Origin: Roseomonas xinghualingensis
Lineage (GTDB): Bacteria > Pseudomonadota > Alphaproteobacteria > Acetobacterales > Acetobacteraceae
Length of the DNA: 64,000 bases
Assembly: GCF_025791835.1 (NCBI RefSeq)
Contig: NZ_JAOXLP010000017.1
Location: 1 to 64,000, forward strand
Direction of reading: 5' to 3'
Shown here: in pieces, positions 1 through 64,000 of the stretch
Numbering within the stretch: the first letter of the stretch is position 1
Layout: each line of letters starts with the position of its first letter
Made by a program: the position numbers and the translations under genes
The notes under the pieces: model-generated
The model's input: the letters and a program-made list of their open reading frames with translations, nothing else
Databases searched by the model: none
What the model was told of the DNA's origin: nothing

Positions 1-126
1 CGCCGCTACTTCCACGGCTCCGACCGCAGGCGCGTCTGCATCGCCCTCACCGATGAAGCCGCCAACATGGTCGTCTCAGCCCTCCAGGAAGAACTCGCCT
101 TCTACCAAAGCATCCAACCACGCTGA
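1..126 (+). CDS. MarR-like winged-helix regulator, C-terminal fragment (cut by window edge)
   Basis: Only the last 41 codons are visible, read in frame from base 1 to a TGA at 124-126. The segment DRRRVCIALTDEA matches the wing and start of the following helix in MarR-family DNA-binding proteins (D-R-R-x-V-x-I/V-x-LT-x-x-G/A). A helical tail, MVVSALQEELAFYQ, follows. The family represses or activates genes in response to small ligands. The gene starts outside the window, so neither the dimerisation helices nor the recognition helix can be checked. A strong hairpin follows 21 bases after the stop. The family call rests on a short motif and is moderately sure. Confidence 0.55.
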   Translation, partial: RRYFHGSDRRRVCIALTDEAANMVVSALQEELAFYQSIQPR

Positions 127-147
127 GAGCACCAACCAACGGCTCTT

Positions 148-190
148 GCCTCATGCGGATCAGGCCTTGAGGGCTTGATCCGCATGAGGC
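148..190 (+). terminator. 19-bp inverted repeat after the MarR-like gene
   Basis: The left arm at 148-166 and right arm at 172-190 are complementary over 19 positions with one G/T wobble, around a 5-base loop (ttgag). It begins 21 bases after the upstream stop, so a terminator is the simplest reading. No T-run follows. A mobile-element end or a protein-binding palindrome is also possible. Confidence 0.45.
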
Positions 191-445
191 TGCCGAAGAA
201 GCCGCCTTCCAGCCGCAGCGTTGCAAAACAACCTGGGCTGCAGAACGCATGGCGGGAGCACGCCGCCAGAATTCCAGCCGATCATATTCACTGTCATCGC
301 CAGGAAGCCGGCACGATCCGCGCCGCCACCGCCATTCACTTCGCAAGGATCTATTAACAAGCGGAAGCATGAAGCCGCTTCTCAGTCATAGGGCGGCGTG
401 AGCGCGAACTGCTCAGCGGCGGCCCTTTCCAAGACAAGCCTGCCG
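191..445. other. Intergenic stretch with no recognised gene
   Basis: I find no convincing protein, RNA gene or repeat here. Short open frames on both strands lack a ribosome-binding site and any familiar motif. The stretch separates the convergent MarR-like gene and capsule operon. Confidence 0.4.
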
Positions 446-487
446 CAAGAACGAAGAAGGGGGCACGACAGAAACGTCGTACCCCCC
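446..487 (-). terminator. Intrinsic terminator of the capsule export operon
   Basis: On the minus strand a stem forms between 482-486 plus 476-480 and their partners 459-463 plus 465-469. It has one internal mismatch and a 6-base loop. It is followed by the T-rich run TTCTTCGTTCTT. It lies about 25 bases past the stop of the last capsule gene and is a standard Rho-independent terminator. Confidence 0.75.
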
Positions 488-511
488 TTCCCTCAAGCCG
501 TTTTTGCCGGC

Positions 512-1591
512 TCAGCTTCCGCCGACGAGCGTACCAATCGCCAGCGCCCGGACCAGCGGGGTAACGAACTTGCCGATCTCGTACACAGGCGCATTCGTCA
601 CGTAGATCGCATCATCCGGCTGCAAGGCAACCCGCTGCGCCACGAACATCGATTCCGCCTTGGCGAGATTCAGATGCATCACCAACGGCCGCGGCGTGCC
701 ATCCATGCCCTCACGCAGACGGAAGACGAAGACATTGCCGGGATGGGCCGCGTCGTCGTTCAGGCCGCCAGCCACACCCAGCCCGTCCAGCAGACTCATG
801 CGTTGGGAAACCATTTCATGCAGGCCCGGCCTGGTCACGGCACCGGCCACCGTGAACCGCTGCGCATTCGCTTCCACGACCACGCTGTCACCACGGTTCA
901 GGTAGATGGGCGGCTGCTCCAGCAGGCGGGAATAAGGCATCCGCTGCGTCGAACCGCCGAGATTCAGAGTCACCTCCACCGCCCGGGGCGGAGCCGTCGG
1001 ACCGCCGGAACGCGCAATCGCCTCAACAGCGCTGAGTGGTCCTTCCGTCGTGGTGACGCGGCCCGGTGTCTTGACCTCACCGGCAACCAGAACGGACTGC
1101 CCAGGGCTGGAAACCATCTCCACATGAACCTGCGGATCGACCGCCCGGCTGGCCAGCGCACCCCGGATCGCCTCGGCCGCACGCTGCAGGTCCCCACCCG
1201 CCACGCGGACACGCCCCGCATAAGGCAAGGTCACCGTGCCGCGGTCATCGACACGCACGGCCTGGAACACGGTTCCGCCCGTGGCGGTGGTGGCGAAGGT
1301 GCCACCATCACTCCGCTCGAACACCACGATCCGCAAGGTATCACCCGGCCCGATGGAAAAGCCGTTGGCAGCGCGCGCACGGATCAGCCCTGGCGACGCA
1401 TTGCGCGTCGTGCGAACCAGATAAGGCGCCATGGTGGCAGGCGTTAGCTCCACCAGCTCATAGGAGGCTTCCTCCTCGGCGGGCGAGAGGATGGCTGATG
1501 CAGTCGGGCCGCTGCGGGGCGTCAGAGCGCAGCCCCCGACCGATAACATAAGGCCCACGAGCACCGCAGTGCGGGGGAAAGTCTCAAGCAA
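512..1591 (-). CDS. Outer-membrane polysaccharide export lipoprotein (Wza/KpsD-like OPX family)
   Basis: The product has 359 residues. The N-terminus has a hydrophobic signal ending in LSVGGC, a lipobox with the acylated cysteine near residue 21, so the protein should be an outer-membrane lipoprotein. Residues of about 75-150 form the Poly_export domain (GPGDTLRIVVFE, then VDDRGTVTLPYAGRVRVAG). Two SLBB-like repeats follow (SVLVAGEVKTPGRV and FTVAGAVTRPGLHEM). Proteins of this family form the channel through which capsule or exopolysaccharide crosses the outer membrane, docking on a KpsE/Wzc-type inner-membrane partner. It is the last gene of the minus-strand kps-like operon, its start overlaps the end of the glycosyltransferase gene by 8 bases, and a terminator follows. 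Confidence 0.9.
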   Translation of the reverse strand: MLETFPRTAVLVGLMLSVGGCALTPRSGPTASAILSPAEEEASYELVELTPATMAPYLVRTTRNASPGLIRARAANGFSIGPGDTLRIVVFERSDGGTFATTATGGTVFQAVRVDDRGTVTLPYAGRVRVAGGDLQRAAEAIRGALASRAVDPQVHVEMVSSPGQSVLVAGEVKTPGRVTTTEGPLSAVEAIARSGGPTAPPRAVEVTLNLGGSTQRMPYSRLLEQPPIYLNRGDSVVVEANAQRFTVAGAVTRPGLHEMVSQRMSLLDGLGVAGGLNDDAAHPGNVFVFRLREGMDGTPRPLVMHLNLAKAESMFVAQRVALQPDDAIYVTNAPVYEIGKFVTPLVRALAIGTLVGGS

Positions 1592-3605
1592 CGTAGGCCT
1601 CCATCGTTTGCTCGATCATACGAGCGAGTGAGAATCGGTCTTTCACGAAGCGCCGTGCGCGCTCCGAACGCTCCAGGGAATAGGAGCCCGCCAGAGCAAC
1701 GAGCCGTGCCGCAGCCTCATTGAGGTCTGGCACGGAAGCGCTGCCCAGTACCCAGCCTGTTTCGCCCTGAAGAAGTGTCTCAGCTGCGCCACCGGCCGGG
1801 GTCGTGACCACGGGAACTCCCGCAGCTTGCGCCTCGATGAGCACATTGGGCAGCCCCTCCGTGCGAGACAGCAAAAGGAATGCATCAAACTGATGCATCC
1901 AGAAGCCCACATCGGGCCTGCGGCCGGCGAACAGGATGCGGTCCGCGATGCCCAGGGATTCAGCACGCGCCTCCGCCGCATCCCGTAGCTCACCATCGCC
2001 GACGATGATGAAGCGCGCGTCAGGACGCAGCGCGAGCACCCGCGCTGCGCAGTCGATCCAGGGGAGAGGCCGCTTGTTCTCGACAAGCCGCATCACACCA
2101 CCGACGGTGAAGCCAGGTCCGGTGCGGGCCGTGAAGGCATCCATCAGCGCCTGGCTCGTGCCCAGCGCCTCCGCCGCGGGCATCGACAACCCGTTCGGCG
2201 CCACCGCCACGCGCTCCTTCGGCAGGGCGATCCATTCGGCATAGCGCCCGGCCGCGAAACGTGAATTGGCCATCATGATAACACCCGGCGCCTGCATCAG
2301 CAGCGGGTAGAGCACTGCATACTCAGGACGGTCACGCTCCGGCCTGTCAGGCGGCGGAGCACCGCGCACGGACAGAACGATGCGCGGAACGCCCGCGAGC
2401 AAGGCCGCCAGCGCACCGGCGAGGATGGTGCCATCCTGCCACAGATGCACGACCGAGGGCGCGCGCGCGTGAAACGCATCGGCCAGTCGCGTCGTTCCTT
2501 CCAGGACACGCGGCGGCAGGAAGTGCAGGAGATCACGCCATTCAGCCACGATCGACCTGGCAGGATCGCCGCCAAAGACAGGGAAGCGGTCGTAGCGGCT
2601 GACCGGCACGCCATGATCCCGCAAGGCCGGCAGGAAGAAATCTGCGCCGGGACGATCATCCAGGGATCGGCAGACCACTTCGATCGGCCCATCGATCCGA
2701 TGGCCCGCCAGGGCAATCCCTGCCTCATGCGCGCGCTGCAGCCCAACGGCGGTGTTGACGAGTTGCCGCTCGGCGCCGCCCGCTCCCAGGCAACCATTCA
2801 CCAGCATGACAGGACCCAGCGCACCGCGCCTGGGCGCCGGCGTGCCACGGCGCCGAATGGCTTCCTGCAGCAGATGCGCAAGCACACGCGTGCTGGCATT
2901 GGAGGGAGCGCCCGGAGAAAGAGGCGGGAGGGATTCGATCCTTCGCAGATCTGCATCCATCCGATCGAGCTCGGTCGAGAGACGCGGCGCCGGCCCAGCT
3001 TGCCGCAGTGCCATGGCGAGCACCTCTCGTGCTCCTTGGCGGTCGCCGCGGCGCTCCAGCATCCGGGCATGCAGCAGCGGCGCCATCTCATGCGAGGGAT
3101 CCAGCTGGAATGCAGCCACGAAATCCGCCGCAGCTTCCTCGATGGCACCCAGTTCGTCCCGTGCCCGGGCACGGAGCAGCAGATCCTCCACCGTGCCGGG
3201 CTGCATCGGGAAGCGTGCCGCAATGGCCTTGCGCGCCGCCGTTCCCCCTTCCATCCGAAAGATCCAGCGCAGCGTCAGCAGGAAGGCTTCCTGGCAAGCC
3301 GGGAAGCGGGCGCTGAGCGCAATCCAGGCTGGGATCGCACGGTCCCGGCCGGATGCGCGGTCCAGCAGCCGGGCCGCCAGCACCTGAAGGCGCTCGCAGC
3401 CGGGATGGCGCCGCACCAGATCCAGCATCGCCTGGAGACCAACCGACGCGGTACCAGCCTGCAGATGCGCGGCGCAGAGCGCATCGGCAGTCTCCAACGT
3501 GGCGACATCCGGACGGCCACCCATGCCTCCCTCCATCACCGCCTGGGTGATGGGATCAACATACCTCGCCGCGGTGGCATAAGGGGAATGAGAGTCGAAA
3601 GGCAC
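1584..3605 (-). CDS. Glycosyltransferase family 4 with TPR-like N-terminal region
   Basis: The product has 673 residues. The first 225 or so are helical and alanine-rich with TPR-like periodicity (AIEEAAADFVAAFQLDPSHE). From about residue 265 a GT-B glycosyltransferase begins (MLVNGCLGAGGAERQLVNTA, a GT4 acceptor-side signature). It continues through VAPNG and GDGELRDAAEARAESLGI to the EGLPNVLIEAQAAGVPVV donor-binding E-x7-E motif and an ETGWVLG tail. It probably adds a sugar to the capsule repeat or lipid-linked primer in the cytoplasm. It sits between the epimerase (5-base gap) and the export lipoprotein (8-base overlap). Fusion to a repeat scaffold makes it about twice the length of a simple GT4, and the scaffold may tether it to the export machine. 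Confidence 0.87.
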   Translation of the reverse strand: MPFDSHSPYATAARYVDPITQAVMEGGMGGRPDVATLETADALCAAHLQAGTASVGLQAMLDLVRRHPGCERLQVLAARLLDRASGRDRAIPAWIALSARFPACQEAFLLTLRWIFRMEGGTAARKAIAARFPMQPGTVEDLLLRARARDELGAIEEAAADFVAAFQLDPSHEMAPLLHARMLERRGDRQGAREVLAMALRQAGPAPRLSTELDRMDADLRRIESLPPLSPGAPSNASTRVLAHLLQEAIRRRGTPAPRRGALGPVMLVNGCLGAGGAERQLVNTAVGLQRAHEAGIALAGHRIDGPIEVVCRSLDDRPGADFFLPALRDHGVPVSRYDRFPVFGGDPARSIVAEWRDLLHFLPPRVLEGTTRLADAFHARAPSVVHLWQDGTILAGALAALLAGVPRIVLSVRGAPPPDRPERDRPEYAVLYPLLMQAPGVIMMANSRFAAGRYAEWIALPKERVAVAPNGLSMPAAEALGTSQALMDAFTARTGPGFTVGGVMRLVENKRPLPWIDCAARVLALRPDARFIIVGDGELRDAAEARAESLGIADRILFAGRRPDVGFWMHQFDAFLLLSRTEGLPNVLIEAQAAGVPVVTTPAGGAAETLLQGETGWVLGSASVPDLNEAAARLVALAGSYSLERSERARRFVKDRFSLARMIEQTMEAYVA

Positions 3606-3610
3606 CGCTG

Positions 3611-4603
3611 TCAGACCTGATGGTACGACCGGTACCAGTCAACGAATTGCGCAACCCCTACAGAGACGGGTGTGTTCGGCCGGAAGCCGGTGATGGCCTC
3701 CAGCGCGGAAGTGTCCGCCCAGGTGGCCGGCACATCACCCGGCTGCATGCCCATGTAGTTGCGGATGGCCTTGCGGCCCGTTGCCTTCTCGATCGCCTCT
3801 ATGAAGGACAACAGGTTCACCGGCTCGCTGTTGCCGATGTTCACCACCCGGTAAGGCGCGGCCGGGCTACCCCCGGCGCTCTTCTCGTCATGCTGCGGCG
3901 GAACCTTCGCCAGCCGCACAATGGCCTCCACCAGATCATCGACATAGGTGAAGTCGCGTCGCATCTGGCCATGGTTGTACACGTCGATCGGCCGCCCCTT
4001 CAGCGCATTCTCGGTGAAGCGGAACAGCGCCATGTCCGGGCGGCCCCAAGGCCCATAGACGGTGAAGAAGCGGAAGGCCGTAGTCGGGATCGACCAGAGA
4101 TGCGCATAGCTATGCGCCATTCCCTCCGTCGCCTTCTTCGTCGCCGCGTAGAGCGTCAACGGATGATCCGTGCAATGCCCCTCGCCAAACGGCATGACCG
4201 AGTTGGCGCCGTAGACCGAAGACGTGGAAGCGAGCATCAGATGCCCCACGCGGCACCGGCGGGCCTGCTCGATCACGTTGAAGGTGCCGATCAGGTTGGA
4301 ATCGACATAGGCACGCGGATTCTCAATGCTGTAGCGAACGCCAGCCTGCGCTGCGAGGTGGACCATGACATCGGGCTCGGCCTGATCCACCACCTGCGTC
4401 AGGGATTCCATGTCCTCGAGCATGAACTCATGCGCGTGGAACCTCGAATGCTCCTTCAGCATCGCATGCCGCCGCCGCTTCAGCTCCACATCATAGTAGC
4501 TCGTCATTCCATCGACACCGGTGACGTCATGGCCATCGGCCAGCAGGCGGCGAGCCAGGTGAAAGCCGATGAAGCCTGCTGTGCCTGTGACGAGATAATG
4601 CAT
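3611..4603 (-). CDS. NAD-dependent sugar-nucleotide epimerase, probably UDP-glucuronate 4-epimerase
   Basis: The product has 330 residues, an extended short-chain dehydrogenase. TGTAGFIG at residues 6-13 is the NAD-binding glycine motif. STSSVYG carries the catalytic serine and YAATKKATE the Tyr-x3-Lys pair. The C-terminal half has [20 protein letters not shown] and [14 protein letters not shown], which fit the UDP-glucuronate/UDP-glucose 4-epimerase group (LspL/Cap1J type). It would interconvert UDP-glucuronate and UDP-galacturonate to feed the capsule repeat. It is embedded in the export operon between the kpsE-like gene and the glycosyltransferase. A related C4-epimerase specificity cannot be excluded from sequence alone. 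Confidence 0.88.
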
Positions 4604-4640
4604 GATGTCTCCAAAAGGGGTGATGACGCGCGGCGGGGAT

Positions 4641-5879
4641 TCAGGCGTGGTCCCGCACCGCGTAGTAGAGGAGAATGGTCATCGCCCAGGCCAGGACAGC
4701 GCAGCCAAAGACGATCAGCGGGGAAAGCCAGGGCCGCGGATAGGCGGGCTCCACTGCAAGCACCGGGCGGACGAAAGGCAGGAGATAGGTGCCCTGTCGC
4801 ACCGCGTTGGTGCGGGCGATCTGCAGGTTCTCGGTCGCGGTGTTGTAGCGGCTCTCGAGCCGGCGCAGCTCTGCGGCCAGCGCCTCATGCCGGTCGATCA
4901 CCGCAGCCCAGCCGGCGCCCTGCTGATCGCTGGCGCTCCGCCCCACCTGCCGCTCCAGCTGAGCAAGCTGCTGGCGCATCGCACGGATGCGGTTGTTCAG
5001 GGCCGCGAAGGCCGGGCTGTTCTGGCCACCCGAGGCACGAAGGCTTTCCGCCTGGCTCTCGGCCGTGATCAGCTCCTGCCGCAGCCGGCCTTCCAACTCC
5101 ACATTGGACGCGGTGGAGCGCGTGGCATCGAGCACGCCACTGCTCGCCCGCAGGGCCTGGAGTCGGGACCGTACGGAAGTCAGTTGCTGCTCCGCGACCT
5201 GCGCCTCGTTCTCGGCATATTTCAGGGCATCGGAATGAGCCCTGGCCGAGACCTGATTGATCATGCCTTCACTCGAAGCCAGGATCGCAGTGGTCAGGGC
5301 CAGCGAATCCTCTGGCGTGTAGGCATAGGTCTTCAGCGTGACCACACCGCTGGTGATCTCGAACTCAGCCCGCACCATCGACTGCCAGGCGCGCATCAGC
5401 CGCTCGAGGCTGGCGTCAGGCGGCAGGCGAACCAGCGGATCCGCCAGAGGATTGGACAGGATGCGCCGGACATCCACGCCGCGGCGGGTGATGTCCTCCA
5501 CAGCCGGCGCCGACGAAATGTAGCGCGCAAGGCCATAGGATTGGGTGACGGCAGCACCACTGGCCGGTGGACCGAAGGCCCCTACGAGCGATCCTTCGCG
5601 CGCGGCCGTGTCGTCGCGCTCCTCGCCCACACGCAGGGCAAAGACAGCGGTCGTCTCGTACTGCTTCGCGGCGATGAAGTTGAAGTAGACGATGCTCGCC
5701 AGCGTCGGCAGCACCACCATCAGGATGAACACCAGCAACCCGATCCGCCGGCGCTTCGGTGGAGGCGGAAGCTGCGGCAGCGTGATCCCACTGCGCGGCG
5801 CATGCTGCTCCGTAAGCGCAGAGGATGAGTCGAGCCGTGCCCTCAGGGGATTCTGGGTTGGCGTGATGACGTCAGACAT
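4641..5879 (-). CDS. kpsE: Capsule polysaccharide export inner-membrane protein (KpsE/CtrB-like)
   Basis: The product has 412 residues. A proline-rich cytoplasmic N-terminus is followed by a membrane segment at about 45-67 ([21 protein letters not shown]). A long periplasmic coiled coil comes next ([35 protein letters not shown]), and a second membrane segment lies near the C-terminus ([20 protein letters not shown]). This is the polysaccharide co-polymerase/adaptor layout that links the KpsMT transporter to the outer-membrane channel. Its start overlaps the end of kpsT by 8 bases. Both membrane segments and the coiled coil are visible, so the class is secure. The exact subgroup (KpsE, CtrB, BexC) is not. 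Confidence 0.87.
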
Positions 5880-6537
5880 GCAGCACCATCAGGTTGTTCT
5901 CATAGGCCTGGATCGCATCCGCCATGCTTCCATAGACCTGCAGCCGGCCATCCTCGAGGACGGCACCCTGCTGGCAGATGCGGCCGATCGTTGTCACCGC
6001 CTGCGAAACCATGATCAGCTTCGCGGCCTTGCGGCGCTCGGTCAGGGCCTGGATGCATTTGCGCTTGAAGGCCACGTCGCCGACCGCGGTCACCTCGTCG
6101 ACGAGATAGACGTCGAATTCGATGGCCATGGAGAGGGCGAAAGCCACGCGGGCCTTCATGCTGTTCGAATAGGTGGTAACCGGCCGCTCGAAGTGGTTCC
6201 CGATCTCTGAGAAATCGCGAACGAACCGGGTGACGCCAGCTTCGTCCGCGCCGTAGAGGCGGGCCATGAAGCGGACATTCTCATGCGCCGACAGATTGGG
6301 ATGGAGCGCCCCACCATAGCTGATGGGAAAGGAAACGCGGACGCTCCGCCGCACCGTCCCGCTATCGGGCTTGTCCATGCCGGCGATGATCCGCAGCAGC
6401 GTGGACTTGCCGGACCCGTTGCCGCCGAGGATGCCAACATCAGTCGAGCAATCGAAGATCGCGGACAGGTCGGAGAGTACCGTCTGGCGCCCCAGCGGGC
6501 TGCGGTGAGTCTTGTTGACGCGGATGAGCTCAATCAT
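5872..6537 (-). CDS. kpsT: Capsule polysaccharide ABC transporter ATP-binding protein
   Basis: The product has 221 residues from the chosen start. Walker A is GGNGSGKSTLL. The variant signature helix SNSMKARVAFALSMAIEF and Walker B VYLVDEVTAVGD are typical of KpsT, which energises export of lipid-linked capsule polymer. The start at 6537 is chosen because its ATG overlaps the kpsM stop (ATGA). An upstream extension to 6606 would run into kpsM and lacks conserved sequence. 221 residues is the normal family length. It is coupled translationally to kpsM upstream and to the kpsE-like gene downstream. Confidence 0.9.
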   Translation of the reverse strand: MIELIRVNKTHRSPLGRQTVLSDLSAIFDCSTDVGILGGNGSGKSTLLRIIAGMDKPDSGTVRRSVRVSFPISYGGALHPNLSAHENVRFMARLYGADEAGVTRFVRDFSEIGNHFERPVTTYSNSMKARVAFALSMAIEFDVYLVDEVTAVGDVAFKRKCIQALTERRKAAKLIMVSQAVTTIGRICQQGAVLEDGRLQVYGSMADAIQAYENNLMVLHV

Positions 6538-7310
6538 GCGGACTGCACCTGTCGCTGCGTCACCCGCTCGAGGCAAAGGCCGATCAGGATCGACGCGATC
6601 GCCCATTTCAGGAGGTAATTGGCATCCAGCGTGACCGAGGCATATTCAGTGATATAGCCCTGCCGGAACCACTGCACGCCATGCATCAGCGGGTTCCAGG
6701 AAAGCCAGTATCGCAGGTCTGCCGGAATACGGTCGATGAAGAAGAAGATCGCCGAGAAATGGTAAAGTGGCTTGGTGATCATCGGATAGATCATCACCCA
6801 GGACTTCCACATCGTCATGATGACGGCGTTCACCAGCCCTACGCCGAAGCCAAGTCCGAATGTGGCGATCACCGCGGCCGCACAGACCAGCGGATGATCC
6901 GGCATATGCGCGCGGCCCGTACTGACCATGAAGCCAAGAATGATCAGCGTGACGCACAGCCAGGTCACTGCCTCCAGCAGCGCACGGCCCACCACAAGGT
7001 CCATCCCGTTCACCAGCGGCAGGCGAAGCAGCGTCTGCCCGCCCCGCAAGGCGCCACCGACATTCCTGGCCGTCTTCTGGAACAGGAAGTAGGGCAGCAC
7101 TCCCGTGACAAAGAACAGGATGACGTTGTCACCCACAGGCGCACGGCGGTTGATCGCCCAATAGACGACCGACATGACCATGACGTGCGAGATCGGCTCA
7201 GCCAGAGCCCAGAGATAGCCAAGGCGCGTCCGCCCGAAGCGCGTCCGGGATTCGCGCAGCAGGATCGCCCCGACGATGCGGCGCTGATTCGCGAGGGCCT
7301 TCCAGATCAC
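6534..7310 (-). CDS. kpsM: Capsule polysaccharide ABC transporter permease
   Basis: The product has 258 residues from a GTG start at 7310. It begins near VIWKALANQRRIVGAILLRE and then RFGRTRLGYLWALAEP, the conserved entry of ABC-2 polysaccharide permeases. About six hydrophobic segments follow, and the C-terminal NPLMHGVQWFRQGYI motif is typical of KpsM. It is the first gene of the capsule operon and forms the membrane channel with KpsT. The frame stays open upstream to an ATG at 7442, but those 44 residues are rich in Pro, His and Arg and unlike the family. 258 residues is the usual KpsM size, though the longer start cannot be excluded. Confidence 0.86.
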   Translation of the reverse strand: MIWKALANQRRIVGAILLRESRTRFGRTRLGYLWALAEPISHVMVMSVVYWAINRRAPVGDNVILFFVTGVLPYFLFQKTARNVGGALRGGQTLLRLPLVNGMDLVVGRALLEAVTWLCVTLIILGFMVSTGRAHMPDHPLVCAAAVIATFGLGFGVGLVNAVIMTMWKSWVMIYPMITKPLYHFSAIFFFIDRIPADLRYWLSWNPLMHGVQWFRQGYITEYASVTLDANYLLKWAIASILIGLCLERVTQRQVQSA

Positions 7311-7842
7311 AGGCGGTCCCCACGCGCGCCGGCAATGCGGCTGACGCAAATGGACACGCCTGGCGTGTTCGCAAGCGGCATAGGGGGCGTAACCCGGTGT
7401 TGTTCCTGGCTGATCCGTAGCCTCCGCAGCCTTCCACTTCACGCGTTGTCTGGTTCAGATTGCGATCAGAATTGGCTCGCGGATGTGAGATATTCGGCCT
7501 TTTCTCGTGCTATCCCCGCCTGGAAGGCAAGGGAACAGCCAGGAGCCAGGCACGGCCAAAGAGTTGAATCACTGGCTCCGAAGTCTGGGCGCCGGCACAA
7601 ACCAGCGGTGGTGTGGCGCCCGAGTCACACCCGCAGGCGCCGCGGGTCAGCCGACGGCACAACTATAAATTTTACTTCCAAACAAAAGTTACCTTCAAGT
7701 TGAATTACTATTCGACACCGACCCGGATCTGACTTTCCTTGATCCAGAAGCCTTTTTCTTATAGCCCGTGAAGACGGAAGAAAATCCAAGGCGAAAATAT
7801 TTCGATTACGGAAGTTTTTTGCCGTGGCAGGTTGGGCAATCC
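7311..7842. promoter_or_regulatory. Divergent, AT-richer intergenic region upstream of the capsule operon
   Basis: This gap precedes kpsM (minus) and a small plus-strand gene. Around 7661-7715 and again near 7735-7815 it is clearly richer in A and T than its surroundings. The minus strand there reads AAATTTATAGTTG, a plausible -10-like patch. No well-spaced -35/-10 pair could be fixed, so this is a likely promoter region and not a mapped promoter. No RNA gene was recognised. Confidence 0.35.
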
Positions 7843-8064
7843 ATGAACGCTATTGTGGTTTCTGGCCGCACTTTCGTCGCTCTGCGCAAGGCAGGGCGCC
7901 CTCGGCATGGTCGGGCCCCGGTTTACCATGCAGTTACGCCTTATCTTCGGATGTCTCTCTGTGGGGACGAACCTGGGCCCGGATCAGGCTGGGCAGAGCC
8001 GCCTGGCCAGGGCGTCACTTGCCCGGAGTGCCTCAAGCGCCTTGCCAGACTTCACGGGTCGTGA
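7843..8064 (+). CDS. Small conserved-looking cysteine-pair protein of unknown function
   Basis: The product has 73 residues from an ATG at 7843, with a weak AGGTTGGG upstream. The frame opens further to a GTG at 7768 (98 residues). The C-terminal half, YLRMSLCGDEPG then VTCPECLKRLARL, holds one cysteine and a CPxC pair. It resembles the many small proteins that end in a V-T-C-P-x-C-L motif, and it could bind zinc using the upstream cysteine and a histidine (VYHAV). I do not know a function. It stands alone between the capsule promoter region and degraded genes, and its stop touches the relic at 8065. The cysteine motif in an otherwise eroded stretch is the main reason to believe it. Confidence 0.5.
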   Translation: MNAIVVSGRTFVALRKAGRPRHGRAPVYHAVTPYLRMSLCGDEPGPGSGWAEPPGQGVTCPECLKRLARLHGS

Positions 8065-8349
8065 TCAGGGACTGGGCAGCCTAAGCAGGTAGATATAGTC
8101 GAAGATATACTCCACCACGCTGTTCTAGCCGCCAAAAAGCAACACTGCCCGGAACAGGTGCATTTTCACTTCGCGCGGCAATGGCGGCAAACGGCCAACA
8201 ACCAGCATCTCACAAGATAGGATTATACGGCCATATTTCACGGCAAAAGACCGCGTTGCAGCGGTCCGCACACCACAGCACAAATTTGCACATTTCTGGA
8301 TGATAGTGTGGCGCCCCAGCTGATAGCGAGCACTGCGATCAAGCGGCAA
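8065..8349 (-). pseudogene. Eroded fragment of a bacterial sugar transferase (priming glycosyltransferase)
   Basis: On the minus strand one frame reads LSCEMLVVGRLPPLPREV (around 8167-8220). This is close to the signature of polyprenyl-phosphate sugar transferases (LRGEMSLVGPRPPLPREV), matching 12 of 18 positions by eye. The catalytic-region Pro-Arg is altered, an in-frame TAG at 8125-8127 interrupts the frame, and the same frame then continues as VVEYIFDYIYLLRL to a stop at 8065. The upstream domain and membrane helices are missing. It is best read as a decayed remnant of the enzyme that starts a capsule or exopolysaccharide repeat, fitting its place beside the capsule export operon. Identification rests on a single motif. 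Confidence 0.42.
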
Positions 8350-8537
8350 AGAAGCTTACAAAATCACCCGCTTCATTAGTCCAAATATTATAGCTCCAAA
8401 CGCTCGCCGGCCCAATGAATTATATCGTTGCCGCCATGGCGCAAACCAAGCTGATCTACGCCGACCGATGAGGAAAACCACTGGTATTGTTGCAGATATC
8501 GGTTTGGGTTCGATCCTGGTCAGGTGTTCTGATTTGA

Positions 8538-8760
8538 TCAGACAAGGACGACGCTCTTCGGCATGCCGAGGTTTTTGAAGGTATTCAGGATCACACAGCG
8601 TATCTGGATCCTTGGCGACTGCGCATTCAGGGTCGTGGGCCGAGAGACGCTCGCCCAGACGCTTGAGGCGCGACATTGCCATCTTAATCATGCGTCATCG
8701 GTGATAGCGGCTCCACTTCTTCCAAAGCCACTGGCCGAGATGCCTGATCGTACGAATATC
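8538..8760 (-). pseudogene. IS5-family transposase C-terminal remnant, frameshifted
   Basis: The minus strand reads DIRTIRHLGQWLWKKWSRYH and then MIKMAMSRLKRLGERLSAHD. After a +1 shift near 8605 it reads QIRCVILNTFKNLGMPKSVV to a TGA at 8538-8540. The two halves align with the end of IS5-type DDE transposases (YLGRALWRRWSGYHRRSRVE, then KLLGQRLMARDFDRQVAE, then a QVRVAVLNxFTALG tail). A stop lies just upstream of DIRTI, and an RNE motif occurs in another frame before it. Weak traces (VTAD) continue to about 8935. The element is truncated and frameshifted, so it cannot encode a working transposase. Terminal repeats were not found. The remaining stretch to 9055 shows nothing else recognisable. 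Confidence 0.68.
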
Positions 8761-9055
8761 TCATTGCGCCCCAACCCGGTCGGAAATCAGGCCTTCCATG
8801 GCTGGCAACCGCGCCTTCGCCGGCAAGGCCAGAGAACTGCGCGCGGTCAGATCTATGGCTCCATCCAGACCAATGCCGATGGCACAGGCGACGGCAGGCC
8901 AGACTTCAGGATCAAGCTGGTCGGCCGTCACTCACTGCCAGTCAGTGACTTCATCCTGTAGCGGCCAGCTAAGGCCTCGGCAGCCGATACGGAGCCCGCC
9001 AGAATGAACCGGATTGCCTTGGCGGAACCCTGCCGCCCTGGCGCATTCTTGCCTC

Positions 9056-9562
9056 ATGGCGATCATCGATGGCGCGGCGGAAGGATGGGTGCGCGGCCCC
9101 TTCGAGGCTCCACATCCCTTTGCACGGCTGCTGGCCAGCAAAGTAACAGCGAAGCCATCCCAACCGCCGCCCTCCAAGGCGGAACTTGCGGCACGGCACC
9201 GCGCCTTGTACGACAGCATTCCTGGCTTTGAATGCGAGCCAGGCTGCACCAGCTGCTGCGGGGCAATCGCGATGACAGGCTGGGAATGGGAGCAGGTGGC
9301 CGAAAAACGCCATGCCCCATCCAGCTGCCTCACCTGTCCCTATGCCGCGGATGGGAATTGCGCGATCCACGCCGACCGTCCGCTGATCTGCCGCCTCTTC
9401 GGCGCTGTGGACCATCCGCGGCTGACATGCCCGAAGGGCCACGGCCCAGCGCGCAAGCTCAGCGCCGAGGAGTCCGGGCGCCTCATGGAAGCGCACCAGC
9501 AACTCCTCGTGGACAGCGCGGCCACCCAGGAGGCTTTGGAACCCTCCACCAGCCCAGCGTGA
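9056..9562 (+). CDS. YkgJ-family cysteine-cluster protein
   Basis: The product has 168 residues from the ATG at 9056. The core carries FECEPGCTSCC, then SCLTCPY, GNCAIH and RPLICRLFG, the spaced cysteine cluster of the YkgJ/UPF0153 family thought to chelate zinc or iron. The biochemical role of the family is not established. The frame is open to 9014, but the extra 14 residues are not family-like. A start further in, nearer the conserved part, is also possible. It converges on the LacI gene with a 14-base gap. Confidence 0.82.
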   Translation: MAIIDGAAEGWVRGPFEAPHPFARLLASKVTAKPSQPPPSKAELAARHRALYDSIPGFECEPGCTSCCGAIAMTGWEWEQVAEKRHAPSSCLTCPYAADGNCAIHADRPLICRLFGAVDHPRLTCPKGHGPARKLSAEESGRLMEAHQQLLVDSAATQEALEPSTSPA

Positions 9563-9576
9563 TCGCAGGCACCTTC

Positions 9577-10593
9577 TCAGGCACTGCCACGCCGCACCAA
9601 TTCGAAGCCAAGATCCCGTTCCAGCCCGGCATCAGCCTCCCCGGCAATGCGTGCCAGCACCATCTCGGCCGCCGCGCGGCCGATGCCGCGGGGATCGATC
9701 CGTATGGTGGTGATGCCTGGAGCAATCTCGGCGGCGATCTCGAAATCACCGAAGCCGGCGATGGCAATCTGGCCAGGCACCTCCCTGCCCCGCGCCTGGC
9801 ATTCGAGCACGGCCCCGACGGCATAGGGATCTGTCGCGCAGAACAGAGCATCCATCTCAGGATCACGCGCCAGCAGAAGCCGCACCGCGTCCCGCCCTCG
9901 CGCGAAGCCGTATCCACCCTCATTCGGTTCAAGGATGAGGTCGGCCGCCAAACCCGCCTTCTGCATTGCCTCGCGGAATCCATGGCGGCGCTCCGCAAAA
10001 CGATGCGTGGCAGGGCCGGTGAAGTCCACATAGCCGATGCGCCGTCTCCCCAGGGCAATGAGATGCTCTGTCATCTGGCACGCCGCCACCCGATTGGAGA
10101 AGCCAGCCGCCATGTCCATGGCGGACTGGTCGAGGTCCCAGGTCTCGACCACCGGGATGCCCGCAGCGCTAATCATCGTCCGCGAAGCCACGCCGTGATC
10201 GACACCGATGACGACCAGCGCATCAGGCCGGTAGCCAAGCACAGTGGATACGGCGCGCTCTTCCTCCTCTGGCGTGGGGCCGCATTCGGCGATGAGCAAC
10301 TGGTAACCTGCCTGCCGCAGCGGAGCCGAGAGGCCTTCCAGCGTGTTGCCGAACTGCACCTCTGAAAGGAAAGGGATGGTGGCAGCGACCACCCGGCTGC
10401 GGCTGGATGAAAGCTGGGCTGCGGCGCGGTTGGGAACATAGCCTAACTTGGCCGCGGCCTCAGCGATCCGCCTTCGCGTTTCGGCCGATACCCGCCCCGC
10501 ATCCTGGTAGGTTCGAGAAACGGTCATCATGGAAACCCCGGCCAGGCGGGCCACATCCGCCATCCGGACCCAACCACTGCCGCGCTTCGCCAT
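9577..10593 (-). CDS. LacI-family transcriptional regulator
   Basis: The product has 338 residues from the ATG at 10593. MADVARLAGVSMMTVSRTYQ is the helix-turn-helix, followed by RVSAETRRRIAEAAAKLGYVPN, the hinge of LacI/GntR-type regulators. A periplasmic-binding-protein fold follows (ALVVIGVDHG, RRRIGYVDFTGPATHRFAERRHGF, ALFCATDPYAVGAV, IAGFGDFEIA). Regulators of this kind bind a sugar or related ligand and repress catabolic or transport genes. An ATG at 10614 is in frame, but the AAGGAG motif there abuts it directly, so 10593 is preferred. It lies 166 bases downstream of the acetyltransferase gene on the same strand. Its target is not evident. An imperfect CGAT-CA-ATCG palindrome upstream (10669-10678) could be autoregulatory, but this is unproven. 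Confidence 0.86.
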   Translation of the reverse strand: MAKRGSGWVRMADVARLAGVSMMTVSRTYQDAGRVSAETRRRIAEAAAKLGYVPNRAAAQLSSSRSRVVAATIPFLSEVQFGNTLEGLSAPLRQAGYQLLIAECGPTPEEEERAVSTVLGYRPDALVVIGVDHGVASRTMISAAGIPVVETWDLDQSAMDMAAGFSNRVAACQMTEHLIALGRRRIGYVDFTGPATHRFAERRHGFREAMQKAGLAADLILEPNEGGYGFARGRDAVRLLLARDPEMDALFCATDPYAVGAVLECQARGREVPGQIAIAGFGDFEIAAEIAPGITTIRIDPRGIGRAAAEMVLARIAGEADAGLERDLGFELVRRGSA

Positions 10594-10759
10594 GCGCTTC
10601 CCGATGGTGACCATCTCCTTTAGCGCGACAAAGTCCGCTCCACCGCCATCATGGCGATCTGCCCCGAACGATCAATCGAAAACGAAACAAATTGGGAGGC
10701 CAAGCCGGGATCCCATTCCTGTCCCGACCGCCAGATGGAGATGCAGGCGGCTCATCCCC

Positions 10760-11671
10760 TCAGCCTGGAGCCCTGTAGGCAGGGAAATAGCTACCATCGC
10801 CACACCCTGCGGAGAGCCGCGCATAGGCCGTGTGATCCAGGACGTGGCCACAGAGATGGGCAATGCGGCTGGCATTGGCGAAGCCCCGCTTGAACTGGGC
10901 AAGCCCATCTCCCTCAGCATCCGAGAGGCCCGCGCCACCGCCAAGATCAATCGCCTCGCGGCTGGCGAAATGCTCGATCGCCGCCGCATAGAGCCCATAG
11001 GGCGCCCTGGCCCGGTACCCCGCCATATCGGAAGCCGCGAGGTGGCTGTAGGCAATCCGCCCGTCATCAATCCAGAGATGCATGGCAATGATTTCGCCCG
11101 CTTCGGATTCGGCGACGAAGACGTTTAACCCATCAACCTCCGCTAACGCCGCGAAGGAAGCACGCGGGAAGGCGTGAAAGCCGGCAAGGCCATGGCGCCG
11201 GCACAATCCCGCATAGAGGCGGCACCAATCGTCCAGATGATCCTCCAGCACGCCCCTGCGAATATGGCAGCGGCGGCCGGCCATGCGGATTTCCTGCCTG
11301 TGGTGCCGTGAGAAGTCTGGCTGCCCAGCCGCGCGCTCCACGGTCCAATGCATCTTGAAAGGGCGGACGGCATCGAACGCACCGCAAAGATGATCCGGCC
11401 CCGGCGCGGTGAAGGGATCGGCCACTGCCACCACGCTGACAGCGCCCGATTGCCGCAAGGTCTCCATGCCGGCCGACAGGTCGCCCCCCTGCCGAATGGC
11501 GCATAGCGGGTAGAGGCCTGCCACATCCTGGGCGCCACCCGGCGCATCGCGCAGCAGCATGGCTGTGCCCCATGGCTCCACCCAGCAGGGGCGGCCGAGA
11601 TGCGCCATCGTCTCCGCATAGCGGCGACTTGCATAGGGATGGACAGACACGCTGCTCAGCCCCGGATGCAC
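10760..11671 (-). CDS. FemAB/GNAT-like acyltransferase
   Basis: The product has 303 residues from a GTG at 11671, which overlaps the aminotransferase stop by 16 bases. A GTG at 11650 is an equal alternative. The C-terminal half has the layout of Acetyltransf_6/FemAB-type GNAT proteins: DDWCRLYAGLCRRHGLAGFH, then VFVAESEAGEIIAMHLWIDD, IAYSHLAASDMAGYRARAPY and IDLGGGAGLSDAEGDGLAQF. Such enzymes often acylate a sugar or add an amino acid in surface-polysaccharide gene clusters. Here it directly follows a DegT aminotransferase and a glycosyltransferase-like gene, which suggests N-acylation of an amino sugar made by its neighbour. Substrate unknown. Confidence 0.68.
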   Translation of the reverse strand: MHPGLSSVSVHPYASRRYAETMAHLGRPCWVEPWGTAMLLRDAPGGAQDVAGLYPLCAIRQGGDLSAGMETLRQSGAVSVVAVADPFTAPGPDHLCGAFDAVRPFKMHWTVERAAGQPDFSRHHRQEIRMAGRRCHIRRGVLEDHLDDWCRLYAGLCRRHGLAGFHAFPRASFAALAEVDGLNVFVAESEAGEIIAMHLWIDDGRIAYSHLAASDMAGYRARAPYGLYAAAIEHFASREAIDLGGGAGLSDAEGDGLAQFKRGFANASRIAHLCGHVLDHTAYARLSAGCGDGSYFPAYRAPG

Positions 11672-12900
11672 GCCTCGCTCGTCACCAGTCGAGGTGAAAG
11701 GGAATTTTCCCCCTGCAACGCCAGGCGCCGCAGCACGCCGCAAACATGGTCGACCTGGGTGGCCGTCATGTCGCGCCAGAAGGGCAGGCCGATGCTGCGG
11801 CGGGCAATGGCTTCCGTCACCGGCAGAGGGTCGCGCGGGCAGTGGGCATAAGCAGGCTGGCGATGGCATCCATCGCCCCACCAGCGCATCGTGCCAATTC
11901 CCTCGCTTACCAGGCCTTCCGCCCCATGCACCCCGCTCCGGGGCAAGCAGACGGTGAGGGTGGCGCCGACCCAATCTCCACCGAAACCGGGCGAAGGGGC
12001 GAGATACGGATTGCCCGCGAGCACCTCAGCATAGTGCCCAGTGAGCACCTGCCAGGCGGAGCGGGTCTCCGGCCAGGCATCCAGGGCGGCCAATCCGACC
12101 GCGGCTGCATATTCCGAAAGCTTCGCATTGGTCCCGGCCAGCACAGCCTCCCGCGAACCGAGGAAGCCGAAATTGGAAAGGCGGCGCAGCCGTTCCAACC
12201 ATTCCGCGTCGCGGCTCAGTACGGCGCCCCCCTCCCCGATTCCGAATACCTTGGTTGCGTGCAGGCTGACGATCAGCGGTGCCTGGCCCACCTTCATGGG
12301 GCCCCCGGCACGCAGAGCATCGAAGGCGGCCGCGGCATCAATCACCACGGGAATGCCAGTGCGCGCGGAGAGCGCATCCCAGCGTGCCGTGTCGATCGGC
12401 CGCCCGAAGGGAGCGACGACGAGGATGGCGCCCATCTCGTGCAGATCGGGCCGCGCTTCCACCGCGTCCGGGTCCAGTGCCCATGTTCCGGGATCGATAT
12501 CCGCAAAATGCGGCACCAATCCCGCCTCACGCGCCGCGCCGGCGGTGGCGACGAAGGTCCAGGACGGCATAAGGCATTTGCGGCCTGGAGCCACGCCGCT
12601 GGCTCGCAGCGCCAGGGCCAATGCCAGGGTCGCATTCGCGGTCAGCGCCACCGCTTCCGCCTCCAGCCCCCAATGCGTGGCCAGGCGCGACTGCAGGCGC
12701 AGCCAGAGCAAGCCATGATTCGCATACCAATGATTCGCGTCGATCTCCTGCAGGTAAGGCAAGATCGCGCAGGCATCCGGCAGGCGCGGGCGGGCGACGG
12801 GAATGGTGGGGGCGGCGAAGCCGCGCGTCAGGACCGGATTCACCGCGATATGCCGCAGGCTGCGGACAGCATCGGCGGGCGGGGTCGCGTCGAGAGGCAT
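11656..12900 (-). CDS. DegT/DnrJ/EryC1/StrS-family PLP aminotransferase
   Basis: The product has 414 residues. It begins at the ATG at 12900, which has an AGGAG motif 7 bases upstream; the in-frame ATG at 12918 lacks one. Visible motifs are VALTANATLALALALRA (cofactor phosphate region), CLMPSWTFVATAGAAREAGL, PVVIDAAAAFDAL with the aspartate that contacts PLP, and SLHATKVFGIGEGGAV with the Schiff-base lysine. Members transfer an amino group to keto-sugars of nucleotide sugars for surface glycans or antibiotics. It is flanked by a glycosyltransferase-like gene upstream and a FemAB-like acyltransferase downstream on the same strand. Confidence 0.86.
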   Translation of the reverse strand: MPLDATPPADAVRSLRHIAVNPVLTRGFAAPTIPVARPRLPDACAILPYLQEIDANHWYANHGLLWLRLQSRLATHWGLEAEAVALTANATLALALALRASGVAPGRKCLMPSWTFVATAGAAREAGLVPHFADIDPGTWALDPDAVEARPDLHEMGAILVVAPFGRPIDTARWDALSARTGIPVVIDAAAAFDALRAGGPMKVGQAPLIVSLHATKVFGIGEGGAVLSRDAEWLERLRRLSNFGFLGSREAVLAGTNAKLSEYAAAVGLAALDAWPETRSAWQVLTGHYAEVLAGNPYLAPSPGFGGDWVGATLTVCLPRSGVHGAEGLVSEGIGTMRWWGDGCHRQPAYAHCPRDPLPVTEAIARRSIGLPFWRDMTATQVDHVCGVLRRLALQGENSLSPRLVTSEACIRG

Positions 12901-12927
12901 TCTGGCGCTCCTGATCATCCTGACCGG

Positions 12928-12953
12928 GAGCCACCCGCCCGTGCGGGCGGCTC
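12928..12953 (-). terminator. GC-rich hairpin between glycosyltransferase-like and aminotransferase genes
   Basis: The arms gagccaccCGCCC and GGGCGGctc form an almost complete stem with one mismatch around a short loop. It lies in the 62-base gap after the stop at 12963. No T-run follows on the minus strand, so it may be an attenuator or processing hairpin, not a full stop. Confidence 0.4.
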
Positions 12954-12962
12954 ATCGGAACG

Positions 12963-14147
12963 CTAGCGGGGAAATCTTTCCAGCCGGTTTCCGGCTTGCA
13001 CCAGGGCAGCGAGATCCATCATCCCGTGCAGGAAGCCCTCCGCGCTGAAGTCGCGCTCCGCCACCATCAGGGCAGCCTCGGTCAGCGGACCGTAATCGGT
13101 GTCGTCGGCCCAGATGGCGGCGATCCGTTCCGCCAGATCCGGCGCGGTCCAATCCAGCCCGAAATAACTCGGCAACGCCGTGAAGCGCGCACGGGTAAAG
13201 GCATTGTCGTCCGAGATCATGCAGGCGCGGGCCGCAAAGGCATTCGGAATGCGCTCATGCACGCCATGGCTGAAATTCGGGTTGGTGCTGACAAGGAAGC
13301 GCGTGCCGGCATAGAGGGCGGGCAGTTCCACCGCAGGAATAGCCGGACGCAGCGTCGCGCGGGCCCCCTGCATGTCCAGATGATCCCAGCCGCGCCCAAT
13401 GATCTCGGCGCCCAAGGGCAACAGAGCGCGGGCAAAGGCATTGGCCCGCAACGCGCGAATATGCAGATCAACCTGATGGATCAAGGCGAAGAGCAGCTCC
13501 AGCCGCTCCTCCAGATGCAGGCCGCGGGCGAGCGCCGCCTCCAGCACCAGATCCGTGATGTCCCCGGTGGGGCGGCGCGCGGCCTCCTCCGCCGCATCAT
13601 GCAGCACCGCGCGCAGCGGCCTGGGCCACCCCTCCCATGCGGTGCGGTGGCGCGCGGGATCCTCACCGGTCTTCACGAAAACCATGCGATGCGGCCGGCG
13701 GCACCAGGGAATGGAGTCGCGATGCGGGTTGGGCAAAACGCCGTGCGGCAGGATGGCGGAGATCTGGGACGAACGGATGAAGCGCCGCTGCACATCGAAC
13801 CAGTCCCGGTACATGTAGCCATTTGCAACGAAGCGCGACTCGACGCGATGATTGGCCGGCAACCAGCAGGGCGGATCGGCCAGCGCCGAAACAAAAGGAA
13901 CCTGGAGCATCTCCCACAGGTTCTCGCCGCCGATCTCGAGCGCGGCACCGATGCCGGCGGCGCCCCAGGCGAAGGCGATCCCCTCCCGTGCCAGCGGCTG
14001 CAGCGCATCGGCCCAGCCTGGCGCGTGCAGGTCGATGACATGGCCGCGCAGGCCGACGGGCATCAGCCGCTCCATGAAGGCACGGCTGACATCGGCGAGG
14101 ATGCCGTTCTCGTTCTCGCCCACGAAGGCGACGACATTGGCTGCCAT
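12963..14147 (-). CDS. Glycosyltransferase-like protein (CgeB/GT-B C-terminal type)
   Basis: The product has 394 residues from an ATG at 14147, with GGAG upstream; a GTG at 14168 is possible. The C-terminal third has LYAGTRFLVSTNPNFSHGVH and ERIPNAFAARACMISDDNAF. This resembles the segment of CgeB-like and other GT-B glycosyltransferases in which a protein-bound sugar donor is held and old data are replaced by a warning-free default fold. The N-terminal half (VVAFVGENENGILADVSRAF) looks like a Rossmann domain. No classic GT4 E-x7-E motif is clear, so the family call is tentative. It starts a three-gene set with the DegT aminotransferase and the FemAB-like enzyme, pointing to a small surface-glycan or glycoconjugate modification module. 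Confidence 0.55.
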   Translation of the reverse strand: MAANVVAFVGENENGILADVSRAFMERLMPVGLRGHVIDLHAPGWADALQPLAREGIAFAWGAAGIGAALEIGGENLWEMLQVPFVSALADPPCWLPANHRVESRFVANGYMYRDWFDVQRRFIRSSQISAILPHGVLPNPHRDSIPWCRRPHRMVFVKTGEDPARHRTAWEGWPRPLRAVLHDAAEEAARRPTGDITDLVLEAALARGLHLEERLELLFALIHQVDLHIRALRANAFARALLPLGAEIIGRGWDHLDMQGARATLRPAIPAVELPALYAGTRFLVSTNPNFSHGVHERIPNAFAARACMISDDNAFTRARFTALPSYFGLDWTAPDLAERIAAIWADDTDYGPLTEAALMVAERDFSAEGFLHGMMDLAALVQAGNRLERFPR

Positions 14148-14331
14148 CCTGGCCTGCTCCAGCTTCACGGCCGCCGGGCGGCCCAGGCCAAGGTGGCAGG
14201 GCGGAATTAATCGCCGATGAAGCAGGCGGCCCGGCGAAGCCAGGCAGGTAGTCGCCTGACGGCGTCGCCCCGGCAGTCAGGGCGAGCATGGGAGCACGCA
14301 TGAAAGGCCAGCAGCCCTCCCGGCCCGAATG

Positions 14332-14354
14332 CGGGCCCGGAACCTCCGGGCCCG
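14332..14354 (-). terminator. Perfect 9-bp GC hairpin after the RepA-like gene
   Basis: cgggcccgg at 14332-14340 and ccgggcccg at 14346-14354 pair perfectly around aacct. It sits 10 bases past the stop of the minus-strand RepA-like gene. There is no T-run, so termination strength is uncertain. Confidence 0.45.
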
Positions 14355-14363
14355 TGGATCAGG

Positions 14364-15707
14364 TCAGCGCCAGCTCGGGCCAGGGGCCTTGCGCACACGG
14401 CTATGCACTTCCTCAGCCGAGAGAATGCTGCCTTCCCAGAACTCGTCGATCAGGTCGCGATTGGCCATGACCCAGGCGGAGACGCGCTCGAAATCGCTCT
14501 GCCCGAGGCCGCCGCTCACCTGCATGACGATCGGCTCGACCATCAGGATGGTCAGCCGGTCCGTGTCCAGCCGCGTACCGGGAGTGACACCCACGAGGAT
14601 ATTCTCCTCCCCATGGCCGCGCCGCAACCAGACCACCTGCGGCAGGCCGGTCAGGTGGGAGCGGATCCGGATCATGTCGTCCATGATCTGGTCTATCGGC
14701 CCCTGCCCCGCCTCAGCCTCCTCACGGCGGGGGCGGCGGTCCTCACGGGAACGCTCCTCCCGCTGGCGGTCCTCGCGGTGCCGCCCCTCACGCTGGCGTG
14801 GGCCAGCGTGATCGGCACGGTCTTCCTGAGGCGGCGGCTCCACCGCTTGCACCGGCACCGGTACCGGAACAGGCGAAGGAAGAGGAAGCTGGGCCGGGGC
14901 CGCCACCGGTGCCGGCTCCGAGGCGGACACCGCCTCCGACTGGGCATGACGGACGCTCACGCCCTCGTCATCCACAGCCAGTTCAATGGAAAGATCGGCC
15001 TCGAAGACAAGCCGCAGCGCCGATTCGAAGGCTTCCCGGAAGTGCGCTGCATCCATTCCAGGCGTTCCGAAGCGCTCTGCCAGATCCGGCCAGGGCGCCG
15101 TGACGGTGGCACCGGTGCCGGCACGGGCCAGCGCCTCGCGCGTCCAGGCATGTGCGTCCATCGCCTCGGCGGAAGCCGAGAGCGCGCGCAGGATGCCACG
15201 GTCCAGCGGCACCGCATGCTCGGTCAGGCTCGCGAGGAAGCGTGTGTTCAGCTTGACGGAACTCGGCCAACCGCCACCACGCGGGCGGCTGCGCGCATCC
15301 AGCACGCTCAGCTCCGGCCCATCATCGACTGAAACCGAGATGCGCGCGGCGACCATCCGCTCCACCTGCTCTGCCAGCGGCGCGGCGGCCGTCTCCACCA
15401 GCCCCAGCCGAGCGGCGAGGGCTGCGGCATCGGCGCCCAGCGCCACGGTCGGGCTGCCGGCGCGCAGCGCGGCGTCACAGAGAAAGGCGAGCAGCAGGCG
15501 CAGTCCGGGGCCATCGGGCAGCGTCTCGCCGGCCGTGCCGGGAGCGAGGCGCAGGGCGGCATCTACGCCGTCCCTCCTCCAGGGTTCCGAAAAAGGTGCC
15601 ACCGGCAGGCCAAGGCGGCAGAAGGCAGCATGGTGCCACAGCACGGATTCGGGTGCGGACGCCCGATCGGGCTCCGCCGCGACGGCTGGATCGGTACGGG
15701 ACGTCAT
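14364..15707 (-). CDS. RepA-like plasmid replication protein (RepA_C type) with extra C-terminal domain
   Basis: The product has 447 residues. Residues of about 20-255 follow the RepA_C replication-protein pattern of alphaproteobacterial plasmids: PDGPGLRLLLAFLCDAALRA, VALGADAAALAARLGL, VKLNTRFLASLTEHAVPLDR, ILRALSASAEAMDAHAW and APWPDLAERFGTPG, then ADLSIELAVDDEGVSVRHA. A Pro/Val-rich linker and a charged Arg/Glu tract follow (about 265-325). A distinct C-terminal domain of about 110 residues then appears (IDQIMDDMIRIRSHLTGLPQ and AWVMANRDLIDEFWEGSI). Known plasmid RepA proteins start replication, but no iterons are visible in the 300 bases upstream, and the neighbours (HU, nadE) are chromosomal in character. 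It may be a domesticated plasmid gene. Homology is by recognised pattern, not alignment. Confidence 0.6.
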   Translation of the reverse strand: MTSRTDPAVAAEPDRASAPESVLWHHAAFCRLGLPVAPFSEPWRRDGVDAALRLAPGTAGETLPDGPGLRLLLAFLCDAALRAGSPTVALGADAAALAARLGLVETAAAPLAEQVERMVAARISVSVDDGPELSVLDARSRPRGGGWPSSVKLNTRFLASLTEHAVPLDRGILRALSASAEAMDAHAWTREALARAGTGATVTAPWPDLAERFGTPGMDAAHFREAFESALRLVFEADLSIELAVDDEGVSVRHAQSEAVSASEPAPVAAPAQLPLPSPVPVPVPVQAVEPPPQEDRADHAGPRQREGRHREDRQREERSREDRRPRREEAEAGQGPIDQIMDDMIRIRSHLTGLPQVVWLRRGHGEENILVGVTPGTRLDTDRLTILMVEPIVMQVSGGLGQSDFERVSAWVMANRDLIDEFWEGSILSAEEVHSRVRKAPGPSWR

Positions 15708-16011
15708 GGACAGGTGGGATCTGAACTCAAGAAGGATGACGATGATGGCCGCGAGGCCGGCACCGGAAGCGGGGTGCCATTCGCGGAGCGACCGGAATTC
15801 AGCCAGATAGATGCCACGCCCTTCCGCGACAAGCCCATTACAGCCACGGGACCGGCACGATATGCCATCGCAGCCCGCAAATCGGCAGGCTTCGCATCCA
15901 GGCGGTTCTTTTTAGTGAAATCGATTCGGGCTCCTGCCCGCTTCGGCCCTTGGCCGAATGGCCGCGGATCAATGCCGCGGCATCTTTGTTCCTCGCCGGG
16001 TAACCCGTCGG
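15708..16011. other. Intergenic region upstream of the RepA-like gene
   Basis: No gene, tandem iteron or DnaA-box cluster was found here, which argues against an active RepA-dependent origin. A cttttta/aaaaa patch near 15908 is the only AT-rich spot and could belong to the promoter of the RepA-like gene. Confidence 0.35.
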
Positions 16012-16045
16012 GAAAAAGCGGCCTGCCCCATGCGGAGGCAGGCCG
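16012..16045 (-). terminator. Intrinsic terminator of the HU gene
   Basis: On the minus strand CGGCCTGCC (16045-16037) pairs perfectly with GGCAGGCCG (16027-16019). The run CTTTTTCCC follows. This is a textbook Rho-independent terminator 35 bases past the HU stop. A second GC-rich inverted repeat (16048-16072) lies just before it. Confidence 0.85.
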
Positions 16046-16079
16046 AAGGCGGCGCCCAAGAGAGCGCCGCCAGGAGCCG

Positions 16080-16439
16080 TCAGACGGCCTCCTTCAGCTC
16101 CTTGGCCGGGCGGAAGGCGATCTTCTTGCTTGCCGCGATCTGGATCTGCTCGCCGGTCGCCGGATTGCGGCCCATGCGGGCCGGACGGGACTTCACCTCG
16201 AGGATGCCGAGGCCGGTGATGCGGATCTTCGCGCCCGCCTTGAGGTGATCGGCGAGGGAGTTGACGAACTCACCCACCAGGGCCTCCGCCTGCTTCTTCG
16301 GCATCTCGTGGCTATCCGCCAGGCTCGCCGCGAGTTGCTTGAGGCTGACCACCGCCGGGGCGCTCGCCGCACCCTTCTCGGTGCCCTTCGCCGCCGGAGC
16401 CTTCGCTGCGGGCTTCGTGGGTGCCGCTGCCTTTGCCAT
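16080..16439 (-). CDS. HU-family DNA-binding protein with basic Ala/Lys/Pro N-terminal tail
   Basis: The product has 119 residues from the ATG at 16439, preceded by AGGCGG; a longer frame to 16481 is not family-like. Residues of about 30-119 are the HU/IHF fold (SLKQLAASLAD, EALVGEFVNSLADHLKAGAK) with the DNA-binding arm RPARMGRNPATGEQIQI, which binds and bends DNA in the nucleoid. Ordinary HU is about 90 residues. The extra 29-residue start (MAKAAAPTKPAAKAPAAKG) is a histone-H1-like tail, known from some actinobacterial and proteobacterial HU variants. A perfect TTGACT at 16497-16492 on the minus strand may be its -35 box, but no good -10 pairs with it. It has its own terminator, so it is probably monocistronic. 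Confidence 0.88.
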   Translation of the reverse strand: MAKAAAPTKPAAKAPAAKGTEKGAASAPAVVSLKQLAASLADSHEMPKKQAEALVGEFVNSLADHLKAGAKIRITGLGILEVKSRPARMGRNPATGEQIQIAASKKIAFRPAKELKEAV

Positions 16440-16561
16440 GTGAACCGCCTGTCTGTTGCGCTTGGTCGGCGAAATCACCACGAAGCGCGGAAGTCAACAA
16501 TAGGGATGGCGATTTTACCCAATGAAAGCTGGGCAAATCGGCATCCGCGCCACAGTGCCCC

Positions 16562-18598
16562 TCACGAATCGGGTACATTACGGCGCAATTCGGCCAGCCA
16601 GGCCGCCGCATTGCCATCCGACGGCGCTCGCCAGTCCCCCCGCGGGGAAAGGGAGCCCCCCGCGGAAACCTTCGGCCCGTTGGGCAGGGCGGAACGCTTG
16701 AACTGGGAGAACCCGAAGAAGCGGGAGAGGAACACCTCCATCCAGCGCCGGATAGTGGGCAGGTCATAGGCGGCGCGGCGCGAGTCCGGAAATTGCGGCG
16801 GCCATGCCCCGCGTGAGGCATCGGACCAGGCGTGATGCGCCAGGAAGGCGATCTTGGATGGCCGGAAGCCATGGCGCAGCACATAGAAGAGGTTGAAGTC
16901 CTGTAGCCCATAGGGGCCGATTTTCGCCTCGGTGCTCTGAATGGCGCCGCTTGCATCCGCCGGCACCAGCTCGGGCGAGATCTCGGTGTCCAGGATGTTC
17001 TCCAACACCGCGGACACCTCGACGTCGAACAGCCCTTCCTCGGCCACCCAGCGGATCAGGTGCTGGATCAATGTCTTCGGCACGCCGCCATTCACATTGT
17101 AGTGCGACATCTGGTCGCCGACGCCATAGGTGCACCAGCCGAGTGCCAGTTCGGACAGATCCCCGGTGCCAAGCACGATTCCGCCCTCGTTGTTCGCGGC
17201 GCGGAAGAGATAATCCGTGCGCAGCCCTGCCTGCACATTCTCGAAGGTCACGTCATAGATCGCTTCGCCTTCCGCGAAACGATGCCCAAGATCAGCGAGC
17301 ATCTGCCGCGCGGAGGGACGAATATCGAGTTCGCGCGCGGTGATGCCGAGCGCCGCCATCAGCCGGTGCGCGCTGGACTTCGTTCCCGCGCTCGTACCGA
17401 AGCCGGGCATGGTGTAGCCGATGATATCGGTGCGTGGCCGTCCCATCCGGTCCATCGCGCGCGCGGCAACGATCAGCGCCTGCGTCGAATCCAGGCCACC
17501 GGAGACACCGATCACAATCTTAGGATGCCCGATCGCCTGCAGCCGCTGCATCAACCCCGAAACCTGGATCGCATAGGCCTCGTAGCAATCCTGGTGCAGC
17601 CGCTCGGGATTGGCGGGCACGAAGGGGAAGCGCTCCACACGCCGCTCGAAGCCGATATCCTCGGAAGGCGGAGCGAGGCGGAACGGGATTGTACGGAAAG
17701 GCCGCGCGTTCAGGCGGCGATTGTCATCGAAGGTGCCCTGGCGCGCGCGTTCCTGCCGGAGCAGGTCGAGATCCGTATCGGCAAAGACGATTTGCTGCCC
17801 GGGTGGGAAACGCTCGCTCTCCGCAACCGTCGCGCCATTCTCGAAGATCGAAACCTGTCCATCCCAGGCCAGATCCGTCGTGGATTCCCCTGCCCCCGCC
17901 GCCGCATAGATATAGGCCGCAATGCAGCGCGCGGATTGCGAGGCGCAAAGAAGACGCCGCGTCTCCGCCTTGCCGATGGTGATGTTGCTGGCGGAAAGAT
18001 TCGCCAGCACCGTGGCGCCAGCCAGCGCACCGTCGCAACTCGGCGGGCTGGGTACCCAGAGATCCTCGCAAATTTCCGCATGGATGGTCAGGCCACGCAC
18101 ATCTTCCGCTTCGAAGATCAGGTCGGGGCCGAATGGTGCTTCAAGCGCACCGATGCGGATCGCCGCACCTTCCGTTCCCGCACCAGAAGCGAAGTGGCGA
18201 TGCTCATAGAACTCGCGGTAGTTCGGCAGATGGATCTTCGGCACCACGCCGAGCAACCTTCCGCGATGCACGGCAATGGCGCAGTTGTAGATCCGGCCCG
18301 TATGGCGCAGCGGCGCCCCGATCAGCAGCACGGGTAACAGATCCACTGATTCCGCCACGATGCGCGTGACCGCTGACTCCACCGCATCCAGCAAGACGTC
18401 CTGCAGCAGCAGGTCGTCGATCGCGTAGCCGGAAAGGCCGAGCTCCGGGAATACGGCCAGCGCCGCGCCGCGCGCATGGCATTCCCGCGCGGCCTCCAGG
18501 ATGGCGGCGGCATTCGCCTCCGGATCGGCCAGGGTGCAGCGCGTGGTGCAGGCGGCAAGCCTAGCGAAGCCATGACGGTAAAGGGAGTGGAAGCTCAT
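16562..18598 (-). CDS. nadE: Glutamine-dependent NAD+ synthase
   Basis: The product has 678 residues from the ATG at 18598; an upstream frame to 18649 is not family-like. The N-terminal carbon-nitrogen hydrolase domain has [15 protein letters not shown] with the glutamate, [13 protein letters not shown] with the lysine and [14 protein letters not shown] with the nucleophilic cysteine. It releases ammonia from glutamine. The C-terminal synthetase domain has the P-loop [12 protein letters not shown] and [19 protein letters not shown]. It amidates nicotinate adenine dinucleotide to NAD+. The length is that of the large fused NadE. It shares the NAD pathway with nadD at 28300. It is divergent from the MFS gene with a 150-base gap. 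Confidence 0.95.
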
Positions 18599-18748
18599 CA
18601 CGAGGGTCTGAACGATCCAAGAGGCGCAGCGTTGACGGGGCCGGAGCATCTTCCCTGCCGGTCACGGGTGCAACCCGTTCTGCCGGCCGCCTGTCCATCA
18701 GCCTGTCCTCGCGTTACGGGACAGCCACGCTTCCCCCGGACCTGCCGC

Positions 18749-20263
18749 ATGCCAGATAACAGCGCCCCCCGCATGGTCGCCGACGCCTCCCCTGCCCCTG
18801 CGGCATCGCGCCGCACCGTCTTCACGGGCGCGATGCTCTGCATCCTTCTCGCCTCGCTCGACTCGAACATCGTCAACACGGCATTGCCGCGCATGGTGTC
18901 GGATCTTGGGGGGATGGCGCATCTCTCCTGGGTCGTGACGGCCTTCATGCTCTCCTCCACCGTCACCACGCCCCTCTATGGCAAGCTGTCCGACACCTAT
19001 GGGCGGCGCAGGCTGTTCCTGGTGGCCATCGTCATCTTCCTGGCGGGCTCGCTCCTTTGTGGCACGGCGGATTCGATGACGCAGCTCATCCTGTTCCGTG
19101 CCCTGCAGGGCCTGGGTGCCGGCGGGCTGCTCGTGCTGGCCCAGGCCTCCGTCGGCGACATCGTCCCCCCGCGTGAACGCCCCCGCTACCAGGGCCTGTT
19201 CACCGGCACCTTCGCCCTGGCCAGCGTGGCGGGGCCGCTGATCGGAGGCATCATCACCTCGGCGCTGTCCTGGCGCTGGGTCTTCTATGTAAACCTCCCG
19301 CTCGGGGCAGTGGCGCTGCTGCTGATCGGGCTGGGGTTGAAGACCCCGCGTTCCGGTCGCGCCCGGCCGCTCGACGTGGCTGGCACCATCCTGATGGCCG
19401 CCGGCACCACGGCGCTGCTCCTGCTGCTGGCCTGGGGCGGGCAGGAATTCCCCTGGGCCTCAACGGCCAGCGCCGGAATGGCCGCCCTCGTTCTCGCCCT
19501 CTTCGCCGCCTTCCTTTGGCGGGAGAGGCGGGCCGAGGATCCGCTGATCCGGCTCGGCCTGTTCCGTAATCCGGTTTTCGCGCGCGGGGTCAGTGTCAGC
19601 GCGATGATGACCTTCGCCATGCTGGGCTCGACCGTCTTCCTGCCGCTTTATTTCCAGCTGGTCCTCGGCATGAGCCCGGCCCGCGCGGGCGCGATGATGC
19701 TGCCGCAGGTGGCCGGGATGGTGCTCACCTCCATCCTGGGCGGGCGGGCGGCATCCCGGATGGGCCGAAACAAGGCCTTCCTGCTCTGGGGGCTGGGTCT
19801 GGAGGCGGTGGCGCTGGTCGCGCTCGCCACCCTCGCCTGGTCCGCCGCGCCCCCTTCCCTGTTCCTCGTGGCGCTGGGCGTGCTGGGCCTCGGCATGGGA
19901 ATGGGGATGCCGAACCTGACCACCGCCGTGCAGAACGCGGTGGATTACAAGGAACTGGGCGCGGCCACGGGGACGATGACCTTCGTGCGTTCCCTGGGCG
20001 GCGCGGTGGGGGTGGCGGCCTCGGGCGCGATCCTGGCGGCGCGGCTGGCAGGACCGGTGGATGTGGAAGCCATGACCCGCGGCGGCGCCGAGGCCCTGGC
20101 CGCGCTGACGCCGGAGCAGCACGCCCTGCTGGCCGAGGCCTATCGCACCGCCCTGACCGGCTGCTTCATCCTCAGTGGCGTGGTGATGAGCGCCGCGTTT
20201 CTCCTGGTGCTTGGCCTGCCCGAGCAGAAGCTGCGCTCCACGGTGGAGCAGAGACCTGCCTGA
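18749..20263 (+). CDS. MFS multidrug exporter, DHA2 (EmrB/QacA-like) family
   Basis: The product has 504 residues from the ATG at 18749; the frame is open upstream but overlaps nadE. The first membrane helix carries LASLDSNIVNTALPRM, the DHA2 motif D1. GKLSDTYGRRRLFL is the MFS loop 2-3 motif. Many hydrophobic segments follow, consistent with the 14-helix layout. RALQGLGAGGLLVLAQASVGDIV and GPLIGGIITSALSWRWVFYVNLPLG are typical of antiporters that expel drugs using the proton gradient. No membrane-fusion partner or regulator lies next to it, so the substrate is unknown. ATG codons a few residues further in are alternative starts. Confidence 0.9.
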   Translation: MPDNSAPRMVADASPAPAASRRTVFTGAMLCILLASLDSNIVNTALPRMVSDLGGMAHLSWVVTAFMLSSTVTTPLYGKLSDTYGRRRLFLVAIVIFLAGSLLCGTADSMTQLILFRALQGLGAGGLLVLAQASVGDIVPPRERPRYQGLFTGTFALASVAGPLIGGIITSALSWRWVFYVNLPLGAVALLLIGLGLKTPRSGRARPLDVAGTILMAAGTTALLLLLAWGGQEFPWASTASAGMAALVLALFAAFLWRERRAEDPLIRLGLFRNPVFARGVSVSAMMTFAMLGSTVFLPLYFQLVLGMSPARAGAMMLPQVAGMVLTSILGGRAASRMGRNKAFLLWGLGLEAVALVALATLAWSAAPPSLFLVALGVLGLGMGMGMPNLTTAVQNAVDYKELGAATGTMTFVRSLGGAVGVAASGAILAARLAGPVDVEAMTRGGAEALAALTPEQHALLAEAYRTALTGCFILSGVVMSAAFLLVLGLPEQKLRSTVEQRPA

Positions 20264-20318
20264 GCACCGAACCCTCCCCTTCTCCAGGCGTTGCCCCCGG
20301 GACAGGAGGAGCCCGGCG

Positions 20319-20483
20319 ATGAGCGAGCGGAATGGCCAGGAAACGGAGGAGGAGCGCGCAAGGCGCCTGGAGCGCCAGCGAGTCGGACCTGAGGAGGAGG
20401 TGCGGAAATCGCCCGAGGAGGCCGAGTCCCGCCTGGAGGAGCATGACGAGCCTCCCGCTCGCCCCGCACACCCCTCCGGCTGA
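20319..20483 (+). CDS. Very small, highly charged hypothetical protein
   Basis: The product has 54 residues. A strong AGGAGGAG ribosome-binding site lies 8 bases before the ATG. The sequence is almost entirely charged and hydrophilic (MSERNGQETEEERARRLERQ, then PEEEVRKSPEEAESRLEEHD). It is probably one helix with a Pro-rich disordered end and has no membrane segment or cysteine. No function is known. It follows the MFS gene after 55 bases and precedes proB on the same strand. The ribosome-binding site and lack of a competing longer ORF support it being real. Confidence 0.6.
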   Translation: MSERNGQETEEERARRLERQRVGPEEEVRKSPEEAESRLEEHDEPPARPAHPSG

Positions 20484-20592
20484 GCCGCATGACCACGCCT
20501 CCGAAGGCCTTCGCCGATCTCGTCCGCCGGTGCATGGCCGGGCGGCGCAGCAACCCGTCGCAGCCTTGCGCGGCGCGTGGTAACGCCCAGCC

Positions 20593-21714
20593 ATGACGAC
20601 CACCCCATCCCTCGCCGCCGCCCGGCGCATCGTCGTGAAGATCGGTTCCGCCCTGGTGGTGGCCCCCGAGACGGCGGCGCCGCGCACGGAATGGCTGGCC
20701 TCGGTGGCCGCCGATGCCGCGCGGCTGCGGGCGGGCGGGGCCGAGGTGGTGATCGTCTCCTCCGGTGCCGTCGCCCTGGCCCGCCATGCGCTCGGCCTCA
20801 CCCGGCGCGCCTTGAAGCTGGAGGAGAAGCAGGCGGCCGCCGCCGTCGGCCAGATCCGCCTTGCCGGCGCCTGGGAAGCCGCCCTGGCCAGCCATGGGCT
20901 GACAGCCGCTCAGGTGCTGCTGACCCTGGAGGACAGCGAGGACCGCCGCCGCTACCTCAATGCGCGGGAGACGCTGAAGACCCTGCTGCATCTCGGCTGC
21001 GTTCCTGTCATCAACGAGAACGACACGGTTGCCACCGCCGAGATCCGCTTCGGCGACAATGACCGCCTGGCCGCCCGCGTCGCCGAGATGATCGAGGCCG
21101 ATGCGCTGGTCCTGCTCTCCGATATCGACGGCCTCTATACCGCCGATCCCCGCCGCGATCCGGATGCCCGCCACCTGCCCGTGGTGGAGCGGCTGACGGA
21201 GGAGGTGATGGCCATGGGCGGCGATCCGCCCCCCGGCTATTCCTCCGGCGGCATGCGGACGAAGCTGATCGCAGCGCGGATCGCGACCGGCGCGGGCTGC
21301 GCCATGGCGATTTCCCTCGGCAAGGAACTCCATCCGCTTTCCGCCATGCTGGATGGCGCGCGCTGCACCTGGTTCCTGCCCGCCCCCGGGGGCCGCTCCG
21401 CACGCAAGAGCTGGATCGCCGGCTCCCTGGCCCCGCTCGGCCGGCTGGTGGTGGATGACGGTGCAGCCAAGGCGCTGGCCGAGGGCAGTTCCCTGCTTCC
21501 CGCCGGCGTGCGGGAGGTGGAAGGCCATTTCCAGCGCGGCGATGCTGTCAGCGTGCGGGATGGCACCGGGCGGGAACTGGCGCGCGGCCTCTCCGCCTAT
21601 GATTCCAAGAGTGCGCGGCGCATCGCCGGCCGGCGCAGCGCGGAGATCGAGGCGATCCTCGGCTGGCGGGGACGCGACGTGATCATCCACCGGGACGACA
21701 TGGTGCTGATCTGA
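20593..21714 (+). CDS. proB: Glutamate 5-kinase
   Basis: The product has 373 residues. The amino-acid-kinase domain starts [10 protein letters not shown] and holds [35 protein letters not shown] and [11 protein letters not shown]. After residue 275 or so a PUA domain follows, with [20 protein letters not shown]. It phosphorylates glutamate in the first step of proline synthesis and would feed ProA at 26059. Its normal proA partner is 4.3 kb away because an ABC transporter operon on the opposite strand lies between them. The start ATG follows a short gap after the tiny charged gene. Confidence 0.95.
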
Positions 21715-21736
21715 CTGGCGGCCCTCAGGCCGCCAG
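21715..21736. terminator. Bidirectional hairpin between proB and the ABC ATPase gene
   Basis: ctggcggcc (21715-21723) and ggccgccag (21728-21736) pair perfectly around ctca. The stem starts right after the proB stop and overlaps the last codons of the convergent ATPase gene, whose stop lies in the loop. It could end transcription in both directions. No T-run is present. Confidence 0.5.
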
Positions 21737-22831
21737 CAGCTTCACCCGCGCCGCATCCAGCGCAAGGGCAGCGCGCCCGCCGACCGGCAGGTGCCCTTCC
21801 CCGCCCATATGCGGCGTATCCACCAGAACCTCAGCCCCCGCCACCCGCACGCCATAGCGGATACTGGCACCGAGGAACTCGCGGTGGACGATTTCGCCTT
21901 CCAGCAGCCGGCGGCCGGGTGCCTCCGTGCCAACCGGCAGCAGCGACACATCCTGCGGGCGAAACATCAGCCGTGCACCCGCAGGCACATCCAACCCGGG
22001 CGGAAGCGGGATGCGTGTCCCGCCATCGATCTCGAAGGCCTGCGCGGCGCCATCGCGCAGCACCGTGCCCGGCATGATGTTGGCCGTGCCGAGGAAGCCC
22101 GCGACGAACAGATTGGCAGGATGGTCATACAGTTCCATCGGCGTGCCGACCTGCTGCACCACGCCCTCGTTCATCACCGCGATGCGGTCGCAGACCGTAT
22201 TGGCCTCTTCCTGGTCATGGGTGACGAAGATGGTGGTCAGCCGCAGCCTCTGCTGCAGGTCGCGCAGCTCCCGCCGCACCTGCACGCGCAGCCTTGCATC
22301 GAGATTGGACAGAGGCTCGTCCAGCAGCAGCACCTTCGGGCGCACGGCCACGGTGCGCGCCAAGGCCACGCGCTGCTGCTGCCCACCCGAAAGCTGCGCG
22401 GGGCGCCGTTCGCCCATTCCCTCCAACCCGACGAGCTTCAGCGCCGCATCCACGCGCGGCCCGATCTCGGCGCGCGGCACGCGCCGCTCCTCCAGGCCGA
22501 AGGCGACGTTGCGGCGCACGGTCATATGCGGCCAGAGCGCATAGGACTGGAACACCATCCCCACATCCCGCTTCCAGGGCGGCAGGTCCGAGATGTCCTG
22601 TCCCCCCACCAGCACGCGCCCACGCTGGGCCGTGTTGAAGCCGGCGATCAGCCGCAACAGCGTCGTCTTGCCGCAGCCGGAGGGGCCGAGAAAAGCGAAG
22701 AACTCGCCGGGCCGGATCTCCAGGTTCACGTCGCGCAGCACGCGGGTGGTGCCATAGGAGAGGTCCACCCCCTCCACCCGGATGCCCGCGGGCTCGCGCG
22801 CCAGAAGCGTTTCTTGAGCAAGGGCGCTCAT
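21725..22831 (-). CDS. ABC transporter ATP-binding protein (FbpC/PotA-like, ferric-iron or AEP type)
   Basis: The product has 368 residues. Walker A is GPSGCGKTTLL, the Q-loop follows, the signature is LSGGQQQRVALARTVAV, Walker B is VLLLDEPLSNLD and the H-loop is IFVTHDQEEA. The last 120 residues form a TOBE-like domain (LMFRPQDVSLLPVG). This layout is shared by FbpC (iron), PotA (polyamine) and PhnT (aminoethylphosphonate) ATPases. It is the last gene of a three-gene importer operon: its ATG overlaps the permease stop (22828-22831). Confidence 0.9.
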   Translation of the reverse strand: MSALAQETLLAREPAGIRVEGVDLSYGTTRVLRDVNLEIRPGEFFAFLGPSGCGKTTLLRLIAGFNTAQRGRVLVGGQDISDLPPWKRDVGMVFQSYALWPHMTVRRNVAFGLEERRVPRAEIGPRVDAALKLVGLEGMGERRPAQLSGGQQQRVALARTVAVRPKVLLLDEPLSNLDARLRVQVRRELRDLQQRLRLTTIFVTHDQEEANTVCDRIAVMNEGVVQQVGTPMELYDHPANLFVAGFLGTANIMPGTVLRDGAAQAFEIDGGTRIPLPPGLDVPAGARLMFRPQDVSLLPVGTEAPGRRLLEGEIVHREFLGASIRYGVRVAGAEVLVDTPHMGGEGHLPVGGRAALALDAARVKLLAA

Positions 22832-24570
22832 GCGGATTTCCTCCCGCCGCCATGTTCGGCGACCAGATGGGACAGCCAGGTGGAAAGGCCCACGATCACC
22901 ACGGCGATGATGCCCAGCGCCGCCCCCGCGCCGCGCCCCGCCGGGGATTGCATGAAGACATAGAGGCCATAGGCGAGCGGCGCGTCATCGCTGGACTGCA
23001 CCAGCATCAGCGTCGCCGAAAGCTCCACCGCCGCCGTGGCGAAGGAGGTGACGAAGCCCGCCGCAAGCCCGCCCGCCATCAGCGGCAGCACGATCCGCCG
23101 CACCACGCGCAGGCGGCGCGCGCCGAGATTCTCGGCGGCTTCCTCCAGGCTGGCGGAAATCTGCTGCATCGCGGCCATGCAGGCCCGCAGCGCATAGGGA
23201 AGGCGCCGGATCGCCAGGGCCAGCACGATGATTCCCCAGAAGGCCGCGAGCGAGCTGCCATCCGGAAGGGTGATGCCGAAGAAGGTGCGGAGATAGCCGA
23301 TGCCCAGCACCAGCCCTGGCACCGCCAGAGCCGACATGGCGACATAGTCCAGCCACCGCGCCCCGACCATGCGTGTGCGCAGCACGAGATAGGCGATGGT
23401 GGTGCCGATGATGACGTCGATCAGCCCGGCCAGCCCCGCATAGATCAGCGTGTTGGTGATGTATTGAGAGCTTTCCGCGAAGACCCGCGTGTAATGCGCG
23501 AGGGTGTAGCCATCCGGCAGCGGCGAGTAGGACCAGATGGTGGCGATGGATAGCAGGAACAGCCCGAAATGCGGCGCCAGCACCAGCAAGAGGATCGCGG
23601 CGATCAGCGCATAGGCCGCGATGGCCTGCCCGCGCGACATGCGCCGCTTCACCAGCCCGCCGCCGCCACGCTGCACCGTGGCGTAATCCTTCCCGCGCAG
23701 CGCCAGTGAGGAGATCCACAGCGACAGCACCGAGAAGAGGATCAGCACGACGGAGATGACATAGCCGATCGGGTCTTCCAGCCCCACGGAGGTGATCCGC
23801 AGATAGGCCTGTGGCGCCAGCATCTCCCGCACGTTCAGCAGCAGCGGCGTGGCAAGGTCGTCGAACACCTTGATGAAGACCAGGCTCGCGCCGGCGATAT
23901 AGCCCGGCATCGCCAGTGGCAGCACGATGCGCCGGAACAGGCGGAAGCCATGCGCGCCCAGGTTCTGCGCGGATTCCTCCATTGCCCGGTCGATGTTCTT
24001 CAGACTGGCGGTGAGGTTCAGCAGGATGAAGGGGAAGTAGTGGATGGATTGGACGAAGATCACCCCGTTCAGCCCCTCCATGAAGGGAATGTTGATCCCG
24101 AGATACTCATCCAGCAGCAGGTTCACGCTGCCGGTCCGCCCGAACAGCAACCCCATCGCCACCGCCCCTGCGAAAGGCGGCATGATCAGCGGCAGCACGC
24201 CCAGCGTCTGCACCAGGATGGCGCCACGGAATTCGAAGCGCGTGGTGAAATAGGCCAGCGGCAGGGCGATCAGGCTCGCCACCGCCACCGACATCAGGGA
24301 CACGTAGAGGGAGTTGAAAAAACTCCGCATGAACAGGTCGTTCGACAGGAAGTCGCCGAAATGGGCCAGGGTGAACCCGCCCGTCGCGCGATCCTGGAAG
24401 GCGACGGTGATGACGGTCAGCACCGGCACCACCAGGAAGGCGAGCAGGAACAGCGCGACCAGCCCGAAGGCCAGCGCCTCCCCCGGCCGCGCCGCCCAGC
24501 GGCGGGCGCGCGGCGCCGGGGGCGCGGCGACCGTCGCCTCGATGGCCTCTATGGCCGGGGTGGTCGCCAA
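22828..24570 (-). CDS. ABC transporter permease with two fused membrane domains (FbpB-like)
   Basis: The product has 580 residues and two similar halves of about six membrane segments each. Both contain the binding-protein-dependent permease loop (MEESAQNLGAHGFRLFRRIV in the first half, LEEAAENLGARRLRVVRRIV in the second). The two-domain architecture is that of FbpB/PhnU-type permeases of iron and aminoethylphosphonate importers. It would form the whole membrane channel, pairing with the ATPase encoded next. It begins 2 bases after the binding-protein gene ends. Confidence 0.9.
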   Translation of the reverse strand: MATTPAIEAIEATVAAPPAPRARRWAARPGEALAFGLVALFLLAFLVVPVLTVITVAFQDRATGGFTLAHFGDFLSNDLFMRSFFNSLYVSLMSVAVASLIALPLAYFTTRFEFRGAILVQTLGVLPLIMPPFAGAVAMGLLFGRTGSVNLLLDEYLGINIPFMEGLNGVIFVQSIHYFPFILLNLTASLKNIDRAMEESAQNLGAHGFRLFRRIVLPLAMPGYIAGASLVFIKVFDDLATPLLLNVREMLAPQAYLRITSVGLEDPIGYVISVVLILFSVLSLWISSLALRGKDYATVQRGGGGLVKRRMSRGQAIAAYALIAAILLLVLAPHFGLFLLSIATIWSYSPLPDGYTLAHYTRVFAESSQYITNTLIYAGLAGLIDVIIGTTIAYLVLRTRMVGARWLDYVAMSALAVPGLVLGIGYLRTFFGITLPDGSSLAAFWGIIVLALAIRRLPYALRACMAAMQQISASLEEAAENLGARRLRVVRRIVLPLMAGGLAAGFVTSFATAAVELSATLMLVQSSDDAPLAYGLYVFMQSPAGRGAGAALGIIAVVIVGLSTWLSHLVAEHGGGRKSA

Positions 24571-24572
24571 GG

Positions 24573-25913
24573 TCAGCCCGCCGCCTTCGCCGCTTCGGCA
24601 GCCTTGGCGGCAGCGGCCGTGTACTTCTCCCGCGCGAAGCCCGCCCAGCGCTGCTCCAGCTCAGCCTGGCGCGGCCCGGGGCCGCTACGCCCGGAGAAGG
24701 CGCCGGCCACCTCATCGGAAGCCGCCTCCTCGGCAGTGACGGGCATAGCCGAAATCAACGCGCGCGCCTCCTCCAGCAAGGCCCGCGCCTGGGCATTGTC
24801 GCGCCGCGCCAGCCGCGTCTCCACATCCCCGATCGCCTTGGCGGCGCGCTTCAGCCCTTCGAGGTTGGTCCCGACCGTCTGGTCATAGAGGGCATCCACC
24901 ACGCGATAGCGCTTCTCGGAGACGCCCACGTCGAAAACCAGGCTCGGCAATCCGATGGAACCGGTGAAGGGGTTCGGATAGCCCTGCGGCGCCTTGGCAT
25001 AGACTGAGGGATTCACCGGCAGGCGTCGGATCGTCGGCTCCAGCAGGATCTCCTGCCCCTTCTGGGAAAGCAGGAAGTCGATGAAGGCCCGCGCCCCCGC
25101 CGTATTCGGTGCATTCTTCACGATGGCAATGTTGGCTGGCACCACCGTGGTGACGGAAGGATAGGCGAACTTCACCGGGAAGCCCGCGCCCTGGGCGGAG
25201 AAGGCGAAGAAGTCGATCACGATGCCGATGCCGACCTGCCCGGAATTCACTGCATCCGGCACGCCGAAGCTGCGCTCGGTGATCTGGCGGAGATTGCCCG
25301 AGAAACCCTTGATCGTCCCCCAACCCTTCTCCCAGCCCTCGCCCTGCAGGATCGTCTCTATCGTCAGATGCGTGGTGCCGGAACGCGACGGCGCCGTGAT
25401 GATGACGTGGTCGTGGTAGGCGGGCTTCGCCAAGTCCGACCATTCCTTCGGCTCGGGCAGCCGGTTCGCGCGCATGTAGCGCTCGTTCCACATGATGCCG
25501 TAGCCCGAGGCGGCGAAGCCGGTGACGTAGCCTTCAGGATCGTTGATGGAATACGGCCCGATGCGCTCCGGGATGCCTTCCGCCTGGGGCTTGTACACCT
25601 CCAGCAGCCCGGCGCGCTTCAGCACCTCGAAAGCGTCCGGGGCGGAGGCCCAGAACAGGTCCACCGCGTTGTTGGAACGCGTCTCCTGCACGAAGCGCAC
25701 GCCGGCGGTGGTGTTGCGGTTCTGGATGTCCAGCGTGGTGCCGGGATGCGCGGCCTCGAAGGCGCGCTTGAAAGGGCCGGTGACGTCATTGGAGAAGGAG
25801 GTGACCACGGTCACCTTCCCCGACACGCCCTGCGCCCGCGCCGCACCCGCGACGGAGGCGGCGGCCAGGGCCCCGAGGGCACGGCGGCCCAGAACCGGTT
25901 GGGTGATACGCAT
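24573..25913 (-). CDS. ABC transporter solute-binding protein (FbpA/AEP-binding type)
   Basis: The product has 446 residues from the ATG at 25913. A GGAGGGG motif lies 3-9 bases upstream of that codon; an in-frame ATG at 25925 sits inside this motif and is less likely. An N-terminal export signal ([20 protein letters not shown]) carries the twin arginine. The mature part has VTVVTSFSNDVTGPFKRAFE, ASAPDAFEVLKRAGLLEVYK and AFIDFLLSQKGQEIL, typical of cluster D ferric/AEP/sugar-phosphate binding proteins. It is about 100 residues longer than FbpA and ends in a low-complexity Ala/Lys/Glu tail. Tyrosines diagnostic of ferric binding could not be located, so the ligand is open. Confidence 0.87.
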   Translation of the reverse strand: MRITQPVLGRRALGALAAASVAGAARAQGVSGKVTVVTSFSNDVTGPFKRAFEAAHPGTTLDIQNRNTTAGVRFVQETRSNNAVDLFWASAPDAFEVLKRAGLLEVYKPQAEGIPERIGPYSINDPEGYVTGFAASGYGIMWNERYMRANRLPEPKEWSDLAKPAYHDHVIITAPSRSGTTHLTIETILQGEGWEKGWGTIKGFSGNLRQITERSFGVPDAVNSGQVGIGIVIDFFAFSAQGAGFPVKFAYPSVTTVVPANIAIVKNAPNTAGARAFIDFLLSQKGQEILLEPTIRRLPVNPSVYAKAPQGYPNPFTGSIGLPSLVFDVGVSEKRYRVVDALYDQTVGTNLEGLKRAAKAIGDVETRLARRDNAQARALLEEARALISAMPVTAEEAASDEVAGAFSGRSGPGPRQAELEQRWAGFAREKYTAAAAKAAEAAKAAG

Positions 25914-26058
25914 CGTCCCCTCCATTGCATTTTTATGACGTTTTTCGTTTCTCCGTCAGCCACGCAGCCATGACAAGCCTCCCCTGCACGGCTGCTGCGT
26001 GCCGCGCGAGGTCATGCCGCGCTTCCCCTTCCCCGCCCGCGGCGCTACCGATACGCCC

Positions 26059-27345
26059 ATGAACGCGATCGCCGATCCCGCGACGAATTCCGCCGCCATC
26101 GCCCGTGCCGCGCTGGAGGAGGCCACGACGGCCGCCCGCGCCGCCGCATCGATCCTGGCGCGTGCCCCGCGACCGGTGAAGGACCGCGCCCTGACGGAAG
26201 CCGCCGCCGCGCTCCGCGCCCGCGAGTCGGAAATCCTGGCCGCCAATGCCGCCGATCTGGCGGCTGCGCCTGAGCTGACGGACGCCTTCCGCGACCGCCT
26301 GACCCTCACCCCCGCCCGCATCGAGGCCATGGCTCGCGGGCTGGAAGACATCGCCGCTCTGCCCGATCCCGTCGGGCGCGTGCTGGCGGAATGGACCCGC
26401 CCCAATGGCCTCGTTATCCGCCGCGTGGCCCAGCCCATCGGCGTGGTGGGCATGATCTATGAAAGCCGCCCCAATGTGGGCGCCGACGCCGCCGGCCTCT
26501 GCCTGAAGGCCGGCAACCCCGTGATCCTGCGCGGGGGCAAGGAAAGCCTGAACAGCGCCGCCGCCATCCATGCCTGCATCCTCGATGGCCTCCGCGCCGC
26601 CGGGCTGCCCGAGGCCTGCGTGCAGGTCGCCCCGAACACGGACCGTGCCTTCGTCGGCGCCATGCTGGCGGCCGCTGGCAAGATCGACCTGATCATCCCC
26701 CGTGGCGGCAAGGGGCTGGTGACGCGGGTAATATCCGAGGCACGGGTGCCCGTGCTGGCCCATGCCGAGGGCCTCTGCCACACCTACATCCACGCCGCCG
26801 CCGATCCGGGGATGGCCCGCAGCATCCTGGCGAATGCCAAGATGCGCCGCACCGGCATCTGCGGCGCCACCGAAACCCTGCTGATCGACCGCGCCATTGC
26901 CCCAAGCCTGCTGCCCCTGCTGGTGCAGGACCTGCGTGCCCTGGGCTGCGACTTCCGCGCCGATGCCGCGGCCCGCGCCATCCTGCCGGACCTTCCCCCT
27001 GCCACGGAGGAGGATTTCTCTACCGAATGGCTGGATGCCATCCTGAACATCGCGGTGGTGGACGGGGTGGAAAGCGCGCTGGACCACATCCGTCGCCATG
27101 GCAGCGAGCACACCGAGGCCATCATCACCCAGGATGAGGCGGCGGCACGCCAGTTCCTCGACGGGCTGGGCTCGGCGGTGGGCATGTGGAACGCCTCCAC
27201 ACAGTTCTGCGACGGCGGGGAATTCGGCTTCGGCGCGGAAATCGGCATCGCCACCGGCCGCCTGCATGCGCGGGGTCCCGTCGGCCTGGAGCAGCTCTGC
27301 ACCTGGCGTTACCATGTGATCGGGAGCGGACAGACTCGTCCCTGA
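26059..27345 (+). CDS. proA: Glutamate-5-semialdehyde dehydrogenase (gamma-glutamyl phosphate reductase)
   Basis: The product has 428 residues from the ATG at 26059; the frame is open to 25999 but the extra residues are not family-like. Motifs include GMIYESRPNVGADAAGLCLK, NPVILRGGKESLNSA and RRTGICGATETLLID, with the catalytic cysteine in CGATETLL. The NADPH-dependent enzyme reduces gamma-glutamyl phosphate made by ProB in proline synthesis. It is divergent from the ABC importer, with about 145 bases between, and opens the downstream run proA, hydratase, nadD, rsfS, rlmH. Confidence 0.95.
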   Translation: MNAIADPATNSAAIARAALEEATTAARAAASILARAPRPVKDRALTEAAAALRARESEILAANAADLAAAPELTDAFRDRLTLTPARIEAMARGLEDIAALPDPVGRVLAEWTRPNGLVIRRVAQPIGVVGMIYESRPNVGADAAGLCLKAGNPVILRGGKESLNSAAAIHACILDGLRAAGLPEACVQVAPNTDRAFVGAMLAAAGKIDLIIPRGGKGLVTRVISEARVPVLAHAEGLCHTYIHAAADPGMARSILANAKMRRTGICGATETLLIDRAIAPSLLPLLVQDLRALGCDFRADAAARAILPDLPPATEEDFSTEWLDAILNIAVVDGVESALDHIRRHGSEHTEAIITQDEAAARQFLDGLGSAVGMWNASTQFCDGGEFGFGAEIGIATGRLHARGPVGLEQLCTWRYHVIGSGQTRP

Positions 27346-27392
27346 TCCGGCCCGCCACGGGGAACACCCGGGCTTCGGGAGGAGATCACAGC

Positions 27393-28262
27393 TTGCGCCG
27401 TATCGCGATCCTGGCCGCCGCCGCCCTTGCCATCCCCCTCGCCGCCCGGGCCGCCTGTCCGGACGACGCAGAGGTCGCGCGGCTTGCCGCCGATATCCTC
27501 GCCAGCCGCCCTGCCCAGGGCTATGGCGCGTCCCTGACCATGGAAGACGCCGTTTGTGCCCGGGAGAAGCTCGTGGCGCGCCTGTCGGAGCGGCACGGCA
27601 CGCCGGTGGGCTACAAGGTTGGGCTGACCAATGCGGCGGCGCAGCAGCGCTTCGGCGTGCCCAGCCCCGTACGCGGCACCATCTACCAGTCCACCATTCG
27701 CGCCCGCGGCATCGCCAGCGCACCGGCCGAGATCCCGGCCGCCTTCGCCGCCCTGCCCAATGTGGAGAGCGACCTTATCGTTCGCGTGCGTGACGAAGGC
27801 ATCAACGAGGCCGGCACCGACCACCTCGCCATCCTGCGCCACCTGGATCAGGTGATCCCCTTCATCGAGATGCCGGACCTGGTGCTGGCGCCCGGCCAGA
27901 TGAACGGCCCGAACCTCGTCGCCATCAATGTCGGCGCGCGCCTGGGCGTGCTGGGCGAGCCCATCGCGGTGCAGGCCACGCCGGAATTCGCCGCCCGCCT
28001 GGGCAGCATGACCGTCATCCTGGCCACCGATCAGAAGGAACTGTCCCGCGCCCCCGGCACGGCGCTGCTCGGCCATCCGCTGAATGTGATCCCCTGGCTG
28101 GTCGAGGACCTGAAGCGTGAGGGCAAGCGCCTGCGCGCGGGCGACATCGTCTCCCTCGGCGGCTTCTCCCCCGCCCTGCCCACCGAGGCCGGGCGCACCG
28201 TCACCGCCACCTATGAGGGGCTGGCCGATGGCCCCGTGACCGTCTCGGTGAGCACGCCCTGA
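27393..28262 (+). CDS. Secreted 2-oxopent-4-enoate hydratase/FAH-fold protein
   Basis: The product has 289 residues from a TTG at 27393, which has GGGAGGAG 8 bases upstream. The N-terminus is a clear signal peptide (RRIAILAAAALAIPLAARAA), so the protein should be periplasmic. The rest matches the MhpD-like hydratase branch of the fumarylacetoacetate hydrolase fold: VGYKVGLTNAAAQQRFGVPS, then VESDLIVRVRDEGINEAGTD and VTVTATYEGL-type ending. Cytoplasmic relatives hydrate 2-keto-4-pentenoates using Mg2+ bound by conserved acids (here E and D in the VESDL and DEG segments). A role outside the cytoplasm is not known to me. It sits between proA (48 bases) and nadD (37 bases). Confidence 0.8.
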   Translation: MRRIAILAAAALAIPLAARAACPDDAEVARLAADILASRPAQGYGASLTMEDAVCAREKLVARLSERHGTPVGYKVGLTNAAAQQRFGVPSPVRGTIYQSTIRARGIASAPAEIPAAFAALPNVESDLIVRVRDEGINEAGTDHLAILRHLDQVIPFIEMPDLVLAPGQMNGPNLVAINVGARLGVLGEPIAVQATPEFAARLGSMTVILATDQKELSRAPGTALLGHPLNVIPWLVEDLKREGKRLRAGDIVSLGGFSPALPTEAGRTVTATYEGLADGPVTVSVSTP

Positions 28263-28299
28263 TCCTGCCGCTTTCACCCCGGATGGGGGGCTGAGCGCC

Positions 28300-29025
28300 A
28301 TGCCTCCCCCCATCCGCCTCAGCGATCAAACCCCGCCTTCACGTCCCCTGCCCGCGCATCACCAGCCCGGGTCCTGGGGAGACAGGCGGCGGGTCCGCAT
28401 CGGCCTGCTCGGCGGCTCCTTCAACCCGGCGCATGAAGGCCACCGCCACGTCGCCGAAAGGGCCCTTCATGCCCTGCGGCTGGACGAAGTCTGGCTGCTC
28501 GTTTCCCCCGGCAACCCGCTGAAGCCCCGCGCCGGGATGGCACCCTTCGCCGAGCGACTGGAATCGGCCCGCCGCATCAGCGACGGCCGCCGGATCATCG
28601 CCACCGACATCGAGGCCCGCCTTGGCCTGCGGGAGACGGAGCGCACCCTTTCGAGGCTGCGCCGCCGATTTCCCCGCGCCCGCTTCGTCTGGATCATGGG
28701 CGCCGACAATCTCAGCCAGTTGCCGCGCTGGCGCCGCTGGCGCCGCCTGGCTAGGCGCAACCCGATCGCCGTGCTTCCACGCCCCGGATGGACCCGCCGG
28801 GCGCTCCACGGGGCGACCGCCAGCGTGCTCCGGCATCACCGCCGCCCTTGCGGCGCGCTGCTGTCCGGTGCATCCGACATCCACGCCCGGTGGTGCATGA
28901 TTCCGGCGCGCGAGCACCCAGCCAGCGCGACCGCAATCCGCGCCCGGATGGCCCAGCGCGCAACCGCTGGCGGCGAACCCCATTCACCCTTCATCCTTCC
29001 CGCGGCGCCAGCCAAGGTCCGCTGA
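28300..29025 (+). CDS. nadD: Nicotinate-nucleotide adenylyltransferase
   Basis: The product has 241 residues. The nucleotidyltransferase signature GLLGGSFNPAHEGHRHVAER contains the HxGH ATP-binding motif, and WIMGADNLSQLPRWRRW is typical of NadD. It couples nicotinate mononucleotide to ATP, the step before NadE. The first 33 residues are Pro/Arg-rich and not conserved, so translation might begin later, but no better start codon with a ribosome-binding site is evident. It is followed by rsfS, the common bacterial arrangement. Confidence 0.92.
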   Translation: MPPPIRLSDQTPPSRPLPAHHQPGSWGDRRRVRIGLLGGSFNPAHEGHRHVAERALHALRLDEVWLLVSPGNPLKPRAGMAPFAERLESARRISDGRRIIATDIEARLGLRETERTLSRLRRRFPRARFVWIMGADNLSQLPRWRRWRRLARRNPIAVLPRPGWTRRALHGATASVLRHHRRPCGALLSGASDIHARWCMIPAREHPASATAIRARMAQRATAGGEPHSPFILPAAPAKVR

Positions 29026-29067
29026 ACCCCTCGCGCCCCGTGGCGCATCGACACAGGAGCCTAACAC

Positions 29068-30675
29068 ATGGCCCGAACCCCGAAGGCCCCGACCCGCACC
29101 CCCGCCACCCGCGCGACCGGTGCCCGCAAGGCCCCCGCCAGCCGCGCCGCCGCGCCGAAGCCCAGCAAGGCACCGGCTCCGAGCCGCACGAAGGCCGCCC
29201 CCGCCGCCTCCCGTGCGCCGGCCAAGGCCAAGGCACCGGCCCCGCAGCGCCTGACCAAGACTCCGGCCCGCGCGACGAAGGCCGCGCCGGCCCGCGTCAC
29301 CAAGCCCGCCGCCCCCGCGCGCGGCAAGCCGGCGGCAACCGCCACCCGCACGCCCCGCACCGCCACCACGACGGCCCCGCGCGCGACCAAAGCCGCCGCC
29401 GCCCCGGCCCGCAGCACGCGGGCCACGGCTGCCCCCGTCTCCCGCTCCAAGGCGGCCCCGGCCCGCACGACAAAGGCCGCGTCTGCCGCGCGCAGCACCG
29501 CCGCGTCCACGCGCAGCACCGCCAAGGCGCCCGCCGCGCGCACCACCACCACGCGCGCGACGAAGGCGGCACCGGCGCGCAGCTCCCGCGCCACCGAGGC
29601 CAAGGCTCCGCGCGCCACCGCGGCGAAGACCACCCGGGCTGCCACCAGCACCACCCGCGCCACGGCAGCGCGGGCGCCGCGCGCAACTGCGACCTCCACG
29701 CGCAGCGCGGCCACGAAGCCCGCGCGCACGGCCGCTACGAAGGCAGCTCCCCGTGCAGCCGCTGCGAAGGCCGCTCCGCGTGCTGCCGCCGCCAAGGCGA
29801 CTCCGCGCGCTGCCGCCACGACCAGGACACCGCGCGCCGCTGCCGTGACCCCCGCCGTCAAGGCGCCGGCCCGCTCCCGTACCGCCACCCCGCGTATCCC
29901 GGCCGCCGAGCCGGCGCGACGCGCCACGCGCGCGACCACGTCGGAGCGCGCCACGGGCCGCGCCGCCGAGGTCGTGGAGGCCAATGCCGCCCGCATCGCG
30001 GAGCTGGAGGAGGACACCGCCCCCACCCCGCGCAAGCGCGCCGCCGTCGCAGGCCCGAAGAAGCGCGGCCGCGCCGCTTCCCGCCCTGCCCCCAGCCCCG
30101 ACCGGCTGGAGGAGCTGGTCCGCGCCGCCGTCACAAGCCTGGAGGATGACAAGGCCGAGGACGTGCTGGTGCTGGACGTCGCCACCCGCTCCGCCTTCGC
30201 CGATCGCATGATCGTCGCCACCGGCCTGGCCGAGCGCCAGATCGAGGCGATGGCCCGCCATGTCGAGGAAGCGCTGGCTGAGCTCGGCATCCGCCGCATC
30301 CGCACCGAGGCCTCCCCGGACTGGGTGCTGCTCGATGCCGGCGACCTGATCATCCATCTGTTCAAGCCCGAGGCGCGTGCGAATTACGGGCTGGAGCGCA
30401 TGTGGGGCCCCGAGAGCCCGACGGCCGAGGAAGTCAGCATGCCGGAGCCGGCGGGCCAGTCCGAAGACGAGGATTCCATCGAGGACGAGTCCGTCACCAA
30501 GGGAGATGCCGATGAGGCCGGGGATGAAGTTGATTCCGCTGGCACCGGCCAGGGCGGCGACTCTGAGACCGTGAGCGAGGAGGTGATTCCGCGCGACGAG
30601 GTGCTCGACGGCCCTGCCGGCTTCACCCTCCACACCCCCGCCCAGGACCGCGACCAGGGTCAGGGCGAGGGCTGA
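29068..30675 (+). CDS. rsfS: Ribosomal silencing factor RsfS with long histone-H1-like N-terminal region
   Basis: The product has 535 residues. The ATG at 29068 has AGGAG 8 bases upstream. Residues of about 1-340 are almost only Ala, Arg, Lys, Thr, Pro and Ser, with irregular repeats such as [18 protein letters not shown]. They resemble a histone H1 tail. Residues of about 345-450 are the RsfS/Iojap domain ([70 protein letters not shown]). That domain binds ribosomal protein uL14 and blocks subunit joining. The last 85 residues are acidic. Ordinary RsfS is about 110-150 residues. The neighbours nadD and rlmH are the usual ones, so the domain call is safe. The role of the tail is unknown. Confidence 0.9.
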
Positions 30676-30679
30676 CGGG

Positions 30680-31147
30680 ATGGCGCCGCCTCTCCTGCTC
30701 GCCGTGGGCCGGGCCCGCGGCGGGCCCGAGGCGGCGCTGTTCGAGCACTATAATGCGCGCCTTCGCCCGCCCCTCCTCCTTCGGGAGCTGGTGGAGGCGC
30801 GCGGATCACCCGCCGAGATCCGGCGGCGCGAAGGCGCCGCCATCCTGGCGGCACTCCCCGAAGGGGCATTGGCCGTCGCGCTCGACCTGGGCGGCGAAAT
30901 GCCGGACAGCGAGCGCCTGGCCATGCTGACCGGCCGCTGGATCGAGGCTGCACGGCCCATCACCTTCATCATTGGCGGAGCCGAGGGGCTGGACGAGGCG
31001 GTGCTCGCCCGCGCCGATCACCGCATCTCTCTCGGCAAGCTCACCTGGCCGCATATGCTGGTGCGCGGGCTGCTGGCTGAGGCCCTGTTCCGCGCCCAGT
31101 GCATCCGCACCAACCACCCCTATCACCGGGCCTGGCGCCCGGGCTGA
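30680..31147 (+). CDS. rlmH: 23S rRNA pseudouridine-1915 N3-methyltransferase
   Basis: The product has 155 residues. This small SPOUT (knotted) methyltransferase shows [40 protein letters not shown] and the HPYHRAW C-terminus, which form the SAM-binding knot and the catalytic end. It methylates pseudouridine 1915 in helix 69 of 23S rRNA. It starts 4 bases after rsfS in the usual rsfS-rlmH pair. Its stop abuts the stop of the convergent ku gene with no gap. Confidence 0.94.
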
Positions 31148-32023
31148 TTATCCTGCCTTGCGAGCCGGGCTGCGCCGCGCCGGGGCCTTCCGCGCCGCCG
31201 GCGCCTTGCGTGCGGGCGCCCGCTTCTTCGCGACGTGCTTCTCCTCCCCTCCCGTCATCCGCAAACTGCGGCGCAGTGCCTCCATCAGGTCAATGACATT
31301 GCTTTCGAGTTCCGACTCGGCAGGCCTGGGCGCCTCGCGCTTGCCGATCTTGGCCTCCACCAGGGCACGCAACGCATCGGCATAGCGGTCGTGGAACTCC
31401 TCCGGCCGGAACGGTCCCTCTGATTGCGCCACCAGCTTCCGCGCCAGCTGCATCAGCGCGGCGTCGTTCCGCAGCTTCGGCAGATCGTCGAACAGCTCCG
31501 CCTCGGACCGCACCTCGTCATGGCTGCGCAGCGTTGTCAGCAGCAGACCCTTTCCGCGCGGCTCAATGGCGACGATCCGCTCGCGCTCCTGCATCACCAG
31601 CCGCCCAATCGCCACCTGCCCTTCCTCCGCCATGGCATCGCGGATCACCGCATAGGGCTTCATCCCCGCATCCTCGGAAGGCACGACGAAATAGGGCGTG
31701 TCCCAGTAGAGCCGGTCGATCGTGCTGGCATCGACGAAGCGCTCGATGTCGATCGTATGGGTGCTTTCAAGTTGCAGCCCCTCCAGCTCCTCGTCCGAGA
31801 CGACGACATACTCGTCCTTCTCCACCTCATAGCCGCGCACGAGGTCGCGCCGGGACAATTCGGTGTCCTCGTCGCGCCAGCTCTGATGCACGCGGCGCAT
31901 CGTCTCCGGATTCAGCAGGTGGAAATGGACGGCCCGCCCCTCATCCGTCGCCTTGTGCAGCGTGACAGGGCAGGTGACGAGCGAGAGCCGCAGATGGCCC
32001 CGCCAGGAAGGATGGTGCGCCAT
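31148..32023 (-). CDS. ku: Non-homologous end-joining protein Ku
   Basis: The product has 291 residues from the ATG at 32023, which has GGAG 8 bases upstream; the longer open frame to 32269 runs against the start of the methyltransferase gene and is not family-like. The Ku core is clear: WRGHLRLSLVTCPVTLHKAT, YEVEKDEYVVVSDEELEGLQ, DIERFVDASTIDRLYWDTPY and KLVAQSEGPFRPEEFHDRYA. It binds broken DNA ends and recruits LigD. The C-terminus is a 30-residue Lys/Arg/Ala/Pro tail (KRAPARKAPAARKAPARR), like other bacterial Ku proteins with basic extensions. No ligD is in the window, so its partner must lie elsewhere. Confidence 0.95.
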   Translation of the reverse strand: MAHHPSWRGHLRLSLVTCPVTLHKATDEGRAVHFHLLNPETMRRVHQSWRDEDTELSRRDLVRGYEVEKDEYVVVSDEELEGLQLESTHTIDIERFVDASTIDRLYWDTPYFVVPSEDAGMKPYAVIRDAMAEEGQVAIGRLVMQERERIVAIEPRGKGLLLTTLRSHDEVRSEAELFDDLPKLRNDAALMQLARKLVAQSEGPFRPEEFHDRYADALRALVEAKIGKREAPRPAESELESNVIDLMEALRRSLRMTGGEEKHVAKKRAPARKAPAARKAPARRSPARKAG

Positions 32024-32187
32024 GGCCGAAGCTCCGATGCCTTTCCCGGCAGGAACGGGACGGGGACAAGGCCGGTTGCGCCCGCGCGGTGCCGGGGCGG
32101 GCTCGCATGTCCATTCCGTGCTGAACCGGGCTTGCGCCCTAGCCGCCGCCTTGCGAGCCTCGCCGCCCATTTGCCGGAGCGCGACGC

Positions 32188-32961
32188 ATGGCGCAGACCG
32201 CGAGCGATGCCGCCCCCCCGCCTTCCGGGGCCAGCGCCCCACACCCCGTTCTCGCGCACCGCTATGCACGGGTGGAGGAGCGGGAAGGCTTCGTCCGCGC
32301 CCTTTTCGACCAGACGGCGCCGCATTACGACCGGATCGACCGCATCTTCTCCCTGGGCACCGGCCCGGGCTACCGCCGCCGGGCCCTGCGCGAGGCCGGG
32401 CTGAAGCCGGGGATGACGGTGCTGGACGTGGCGGTGGGCACCGGCCTCGTCGCGCGGCAGGCGGTGGCGATCACTGGCGATCCTTCCCTCGTCACCGGCC
32501 TCGATCCCAGCGAGGGCATGCTGGCGGAGGCGCGCCGCACCCTGCCGGGCGTCACCCTCATCCAGGGCAAGGCGGAACGCATCCCCCTTCCGGATGACAG
32601 CGTCGATTTCCTCTCCATGGGCTATGCGCTGCGCCATGTGGCCGATCTCGGCGCCGCCTTCGCCGAATACCGCCGCGTGCTGAAGCCCGGCGGCACGGTG
32701 CTGATCCTGGAGATCGGGCGCCCGGAAAGCCGCCTCGCCCATCTCATCGAGCGCTTCTACATGGGCGCCGTCATCCCTGCCCTGTGCTGGATCGCGGCCC
32801 CGCGTCACCGCTCCGGCGAGCTGATGAAATACTACTGGGAGACGATCGAGGCCTGCGTGCCGGCGGAAACCATCCTGGGTGCCATGCGGGATGCCGGCTT
32901 CCGGGATACCAGCTGCGCCACCGAATTGGAGGTATTCCGGGCCTATATCGCCCGAGCTTGA
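32188..32961 (+). CDS. UbiE/COQ5-like class I SAM-dependent methyltransferase
   Basis: The product has 257 residues. FDQTAPHYDRIDRIFSLGTG, then VLDVAVGTGLVARQAV (SAM motif I), VTGLDPSEGMLAEARRTLPG, and MGYALRHVADLGAAFAEYRR with LKPGGTVLILEIGRPES follow the UbiE/MenG order. It could methylate a quinone precursor, but the C-terminus (RAYIARA) differs from canonical UbiE, so a related small-molecule methyltransferase is possible. It is divergent from ku with a 164-base gap and precedes gpmI after 72 bases. Confidence 0.85.
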   Translation: MAQTASDAAPPPSGASAPHPVLAHRYARVEEREGFVRALFDQTAPHYDRIDRIFSLGTGPGYRRRALREAGLKPGMTVLDVAVGTGLVARQAVAITGDPSLVTGLDPSEGMLAEARRTLPGVTLIQGKAERIPLPDDSVDFLSMGYALRHVADLGAAFAEYRRVLKPGGTVLILEIGRPESRLAHLIERFYMGAVIPALCWIAAPRHRSGELMKYYWETIEACVPAETILGAMRDAGFRDTSCATELEVFRAYIARA

Positions 32962-33033
32962 TACGGCATGGCCGTGGACCGGCGGCGCGGCTCGCGTTAA
33001 GCCGCGCCGGAGCCATTCCGCGTGAGGTTACCC

Positions 33034-34569
33034 ATGCCACGTCCGAAGCCTGTCATGCTCGTGATCCTGGATGGCTGGGGTTGGCGGGAGGACCTCACGG
33101 ACAACGCCGTGGCCCTGGCCCATACCCCGACCTTCGACTCCCTCTGGGAATCCTGCCCCCGCGCCTTCCTGCGCACCTGCGGCCCCGATGTGGGCCTGCC
33201 CGAGGGCCAGATGGGTAATTCCGAGGTCGGCCACCTGAATATCGGTGCCGGCCGCATCGTGATGCAGGACCTGCCCCGCATCGGCGCCGCCATCGCCGAT
33301 GGTTCCATTGGCGGCCTGCCGCCGGTGGTGAAGCTGGGCGAGAGGCTGAAGGCCACGGGGGGCACGTTGCATCTCTGCGGCCTCGTCTCCCCGGGTGGCG
33401 TCCATTCCCATGAGGACCATGCCCTGGCCCTCGCCTCGGTCTTCGCGCTGAAGGGCATTCCCGTGGCGGTCCATGCCTGGACCGATGGCCGCGATACCCC
33501 GCCCAAGGCTGCCGCCGAGACCCTACCGGCCTTCGAGGCCCGGCTGCCCCAGGGGGCCCGCATCGTCACGGTGACCGGCCGCTACTTCGCCATGGACCGC
33601 GACCACCGCTGGGACCGCGTTGCCAAGGCCTGGAGGGCGATGGTGCTGGCCGAAGGCGTGGCCACGGCCCCGAACGCCACCGAGGCCGTGCGCACCGCCC
33701 ATGCGGCCGGGGAGACCGACGAATTCATCCCCGCCACCGTCCTGCCCGGCTATGAGGGCATGAAGGATGGCGATGCCGTGCTCTGCTTCAACTTCCGCGC
33801 CGACCGCGTGCGCCAGATCATGGCCTCGCTGGTCGATCCGGACTTCACCGGCTTCGAGCGACCGCGCGACCCCGCCCTCTGCGATGCCGTGAGCATGACC
33901 GAGTATTCCGAGGCGCTGAACCCCTTCCTCGACCCAATCTTCCCGCCGCAATCCATGGCTGACCTGCTGGGCCCCACCGTCTCGGCCGCCGGGCTCACCC
34001 AGCTCCGCATGGCGGAGACGGAGAAGTACCCGCATGTCACCTACTTCCTGAACGGCGGGGACGAGACGCCCTCCAAGGGCGAGGACCGCATCATGGTCCC
34101 CTCCCCCAAGGTCCCGACCTATGATCTCCAGCCCGAGATGTCGGCGCCCGAGCTGGCCGCCAAGGCGGATGCCGCCATCCGCTCCGGCAAGTACGACATG
34201 ATCGTGCTGAACTTCGCCAATGCCGACATGGTGGGTCACACAGGCAGTCTGGCCGCCGCCATCAAGGCCTGCGAGGCGGTGGATGACGGGCTGGGCCGCA
34301 TCCTTGCCGCCATCCGCGACATGGGCGGCGCGCTGCTCGTCACGGCCGACCACGGCAATGCCGAGATGATGAAGGACCCCGCCACCGGCGGGCCGCATAC
34401 GGCCCATACGCTGAACCGCGTGCCTGTCATCCTCTTCGGCGGCCCGGCCGATGTGACCCTGCATGATGGGCGGCTCGCCGATCTGGCGCCAACCATGCTG
34501 GCGCTGCTTGGCCTGCCCCAGCCCGGGGCCATGACCGGCCGGAACCTGATGGAAATCCGGCAGGGGTGA
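33034..34569 (+). CDS. gpmI: 2,3-bisphosphoglycerate-independent phosphoglycerate mutase
   Basis: The product has 511 residues from the ATG at 33034, with GAGG upstream; an in-frame GTG at 33022 is less likely. VMLVILDGWGWRED opens the alkaline-phosphatase-like fold. GQMGNSEVGHLNIGAGR carries the phosphorylated serine. FRADRVRQIM, LNFANADMVGHTGSLAAAIK and TADHGNAEMM provide metal and substrate ligands. It interconverts 3- and 2-phosphoglycerate in glycolysis. The stop overlaps the GTG start of the EnvC-like gene by 4 bases. Confidence 0.96.
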   Translation: MPRPKPVMLVILDGWGWREDLTDNAVALAHTPTFDSLWESCPRAFLRTCGPDVGLPEGQMGNSEVGHLNIGAGRIVMQDLPRIGAAIADGSIGGLPPVVKLGERLKATGGTLHLCGLVSPGGVHSHEDHALALASVFALKGIPVAVHAWTDGRDTPPKAAAETLPAFEARLPQGARIVTVTGRYFAMDRDHRWDRVAKAWRAMVLAEGVATAPNATEAVRTAHAAGETDEFIPATVLPGYEGMKDGDAVLCFNFRADRVRQIMASLVDPDFTGFERPRDPALCDAVSMTEYSEALNPFLDPIFPPQSMADLLGPTVSAAGLTQLRMAETEKYPHVTYFLNGGDETPSKGEDRIMVPSPKVPTYDLQPEMSAPELAAKADAAIRSGKYDMIVLNFANADMVGHTGSLAAAIKACEAVDDGLGRILAAIRDMGGALLVTADHGNAEMMKDPATGGPHTAHTLNRVPVILFGGPADVTLHDGRLADLAPTMLALLGLPQPGAMTGRNLMEIRQG

Positions 34570-35981
34570 CGCCGCGTGGGCCCCTCCGTCCGCCCGGGCT
34601 TCCGGCGCGGGGAGTGGCCGCGCTCGCGGCGCTGGTCCTGCTGCCGGGCCTCGCCCTGGCGCAGCCGGACCGCCGAGCCCTGGACGAAGCCGAGCGTGAC
34701 GCCCGGGGAGCGCGCAACGAAGCCGCCGCCATCGCCCGGGATGCCCGCGCGGCGGAAGCGGCAGAGGCGGAGCTGGCCCGGCGGCGCGCCGAGGCAGGGC
34801 GCCGCGCCGTGGCCACCGAGGAAGCCCTGGCCGAGGCGGAAGCCCGGCTGGAGGCCGCCCAGGCCGCGCGCGATACCGCCGAGGCCGACCTGAACCGCCG
34901 CGCCGAGGAACTGGCACCGCTGGTCCCGGCCATGCGCCGCCTGGGCCTGTGGCCGGCCGAGACACTGCTCATCGTCCCCGCCCCGCCCGAGGAAGCGCTG
35001 CGCGGCGCGCTGGTGCTACGCGGCCTTGCCCGCCGCCTGGCGAAGGAAGCCGCCGAATACCGCCAGGCTCAGGAAGAAGCGGCCCGCACGGCCGCTTCCC
35101 TGGAGACGGAGCGCGCCCGCCTGGCCGCCGCCCGGGAAGAGGCCCGCAAGGCAGCCGAGGCGGTCGAAGCCGCCCTGGCCGAAGCCCGTGAGCGCCGGGA
35201 GGCCGCCCGCGATGCCGAAACCACCGCCATGCGCCAGGCCGCAGCCGCCGCCGCCAATGCGCGCGACCTTCGCAGCGTCGTGGAACGGCTGGAGCGGGAG
35301 GCGAAGGAGCGGGAGGAGCGGGAACGCGCCGCCGCGGCGAAGCGTGCCCAGGAAGAGGAAGCGCGCCAGAGGGCCGCCGAGACCCGCCGGCGCGAGGCCG
35401 AGGGCCGTGCCAGGGAAGCGGAGGCACGGGAGACTGCCCGCCGGGCTCTGGGCCGGGAACAGGAAGCCCGCGAGCTGGCCGCCCGTGACCGTGCCGCCCG
35501 CGATGAGGCTGCCCGTGAGGCGCGGGAGGCCGAAGGTGAGGCCGAGACGGCCCGCCAGCGCGCTGAGGCGGCCCGGGAACGCACTCGCGAGGCCGCCGCC
35601 AGCCAGCCCCGCCCCGCGCGCGGCGCCCCCGTGGCCGGGGTGGTGCGACGGGACTTCGGCGAGCGCGGCGCCACCGGCCAGACCTGGTCCGCCTCCCCCG
35701 GCGCGCGGGTGGTCAGCCCCTGCGGCGGGCGGATCGTATTCGCCGGGCCTTTCCGCTCCTTCGGCCGGATGATCATTGTCGATTGCGGGGGCGGTTACCA
35801 TTTCGTGATTGCCGGGCTGGACCGGCTGGATGCGGAAACCGGGCAGCGCGTCGCCGCGGGCGAGGCGGTGGGAACACTTGGTAACGCAGGCGGATCTGGC
35901 GGCGGCCGCGCATCACTCTACCTTGAGCTGAGGCGGGGTGGCCGGGCCGTCGATCCCGGAAGCTGGACAGCCAGGGGTTGA
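34566..35981 (+). CDS. EnvC-like murein hydrolase activator (coiled coil plus degenerate M23/LytM domain)
   Basis: The product has 471 residues. The GTG start overlaps the gpmI stop (GTGA). A signal peptide (LAALVLLPGLALAQP) is followed by long Ala/Glu/Arg coiled coils (about 35-330, for example AAEAAEAELARRRAEAGRRA). The C-terminal LytM domain has SPCGGRIVFAGPFRSFGRMI, GYHFVIAGLD and SLYLELRRGGRAVDP. The last motif lacks the HxH zinc ligands of active M23 peptidases. That is the EnvC state: it activates cell-division amidases and does not cut peptidoglycan itself. The order gpmI, envC-like, ctpA is common in alphaproteobacteria. A 12-bp tandem repeat spans its stop. Confidence 0.88.
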   Translation: MTPRGPLRPPGLPARGVAALAALVLLPGLALAQPDRRALDEAERDARGARNEAAAIARDARAAEAAEAELARRRAEAGRRAVATEEALAEAEARLEAAQAARDTAEADLNRRAEELAPLVPAMRRLGLWPAETLLIVPAPPEEALRGALVLRGLARRLAKEAAEYRQAQEEAARTAASLETERARLAAAREEARKAAEAVEAALAEARERREAARDAETTAMRQAAAAAANARDLRSVVERLEREAKEREERERAAAAKRAQEEEARQRAAETRRREAEGRAREAEARETARRALGREQEARELAARDRAARDEAAREAREAEGEAETARQRAEAARERTREAAASQPRPARGAPVAGVVRRDFGERGATGQTWSASPGARVVSPCGGRIVFAGPFRSFGRMIIVDCGGGYHFVIAGLDRLDAETGQRVAAGEAVGTLGNAGGSGGGRASLYLELRRGGRAVDPGSWTARG

Positions 35982-35992
35982 GCCAGGGGTTG
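35969..35992. repeat. 12-bp direct tandem repeat across the EnvC-like stop codon
   Basis: agccaggggttg occurs at 35969-35980 and again at 35981-35992 with no gap. The first copy holds the last codons and the start of the stop codon; the second is non-coding. It is a small duplication, probably from slippage, that leaves the reading frame unaltered. Confidence 0.8.
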
Positions 35993-36129
35993 AGATTGAA
36001 CCGCCGGCGGCTTCAGCCCATGCCCAGGAACCTGCCCTGCGGATATGATGGCTTCCTGCCGGGGCGATCATGGTCCAGGCTCCGGATCGTTCTGCCTGAC
36101 GTGGCGCTGGAGAATGGGCCCGCAGATCG

Positions 36130-36193
36130 TGTAACCGTTGGGCAATCCGCCCGGCGGCAATTGTAACCGTTGGGCAATCCGCCCGGCGGCAAT
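36130..36193. repeat. Perfect 32-bp tandem duplication upstream of ctpA
   Basis: The 32 bases at 36130-36161 are repeated exactly at 36162-36193. Each unit contains ccgttgggcaatccgcccgg, in which gggc and gccc can pair around aatcc. The repeat ends 46 bases before the ctpA start, so it lies in the promoter/leader region. It is a clean, recent-looking duplication. Confidence 0.9.
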
Positions 36194-36239
36194 ATGGAGA
36201 GGCGCCGCGGCGGTTCGCGGCAAAAGGGGTGTCTGACAG

Positions 36240-37667
36240 ATGCGTGCTCCTGCTGGACGTTCTGCCAAGGCTGGTTTCCGGATGCGGATGCTGGCCTCGG
36301 TCGCGGCGGCCTTCGTGGCCGGCGCCGTGGCGGGCCCTGTGGTCACCGCATGGGCACAGGAAGGATCGCGGGCGGAGACCTACCGCCTGCTGAACCTGTT
36401 CGGCGACGTCTTTGAGCGTGTGCGCGCTGAATATGTGGAGCCCGTGAACGACCGCGAGGTGATCGAGGCCGCGATCAACGGGATGCTCCAGGGGCTGGAC
36501 CCCCATTCCTCCTATATGAACCTCCGCAATTTCCGCGACATGCAGGTGCAGACGCGCGGAGAATTCGGCGGCCTCGGCATCGAGGTCAGCCAGGACGCCG
36601 GCTATGTGAAGGTGATCTCGCCGATCGACGAGACCCCGGCGGCCCGCGCCGGCGTGAAGCCCGGGGACCTGATCACCCACATCAACAACAAGTCGACCCA
36701 GGGCCTCACCCTCCAGGAAGCCGTGGACCAGATGCGCGGGGAGCGCGGCACCTCCATTCGCCTGACCATCCGGCGTGAGGGCACCGCTAACCCGCTTGAA
36801 ATCTCCCTGACCCGCGAGACGATCCGCCCGCAGGTGGTCCGCGCCCGGCTCGAGGGGAATGATATCGGCTATATCCGCCTTACCTCCTTCAACGAGCAGA
36901 CCGAGACTGGCCTGCGCCGGGCTCTCGCCAACCTGCGCTCCCAGGCGTCGAATGGGCTGAAGGGCCTGGTGCTGGATCTGCGGAACAATCCGGGCGGGCT
37001 GCTGGATCAGGCGATCCAGGTTTCGGACGACTTCCTGGAGCAGGGCGAGATCGTTTCCACCCGCGCCCGCCGTTCGGAGGATGCGCAGCGCTGGAACGCC
37101 CGCTCGGGTGACATCGCCCAGGGCCTTCCCATCGTGGTGCTGGTGAATGCCGGCTCCGCCTCGGCCAGCGAGATCGTGGCCGGCGCGCTGCAGGACCATC
37201 GGCGCGCGGTGGTGATGGGGGTCAAGAGCTTCGGCAAGGGATCGGTGCAGACCGTCATGCCGCTGCCGGGCAATGGTGCCATCCGCCTGACCACGGCCCG
37301 CTACTACACGCCCTCGGGCCGCTCCATCCAATCGACGGGGATCGAGCCCGATATCGAGGTGCTGGCCCAGCGCCAGGATGCCCAGCAGAACCGCGAGCGT
37401 GATCGCGAGGCCGATCTGCGCCGCGCGCTCCGCAACGACAATGGCGGCAATGACACGGCGGCCCAGGGCGTGAATGCCCGCCCGCCCGCGCCACTGCCGC
37501 CGCTGAACCTGCCGGCCGGGCTGGTGGAACGCGTGCAGCGCATGCCCGCCGAGGATGCTCCCGCCTTCGATCCGACCAAGCCAGAGACGGATCACCAGCT
37601 CCAGCAGGCCGTGATGCTGCTTCGGAATATCGCGGCGACCCCTGTCCAACGCCGCGCCAGCCGCTGA
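36240..37667 (+). CDS. ctpA: C-terminal processing peptidase, S41 family
   Basis: The product has 475 residues. AAAGGGG precedes the ATG. A signal/anchor segment (MLASVAAAFVAGAVAGPVVT) leads to the conserved LDPHSSYM region. A PDZ domain follows (GEFGGLGIEVSQDAGYVKVI to RGTSIRLTIRREG). The catalytic part has GLVLDLRNNPGGLL, NAGSASASEIVAGAL with the serine, and KSFGKGSVQTV with the lysine. It is a periplasmic protease that trims substrates at the C-terminus. EnvC-like proteins are linked to its role in envelope control. A Pro-rich tail after about residue 400 is not conserved. It is read with the YibQ-like gene 26 bases later. Confidence 0.93.
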   Translation: MRAPAGRSAKAGFRMRMLASVAAAFVAGAVAGPVVTAWAQEGSRAETYRLLNLFGDVFERVRAEYVEPVNDREVIEAAINGMLQGLDPHSSYMNLRNFRDMQVQTRGEFGGLGIEVSQDAGYVKVISPIDETPAARAGVKPGDLITHINNKSTQGLTLQEAVDQMRGERGTSIRLTIRREGTANPLEISLTRETIRPQVVRARLEGNDIGYIRLTSFNEQTETGLRRALANLRSQASNGLKGLVLDLRNNPGGLLDQAIQVSDDFLEQGEIVSTRARRSEDAQRWNARSGDIAQGLPIVVLVNAGSASASEIVAGALQDHRRAVVMGVKSFGKGSVQTVMPLPGNGAIRLTTARYYTPSGRSIQSTGIEPDIEVLAQRQDAQQNRERDREADLRRALRNDNGGNDTAAQGVNARPPAPLPPLNLPAGLVERVQRMPAEDAPAFDPTKPETDHQLQQAVMLLRNIAATPVQRRASR

Positions 37668-37693
37668 ACCTCCGAGATTCGCCACGTTTCGGA

Positions 37694-38977
37694 ATGAAGG
37701 CCCTCGGCGTTTTCTGGTTGCTGATCCTGGCGGCGCTCACCGGAGCCGTCCTGGCGCTGCACCAGCTGGGACCGCCGGAGGGGGGGATTCCGCCCTCGCT
37801 CAGCCGTACCGCCCCGCCCGCCATGTCTCCCGCCACGTCCAACGACAATGCGGAAGTGGCGCTGTTGCCGCCGAGCCCCCCCGAACCGGCGACGCCCATG
37901 CCGGCGCCGCCTGCCGCATCCCATGACGCCGCCAAGGACAATGCACCGCCCCCGGCCGTGCTTCCCCTGGCCGCACCTGTAACCGCATCCGCACCCTTGC
38001 CCGGGGCAGCCGCCATCCCGTCGGCCCCGCCGGCCTCCCCGGCCGTGCCCGCACCGGTCATCCCGCCCGCCCCAGCGCCGCCCGCCCTGCTGGTACGGTC
38101 TCTGCCCAGCGCGCCGGAACCGCCGCCCCTCTTCGCGCCTCCCCCTCGCCCGGAGGCTCCGGCCGACCGCCCGATTCCTCCGCCTGACCCGGCCCTGCTG
38201 GAACCCTCCCGCCACGGACTCCTGCCGCGCATCGGCGAGGGTGGCCGAAGCTCCATCCGCGCCTATGGCCGCCCCTTCGACAGGTCGGAGACGCGGCCGA
38301 AGGTCTCGCTTGTGGTGGGGAATCTCGGTCTTTCCCTTTCCCTCTCGGAAGAGGCGATCCGCCGCCTGCCGCCTGCCACGGGCCTCGCCTTCTCACCCTA
38401 TGCGCCATGGCCGGACCCGCTGCTGGAACGCGCCCGCGCCCGGGGAATGGAGGTGCTGAGTGCCCTGCCGCTGGAACCCGCCAACTACCCGCTGAACGAT
38501 CCGGGCGACCGCGCCCTGCTGACCTCCCTGTCTCCCGCAGAGAATGCCGACCGGCTGGCCTGGGTGCTGACCCGCATCGCCGGCCAGGTGGGCGCCCTGG
38601 GCGCGCTCGGGCCAATGCGAGGAGAACGGTTTGCCGCCCTGCCGGAAACCCTGGGCGCGGTGCAGGATGTGATGCGCGCGCGGGGGCTGCTTTACATCGA
38701 CCCGCGCCCCGGCGCCGCCTCCCCCGCCCGCGCCTGGGGTCGTGCCGTGGATCTGCTGCTGGACGAGCCGGCGACGCGCGGCGAGATCGACCGCCGGCTG
38801 GCGGAGCTGGAGCGCATTGCGCGGGAACGGGGCTCGGCGCTCGGCCTTGCGGCCGATGTCTCGCCCGTGCTGGTGGACCGGGTGGCCGCCTGGGCCGCAG
38901 GGTTGGAGTCGCGCGGCCTCGTCATGGCGCCGGTGACAGCCCTGATCCGCCGGCCCGAGGAACTGCCCCGGAACTGA
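37694..38977 (+). CDS. Divergent polysaccharide deacetylase family protein (YibQ/DUF610)
   Basis: The product has 427 residues. An N-terminal membrane anchor (GVFWLLILAALTGAVLALHQ) is followed by about 150 residues rich in Pro and Ala (for example VIPPAPAPPALLVRSLPSAP), a periplasm-spanning linker. From about residue 200 the conserved domain reads SLVVGNLGLSLSLSEEAIRR, LAFSPYAPWPDPLLERARAR, LPLEPANYPLNDPGDRALLT and LYIDPRPGA. The family is related to NodB-type deacetylases but is usually catalytically divergent, and no enzymatic role is proven. It lies between ctpA and rppH, as in many relatives. Confidence 0.87.
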   Translation: MKALGVFWLLILAALTGAVLALHQLGPPEGGIPPSLSRTAPPAMSPATSNDNAEVALLPPSPPEPATPMPAPPAASHDAAKDNAPPPAVLPLAAPVTASAPLPGAAAIPSAPPASPAVPAPVIPPAPAPPALLVRSLPSAPEPPPLFAPPPRPEAPADRPIPPPDPALLEPSRHGLLPRIGEGGRSSIRAYGRPFDRSETRPKVSLVVGNLGLSLSLSEEAIRRLPPATGLAFSPYAPWPDPLLERARARGMEVLSALPLEPANYPLNDPGDRALLTSLSPAENADRLAWVLTRIAGQVGALGALGPMRGERFAALPETLGAVQDVMRARGLLYIDPRPGAASPARAWGRAVDLLLDEPATRGEIDRRLAELERIARERGSALGLAADVSPVLVDRVAAWAAGLESRGLVMAPVTALIRRPEELPRN

Positions 38978-38978
38978 C

Positions 38979-39467
38979 ATGCCCCTCCTGCCTCTTCGCC
39001 CGAATGTCGGCGCCTGCCTGTTTAACCGAGATGGGCTGGTGCTGATCGCCCGCCGCGCCGACCAGCCGCCCGGGGAGGCTGCTTCAGGCGCCTGGCAGCT
39101 TCCGCAAGGTGGGCTGGACCCCGGGGAGGATCCGGAACTGGCCGTGCTGCGCGAGCTGTCCGAGGAGATCGGCACAAGCAACGCCAAGGTCATGGGACGC
39201 ATGGCGGAATGGCTGGATTACGAACTGCCGGCGCATCTGATCGGCAAGGCGCTGGGCGGGAGGTTCCGGGGCCAGACCCAGATGTGGTTCGCCCTGCGGT
39301 TCCTGGGCGACGATTCCGAGATCCGCCTGGACGCCGATGCCCATCAGGAGTTCGACTCCTGGCGCTGGGCCGAGCTGTCCAGCCTGCCCGGGATCGCCGT
39401 GCCCTTCCGTCGCCCGATCTATGAGCGGCTGGCCAGGGACTTCGCGCGCTACGCCATTCCCGGCTGA
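38979..39467 (+). CDS. rppH: RNA pyrophosphohydrolase (Nudix)
   Basis: The product has 162 residues. RPNVGACLFNRDGLVLIARR opens the Nudix fold. The Nudix box starts at GGLDPGEDPELAVLRELSEE and continues IG, with the Mg2+-binding REUxEE core intact. The segment GRFRGQTQMWFALRFLG is typical of RppH/NudH. It converts 5'-triphosphate RNA to monophosphate and so starts mRNA decay. It begins 1 base after the YibQ-like stop and its stop abuts the convergent xylanase gene. Confidence 0.95.
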   Translation: MPLLPLRPNVGACLFNRDGLVLIARRADQPPGEAASGAWQLPQGGLDPGEDPELAVLRELSEEIGTSNAKVMGRMAEWLDYELPAHLIGKALGGRFRGQTQMWFALRFLGDDSEIRLDADAHQEFDSWRWAELSSLPGIAVPFRRPIYERLARDFARYAIPG

Positions 39468-40616
39468 TCAGACTGCGGCGAAGAGCCGCGCCATGGCGTG
39501 CCACATTTCCTTACGGTTGTACTCCCAGTCGAGCGGGAGGCCGCGATGCAGTTTGCCATCCCGCCGACCGACAGCGGGCTCGATAACCAGCCAGGAATAG
39601 CGGTCCACCAGCCCCCAGGTGAGGACGGTCTTCACGCCGGCCTCCAGGGCGGAGGAGACGAAGGCGCTGGCACGCTCCGCCACCAGCCTGTCACGCGCCA
39701 CATAGTCGTCGGGCATGTTGCTGGCCTCCCGGATGTCCATCTCGGTCACCAGAACAGAGAGCCCTTCGGCACGTAAGGCCCGCACAAAATCGCCGAAGAC
39801 CTGCGGATTAAAGGGCCGATCCATCTGCAGATGCGCCTGGATGCCCACCGCATCGATCGGCACCCGTGCCTGCACCAGCCGGCGCACAAGGGCCAGCAGG
39901 CGGCGGCGCTTCTCGGCGGCCCAGGGCGTGTCCTCCTCCACCCCATAATCGTTCAGCACGAGGCGCAGCGTCGGGTCCTGCTCCCGCGCCATGCGAAAGG
40001 CTGTTTCAATGTAGGAGGGGCCAAGGGCACGCAGGAAAGGACTGTCCCGCAGTTCGCCCTCAGCCTGGGGCGTGTCGCTGCCGGGTGGGTCTGCGACGGG
40101 CTCGTTCACCACATCCCAGTCCCGAATCCTGAGCCGGGTGGTGGAGAGCACCTTACTGATATGCGCCCCCATCACGGCGCGGGCCCGAGGGGCGCCTTCC
40201 GCCAGGGCTTCAACCGCCCATTGGGGAAAGGAAGTATGCCAAACCAGCGCATGGCCCCGTGTGGCCCGCCCGCGCGCCTGGCCCCATTGCAGGATGGCGT
40301 CCAGCTGGGTGAAGTCGAACTCTCCCTCCTTCGGCTGGAGGGTGGACCACTTGGCCTCGAACTCCGGCACGAGGATTCCTGCCTCCCGTGCGAAGGCAGC
40401 CTCATAAGCCTTGTCGGAAGCGAGGAGATTGGCCTGCACGGCCGCGCCGAAGGTGATCCCCCGGCCGCGGGCGATCTCCCACAGGCCTGGCCCCTCCTGG
40501 CCTGAGGAAGCAGGCTGCTGGCCCCTGGCAGAGAGGGCGGTTCCGCAGGCAAGGGCCGTACCAAGGATGGCACGGCGCGGCACCCCCCCGGCGGGATGAG
40601 AGGGGGTGCCCGGCAT
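39468..40616 (-). CDS. Endo-1,4-beta-xylanase, glycoside hydrolase family 10
   Basis: The product has 382 residues from the ATG at 40616; the open frame to 40925 runs into the ferritin-like gene. A Tat-like signal (PRRAILGTALACGTALSARG) marks export. GH10 features are KWSTLQPKEGEFDFTQLDAI, GHALVWHTSFPQW, WDVVNEPVAD with the acid/base glutamate, and LVTEMDIREASNMPDDYVA with the nucleophile glutamate. It should cut xylan-type beta-1,4 chains in the periplasm or outside. The stop of the upstream ferritin-like gene lies one base before its ATG, so the two are co-transcribed. Confidence 0.93.
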   Translation of the reverse strand: MPGTPSHPAGGVPRRAILGTALACGTALSARGQQPASSGQEGPGLWEIARGRGITFGAAVQANLLASDKAYEAAFAREAGILVPEFEAKWSTLQPKEGEFDFTQLDAILQWGQARGRATRGHALVWHTSFPQWAVEALAEGAPRARAVMGAHISKVLSTTRLRIRDWDVVNEPVADPPGSDTPQAEGELRDSPFLRALGPSYIETAFRMAREQDPTLRLVLNDYGVEEDTPWAAEKRRRLLALVRRLVQARVPIDAVGIQAHLQMDRPFNPQVFGDFVRALRAEGLSVLVTEMDIREASNMPDDYVARDRLVAERASAFVSSALEAGVKTVLTWGLVDRYSWLVIEPAVGRRDGKLHRGLPLDWEYNRKEMWHAMARLFAAV

Positions 40617-40617
40617 G

Positions 40618-41475
40618 TCAGGCTGCAGTCTTGAGGGGTGCATTCTCGTTGGCAGCACGGGCCAAGGCCTGCCGGTACTTGTCCCGCCGCCACTGGAGCA
40701 GCTTCCAGGCGCCCCTGGCGGCCAGGTCCGAAAGCCGTCCGCGCGGCTCCAGCCCGATCGACTTGAAGACCATGCCCATGCCCCGCTCGATATGGCGGAA
40801 GCGGTAGTAGGACATGGCCCGCCCCATATAGCCGGTGATGCAACGGTCGTGGCTATAGGGGGTGTCGGGCGTCTCGTTGCCGCAGTGATAGGCGAAGGCC
40901 AGTTCGTCATCCTCGGACTCGCCAATGCGGCCGGCGGCGACGCGCAGGCGCTTGGGGAAGGAGAGCTTCTCCCGCGCCAGGTAGCGCTTCATATGGTCGT
41001 AGAAGAGCTTGAAATGTCGGTACTCGTCGGCGGCGATCAGCTTGCAGACCTGCTTCAGCACTACCTCCTCCGTGCTCTCGCCGAGCGCGGTGTAGTAGGA
41101 AGAGGTCCCGGTCTCGACCATGCAGCGGGCGATCAGTTCGCCAGTGCGGGAACCGCGGATGGAAGCATCCGCCTTCACATCGATCTTGTAGCCGGCGCGG
41201 TAGCGGGTGAAGGCGTCATCGAAGGACCAGCCGGGATCGGCCATCTCGGCCCAGCGGCCGAGCGCGTCGCCATGCTGGACTTCCTCCACGGCCCAATTGT
41301 CCGCGGCCTGGCGGAAGTCCGGATCTCCGACGAAGACGTTGTTGAGATAGACGGCGTAATCGACGCCGTTCTTCTCCACCAGCGCGGCAGCCTTCACCAG
41401 CGGCACGATCTCAGGATCAACCTTCGCCGGATCGAACTTATCCCAGGCGATCTGATCGAGCGTCCAGTGCTTCAT
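40618..41475 (-). CDS. Ferritin-like fold diiron protein
   Basis: The product has 285 residues. Two helix motifs carry metal ligands: WAVEEVQHGDALGRWAEM (E-x2-H, preceded by glutamates) and AADEYRHFKLFYDHM (E-x2-H), with MVETGTSSYYTAL between them. This matches ferritin-like/acyl-ACP-desaturase-type diiron proteins. The reaction is unknown; desaturase, oxygenase and rubrerythrin-like roles are all possible. It lies directly upstream of the xylanase gene, and 145 bases with two hairpins separate it from the ATP synthase operon. Confidence 0.72.
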   Translation of the reverse strand: MKHWTLDQIAWDKFDPAKVDPEIVPLVKAAALVEKNGVDYAVYLNNVFVGDPDFRQAADNWAVEEVQHGDALGRWAEMADPGWSFDDAFTRYRAGYKIDVKADASIRGSRTGELIARCMVETGTSSYYTALGESTEEVVLKQVCKLIAADEYRHFKLFYDHMKRYLAREKLSFPKRLRVAAGRIGESEDDELAFAYHCGNETPDTPYSHDRCITGYMGRAMSYYRFRHIERGMGMVFKSIGLEPRGRLSDLAARGAWKLLQWRRDKYRQALARAANENAPLKTAA

Positions 41476-41522
41476 GCGCTTCCCGGCATCCGTGGTGATT
41501 CGCGGAACCCATCATAACGCGA

Positions 41523-41550
41523 CGGGGCGGCCTGAGGTCAGGCCGCCCCG
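41523..41550 (-). terminator. Strong GC hairpin between the atp operon and the ferritin-like gene
   Basis: cggggcggcctga (41523-41535) and tcaggccgccccg (41538-41550) form a nearly unbroken 13-bp stem. It lies in the gap downstream of atpC on the minus strand. The usual T-run is absent, but the stem is the strongest in the window and probably ends or weakens transcription of the ATP synthase operon. Confidence 0.55.
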
Positions 41551-41587
41551 CTGGGCATGACAGGCTCATGATACATTTTGCGGCCCC

Positions 41588-41612
41588 GGCAGGCGTTTTC
41601 AACCCGCCTGCC
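41588..41612 (-). terminator. Second hairpin directly after atpC
   Basis: ggcaggcg (41588-41595) pairs with cgcctgcc (41605-41612) across ttttcaacc, eight bases from the atpC stop. With the following larger stem at 41523-41550 it gives a double-hairpin end to the operon. Confidence 0.4.
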
Positions 41613-41620
41613 GTCGCCGT

Positions 41621-42031
41621 TCAGGCTGCCTGGGCGGCGTCCTGCATGGCACGAGCCGCCATCAGGCGATCCGTAGCCTTCTCCCGGAGCTCCGGCGCAT
41701 CATTGGCGGCAGCGGCCAGTGCGATCTCCGCTTCCGCCACGCGCTGGGCCGCCATGGCCTTGGACAGGCTGGCGACCGGGGTGGCCTCATCGGCCAGCAC
41801 GGTCACGCGCGTCGGGGTGATCTCCGCGAAGCCGCCCATGATGAAGAGGCGCTCGGTCTCCCGGCCCCCCTCCGTCACGCGGATGAGGCCGCCCTTGAGG
41901 GCGACGATCATCGGCGCGTGGTTGGGCAGCACGCCCATATCGCCCTCGACCGCCGGGATGACCGCCATCTCGACGGGGCGCGAGAGGAGCAGACGCTCCG
42001 GGCTAACCAGTTCGAGGTCGAAGGTGGCCAT
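41621..42031 (-). CDS. atpC: F1 ATP synthase subunit epsilon
   Basis: The product has 136 residues. FDLELVSPERLLLSRPVEMA and VIPAVEGDMGVLPNHAPMIV are the beta-sandwich signature. The C-terminal helical part (AEAEIALAAAANDAPELREK) follows. It is the regulatory rotor subunit of F1 at the cytoplasmic membrane. It is the last gene of atpHAGDC, 6 bases after atpD. Confidence 0.95.
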   Translation of the reverse strand: MATFDLELVSPERLLLSRPVEMAVIPAVEGDMGVLPNHAPMIVALKGGLIRVTEGGRETERLFIMGGFAEITPTRVTVLADEATPVASLSKAMAAQRVAEAEIALAAAANDAPELREKATDRLMAARAMQDAAQAA

Positions 42032-42037
42032 GATGGA

Positions 42038-44369
<2,332 letters not shown>

Positions 44370-44393
44370 GGAGGCTTCTCCGATGCCTCCGCG

Positions 44394-45926
<1,533 letters not shown>

Positions 45927-45928
45927 GG

Positions 45929-46528
45929 TCAGGCGGCCCCCTTCATGGCGTAGCTCAGGCGCTGCAGCCTGGACTTGATGGATGTATCGTACAGGCGGGA
46001 CCCGATCTTGACGATCAGGCCGCCCAGGATGGAGGCGTCCACCGTCTCGAAGAGGCGGACGTTGGAGTAACCAGCCTCGGTGAGGCGGGCGGCAATCTGG
46101 GCGCGCTGGGTCGCGGTCAGCGGATGCGCGGTGGTGACCTCGGCGGTCTGCTGGCCACGCTGCTCGGCGAGCAGGGTGCCGAAAGCCGAGAGCACGGACG
46201 GAAGAATGGAGAGGCGGCGATTGGCGATCAGCACGCCCACCAGATTCTTCACATCCCCGCTGATGCCGACGCGATTGAGCACGGCAAAGGCGCCGCCCTT
46301 CTGCGCGGCGGCACCCAGGCGGGGGTCTTCGATGAAGGCGCGGAAGCCGGCGTCATCGCGCGCAAGGGCGGCGAGGCGCTCGACATCCGTCGCGACGGCA
46401 TCGACCGTCTTCTTGTCCTTGGCCAACTCCAGAAGGGCCAGGGCGTAGCGCTGCGCCACCCCGCCCGTCTGGCCCTGCGTCGCCTGGGATGGGGAGGACT
46501 TGTCGATGGCGGCTGCTTCGGAGGCCAC
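45929..46528 (-). CDS. atpH: F1 ATP synthase subunit delta
   Basis: The product has 199 residues from a GTG at 46528, GGGA 6 bases upstream. The frame stays open to 46813 but the extra part is unlike delta. [40 protein letters not shown] and [20 protein letters not shown] are the family motifs. It links F1 to the stator. It is the first gene of the operon. The 296 bases upstream, shared with a small plus-strand gene, should hold divergent promoters, but no clear box was recognised. Confidence 0.93.
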
Positions 46529-46824
46529 TGGTGATCCCGTTCGAGGGGTTGGAGAGGACCCGTCAGCCCGTATCCGCCCGGCTGCGCCGGGGTTTCGGGC
46601 CTGCGCGTGACGCCCCGGGAATCCCCCAGGCGTCGGCGCGCGCCCCTTAACATGATGCAATGCAGAGGTGCAATCGCCCTGGACCGTAACGAGCATCCTG
46701 AGCACCCGCATGAGTGCGGAATGGAACCCTGCCCCCACCTGCCGCGCTTCATCCCTGACCGGGAACGGCCGCGCCCCGCGCGGTCTGGCCCCGGACCGGC
46801 GACGACTCTCCAAAGGAAACCAGG

Positions 46825-47082
46825 ATGGGCAACGACAAGGCGAACAAGAACATGACCGACCAGAAGCGCGATCGCGAAACGGGCGATTGGGTGTCCGACC
46901 TGAAGCCCGGCGCGACCACCGAGGCGAAGGTCGACAAGGCGGTGGAGGACACCTTCCCGGCTTCCGACCCCACCCAGAAGGCCAGCCCGACAGGCTTCAT
47001 CGCCCCGGGCGGCGAGGATCTGGCCAAGGCGACCGACAAGGGAACCGCCGAGGCAGGCACCGTTGCGGGCGGAAAGCCCTGA
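46825..47082 (+). CDS. Small hydrophilic protein with FPASDP motif
   Basis: The product has 85 residues; CAAAGGAAACCAGG lies before the ATG. It is rich in Asp, Lys and Thr, with no hydrophobic segment, and is probably disordered. The motif VEDTFPASDPTQKASPTGFI resembles the x-FPASDPP stretch found in many small alphaproteobacterial hypothetical proteins, and the opening DRETGDWVSDLKPG also occurs in the neighbour at 47093. Its function is unknown. A stress role is a guess from composition. It lies 10 bases before that neighbour. Confidence 0.7.
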   Translation: MGNDKANKNMTDQKRDRETGDWVSDLKPGATTEAKVDKAVEDTFPASDPTQKASPTGFIAPGGEDLAKATDKGTAEAGTVAGGKP

Positions 47083-47092
47083 GGACACAGCC

Positions 47093-47374
47093 ATGAGCGA
47101 CTCCATGCCCCAGAGCGGCCCCTATGAGGGCACAGAGGAGGAGAAGCGGCTTCGCGAAACCGGCGGCTGGCCTGAAGGCGTACAGCCGGGCCTGGGGAGC
47201 GGTGCGGAGTTGGACGAAGCGCTGCAGAAGGAGGGCGAGGGCTCCGACCCTGCCGCCCATGCTTCCGCAGTTCCCGGATTCGTACCGGAGCCGGATCCGA
47301 CCGAGTGGCTCATCGAGGGTGGCGGAGTCGCCGAAGCCCGCAACGCGCGCGAGGACCTGCCCCGCCAGGGCTGA
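47093..47374 (+). CDS. Small acidic protein, similar in layout to the preceding one
   Basis: The product has 93 residues from the ATG at 47093; the frame is open to 47063 but overlaps the previous gene. It shares an ETG-x-W motif (RLRETGGWPEGVQPGLGSG) and a following SDPAAHASAVPGFV with the protein at 46825 (ETGDW... and SDPTQKASPTGFI). It is acidic and without membrane segments. The two look like a tandem pair of related small proteins. The function is unknown. A hairpin terminator follows. Confidence 0.7.
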   Translation: MSDSMPQSGPYEGTEEEKRLRETGGWPEGVQPGLGSGAELDEALQKEGEGSDPAAHASAVPGFVPEPDPTEWLIEGGGVAEARNAREDLPRQG

Positions 47375-47399
47375 GTGCGGCCGGGACCTTGGATGGAAA

Positions 47400-47423
47400 C
47401 CGCCCCGGCTCTGCCCGGGGCGG
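47400..47423. terminator. Hairpin between convergent small gene and priA
   Basis: ccgccccgg (47400-47408) and ccggggcgg (47415-47423) pair perfectly around 6 bases. It lies between the stop at 47374 on the plus strand and the priA stop at 47438 on the minus strand, so it can serve both. No T-run is present. Confidence 0.5.
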
Positions 47424-47437
47424 CAGCCGGCGGCGCG

Positions 47438-49768
47438 TCAGAGGAAGCTCACCGGATCCACATCCACCTGCACCCGCACGGCATTCGGCACCTCCACGCG
47501 CGAGAGCCAGGAACGCAGCAGCGGTTGCACGGCAACGTCTCGCCTGGCCTTCAGCAGCAGGCGGCGGCGGTGGCGGCCCCGCAGCATGGCCAATGGCGCC
47601 GGGGCAGGGCCGAGCACCTGAACTCCCTCCCCTCCCGGTGCGGCCAGGCCGAGATCGCGCGCCACGCGGTCGGCTGCCCGCTCATCCTCCGAGGAAACGA
47701 TCAGGGCGGCGAGGCGCCCGAAGGGCGGCCAGCCGCCAGGACGGCGGGCTTCCGCCTCCTCCGCCATGAAGGCCGGCAGGTCACCTGAAATAAGCGCATG
47801 CATCACCGGATGCTCGGGATTCCAGGATTGCAGCAGCACCCGCCCCGGGCTCTCGGCGCGGCCCGCCCGCCCCGCCACCTGATGAAGAAGCTGCACGGTG
47901 CGCTCGGCAGCCCGCAGGTCTCCCCCCGCGAGGCCGAGATCGGCATCCACCACTCCCACCAGCGTCAGATGGGGGAAGTGCCAGCCCTTGGCGACGATCT
48001 GGGTGCCGATCAGCAGGTCCACCTCCCGATCCGCGATCATGCGGGCCGCCTCGGCGGCAGCGGCCGGGCCGGGAATGGTATCCGAGGCCATCACGAAGCG
48101 CCGGGCATCGGGGAAAAGCTGGGATGCCTCCTCCTGCACGCGCTCCACGCCGGGACCTATGGCGGTCAGGCTGCCTTCGGCACCGCATTCGGGGCAGTGC
48201 GGCGGGATCGGCTCGGCATGGCCGCAATGGTGGCATTGCAGGCGCCGCTGGGCGCGGTGTTCCACCAGCCAGGCCGTGCAGTTGGGGCAGCGGATGCGAT
48301 GGCCGCAGGTGCGGCACAAGGTCATCGGCGCGTAGCCGCGGCGATTCAGGAACAGCATCGCCTGCTCGCCGCGCGCCAAGGTCTCGGTGATGGCCTCGAT
48401 CAGCGGGGGCGAGATGAAGCGGCCCCGCTCGGGCGGGACCTTGCGAAGGTCCAGCACCTCCACCTCCGGTAGCCCGGCGCTGCCATGGCGGCTGGGGAGG
48501 TTCAGGGCGGAATAACGGCCCTGCTCCGCATTGGTGAGGGTTTCGAGACTCGGGGTGGCGGAGACGAGGACGCAGGTGGCCTCAGCCATGCGGGCGCGCA
48601 CCACGGCCATGTCCCGGGCGTGGTAGATGACGCCATCCTCCTGCTTGAAGGCGGTCTCGTGCTCCTCGTCCACGATGATGAGGCCGAGATCCGGGAAGGG
48701 CAGGAACAGGGCGGACCGGGCACCGACCAGCACCCCGACCTCGCCATCCGCCACCGCCCGCCATGTGGCACGGCGCAACCGGCCGGAGAGTTCCGAGTGC
48801 CAGAGGGCCGGGGCGCAGCCGAAGCGCGCCTTGAAGCGGTCCAGCCACTGCGCCGAAAGGGCGATCTCCGGCAGCAGGACCAATGCCTGGCGGCCCTGCC
48901 TCAGGCATTCGGCCACCGCATCCAGATAGACCTCGGTCTTGCCCGAGCCGGTGACGCCGGCCAGCAGGGTGACGCCAAAGGCCCGCTTCGCCACGGTTTC
49001 GCGCAGGGCGGCAGCGGCCGCCTCCTGATCATCCGCGAGATACGGGCCGGGATGCCCGGGATCGGGGCGGGCGAAGCTGCGGGGGCGCGGCAACAAGGCA
49101 GGTTCGATCAGCCCGGCCTCGGCCAGGCCGCGCAGCACGCCGGTGGAAACCCCGGCTTCGTCAGCAATATCGGCCCCGGCGCGGGGCTCGCCGGGCGTCA
49201 TCACCTCCAGCACCCGGCGGCGCTGGGCGGTCATGCGATAGCCTGGGGCCCCCTCCTTCGCGGCCTCGCCAGCAGCGGAAAGCTTCCATCCGGCCTGCTG
49301 ACCCGGCGGCTCCAGGGCGGAAGGCACGCTCATCGCCATGCGCAGCACGGCACCCGGCGGGGAAAGCGTATAGGCCGCCACCCACTCGACGAAGCGGCGC
49401 AGCGCCTCCTTCATCGGCGGTGCGGGAAGGATGCCCAGGATGTCGCGCAGCCGGCCCTCGGGCAGATTCGGGTCCGGCTCGCCGTCCCAGACCACGCCCA
49501 GCATCTCCCGCCCGCCCAGCGGCACGGCGACGAAGCTGCCCAGCTCCGGCAGCGGCGTGCCGTTGGGCACGCTGTAATCATAGGCCCCGCCTCCCGGCGT
49601 ATCGAGCGGCAGGGGAAGCAGAACCCGGATGCGGCGGACAGGCGGCCCCTTGGGGCCGCTCCCGCGCCGTTTACCCTTCGTGGTGGCGGCCGGGGCGGAG
49701 ACGAGGCCATCCCCGAACAGCCCGCCATCCAGGCTTGCACCCTTCGCGCTGGACTCGGCCTCTTCCAT
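47438..49768 (-). CDS. priA: Primosomal protein N' (replication restart helicase)
   Basis: The product has 776 residues from the ATG at 49768; a further 278 open residues upstream run antisense to the transaldolase gene and are not family-like. [20 protein letters not shown] is Walker A and [18 protein letters not shown] is the DEAH-type Walker B. The cysteine array [13 protein letters not shown], then [20 protein letters not shown] binds zinc. [12 protein letters not shown] and [12 protein letters not shown] are further helicase motifs. PriA reloads the replisome at stalled forks. Confidence 0.95.
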
Positions 49769-49840
49769 CGCTATTGATCCGCCCCCGCCAGACCCTGCCC
49801 CATGCAGGCCGAAACGGCCGCGCCTTCCAGGACAAAGATC

Positions 49841-50497
49841 ATGAAATTCTTCGTGGACACCGCCGAGGTCTCCGAGATCCGCGCCCTCGCCGAGAGCGGG
49901 ATGCTCGACGGCGTTACCACCAACCCCTCCCTGATCGCCAAGTCCGGCCGCCCGATGGCCGAGGTGATCAAGGAAATCTGCGACATCACTCCGGGCCCCG
50001 TCAGCGCCGAGGTCACGGCCACGGATTACGACGGCATGATGCGCGAGGGCGAGTACCTCGGGCGGATAGCCCCCAACGTGGTCATCAAGCTGCCGCTGAC
50101 CGAAGCGGGGCTGCGCGCATGCAAACATATGGTGAACAACGGGGTCATGGTCAACGTGACGCTGTGCTTCTCCGCAGCCCAGGCGCTGCTTGCCGCCAAG
50201 GCCGGCGCGACCTTCATCTCCCCCTTCGTCGGCCGCCTGGACGATATCGGGCAGGACGGCATGCAGCTGATCGAGGACGTGGTCCAGATCTACGACAACT
50301 ACCCGGCCATCAAGACCGAGGTGCTGGTCGCCTCCATCCGCCATCCGATCCACCTGATCCAGGCGGCCAAGCTGGGTGCCCATGTCGCCACCCTGCCGCC
50401 GTCGGTGATCAAGTCCCTCTACAAGCATCCGCTGACGGATCGCGGGCTTGAGGCCTTCCTGGCGGACTGGAAGAAGACCGGTCAGTCCATTCTCTGA
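49841..50497 (+). CDS. tal: Transaldolase / fructose-6-phosphate aldolase-type (short form)
   Basis: The product has 218 residues from the ATG at 49841; the frame is open to 49802 but the extra residues are not family-like. [32 protein letters not shown] and [12 protein letters not shown] with the Schiff-base lysine (residue 83) are the signature. [20 protein letters not shown] follows. The short form of about 215 residues covers TalC/FSA proteins; either a pentose-phosphate transaldolase or an aldolase activity is possible. It is divergent from priA, and the following hairpin at 50504 fits its terminator. Confidence 0.93.
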
Positions 50498-50503
50498 GCC
50501 AAT

Positions 50504-50526
50504 GGCCAGGGCTTCTGCCCCTGGCC
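50504..50526 (+). terminator. Hairpin after the transaldolase gene
   Basis: ggccaggg (50504-50511) pairs with ccctggcc (50519-50526) around a 7-base loop, 6 bases past the stop. No T-run follows. Confidence 0.45.
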
Positions 50527-50633
50527 CCTGCCGGGGTGGCAACGGCCATCCCGGCTCCCTCGATCCGCAGGAATACTCTGGCCGCCCGCTGCGTTGATTC
50601 ACCGGAAATCATATTCCGACAGGAGACGCAGCC

Positions 50634-50849
50634 ATGAGTGGCCAGAAGGACGAAACGAACAAGGTCAGCCCCGGGGTGCAGCCATCCGGAAAGGATGGCA
50701 CCCACACGGCCAGCGGCGCCCCGACGGATAAGGCGCATCTCAAGGATGGGGATGGGTCGCTGGCCGGCTCCATCCCCGCCGGCCTCAGCTCGCGCGAGCT
50801 TCACGAGGTTGCCAAGAGCGACAAGACCACCGACAGCGGTACGAGCTGA
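50634..50849 (+). CDS. Small hydrophilic protein of unknown function
   Basis: The product has 71 residues. A strong AGGAGA lies 8-13 bases before the ATG. It is rich in Ser, Gly, Lys and Thr, with a helical middle (AGLSSRELHEVAKSDKTTDS), and has no membrane segment or cysteine. I do not recognise a family. It is followed by a hairpin and lies alone between the transaldolase gene and the convergent oxidoreductase gene. Confidence 0.6.
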   Translation: MSGQKDETNKVSPGVQPSGKDGTHTASGAPTDKAHLKDGDGSLAGSIPAGLSSRELHEVAKSDKTTDSGTS

Positions 50850-50866
50850 TACCGAGGACGGCTTCC

Positions 50867-50886
50867 GGGGTGGCACGCGCCACCCC
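50867..50886. terminator. Bidirectional hairpin between convergent genes
   Basis: ggggtggc (50867-50874) and gccacccc (50879-50886) pair perfectly across acgc. It lies between the stop of the small gene and that of the oxidoreductase gene. No T-run is seen. Confidence 0.45.
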
Positions 50887-50922
50887 GTACGGGCCGGAAG
50901 GCAGAGGCCTCCAGAGCTATTA

Positions 50923-51891
50923 TCAGACGCCCACGGCTTCCAGTGAGGCACGCACCGCCGCCTCGACCCTGAGCGCCGCATCCAGCGCCGCGCGGCCCGC
51001 GGCGCCATCCGCCTCCACCGGCGCCCCATCCAGGCAGGCCGCAGCGAAGGAAGCGTGCTCCGCCTCCAGGCTGTCGCTTTCCGCCCAGGTGGCCTGGGAC
51101 AGGCCGTAGCCGGGAATCTGCTCCAGCGGCTCCCCTTCCCTGCGGCGGACCCAGCTCATCTCCCGCTTCAGATGGTCGAGGTTGAGGTAGCCGCTGTCGC
51201 CGAAGAGGCGCAGGCGGCGCTCCATATGCAGGGAGACGCGGCTGGCGGTGATGGTGGCGGCGGCGCCATTGCCGAAGCGGAGGCGGGCATTGGCGATGTC
51301 GATGGTGGGTGAGGCGATGCTGGCACCCACTGCATCCACCCCCACCAGCGGGCTGCCGGTCAGGGCCAGCGCCAGGTCGAGATCATGGATCATCAGGTCC
51401 AGGATCACCGACACATCCAGGCTGCGCGGCCGGAAGGGGGCAATGCGGATCGCCTCCATGTAGAGAGGCCGCCCGACCCGGGCGGCAAGGCCGCCTTCGG
51501 CCCGCAGCGCCCGCATCCCGCCCGAGAAGCGCTCCAGCTGCCCCACCTGCAGCACCACGCCCTTCGCCGCGGCCAGGGCGACCAGATCATCCGCCTGTTC
51601 CAGCGTGGCGGCGATCGGCTTCTCCACCAGCACATGCTTCCCGGCCGAGAGCGCCGCATGGGCCAGGCCATGGTGGAAGGCGGTAGGGGCCGCCACGATC
51701 ACGGCCTGGGCGCGGCCGATCACCTCCTCCGCCGAAAGCGCCAGGCAACCTGCCTCGGCGGCCACGGCGGCGGCGCGGGCCGGATCGGCATCATGCAGGC
51801 CGATGAAGTCGAAGCGCGGGCCTTTCGCGGCCTTCAGCGCGTGGAAGCGGCCAAAATGGCCGGCGCCCAGGATGCCCAATCGAAGCCGCAT
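50923..51891 (-). CDS. Gfo/Idh/MocA-family oxidoreductase
   Basis: The product has 322 residues from the ATG at 51891; the longer frame to 52008 is not family-like. LRLGILGAGHFGRFHALKAA is the NAD(P)-binding start. KHVLVEKPIAATLEQADDLV carries the conserved EKP motif. LDLMIHDLDLALAL has the catalytic-region His. Members oxidise or dehydrate sugars and inositols, often as UDP-sugar enzymes in surface-glycan synthesis. The neighbours give no clue. It is divergent from secD with a 134-base gap. Confidence 0.88.
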   Translation of the reverse strand: MRLRLGILGAGHFGRFHALKAAKGPRFDFIGLHDADPARAAAVAAEAGCLALSAEEVIGRAQAVIVAAPTAFHHGLAHAALSAGKHVLVEKPIAATLEQADDLVALAAAKGVVLQVGQLERFSGGMRALRAEGGLAARVGRPLYMEAIRIAPFRPRSLDVSVILDLMIHDLDLALALTGSPLVGVDAVGASIASPTIDIANARLRFGNGAAATITASRVSLHMERRLRLFGDSGYLNLDHLKREMSWVRRREGEPLEQIPGYGLSQATWAESDSLEAEHASFAAACLDGAPVEADGAAGRAALDAALRVEAAVRASLEAVGV

Positions 51892-52025
51892 GCTGCCCAA
51901 TCCCTTCAGAATGAGGCGGCCTGTAGCAAAGATGGTCCAGGGTTGCATCGGGGACAGTCGGGACGCATCTTCCGCGCCTGTTTCCTGGGCATATCGCCAG
52001 CATCTCACGGGGGGCCGAACAGGCC

Positions 52026-53633
52026 ATGCTGTACTTCGCGCGGTGGAAAGTCGCCGCGATCCTGGGCGTGATCGCCCTGGGCCTGCTTCTCTGCATCCCG
52101 AACTTCATTCCCCGCTCGGCCCTGCCCGACTGGGCGGCGCGGCAGGTTTCGCTCGGCCTCGACCTGCGCGGCGGCTCCTACCTCCTGCTTGAGGTGGACA
52201 TGAATGCCGTGGTGAAGGAGCGGCTGGAAAGCCTTGCCGATGGCGCCCGCACGCGCCTGCGCCAGGCGAATATCGGCTACCTGAACCTATCGGTCGATCC
52301 CAACACCCGCCGCCTGTCCCTGCGCGTGCGCGATCCGGCACAGGCTGAGGCCGCCGCCGCCCAGCTGCGCGAGCTGGCCATCCCGGTCCCGGTGCGCGGC
52401 TCGCCCACCGGCGCGACGGAGCCGGACATCACCGTCACCACCGCCCCGGACGGGACCGTGACCGCCACCCTCTCGGACGCCGCCCTGGTGGCGCGCGCCT
52501 CGGGGGCCGTGGAGCAGTCCATCGAAATCGTCCGCCGCCGCATCGACGAAACCGGCGTGGCCGAGGCGATGATCGCGCGCCAGGGGTCCAATCGCATCCT
52601 GGTGCAGTTGCCCGGCGTGGAGGATCCCAACCGGATCAAGGAGCTGCTGGGCCGCACGGCCCGCATGACCTTCCACCTGCTGGATGAGAACGCGAATCCC
52701 AACGGCACCGGCGCCCCGCCGCCGGGCGTGCAGTTCCTCTCCGGCGAGGAGCGAGACGGCATACCGGCCAGCCGCTACGCCGTGCGCCGCCGCGTGGAAG
52801 TGGACGGCGCCAACCTGTCCGATGCCCGCGCGGGTCAGGACAGCCGCAACGGCGAATGGGTGGTGAACTTCTCCTTCGACAGCATCGGCACCCGCCGCTT
52901 CTCCGAGGTAACGCGCCAGAATGTTGGCCGGCCCTTCGCCATCGTGTTGGATGACAAGGTGATCACCGCGCCGGTGATCCGCGAGCCCATCACCGGCGGC
53001 CGCGGCCAGATCAGCGGCAGCTTCAACGCCCGCACGGCCAATGACCTGGCCGTGCTGCTGCGGGCAGGCGCATTGCCCGCCCCGCTGACGGTGGTGGAGG
53101 AGCGGACGGTCGGGCCCGAGCTGGGGGCGGACGCCATCCGGGCGGGCATGATCTCGCTCGCGGTCGGCGCAGCCTTCGTCTTCCTCTATATGGGCCTCGC
53201 CTATGGGCTGTTCGGCTGGTTCGCCAATATCGCCCTGCTGGTGAACATCATGCTGATGATGGCCGCCCTCTCGGTGCTGCAGGCCACCCTCACCCTGCCC
53301 GGCATCGCTGGCATCGTGCTGACCCTGGGCACGGCGCTCGACGCCAACATCCTCATCAATGAGCGCATACGCGAGGAGACGCGGGCAGGAAGGACGCCGA
53401 TCCAGGCGCTGGAGCTGGGCTTCACCAAGGCATCCGGCACGATCATGGACAGCAACTTGACGAACCTGATCGCCATGGTCTGCCTCTATGCCTTCGGCTC
53501 CGGCCCGGTGAAGGGCTTCGCCGTCACGGTCGCCATCGGCACCATTGTGCAGATGTGGACCGCCACCACCCTCGTCCGCCTGCTCGTCTCCTGGTGGTAC
53601 CGCGCGACCCGCCCGCGCGAGCTGCCGGTCTGA
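52026..53633 (+). CDS. secD: Protein translocase subunit SecD
   Basis: The product has 535 residues. KVAAILGVIALGLLLCIPNF is the first membrane helix. LGLDLRGGSYLLLEVD is the conserved periplasmic start. The C-terminal membrane half has GLFGWFANIALLVNIMLMMA, LTLGTALDANILINERIREE and MDSNLTNLIAMVCLYAFG. It assists late steps of Sec export with SecF using the proton gradient. secF follows after 14 bases. Confidence 0.96.
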   Translation: MLYFARWKVAAILGVIALGLLLCIPNFIPRSALPDWAARQVSLGLDLRGGSYLLLEVDMNAVVKERLESLADGARTRLRQANIGYLNLSVDPNTRRLSLRVRDPAQAEAAAAQLRELAIPVPVRGSPTGATEPDITVTTAPDGTVTATLSDAALVARASGAVEQSIEIVRRRIDETGVAEAMIARQGSNRILVQLPGVEDPNRIKELLGRTARMTFHLLDENANPNGTGAPPPGVQFLSGEERDGIPASRYAVRRRVEVDGANLSDARAGQDSRNGEWVVNFSFDSIGTRRFSEVTRQNVGRPFAIVLDDKVITAPVIREPITGGRGQISGSFNARTANDLAVLLRAGALPAPLTVVEERTVGPELGADAIRAGMISLAVGAAFVFLYMGLAYGLFGWFANIALLVNIMLMMAALSVLQATLTLPGIAGIVLTLGTALDANILINERIREETRAGRTPIQALELGFTKASGTIMDSNLTNLIAMVCLYAFGSGPVKGFAVTVAIGTIVQMWTATTLVRLLVSWWYRATRPRELPV

Positions 53634-53647
53634 GAGGAAACACCTTC

Positions 53648-54658
53648 ATGTTCGGCTTCCTCCGCCGCCCCCTCTTCCGCATCGTCCCCGACGACACGCG
53701 CATCCCCTTCATGAAGGGGCGCGTGATGGGGCTGGTCGTCTCGGGCATCCTGTCCATCGGCTCCATCATCCTGGCCATCAATCCGGGGCTGGAGCAGGGA
53801 ATCGACTTCAAGGGCGGCATCATCATGGAGGCCCGCACGCCGGGCCCCGCCGATCTCTCCCAGTTGCGCAACGCCGTCTCGGGCCTCGATCTCGGTGATG
53901 TCGGCATCCAGGAATTCGGCGATTCCTCCACCGTCCTGATCCGCCTGCCCGTGCAGGGCGAGGAAGGGGCAACGCAGCAGGCCGTCTCCCGCGTGCGCGG
54001 CGCGCTGGAGGCGACCGCCCCAGGCACCAGGATCCTGCGGACCGAGGCCGTTGGCAACCGCGTCTCCGACGAGCTGTTCCAGGGCGGGTTGATCGCGCTC
54101 ACCATCTCGATGGTGGCGATGCTGATCTACATCTGGTTCCGCTTCGAATGGCAGTTCGCCATCGGCGCCATCGTCACGCTGATCCTGGATACGACCAAGG
54201 TGGTGGGCTTCCTCGCCCTCACCCGCATCGAGTTCAACCTGACGACCATCGCGGCGATCCTGACGATCATCGGCTTCTCGGCCAACGACAAGGTCGTGGT
54301 CTATGACCGGATGCGGGAGAACCTGCGCAAGTTCAAGACAATGCCACTGCGGGATCTGATTGATCGCTCGATCAACGAGACGCTGAACCGCACCCTCGGC
54401 ACCTCCATGACGCTCTTCCTTTCGGCGCTGCCCCTGGCCCTCTTCGGCGGCGATGCGCTGTCGGGCTTCGCCTGGGTGATGCTGTTCGGCATCGTCGTCT
54501 CCGCTTCCTCCTCCATCTTCATCGCGGCGCCGATCCTGCTCTTCCTGGGCGAATCCCGCCTGCGGCGCGGAACCGAGGCAGTGACCAAGCCGGCGGTTGC
54601 CAAGCCGGGAAAGGCGGGCGCCAAGCCCGGCGCTTCCGCGGCAAGGCCGCAGGGATGA
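53648..54658 (+). CDS. secF: Protein translocase subunit SecF
   Basis: The product has 336 residues from the ATG at 53648, AGAGGAAA 9 bases upstream; an open frame to 53555 runs inside secD. IDFKGGIIMEARTPGPADLS is the family start. GFSANDKVVVYDRMRENLRK and NETLNRTLGTSMTLFLSALP are the membrane signature motifs. It ends in a low-complexity tail (TKPAVAKPGKAGAKPGAS). The stop overlaps the ATG of the next gene. Confidence 0.96.
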   Translation: MFGFLRRPLFRIVPDDTRIPFMKGRVMGLVVSGILSIGSIILAINPGLEQGIDFKGGIIMEARTPGPADLSQLRNAVSGLDLGDVGIQEFGDSSTVLIRLPVQGEEGATQQAVSRVRGALEATAPGTRILRTEAVGNRVSDELFQGGLIALTISMVAMLIYIWFRFEWQFAIGAIVTLILDTTKVVGFLALTRIEFNLTTIAAILTIIGFSANDKVVVYDRMRENLRKFKTMPLRDLIDRSINETLNRTLGTSMTLFLSALPLALFGGDALSGFAWVMLFGIVVSASSSIFIAAPILLFLGESRLRRGTEAVTKPAVAKPGKAGAKPGASAARPQG

Positions 54659-55620
54659 CCACGCGGCGTGCCCTGCTGGGTGCCCTTCCCCTGGGCGCCG
54701 CCGCTGGAGCGGCCAGGGCGCAGGTGGCGATCCCCTATGCCCCCCCCGGCACGCGGGTGCGCCGCCTCACCCTGCTGGTAGGAGCCCCCAGCGGCAGCGG
54801 AACCGATCTCTGGGTGCGGGGCTTCGCGCCCTTCCTTGAACGCCACATGAAGCAGGTGCAGGTCTCGGTAGTGAACCAGACCGGCGAAGGCGGACTCGCT
54901 GCCATGCGTGACCTGGCGGATGCTGCCACCGACGGCTCCGTCATGGCCTATACGCCGGTCCCCTTCCTCCTGGCGCGGATGGTGGAGCGGCATGCGACCG
55001 CGTTAATGGAGCGGGTGCGTTTCCTTGGCGCCGTGACGGAAGAACCGGTGGCGCTGGTTGCCCCGCCAGGCACGGAACTGGAGGCGCTGCGCGCCCAATG
55101 GGGCGGGCGTCCCCTCGCCCTTCCTCCGCCGGCCAGTGCCGCAGCGATCGCCGCCGCCGATCTGGGCGCCGAATTGCCGATGGAACAACTGCATTTTCCC
55201 TCCGCCGCCGCCGCACGGCAGGCGGCGATGTCCGGGAATACCGAGGCGGCGCTGCTGGCGATCTCGGAATGCGTCGTCGCAGTGCGCGAGGGAAAGCTGG
55301 CCGTGCTCGCCATCGCCGGTGAGGCCCGGCATCCACAGTTCCCTGAGACCCCGACCTTCCGCGAGGCCGCTCTCCCATTGGTGGCAGGGCTTCGCCGGGG
55401 CTTCGCCGTGCCGGCCGGCACCAGCCCCGAGGCGGCCGCCCGTATCACCCGCGCCCTTTCCGCCGCCGCCACCGACCCGGAATTCCTCGCCCAGGCGGAA
55501 GCCCGCTTCATTCTGCCGCAGTTCCGCGATGAGGTGGCCTGGGGCGCCCTGGTCACCCGGGATCTGGCCGGGCTGCGCAGCCGCTGGGAAACCTCCCCCT
55601 GGCCGGTGAGCGGGGGCTGA
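54655..55620 (+). CDS. TctC/Bug-type solute-binding protein
   Basis: The product has 321 residues. The ATG overlaps the secF stop (ATGA). The N-terminus RRALLGALPLGAAAGAARA is an export signal with a twin arginine. The rest follows the TctC/Bug fold: LLVGAPSGSGTDLWVRGFAP, VVNQTGEGGLAAMRDLADAA and YTPVPFLLARMVERHATALM. Members bind tricarboxylates or other carboxylates in the periplasm for TTT transporters, but no TctA/TctB genes are nearby, as is common for orphan Bug proteins. The ligand is unknown. Confidence 0.85.
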   Translation: MTTRRALLGALPLGAAAGAARAQVAIPYAPPGTRVRRLTLLVGAPSGSGTDLWVRGFAPFLERHMKQVQVSVVNQTGEGGLAAMRDLADAATDGSVMAYTPVPFLLARMVERHATALMERVRFLGAVTEEPVALVAPPGTELEALRAQWGGRPLALPPPASAAAIAAADLGAELPMEQLHFPSAAAARQAAMSGNTEAALLAISECVVAVREGKLAVLAIAGEARHPQFPETPTFREAALPLVAGLRRGFAVPAGTSPEAAARITRALSAAATDPEFLAQAEARFILPQFRDEVAWGALVTRDLAGLRSRWETSPWPVSGG

Positions 55621-55711
55621 GGAAGCCCCGGCCTTCAGATCGCGCGTAAGTGACGTTTGTAGGGCCTACCCTCAGACGCTACGCTCGCCGGGCCAAGGAT
55701 AGACCGTATCC

Positions 55712-56890
55712 GTGCCCATCGAACCGGTTCACAAGACTGGATTGCCTTCGCCCCCGCCTCCCGGCTGCGGCGAAATCCTGGCCGTCATCCAGAGTTCCAG
55801 CCTTCTCTCCCTTGTCCAGGACGGGCTTCGCCGCATCGGCGCACCACCCGCCCGCCAAGTGCCACTCTCCGAGGCCATGGCCCGGCTCGCCAGACCTGGC
55901 CAACCGCTACAGGGCCTGCTCTGCGAACCGCATCCCGATATGTCTGGGTGGACCCTGCTGAGCGAGGCGGCGCGGGATTCCATCAACCCGACCAATCTCC
56001 TGCTGCTGGGCCACGATGATCTCACGGAGGACCCGGCAGAGCTGCTGACGGCCCTGCGTAACCTGACCGGCCTGCCCGGTCCGAGCGAGGCCGAGGAAGT
56101 GGCCGCGCTGCGCCTCAGTCTTGAGCGCGGAGAGGTGGCGATGTGCTACCAGCCCATCGTCCGCATTGCCGATCGCAAGCCCCTGGCTGTGGAAGGGCTG
56201 GTCCGTTGGCTTCGCCCGGACGGAAACCGCGGCATGACTCCCGTGGGGCCGGATTCCTTTGTCCGCTTGGCGGAACGCGGTGGGTTGGCCGGTGCCCTGG
56301 CCCGTGCGGTCAGCCGGATCGCGGCGAGCGAAATGAGGGCACTGCGTCCCGCTCTCGCCCTGCCCGTATCGATCAACATGCCGCTCGAGGTGCTGCTGCG
56401 CCGGGATACCGTCGCCTGGCTGGGCCGCTTGTGCCGCGAGCAGCGACTGCCCCCAAAGGATCTGGCAATCGAGCTCACGGAGGGGACCCCGGTTCAGGAC
56501 GTGCCGCTCCTCGGCCGCGCCGTGGCCCGGCTGCGCCAGGCCGGCCATCTGGTGTGGATCGATGACATGAGCCTGGAGGAGAATCGAGACATCCTCCTGG
56601 ACCTGCCCTTCTCCGGCCTCAAGCTGGACCGGCATCTGCTGGGTGCCACGCGCCACAGCCGCCGCGCGCGGGCCGAAGTCGAGCGGTTGGTGGCGATGGC
56701 CCATGCGAGAGGGATGACGGTGACGGCGGAGGGGGTGGCGGATGCCGCCCTGTGGCAGACCGTCGCCTGGGCCGGGGTGGACCATGCCCAGGGTTATGCC
56801 GTGGGCCGCCCCCTTCCGGCAGCCGACCTGCCAAGCTGGGCTGCAGCCTGGCGACACGCGCGACGCCCGGCCCGGCAGGCCGAAGATTAG
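55712..56890 (+). CDS. EAL-domain c-di-GMP phosphodiesterase with degenerate N-terminal receiver-like domain
   Basis: The product has 392 residues from a GTG at 55712. The EAL domain spans about 135-375. VEGLVRWLRPD replaces EAL by EGL but keeps the catalytic glutamate. SINMPLEVLLRRD has the asparagine, LAIELTEGTP the glutamate, VWIDDMSLEENRD the aspartate, and GLKLDRHLLG, AEGVADAALW and QGYAVGRPL complete the set, so hydrolysis of c-di-GMP is likely. The first 110 residues (ILAVIQSSSLLSLVQDGLRR) look like an eroded receiver domain without an obvious phospho-acceptor aspartate. Context gives no target process. Confidence 0.87.
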   Translation: MPIEPVHKTGLPSPPPPGCGEILAVIQSSSLLSLVQDGLRRIGAPPARQVPLSEAMARLARPGQPLQGLLCEPHPDMSGWTLLSEAARDSINPTNLLLLGHDDLTEDPAELLTALRNLTGLPGPSEAEEVAALRLSLERGEVAMCYQPIVRIADRKPLAVEGLVRWLRPDGNRGMTPVGPDSFVRLAERGGLAGALARAVSRIAASEMRALRPALALPVSINMPLEVLLRRDTVAWLGRLCREQRLPPKDLAIELTEGTPVQDVPLLGRAVARLRQAGHLVWIDDMSLEENRDILLDLPFSGLKLDRHLLGATRHSRRARAEVERLVAMAHARGMTVTAEGVADAALWQTVAWAGVDHAQGYAVGRPLPAADLPSWAAAWRHARRPARQAED

Positions 56891-56906
56891 TGGCCTTGCG
56901 AGCCTG

Positions 56907-58091
56907 TCAGGCATAGGCCTCGCGATACAGCGCCACGATCTCCGCCGCATCGGGCACGCGCGGATTGTTGGCGGGGCTGCCTGAGGCCAGGGCCTGGGCC
57001 GCCATCGTTTCCAGCAACCCGTCCCAGCGGGCGGCCTCGATACCATAGGCGGCAGGGGTGGGGACGTTCAGCTCCCGGTTCAGGGCTTCGAGCTCCTCCA
57101 CCAGGCGGACCGCGGCGGACTGGTCCCCCTCCCCTTCCTTCGCCAACCCCATGATCCGCGCCGCTTCCGCGTAGCGGGGAAGCGCCGCGTTCAGGCCGAA
57201 GCGGGTGACGGCCGGCAGCAGCATCGCGTTGGAAAGCCCGTGCGGCACATGGAAATGCGCCCCGATCGGGCGCGACATGCCATGCACCAGCGCAACGGAG
57301 GCATTGGAGAAGGCCAGGCCCGCCAGGGTGGCGCCACGCATCATCGCCTCCCGCGCCTCCTCGTCACGCTTGCCGCCGCTATCGGATGCATCGGCATAGG
57401 CGCGGCGCAGGTTCGGCGCGATCAGCCGCATGGCGATGCGCGCGAAATCGTCGCTGAACGGATTGGCGCGCTGGCTGACGAAGGCCTCCAGCGCATGGGT
57501 CAGGCTGTCTATGCCCGTATCGGCCACGGTGCGTGGCGGAACGGTCCAGGTGAGCTGGTGGTCCACGATGGCGGCCAGCGGCAGGGCACCCAGCCCGGCA
57601 ATCAGCATTTTCTCGTCATTCGCCGTGTCGGTGATGACGGTGAAGCGCGTCGCCTCGCTGCCCGTGCCGGCGGTGGTGGGAATACAGATGACGGGAACGG
57701 CGCCTTGATTGGCCTGGGCGGGCACCTTGTAGGCGCGGATATGCGTGCCCTCGGGCGCGGCAGCGAGGATGGCCATGGCCTTGGCGGTATCCATCGGGCT
57801 GCCACCGCCGAATCCGATCAGGCAGTCGTAATCACCGCCCTTGAAAGCCTTCACGCCGGCTTCGACCACCGCATCGGTGGGATCGGGCACGGTTTCGGAG
57901 AAGACGCCCGGCAGGATACCCACCTCGCGCAACGGGGCGAGGCAGCGATCCACCGTGCCGGAGGATGCCATCCAGGGATCGGTGACCACCAGGGGGCGGG
58001 ACAGGCCGAACTGCGCGAGCACCTCGGCCACCTTCGAGACGGCGCCACCGCCGGAAAGGATCAGGCGCGGCGCGAGGAGAGAGACGAGCAT
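56907..58091 (-). CDS. Iron-containing alcohol dehydrogenase
   Basis: The product has 394 residues. CLIGFGGGSPMDTAKAMAIL is the NAD(P)-binding glycine loop, and VPVICIPTTAGTGSEATRFT follows. TGIDSLTHALEAFVSQ and the histidine-rich VALVHGMSRPIGAHFHVPHG carry the metal ligands. The family oxidises primary alcohols or reduces aldehydes, and some members reduce maleylacetate. It is the last gene of the minus-strand import/catabolic unit, 67 bases after the ATPase gene. The substrate is probably a product of the amidohydrolase pathway. Confidence 0.92.
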   Translation of the reverse strand: MLVSLLAPRLILSGGGAVSKVAEVLAQFGLSRPLVVTDPWMASSGTVDRCLAPLREVGILPGVFSETVPDPTDAVVEAGVKAFKGGDYDCLIGFGGGSPMDTAKAMAILAAAPEGTHIRAYKVPAQANQGAVPVICIPTTAGTGSEATRFTVITDTANDEKMLIAGLGALPLAAIVDHQLTWTVPPRTVADTGIDSLTHALEAFVSQRANPFSDDFARIAMRLIAPNLRRAYADASDSGGKRDEEAREAMMRGATLAGLAFSNASVALVHGMSRPIGAHFHVPHGLSNAMLLPAVTRFGLNAALPRYAEAARIMGLAKEGEGDQSAAVRLVEELEALNRELNVPTPAAYGIEAARWDGLLETMAAQALASGSPANNPRVPDAAEIVALYREAYA

Positions 58092-58158
58092 GGATGCGTT
58101 TCCCGGTGGTTTTGCCGCATATCCTGCGTCGCGGCCGCCGGGTGGACAATGGTGGTCC

Positions 58159-59243
58159 TCAGGCCATCACCACCGGCTTCGCGCGCGCAGCCCGCGCCGC
58201 CGCATAGGCGGCGAGGCGCCGCGCCGCGACGGGTGCCACGCCCTCGCCGGCCTCCGCATTGAAGCGCGGCAGATCCTCGGCAAAATGGCAGGCCGCCGTG
58301 TGGCCCGGCGCGATCTCGCGCAAAGGCGGGTCCAGCTCCTTGCATTTCGGCTGGGCCACCGGGCAGCGCGTGTGGAAGCGGCAGCCCGGCGGCACGGCGA
58401 GCGGGCTCGGCAGATCGCCGCCCAGCGGCCTGACGCTGCCCCGGCGGGACGGATCGGGGCGCGGGATCGCAGCGAGAAGCGCGCGCGTATAGGGATGGCG
58501 CGGGTTGGAGAACAGCTCGTGCTTCGGCGCCACCTCCACGATGCGGCCGAGATACATTACCGCCACACGGTCCGCGACATGCTTCACCACCGCCAGGTCA
58601 TGCGCGATGAAGAGATAGGACAGGCCGAGGCGCTGCTGCAGGTCCCCCAGCAGGTTCACCACCTGCGCCTGGATCGAGACATCGAGGGCGGAAACCGGCT
58701 CGTCGCAGACCACCACCTCGGGCTCCACCGCCAGGGCGCGGGCGATGCCGATGCGCTGGCGCTGGCCGCCGGAGAACTCATGCGGATAGCGGTTGGCATG
58801 GAAGGGACGCAGGCCGGTCAGGCGCAGCAGTTCCTGCACGCGCTCGCGCCGCGAGGCGGCGTCGCCGATGCCATGCACCGCCATAGGCTCGGCAATGGCA
58901 TCCGCCACCGTCAGACGGGGATTGAGGCTGGCATAGGGATCCTGGAAGACGATCTGCAGATTCCGGCGCAGTGCGCGCAGCTTCGCGCCGCCCACCTCCG
59001 TCACGTCCTCGCCCTTGAAGATGATCTTGCCAGAGGAAGGCTCGATCAGCCGCATGACCAGCCGCGCGGTGGTGGATTTGCCGCAGCCGCTCTCCCCCAC
59101 CAGTGCCAGCGTCTCGCCACGCTTGAGGGCGAAGGAGACGCCATCCACCGCCCGCACGGCCCCCACCTTGCGGGCGATGATCAGCCCCTTCTTCACAGGG
59201 TAGTGCTTGGCGACGTCGACCGCCTCGAGAAGCGGGGTTTCGT

Positions 59244-59247
<4 letters not shown>
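58159..59247 (-). CDS. dppF: Dipeptide/oligopeptide ABC transporter ATP-binding protein (DppF-like)
   Basis: The product has 362 residues from the ATG at 59247, which overlaps the stop of the DppD-like gene (ATGA); the open frame to 59364 is not used. [20 protein letters not shown] is Walker [20 protein letters not shown] the signature and [20 protein letters not shown]alker B. The C-terminal oligopeptide domain has [20 protein letters not shown]. It supplies energy to the importer together with DppD. Confidence 0.93.
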
Positions 59248-60239
<992 letters not shown>

Positions 60240-60244
60240 CCGGA

Positions 60245-61675
60245 TCAGGCCCAGGGGAAGCTCGGAGGGCTGATCTTCTCGACGGGCCGGTGTGCCCAGT
60301 CATGCCCGGGAGCATTGTCCAGAACGCGCTTCTGCGCCTCGTGGAGATGAGCCGCAGCCTGCTCGTAGTCCATGGTCAGCACCATTCCATCCTTCACCAC
60401 AAGCTGCCCATCCACATAGACGTCGCGAAGGGCGCGATCCCCCGCGGCATAGACCAGACTCCGCATGGGATCACGGCCAGGGCGCATCATCGGGTGCTCG
60501 GCATTGATCAGCACGATATCGGCGCGGCAGCCAGGGGCAAGGCGCCCGATATCGTCGCGACCCAGCGCCTTCGCACCGCCGATGGTCGCGGCATCGAAGA
60601 CCTCGGTAGTGGTGACGGCGCGCGGGTCGGTTGCCTGGGTGCGGGCGAGATAGCCAACGAGGCGCATCTCATCGAGCATGTTGTGCGGATAGGTGTCCGT
60701 GCCGAGGCCCATGTTCACGCCACGGCGCTTGTAGCGGCCGAAATTCTTCATGGTGATGCCGCGCCGCGCGAAGACGGTGGGGCAATGCGCCACGGTGGTG
60801 CCCGTCTCGGCCAGCCGCGCCAGATCGGTATCGGTGTGCCAGCGGGTGCTCGGGTGATCGTCCAGGAAGATGCCATGGCCGATAATGGCGCGCTCGTTCA
60901 GCAGCCCCATACTGTCCAGCCAGCCGATCGGCGTCATGCCATGGCGGCGGGTGATCTCATGGAACTCCACCACCGATTGAGCGGCGTGGATCTGCCAGGA
61001 GAGGCCTCGCGCCTTTGCTTCCTGGCTGCTCTCCCGCAGCAGGCCGGGCGCGCAGGTATCGATCTGCGCCGGCACCACCATGCCGAAAAGGCGCCCGCTC
61101 TCATGCTGCTCCGCGCGGTCGATGATGCTCAGCGCTTCGGACATGGCCTTCTCGCCGGCGGCCTCGTCCCATTGGTACTCGACCACATGGCCGTTCTTCG
61201 TGAACCAGCGTGCGGACTTGAACATGGGCGCGACGCAGACACGCATGCCGGATTCCGCCAGCAGGTCCAGCCAGCCCGGATGCGCCATGGAAAGATCAGC
61301 CACGGTGGTGACGCCCGAGAGCAACAGCTCGCTCAGCGCCACGCGCACGCAATGGGGAACCGCCTCCGCATCCGCGCGGAAGATCGGCATGAATTCGTAG
61401 AGCGAGGAATTATAGAGGCCGGGCGAGCCGATCTCGTCCAGTAGCCCCTTGTTCATCGGCTCGGATGACGGGTGGGAATGGATGTTCACCAGGCCAGGCA
61501 TCACCATCAGCCCGCTTCCGGAGACTTCCTCCTCCGCAGGGCCCGTGTAGCCGCGCCCGACAAAGGTGAGAGTGCCGCCGTCAAAGACGACGTCCGCATC
61601 GTTCATATAGACATGCTGCTTCGCCGAAGCGTCCCAGGCGACGACGACATCTGCATTCCTGATGACGGTAGTCAT
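60245..61675 (-). CDS. Amidohydrolase (chlorohydrolase/deaminase-like)
   Basis: The product has 476 residues from the ATG at 61675, with a GGAAGG motif 10 bases upstream. The metal-dependent hydrolase pattern is complete: [12 protein letters not shown] (HxH), [15 protein letters not shown] (His), [16 protein letters not shown] (His) and [20 protein letters not shown] (Asp). [13 protein letters not shown] closes the fold. Relatives deaminate or dechlorinate ring compounds such as cytosine, guanine, S-adenosylhomocysteine or s-triazines. Position between the binding protein and DppD suggests that it acts on the imported compound, but the substrate is unknown. Confidence 0.87.
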
Positions 61676-61774
61676 GTTTTCTTGGACCTTCCGGGAGCTT
61701 GGCGGGTGGCCCGGTGCCGGGGCCATGAGGGGGAAGATGGCGGCGCGACCTTTTGGACGCGCCGCCAGCCTCGT

Positions 61775-63373
61775 TCAGCGTGTCAGACGGATGTCGAGGC
61801 CCTTGTAGAGGGCCACGCCGTAGAGGCCATGGGGCCGCGCACCCTCCACGCGCTGGGAGGTCGCCATGTACATGCTGGTACGGATCATCGGCACCCAGAC
61901 ATTGGCCTCGGCCAGCCGCCGCTGCAGCGTGCCGATCGCCCTGGCGCGCACCGCCGGATCGGTCGCGGTCTTGCCTTCCGCCAGCAGCCTGTCCGTCTCC
62001 GGGTCGTTCCAGTTCATCCGGTTCGGCGTCGGGCGGTTGGCCGAGGGGAAGTACAGCGCCAGCGCATCCATTGCCGAGACATATGGATAGCTCATGGTGA
62101 AGACGTCGTATTCCTGGGTTGCCAGCTTGCCCCAGCCCACGGTCGCATCCCAGAGCTGCACACGCATGTCGATGCCGACGCGGCGCAGATCCGCCTGCAT
62201 CGCCTGCATCATGCCGTTATTCGCCTGGTTCTGCAGGCCATAGGCCAGCAGGGTGGCGCGCTGACCGTCCTTCACGCGGATGCCGTCAGAGCCGGGAACC
62301 CAACCGGCGGCGTCCAGCACCTTGCGGGCTTCGTCCGGATTGAACCGCGGCACCATCTTCCCGGCCTCGGCGTCATAATCCATTGCCTGCGGGTTGATGA
62401 GCTCCGGCGCGGCGGGGGACGCACCGAAGAACACGGCGCGGCTGATCGCGTCCTTGTTCACAGCGAGGTTCGCGGCGCGGCGGATCGCGGGGTCGCTCGC
62501 GACCGGCTTGTCCACCCGGAAGCCCACGAAGATGTCGTAGAAATACACCGGCTGGTGGTGCAGCTTCACCGTCGGGACGCGCCTCAGCCCCTCGAGGGCG
62601 AAGGGGGGCAGCGCGGCGGCGGCGACCACATCGGCCTGGCCTGACTGGATGGCCGCGAGGCGCGTGTTCGCCTCGGGAATGATGCGCAGGATGATGCGCC
62701 CCACCTGCGGCGAGGGATTCTGGTAGATCGGCGGGCCCCAGTTGTAGGACGGGTGTTTGGTCAGCACCATTTCCTGGCGGGGTGTCCAGCTGGACCAGCA
62801 ATAGGGGCCGGTGCCGTTGAAGCCCTGCACGCCGAAATTCTCGCCCAGCTTCTCGACCGTCGCCTGATCGACGATGGCGGAGAACTGCTGCGTCAGCTGA
62901 TAGAGCAGCTCGGAATACGGCTCCTTCAGCTTATAGACGACGGTGTGGTCGTCGGCCGCCGTCACGCTCTCCACATTGCCGGCGCGGTAGCGGACCGGGC
63001 TGCGCGTCGCGGGATCGACCCAGCGGTTGATCGAATAGGCGACATCCTTCGCCGTCATCGGCTTGCCGTCGCAGAAGGTGACGCCGCGGCGGAGATGGAA
63101 GGTGTAGGTCTTGCCGTCCTCGCTGACATCCCAACGCTCGGCGAGGCCAGGGCGGATGGTGCGCTGGTCCCAGTCCATGGAGACGAGCGTGTCACTCAGC
63201 AGAAAGAGCGCCTCGCCGGCTGCCGTCGCGGTCGAGCGCGGCGGGTCATAGCGGTCGGAATCCTGTTCGCGCAGCCAGACCAGCGTGTCGCGCGGTGCGG
63301 CCTGCGCCAACGCGTCGGCTACCGGCATGGTGGCTGCCACAGCGAACATCGCCGCGCCCCAGTACTTCTTCAT
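61775..63373 (-). CDS. dppA: ABC transporter peptide/solute-binding protein (DppA/OppA family)
   Basis: The product has 532 residues. The signal peptide (WGAAMFAVAATMPVADALAQ) is followed by the SBP-bac-5 pattern: LSDTLVSMDWDQRTIRPGLA, WDVSEDGKTYTFHLRRGVTF, MTAKDVAYSINRWVDPAT and NVWVPMIRTSMYMATSQRVE near the end. It captures the substrate in the periplasm. Oligopeptides, opines and related nitrogenous solutes are common ligands; the amidohydrolase next door suggests a non-peptide. It lies 23 bases after the partial permease gene. Confidence 0.9.
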   Translation of the reverse strand: MKKYWGAAMFAVAATMPVADALAQAAPRDTLVWLREQDSDRYDPPRSTATAAGEALFLLSDTLVSMDWDQRTIRPGLAERWDVSEDGKTYTFHLRRGVTFCDGKPMTAKDVAYSINRWVDPATRSPVRYRAGNVESVTAADDHTVVYKLKEPYSELLYQLTQQFSAIVDQATVEKLGENFGVQGFNGTGPYCWSSWTPRQEMVLTKHPSYNWGPPIYQNPSPQVGRIILRIIPEANTRLAAIQSGQADVVAAAALPPFALEGLRRVPTVKLHHQPVYFYDIFVGFRVDKPVASDPAIRRAANLAVNKDAISRAVFFGASPAAPELINPQAMDYDAEAGKMVPRFNPDEARKVLDAAGWVPGSDGIRVKDGQRATLLAYGLQNQANNGMMQAMQADLRRVGIDMRVQLWDATVGWGKLATQEYDVFTMSYPYVSAMDALALYFPSANRPTPNRMNWNDPETDRLLAEGKTATDPAVRARAIGTLQRRLAEANVWVPMIRTSMYMATSQRVEGARPHGLYGVALYKGLDIRLTR

Positions 63374-63396
63374 CCTGAAGCCCTCTCTCTTGTCGT

Positions 63397-64000
63397 TCAG
63401 ACGCGCAGCTTCGGATCGAGCGCGTCACGCAACGCGTCGCCGAGCAAATTGAAGACCAGGACGATGGCGAAGATCGCCAGCGACGGGATAATGGCGATGT
63501 GCGGGGCGAAGAACAGGAAGTTCCGCCCTTCCGAGGCCATGGCGCCCAGCTCCGCCGTCGGCGGCTGCGCGCCGAGGCCAAGGAAGGAAAGCGCCGAGCC
63601 CAGCAGGATCACCTGCCCAAAACGGAGCGTGGTAAAGACGAAGATCGAGGACAGGCAGTTCGGCGCCACATGCCGCCAGATGATGCGGGCATCCGACATG
63701 CCGGTGGACCGCGCGGCCTCGATATAGTCCTGTGCCATGACGCCAAGGGCCGCGCCGCGCACGATACGCGCCATCAGCGGCACGGTCGCGACCGCGGTCG
63801 CCAACACCACGGCCAGAAGACCGGGGCCAAAGATCGCCGCCAGCGCCAGGCCGAAGAGGATCGCCGGGAAGGACAGCATCACGTCCATCACGCGCATCAG
63901 CGCCGCATCCGCGCGGCGGTAGAAGGCGGCCGCGAAGCCCACCATCGCGCCCAGCACGCCACCCAGCGCGACGGCCGCAACCGCCATCATGAGCGTCATG
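63397..64000 (-). CDS. dppC: ABC transporter permease (DppC-like), cut by the window edge
   Basis: At least 200 residues remain. The stop is at 63397-63399 and the start lies beyond the window end. Several hydrophobic segments and the permease loop DYIEAARSTGMSDARIIWRH, then NCLSSIFVFTTLRFGQVILL and GSALSFLGLGAQPP are visible. DppC-type permeases pair with DppB, which would lie outside the window. Together with the binding protein and two ATPases it completes an oligopeptide-type importer apart from DppB. Confidence 0.9.
   Translation of the reverse strand, partial: MTLMMAVAAVALGGVLGAMVGFAAAFYRRADAALMRVMDVMLSFPAILFGLALAAIFGPGLLAVVLATAVATVPLMARIVRGAALGVMAQDYIEAARSTGMSDARIIWRHVAPNCLSSIFVFTTLRFGQVILLGSALSFLGLGAQPPTAELGAMASEGRNFLFFAPHIAIIPSLAIFAIVLVFNLLGDALRDALDPKLRV

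Follow-up and report, generated by a model that had tools for sequence, protein, structure and literature searches.

The rsfS gene of Roseomonas xinghualingensis raises the question of why a bacterial ribosome factor should carry a long basic arm in front of its domain and an acidic tail behind it, and where the translation of such a gene begins in this organism and its relatives. RsfS is a uL14-binding factor that prevents the joining of the 50S and 30S subunits. It occurs widely among bacteria, and mitochondria possess a counterpart. The window, meaning here the whole stretch of 64,000 nucleotides that was analyzed, contains the following features at this locus.

28300..29025, + strand: cytidylyltransferase-like upstream neighbor of rsfS (PF01467)
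29055..29059, + strand: Shine-Dalgarno sequence AGGAG, 8 nt before the rsfS ATG, with a 16S-tail duplex energy of -6.6 kcal/mol
29068..29070, + strand: rsfS ATG start codon; ATA or ATC stands at the aligned position in most sampled relatives
29068..30099, + strand: polybasic low-complexity N-terminal arm, residues 1-344, by composition and charge
30025..30057, + strand: motif, residues 320-330, by alignment the counterpart of TPRKKAxAGP in other Acetobacteraceae
30124..30405, + strand: RsfS domain, residues 353-446 (PF02410, TIGR00090)
30415..30672, + strand: acidic C-terminal tail, residues 450-535, net charge -23, with counterparts among the relatives L032-L038
30580..30621, + strand: 14-residue stretch near the RsfS C-terminus that includes LDGPAG, recurring in relatives
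30680..31147, + strand: SPOUT methyltransferase, downstream neighbor of rsfS (PF02590)

The first-pass annotation had described an ATG behind a ribosome-binding site, one continuous frame, a basic region of about 340 residues leading into an ordinary RsfS domain and an acidic end of about 85 residues, and all of these stand. The frame (29068-30675, + strand) runs uninterrupted from its ATG over 535 aa, with AGGAG 8 nt upstream. PF02410 matches residues 353-446 with an E-value of 1.7e-25 and 89.5 bits against a cut-off of 21.6, its single match in the whole genome, and the NCBIfam equivalog TIGR00090 scores 93.2 bits, above its curated cut-off of 56.9. The 344 residues of the arm have a net charge of +67 and a pI of 12.0; the first 300 comprise 110 Ala, 55 Thr, 44 Arg, 36 Pro, 23 Lys, 18 Ser, 3 Glu and no Asp. 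Residues 345-449 carry a net charge of -9 and residues 450-535 one of -23 (pI 4.1). Near the C-terminus, LDGPAG is found in five of the seven relatives L032-L038 (L032, L033, L035, L037 and L038) and is absent from L034 and L036.

The neighbors, which we take to be nadD (28300..29025) and rlmH (30680..31147), place PF01467 upstream and PF02590 downstream and so match nadD-rsfS-rlmH, the typical gene order of rsfS. Between an aldehyde dehydrogenase-family gene and nadD lies a 358-aa frame (27186-28262, + strand) with no Pfam match at E 0.01. A promoter and terminator scan returned nothing useful, and the RNA fold around the start has a z of -0.90.

A frameshift or assembly artefact was rejected as the source of the arm, since the whole of it is open in the same frame in five named relatives of Roseomonas type whose upstream DNA is complete. 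L032 (Roseomonas harenae), L033, L034, L036 and L037 each carry arm, domain and acidic tail in a single frame that starts MARTPK. The first pass had proposed a search of orthologues, with a tail found in no other genome and accompanied by frameshift signs as grounds for abandoning it; the search was run, and other genomes carry the arm. The open frame by itself was not taken as proof of coding because the opposite strand is open as well (28984-30633, 549 aa), and evidence from composition and codon positions was used instead. Over 254 aligned codons of the arm, the window and L032 differ by 0.32, 0.18 and 0.43 at codon positions 1, 2 and 3, with a dN of 0.317 and a dS of 0.654 on an alignment of low-complexity sequence that is rough. 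For the RsfS domain of the same pair, dN is 0.028 and dS is 0.395.

The composition of the window arm was compared with expectation over 298 codons, the start codon and the last 45 being excluded. Lys was observed 23 times against 3.2 expected, Arg 44 against 21.9, Asp and Glu together 3 against 10.8, and Asn, Gln, His and Tyr together once against 12.7. A pooled test covered the 26 long-armed proteins of the family, window included (4812 codons), and used the position-specific base frequencies of each arm, excluding the start codon and, where the arm exceeded 100 residues, the last 45 codons. Treating codon positions as independent and pooling relatives, it gave 566 Lys against 104, 543 Arg against 343, 138 Asp and Glu against 341, 40 Asn, Gln, His and Tyr against 289, and no stops against 12. 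Across these proteins Lys is about five-fold over, and Asp and Glu about 2.5-fold under, the prediction from base composition. Net charge rises with arm length (rho 0.93, 26 proteins). Base composition alone does not account for the charge pattern of the arm.

These figures bear on the view that the arm grew by repeat slippage in GC-rich DNA as a near-neutral low-complexity expansion, floppy and therefore tolerated, from which only harmful residues have been purged. The 26 proteins have arms of anything from 94 to 361 residues with little sequence conservation, as in sequence under low constraint. Short tandem DNA repeats lie inside the window arm (the longest 27 bp x 3.4 at 29731-29821), and dN/dS against L032 is about 0.5 in the arm and 0.07 in the domain, all of which would suit such an expansion. 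The excess of Lys and the shortage of acidic residues, which point the same way in each of the five arms shown singly, run counter to it, as do a net charge per arm residue that averages 0.20 (range 0.08-0.24, 26 proteins) and the fact that codon position 2 is the best conserved in the arm. Near-neutral expansion is thus possible but unlikely, and an arm whose basic character is kept by selection is preferred.

An internal start at about residue 310-345, giving a short RsfS, is unsupported by the sequence because a Shine-Dalgarno sequence accompanies just the first (-6.6) of the seven ATG, GTG, TTG, ATA, ATC, ATT or CTG codons that precede the domain, the rest being -2.0 or weaker. Used as a query for further such arms in the genome, the first 173 residues retrieved only themselves at E 0.001 among the 150 of 279 candidates scored. 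A simple scan for other basic arms in the window returned the rsfS arm only, and is of a kind that misses the shorter tail of Ku. The Ku protein in question (PF02735, 31148-32269, - strand) is a close neighbor of the basic-armed RsfS and has a short basic tail, KKRAPARKAPAARKAPARRSPARKAG.

Across the Acetobacteraceae, 125 rsfS loci were examined and starts were called in 105, or 103 without two duplicates; 11 of the 20 uncalled loci are cut by a contig end, and the duplicate rows removed were L147, L153 and L176. The stretch before the domain has a median of 233 residues in the 26 long-arm loci (range 94-361) and of 61 in the other 77 (range 15-160, the upper end consisting of doubtful calls). 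The short extensions are mostly basic as well, and a looser form of TPRKKAxAGP precedes the domain in 75 of the 103 loci (64 of the 77 and 11 of the 26). In a midpoint-rooted FastTree tree of RsfS, RlmH and NadD pieces from 118 of 122 loci, drawn without support values, the 26 long arms, called with a MAR/IAR start, make up one branch, and on this ground the arm is read as an expansion in one lineage. Most of the Acetobacteraceae sampled have a basic extension of some 60 residues, and the arm looks like an enlargement of this older feature. Outside the branch, L013 probably represents a second, separate long basic arm; it has an ATC candidate at -12.5, and the automatic call there is an inner ATG.

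C-terminal tails of at least 30 residues occur in 12 of the 26 long-armed proteins and in 1 of the 77 others. The acidic tail appears to be typical of the window's subclade and to have a narrower spread than the arm. It had been suggested at the first pass that the two ends might neutralize each other. As a rule this fails, both on the 12 of 26 count and in L157, L141 and L174: L157 sets an arm of +83 beside only 9 C-terminal residues, which indicates that the ends need not neutralize each other, and L141 sets +47 beside 14. What survives of the suggestion is that N-terminal and C-terminal net charges are negatively correlated (rho -0.53, p 0.005, 26 proteins, ancestry uncorrected), and in the window RsfS an arm of +67 faces a tail of -23.

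Two further observations concern the distribution of the gene. A 2.1 Mb genome, G116, contains two rsfS copies with equal scores about 18 kb apart (L175 and L176, C1:1244623 and 1262412), a pair that may be a duplication or a matter of assembly. No PF02410 match was found in 9 of the 120 family genomes (G007, G031, G035, G052, G069, G074, G075, G098 and G113), which are mostly fragmented assemblies.

Structural data indicate where the arm would leave the ribosome-bound domain. RsfS binds uL14 and adjoins uL14, bL19 and helix 95 of the 23S rRNA (excerpt of PMC7125091). In PDB entry 28ye, a 152-residue RsfS chain (G) matches window residues 317-450, motif included, with an E-value of 1.5e-42, and chain V, a uL14, is the top PDB hit for the uL14 of this genome. 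Calling 28ye Acetobacteraceae-like is a reading from this sequence match. Its RsfS chain carries TPRKKAAAAGP. With its first residue some two positions ahead of the TAG of the motif, the chain may derive from a gene model that was cut short, and, starting just before the motif, it is uninformative about the arm.

The arm is most likely disordered and would help RsfS to hold rRNA or the 50S subunit. RsfS would dock on uL14 while the arm stretches over nearby 23S rRNA, so that free or maturing 50S subunits would capture RsfS more readily or keep it longer. For a +67 extension leaving the domain at the 50S surface, the simplest course would be to lie on rRNA and slow release. Where present, the acidic tail may temper off-target nucleic-acid binding. 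The arm is basic in kind, as the first-pass annotation said, and since its charge is kept beyond base composition in the 26 arms, its makeup appears compatible with nucleic-acid binding.

The nucleic acid could also be DNA, the arm chiefly serving to hold RsfS or RsfS-bound 50S subunits at the nucleoid, a link that the first pass had raised, and both a composition resembling histone H1 tails and the maintenance of positive charge over the 26 arms would accord with this. However, a Pfam search at E 0.01 matched neither linker histones nor any other family of DNA-binding proteins, and the acidic tail would make binding to DNA weaker. Known complexes, moreover, place the partner domain on rRNA, which makes rRNA the nearest target (excerpt of PMC7125091). 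A primarily DNA-binding arm is accordingly judged improbable, more so than a near-neutral one. The reading preferred here, with a probability of roughly 0.5, is that of an orthodox RsfS with a selected and probably disordered polybasic arm that would hold rRNA or the 50S subunit, an acidic tail, and membership of a clade that may have left an ancestral control by IF3.

The last element of this reading concerns start codons. Relatives mostly lack an ATG at the position of the window's ATG and instead show I-ARTPK or I-ARKPP, with an ATA or ATC codon and a Shine-Dalgarno sequence in front. Of 94 clear N-terminus calls, 85 are non-canonical (49 ATC, 34 ATA and 2 ATT) and 9 are ATG; nine other calls, doubtful or without the pattern, were kept apart (L009, L013, L017, L028, L029, L132, L146, L155 and L167). 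The best Shine-Dalgarno sequence was rejected as sole start caller, and a motif-anchored test was adopted, because by that rule nadD and rlmH, too, receive non-canonical starts (for rlmH, 14 of 32 strong cases). As an imperfect control, ATG, GTG or TTG lies near the expected N-terminus at 85 of 104 rlmH and 79 of 99 nadD loci of the family.

The motif-anchored test needs neither a start-codon list nor a Shine-Dalgarno sequence and reads the codon before.A[RK][KTSN]P at 122 loci. Exactly one such motif precedes the domain at 60 of them, where the codon before it is ATC in 33, ATA in 17, ATG in 3 and another in 7. ATN therefore stands before the motif in 53 of 60, against a background of 2.75% of codons, and 52 of these 53 have an energy of -5.0 or lower, against a background of 12.7% of positions. 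Several motif stretches occur at 19 loci, the first with a Shine-Dalgarno sequence having ATA in 7, ATC in 6, ATG in 4, AGG in 1 and none in 1, and at 43 loci no motif precedes the domain.

Within the long-arm clade, energies run from -10.2 to -12.5 in the 17 ATA/ATC genes and from -5.8 to -8.9 in the 9 ATG genes, with no overlap (rank test p 2e-5, ancestry uncorrected), and the ATG starts occupy at least three places on the tree. A strong Shine-Dalgarno sequence with a weak codon, as against a weaker one with ATG, is the pattern that would be expected of real starts tuned to similar output. In the window clade, AUG occupies the aligned position behind a weaker Shine-Dalgarno sequence, and L033, which was uncalled, has ATG-MARTPK with a weak one. 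The exceptions L154, L173 and L175, from small genomes, are apparently ATG-started.

A wider sample of 95 other alphaproteobacterial loci (the 30 best-scoring in a listing, 60 hand-picked from the same listing and 5 from another search) points to agreement with the Acetobacteraceae, more noisily. At an energy of -5.5 or lower, the best-placed codon is ATA, ATC, ATT or CTG in 67 of 73 cases and ATG, GTG or TTG in 6, CTG calls being the least secure and the rule itself noisy, as it gives 14 of 32 non-canonical for rlmH at the same loci. In 18 of the 95 class loci the searched stretch of rsfS contains no ATG, GTG or TTG. All 82 rlmH loci have at least one, and so do all 21 rsfS loci from outside the class, whose best codon is ATG in 10, TTG in 4, CTG in 3, ATT in 2 and ATC in 2. 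Applied to infC, the same rule gives ATA 21, CTG 5, ATC 3 and TTG 1 in 30 family genomes (L241-L270), and ATA 16, ATC 6, ATT 3, ATG 1, TTG 1 and none 2 in 29 class genomes (L301-L329). By this rule infC appears to begin with ATA in the majority of the Alphaproteobacteria sampled, and with CTG in a few relatives as well as in the window's own genome. In the window's genome (L245, near G000:C132:125580-125789) it reads CTG-ARGPMP at -7.4, and an in-frame ATG stands five codons on at -5.3.

Could AUA and AUC nevertheless be unused, with other upstream or downstream starts in service and I-AR(K/T)P only a conserved internal stretch? The noise of the best-Shine-Dalgarno rule in the rlmH control would allow it, CTG is a common codon, and ATG, GTG or TTG occurs somewhere before the domain in 65 of the 85 non-canonical Acetobacteraceae calls. 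The other 20 have none down to the domain, as is the case for the searched stretch at the 18 class loci and at no rlmH locus or rsfS locus outside the class. The frequency of ATN before the motif also lies far above background, Shine-Dalgarno strength splits the ATA/ATC from the ATG genes in the long-arm clade, and infC, a known case of such starts, gives the same picture. Disuse of these codons is regarded as very improbable, and initiation at AUA and AUC in the relatives is preferred.

IF3 keeps the ribosomal subunits apart from the 30S side, and RsfS does so from the 50S side. The infC gene, with an AUU, AUC or AUA start, is under IF3 autocontrol, and Streptomyces sigR, with a GTC start, is repressed by IF3 (excerpt of PMC5472188). 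The S. aureus infC start is AUA (excerpt of PMC13009471), and that of E. coli rsfS is UUG (excerpt of PMC10917681). Like infC and sigR, the rsfS of the relatives has a non-ATG/GTG/TTG start behind a Shine-Dalgarno sequence and is often misannotated (excerpts of PMC5472188 and PMC13009471). Those genes are IF3-repressed and rsfS is likened to them by its start codon in the relatives, a likeness from which the window's rsfS, with its ATG, departs.

By analogy with infC, alphaproteobacterial rsfS is proposed to be a second gene under IF3 control. Such control would be the ancestral state, which the lineage of the window would have left. IF3 would then set the level of RsfS, providing a translational link between two anti-association factors. 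In its full form, to which we give even odds, the proposal is that rsfS, beside infC, has a weak AUA, AUC or AUU (or CUG) start throughout the class through which IF3 would set RsfS, and that the Roseomonas clade has moved out through AUG and a weaker Shine-Dalgarno sequence, its RsfS possibly being IF3-independent and held on the 50S subunit by charge. The window clade carries one of the longest polybasic arms in the sample.

The start codons also affect database entries. A search restricted to proteins of 294-936 aa returned 53 with an RsfS match, and 15 of these were read. Non-canonical start codons would explain why entries among them are too short, too long or combined with NadD. P0003 and P0004 start inside the arm when set against L033 and L037, as does P0002 against its near relative L032; the initial M of P0003, a Roseomonas RsfS, is the Ile codon of RIAELE in the L033 DNA, an internal ATC taken as the start. 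P0006, P0008, P0012, P0013 and P0014 start upstream and contain I-AR(T/N)P, P0015 joins NadD to RsfS with IARTPK inside, P0010 and P0011 start MARTPK, and P0005, P0007, P0009 and P0016 were left unplaced. The longest of the 53 entries is at most 475 aa, and the frames of the window clade are 504-647 aa. By a rough rule, nadD and rsfS share one open frame at 12 loci, seven in the Acetobacteraceae (L017, L029, L107, L120, L126, L132 and L146) and five outside (L073, L074, L190, L210 and L214), so that NadD-RsfS may be a real fusion at these loci, one that also has an internal start. Some database entries likewise give NadD and RsfS as one joined protein. Mis-modelled RsfS entries affect proteomic and structural work, the 28ye chain that starts just before the motif being an example.

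The window protein shares its domain, equivalog score and gene order with the RsfS/YbeB/iojap family (PF02410, TIGR00090), to which it adds a 344-residue basic arm and an 86-residue acidic tail, the solved bacterial chains found being 105-152 residues long. MALSU1, the mitochondrial counterpart, has sequence before the domain too (the match to the domain starts at residue 95 of the 5ool chain and at residue 202 of the 6yxy chain). The N-terminal parts of these chains are likely to include targeting sequences. Likeness of the arm to histone H1 and bacterial H1-like proteins is one of composition only, as Pfam at E 0.01 matched RsfS alone. Mosquito RPS6 has a histone H1-like C-terminal extension, judged convergent by its authors, and resembles the window RsfS in being linked to the ribosome and in having a low-complexity tail of H1 type, but it is a eukaryotic ribosomal protein with the tail at its C-terminus, and no common descent is claimed (excerpt of PMC548281). 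RsfS itself is already known; in the titles and abstract openings of the open-licence papers listed, no prior description of its basic arm or of AUA/AUC rsfS starts was found.

The arm would thus be an H1-like tail on a bacterial ribosome factor, and it can be compared with that of mosquito RPS6. If the proposed control by IF3 is true, the link between rsfS and infC would be hard-wired and hidden by gene finders. If rsfS is read from IF3-sensitive starts throughout the class, subunit anti-association in Alphaproteobacteria would come under one translational rule.
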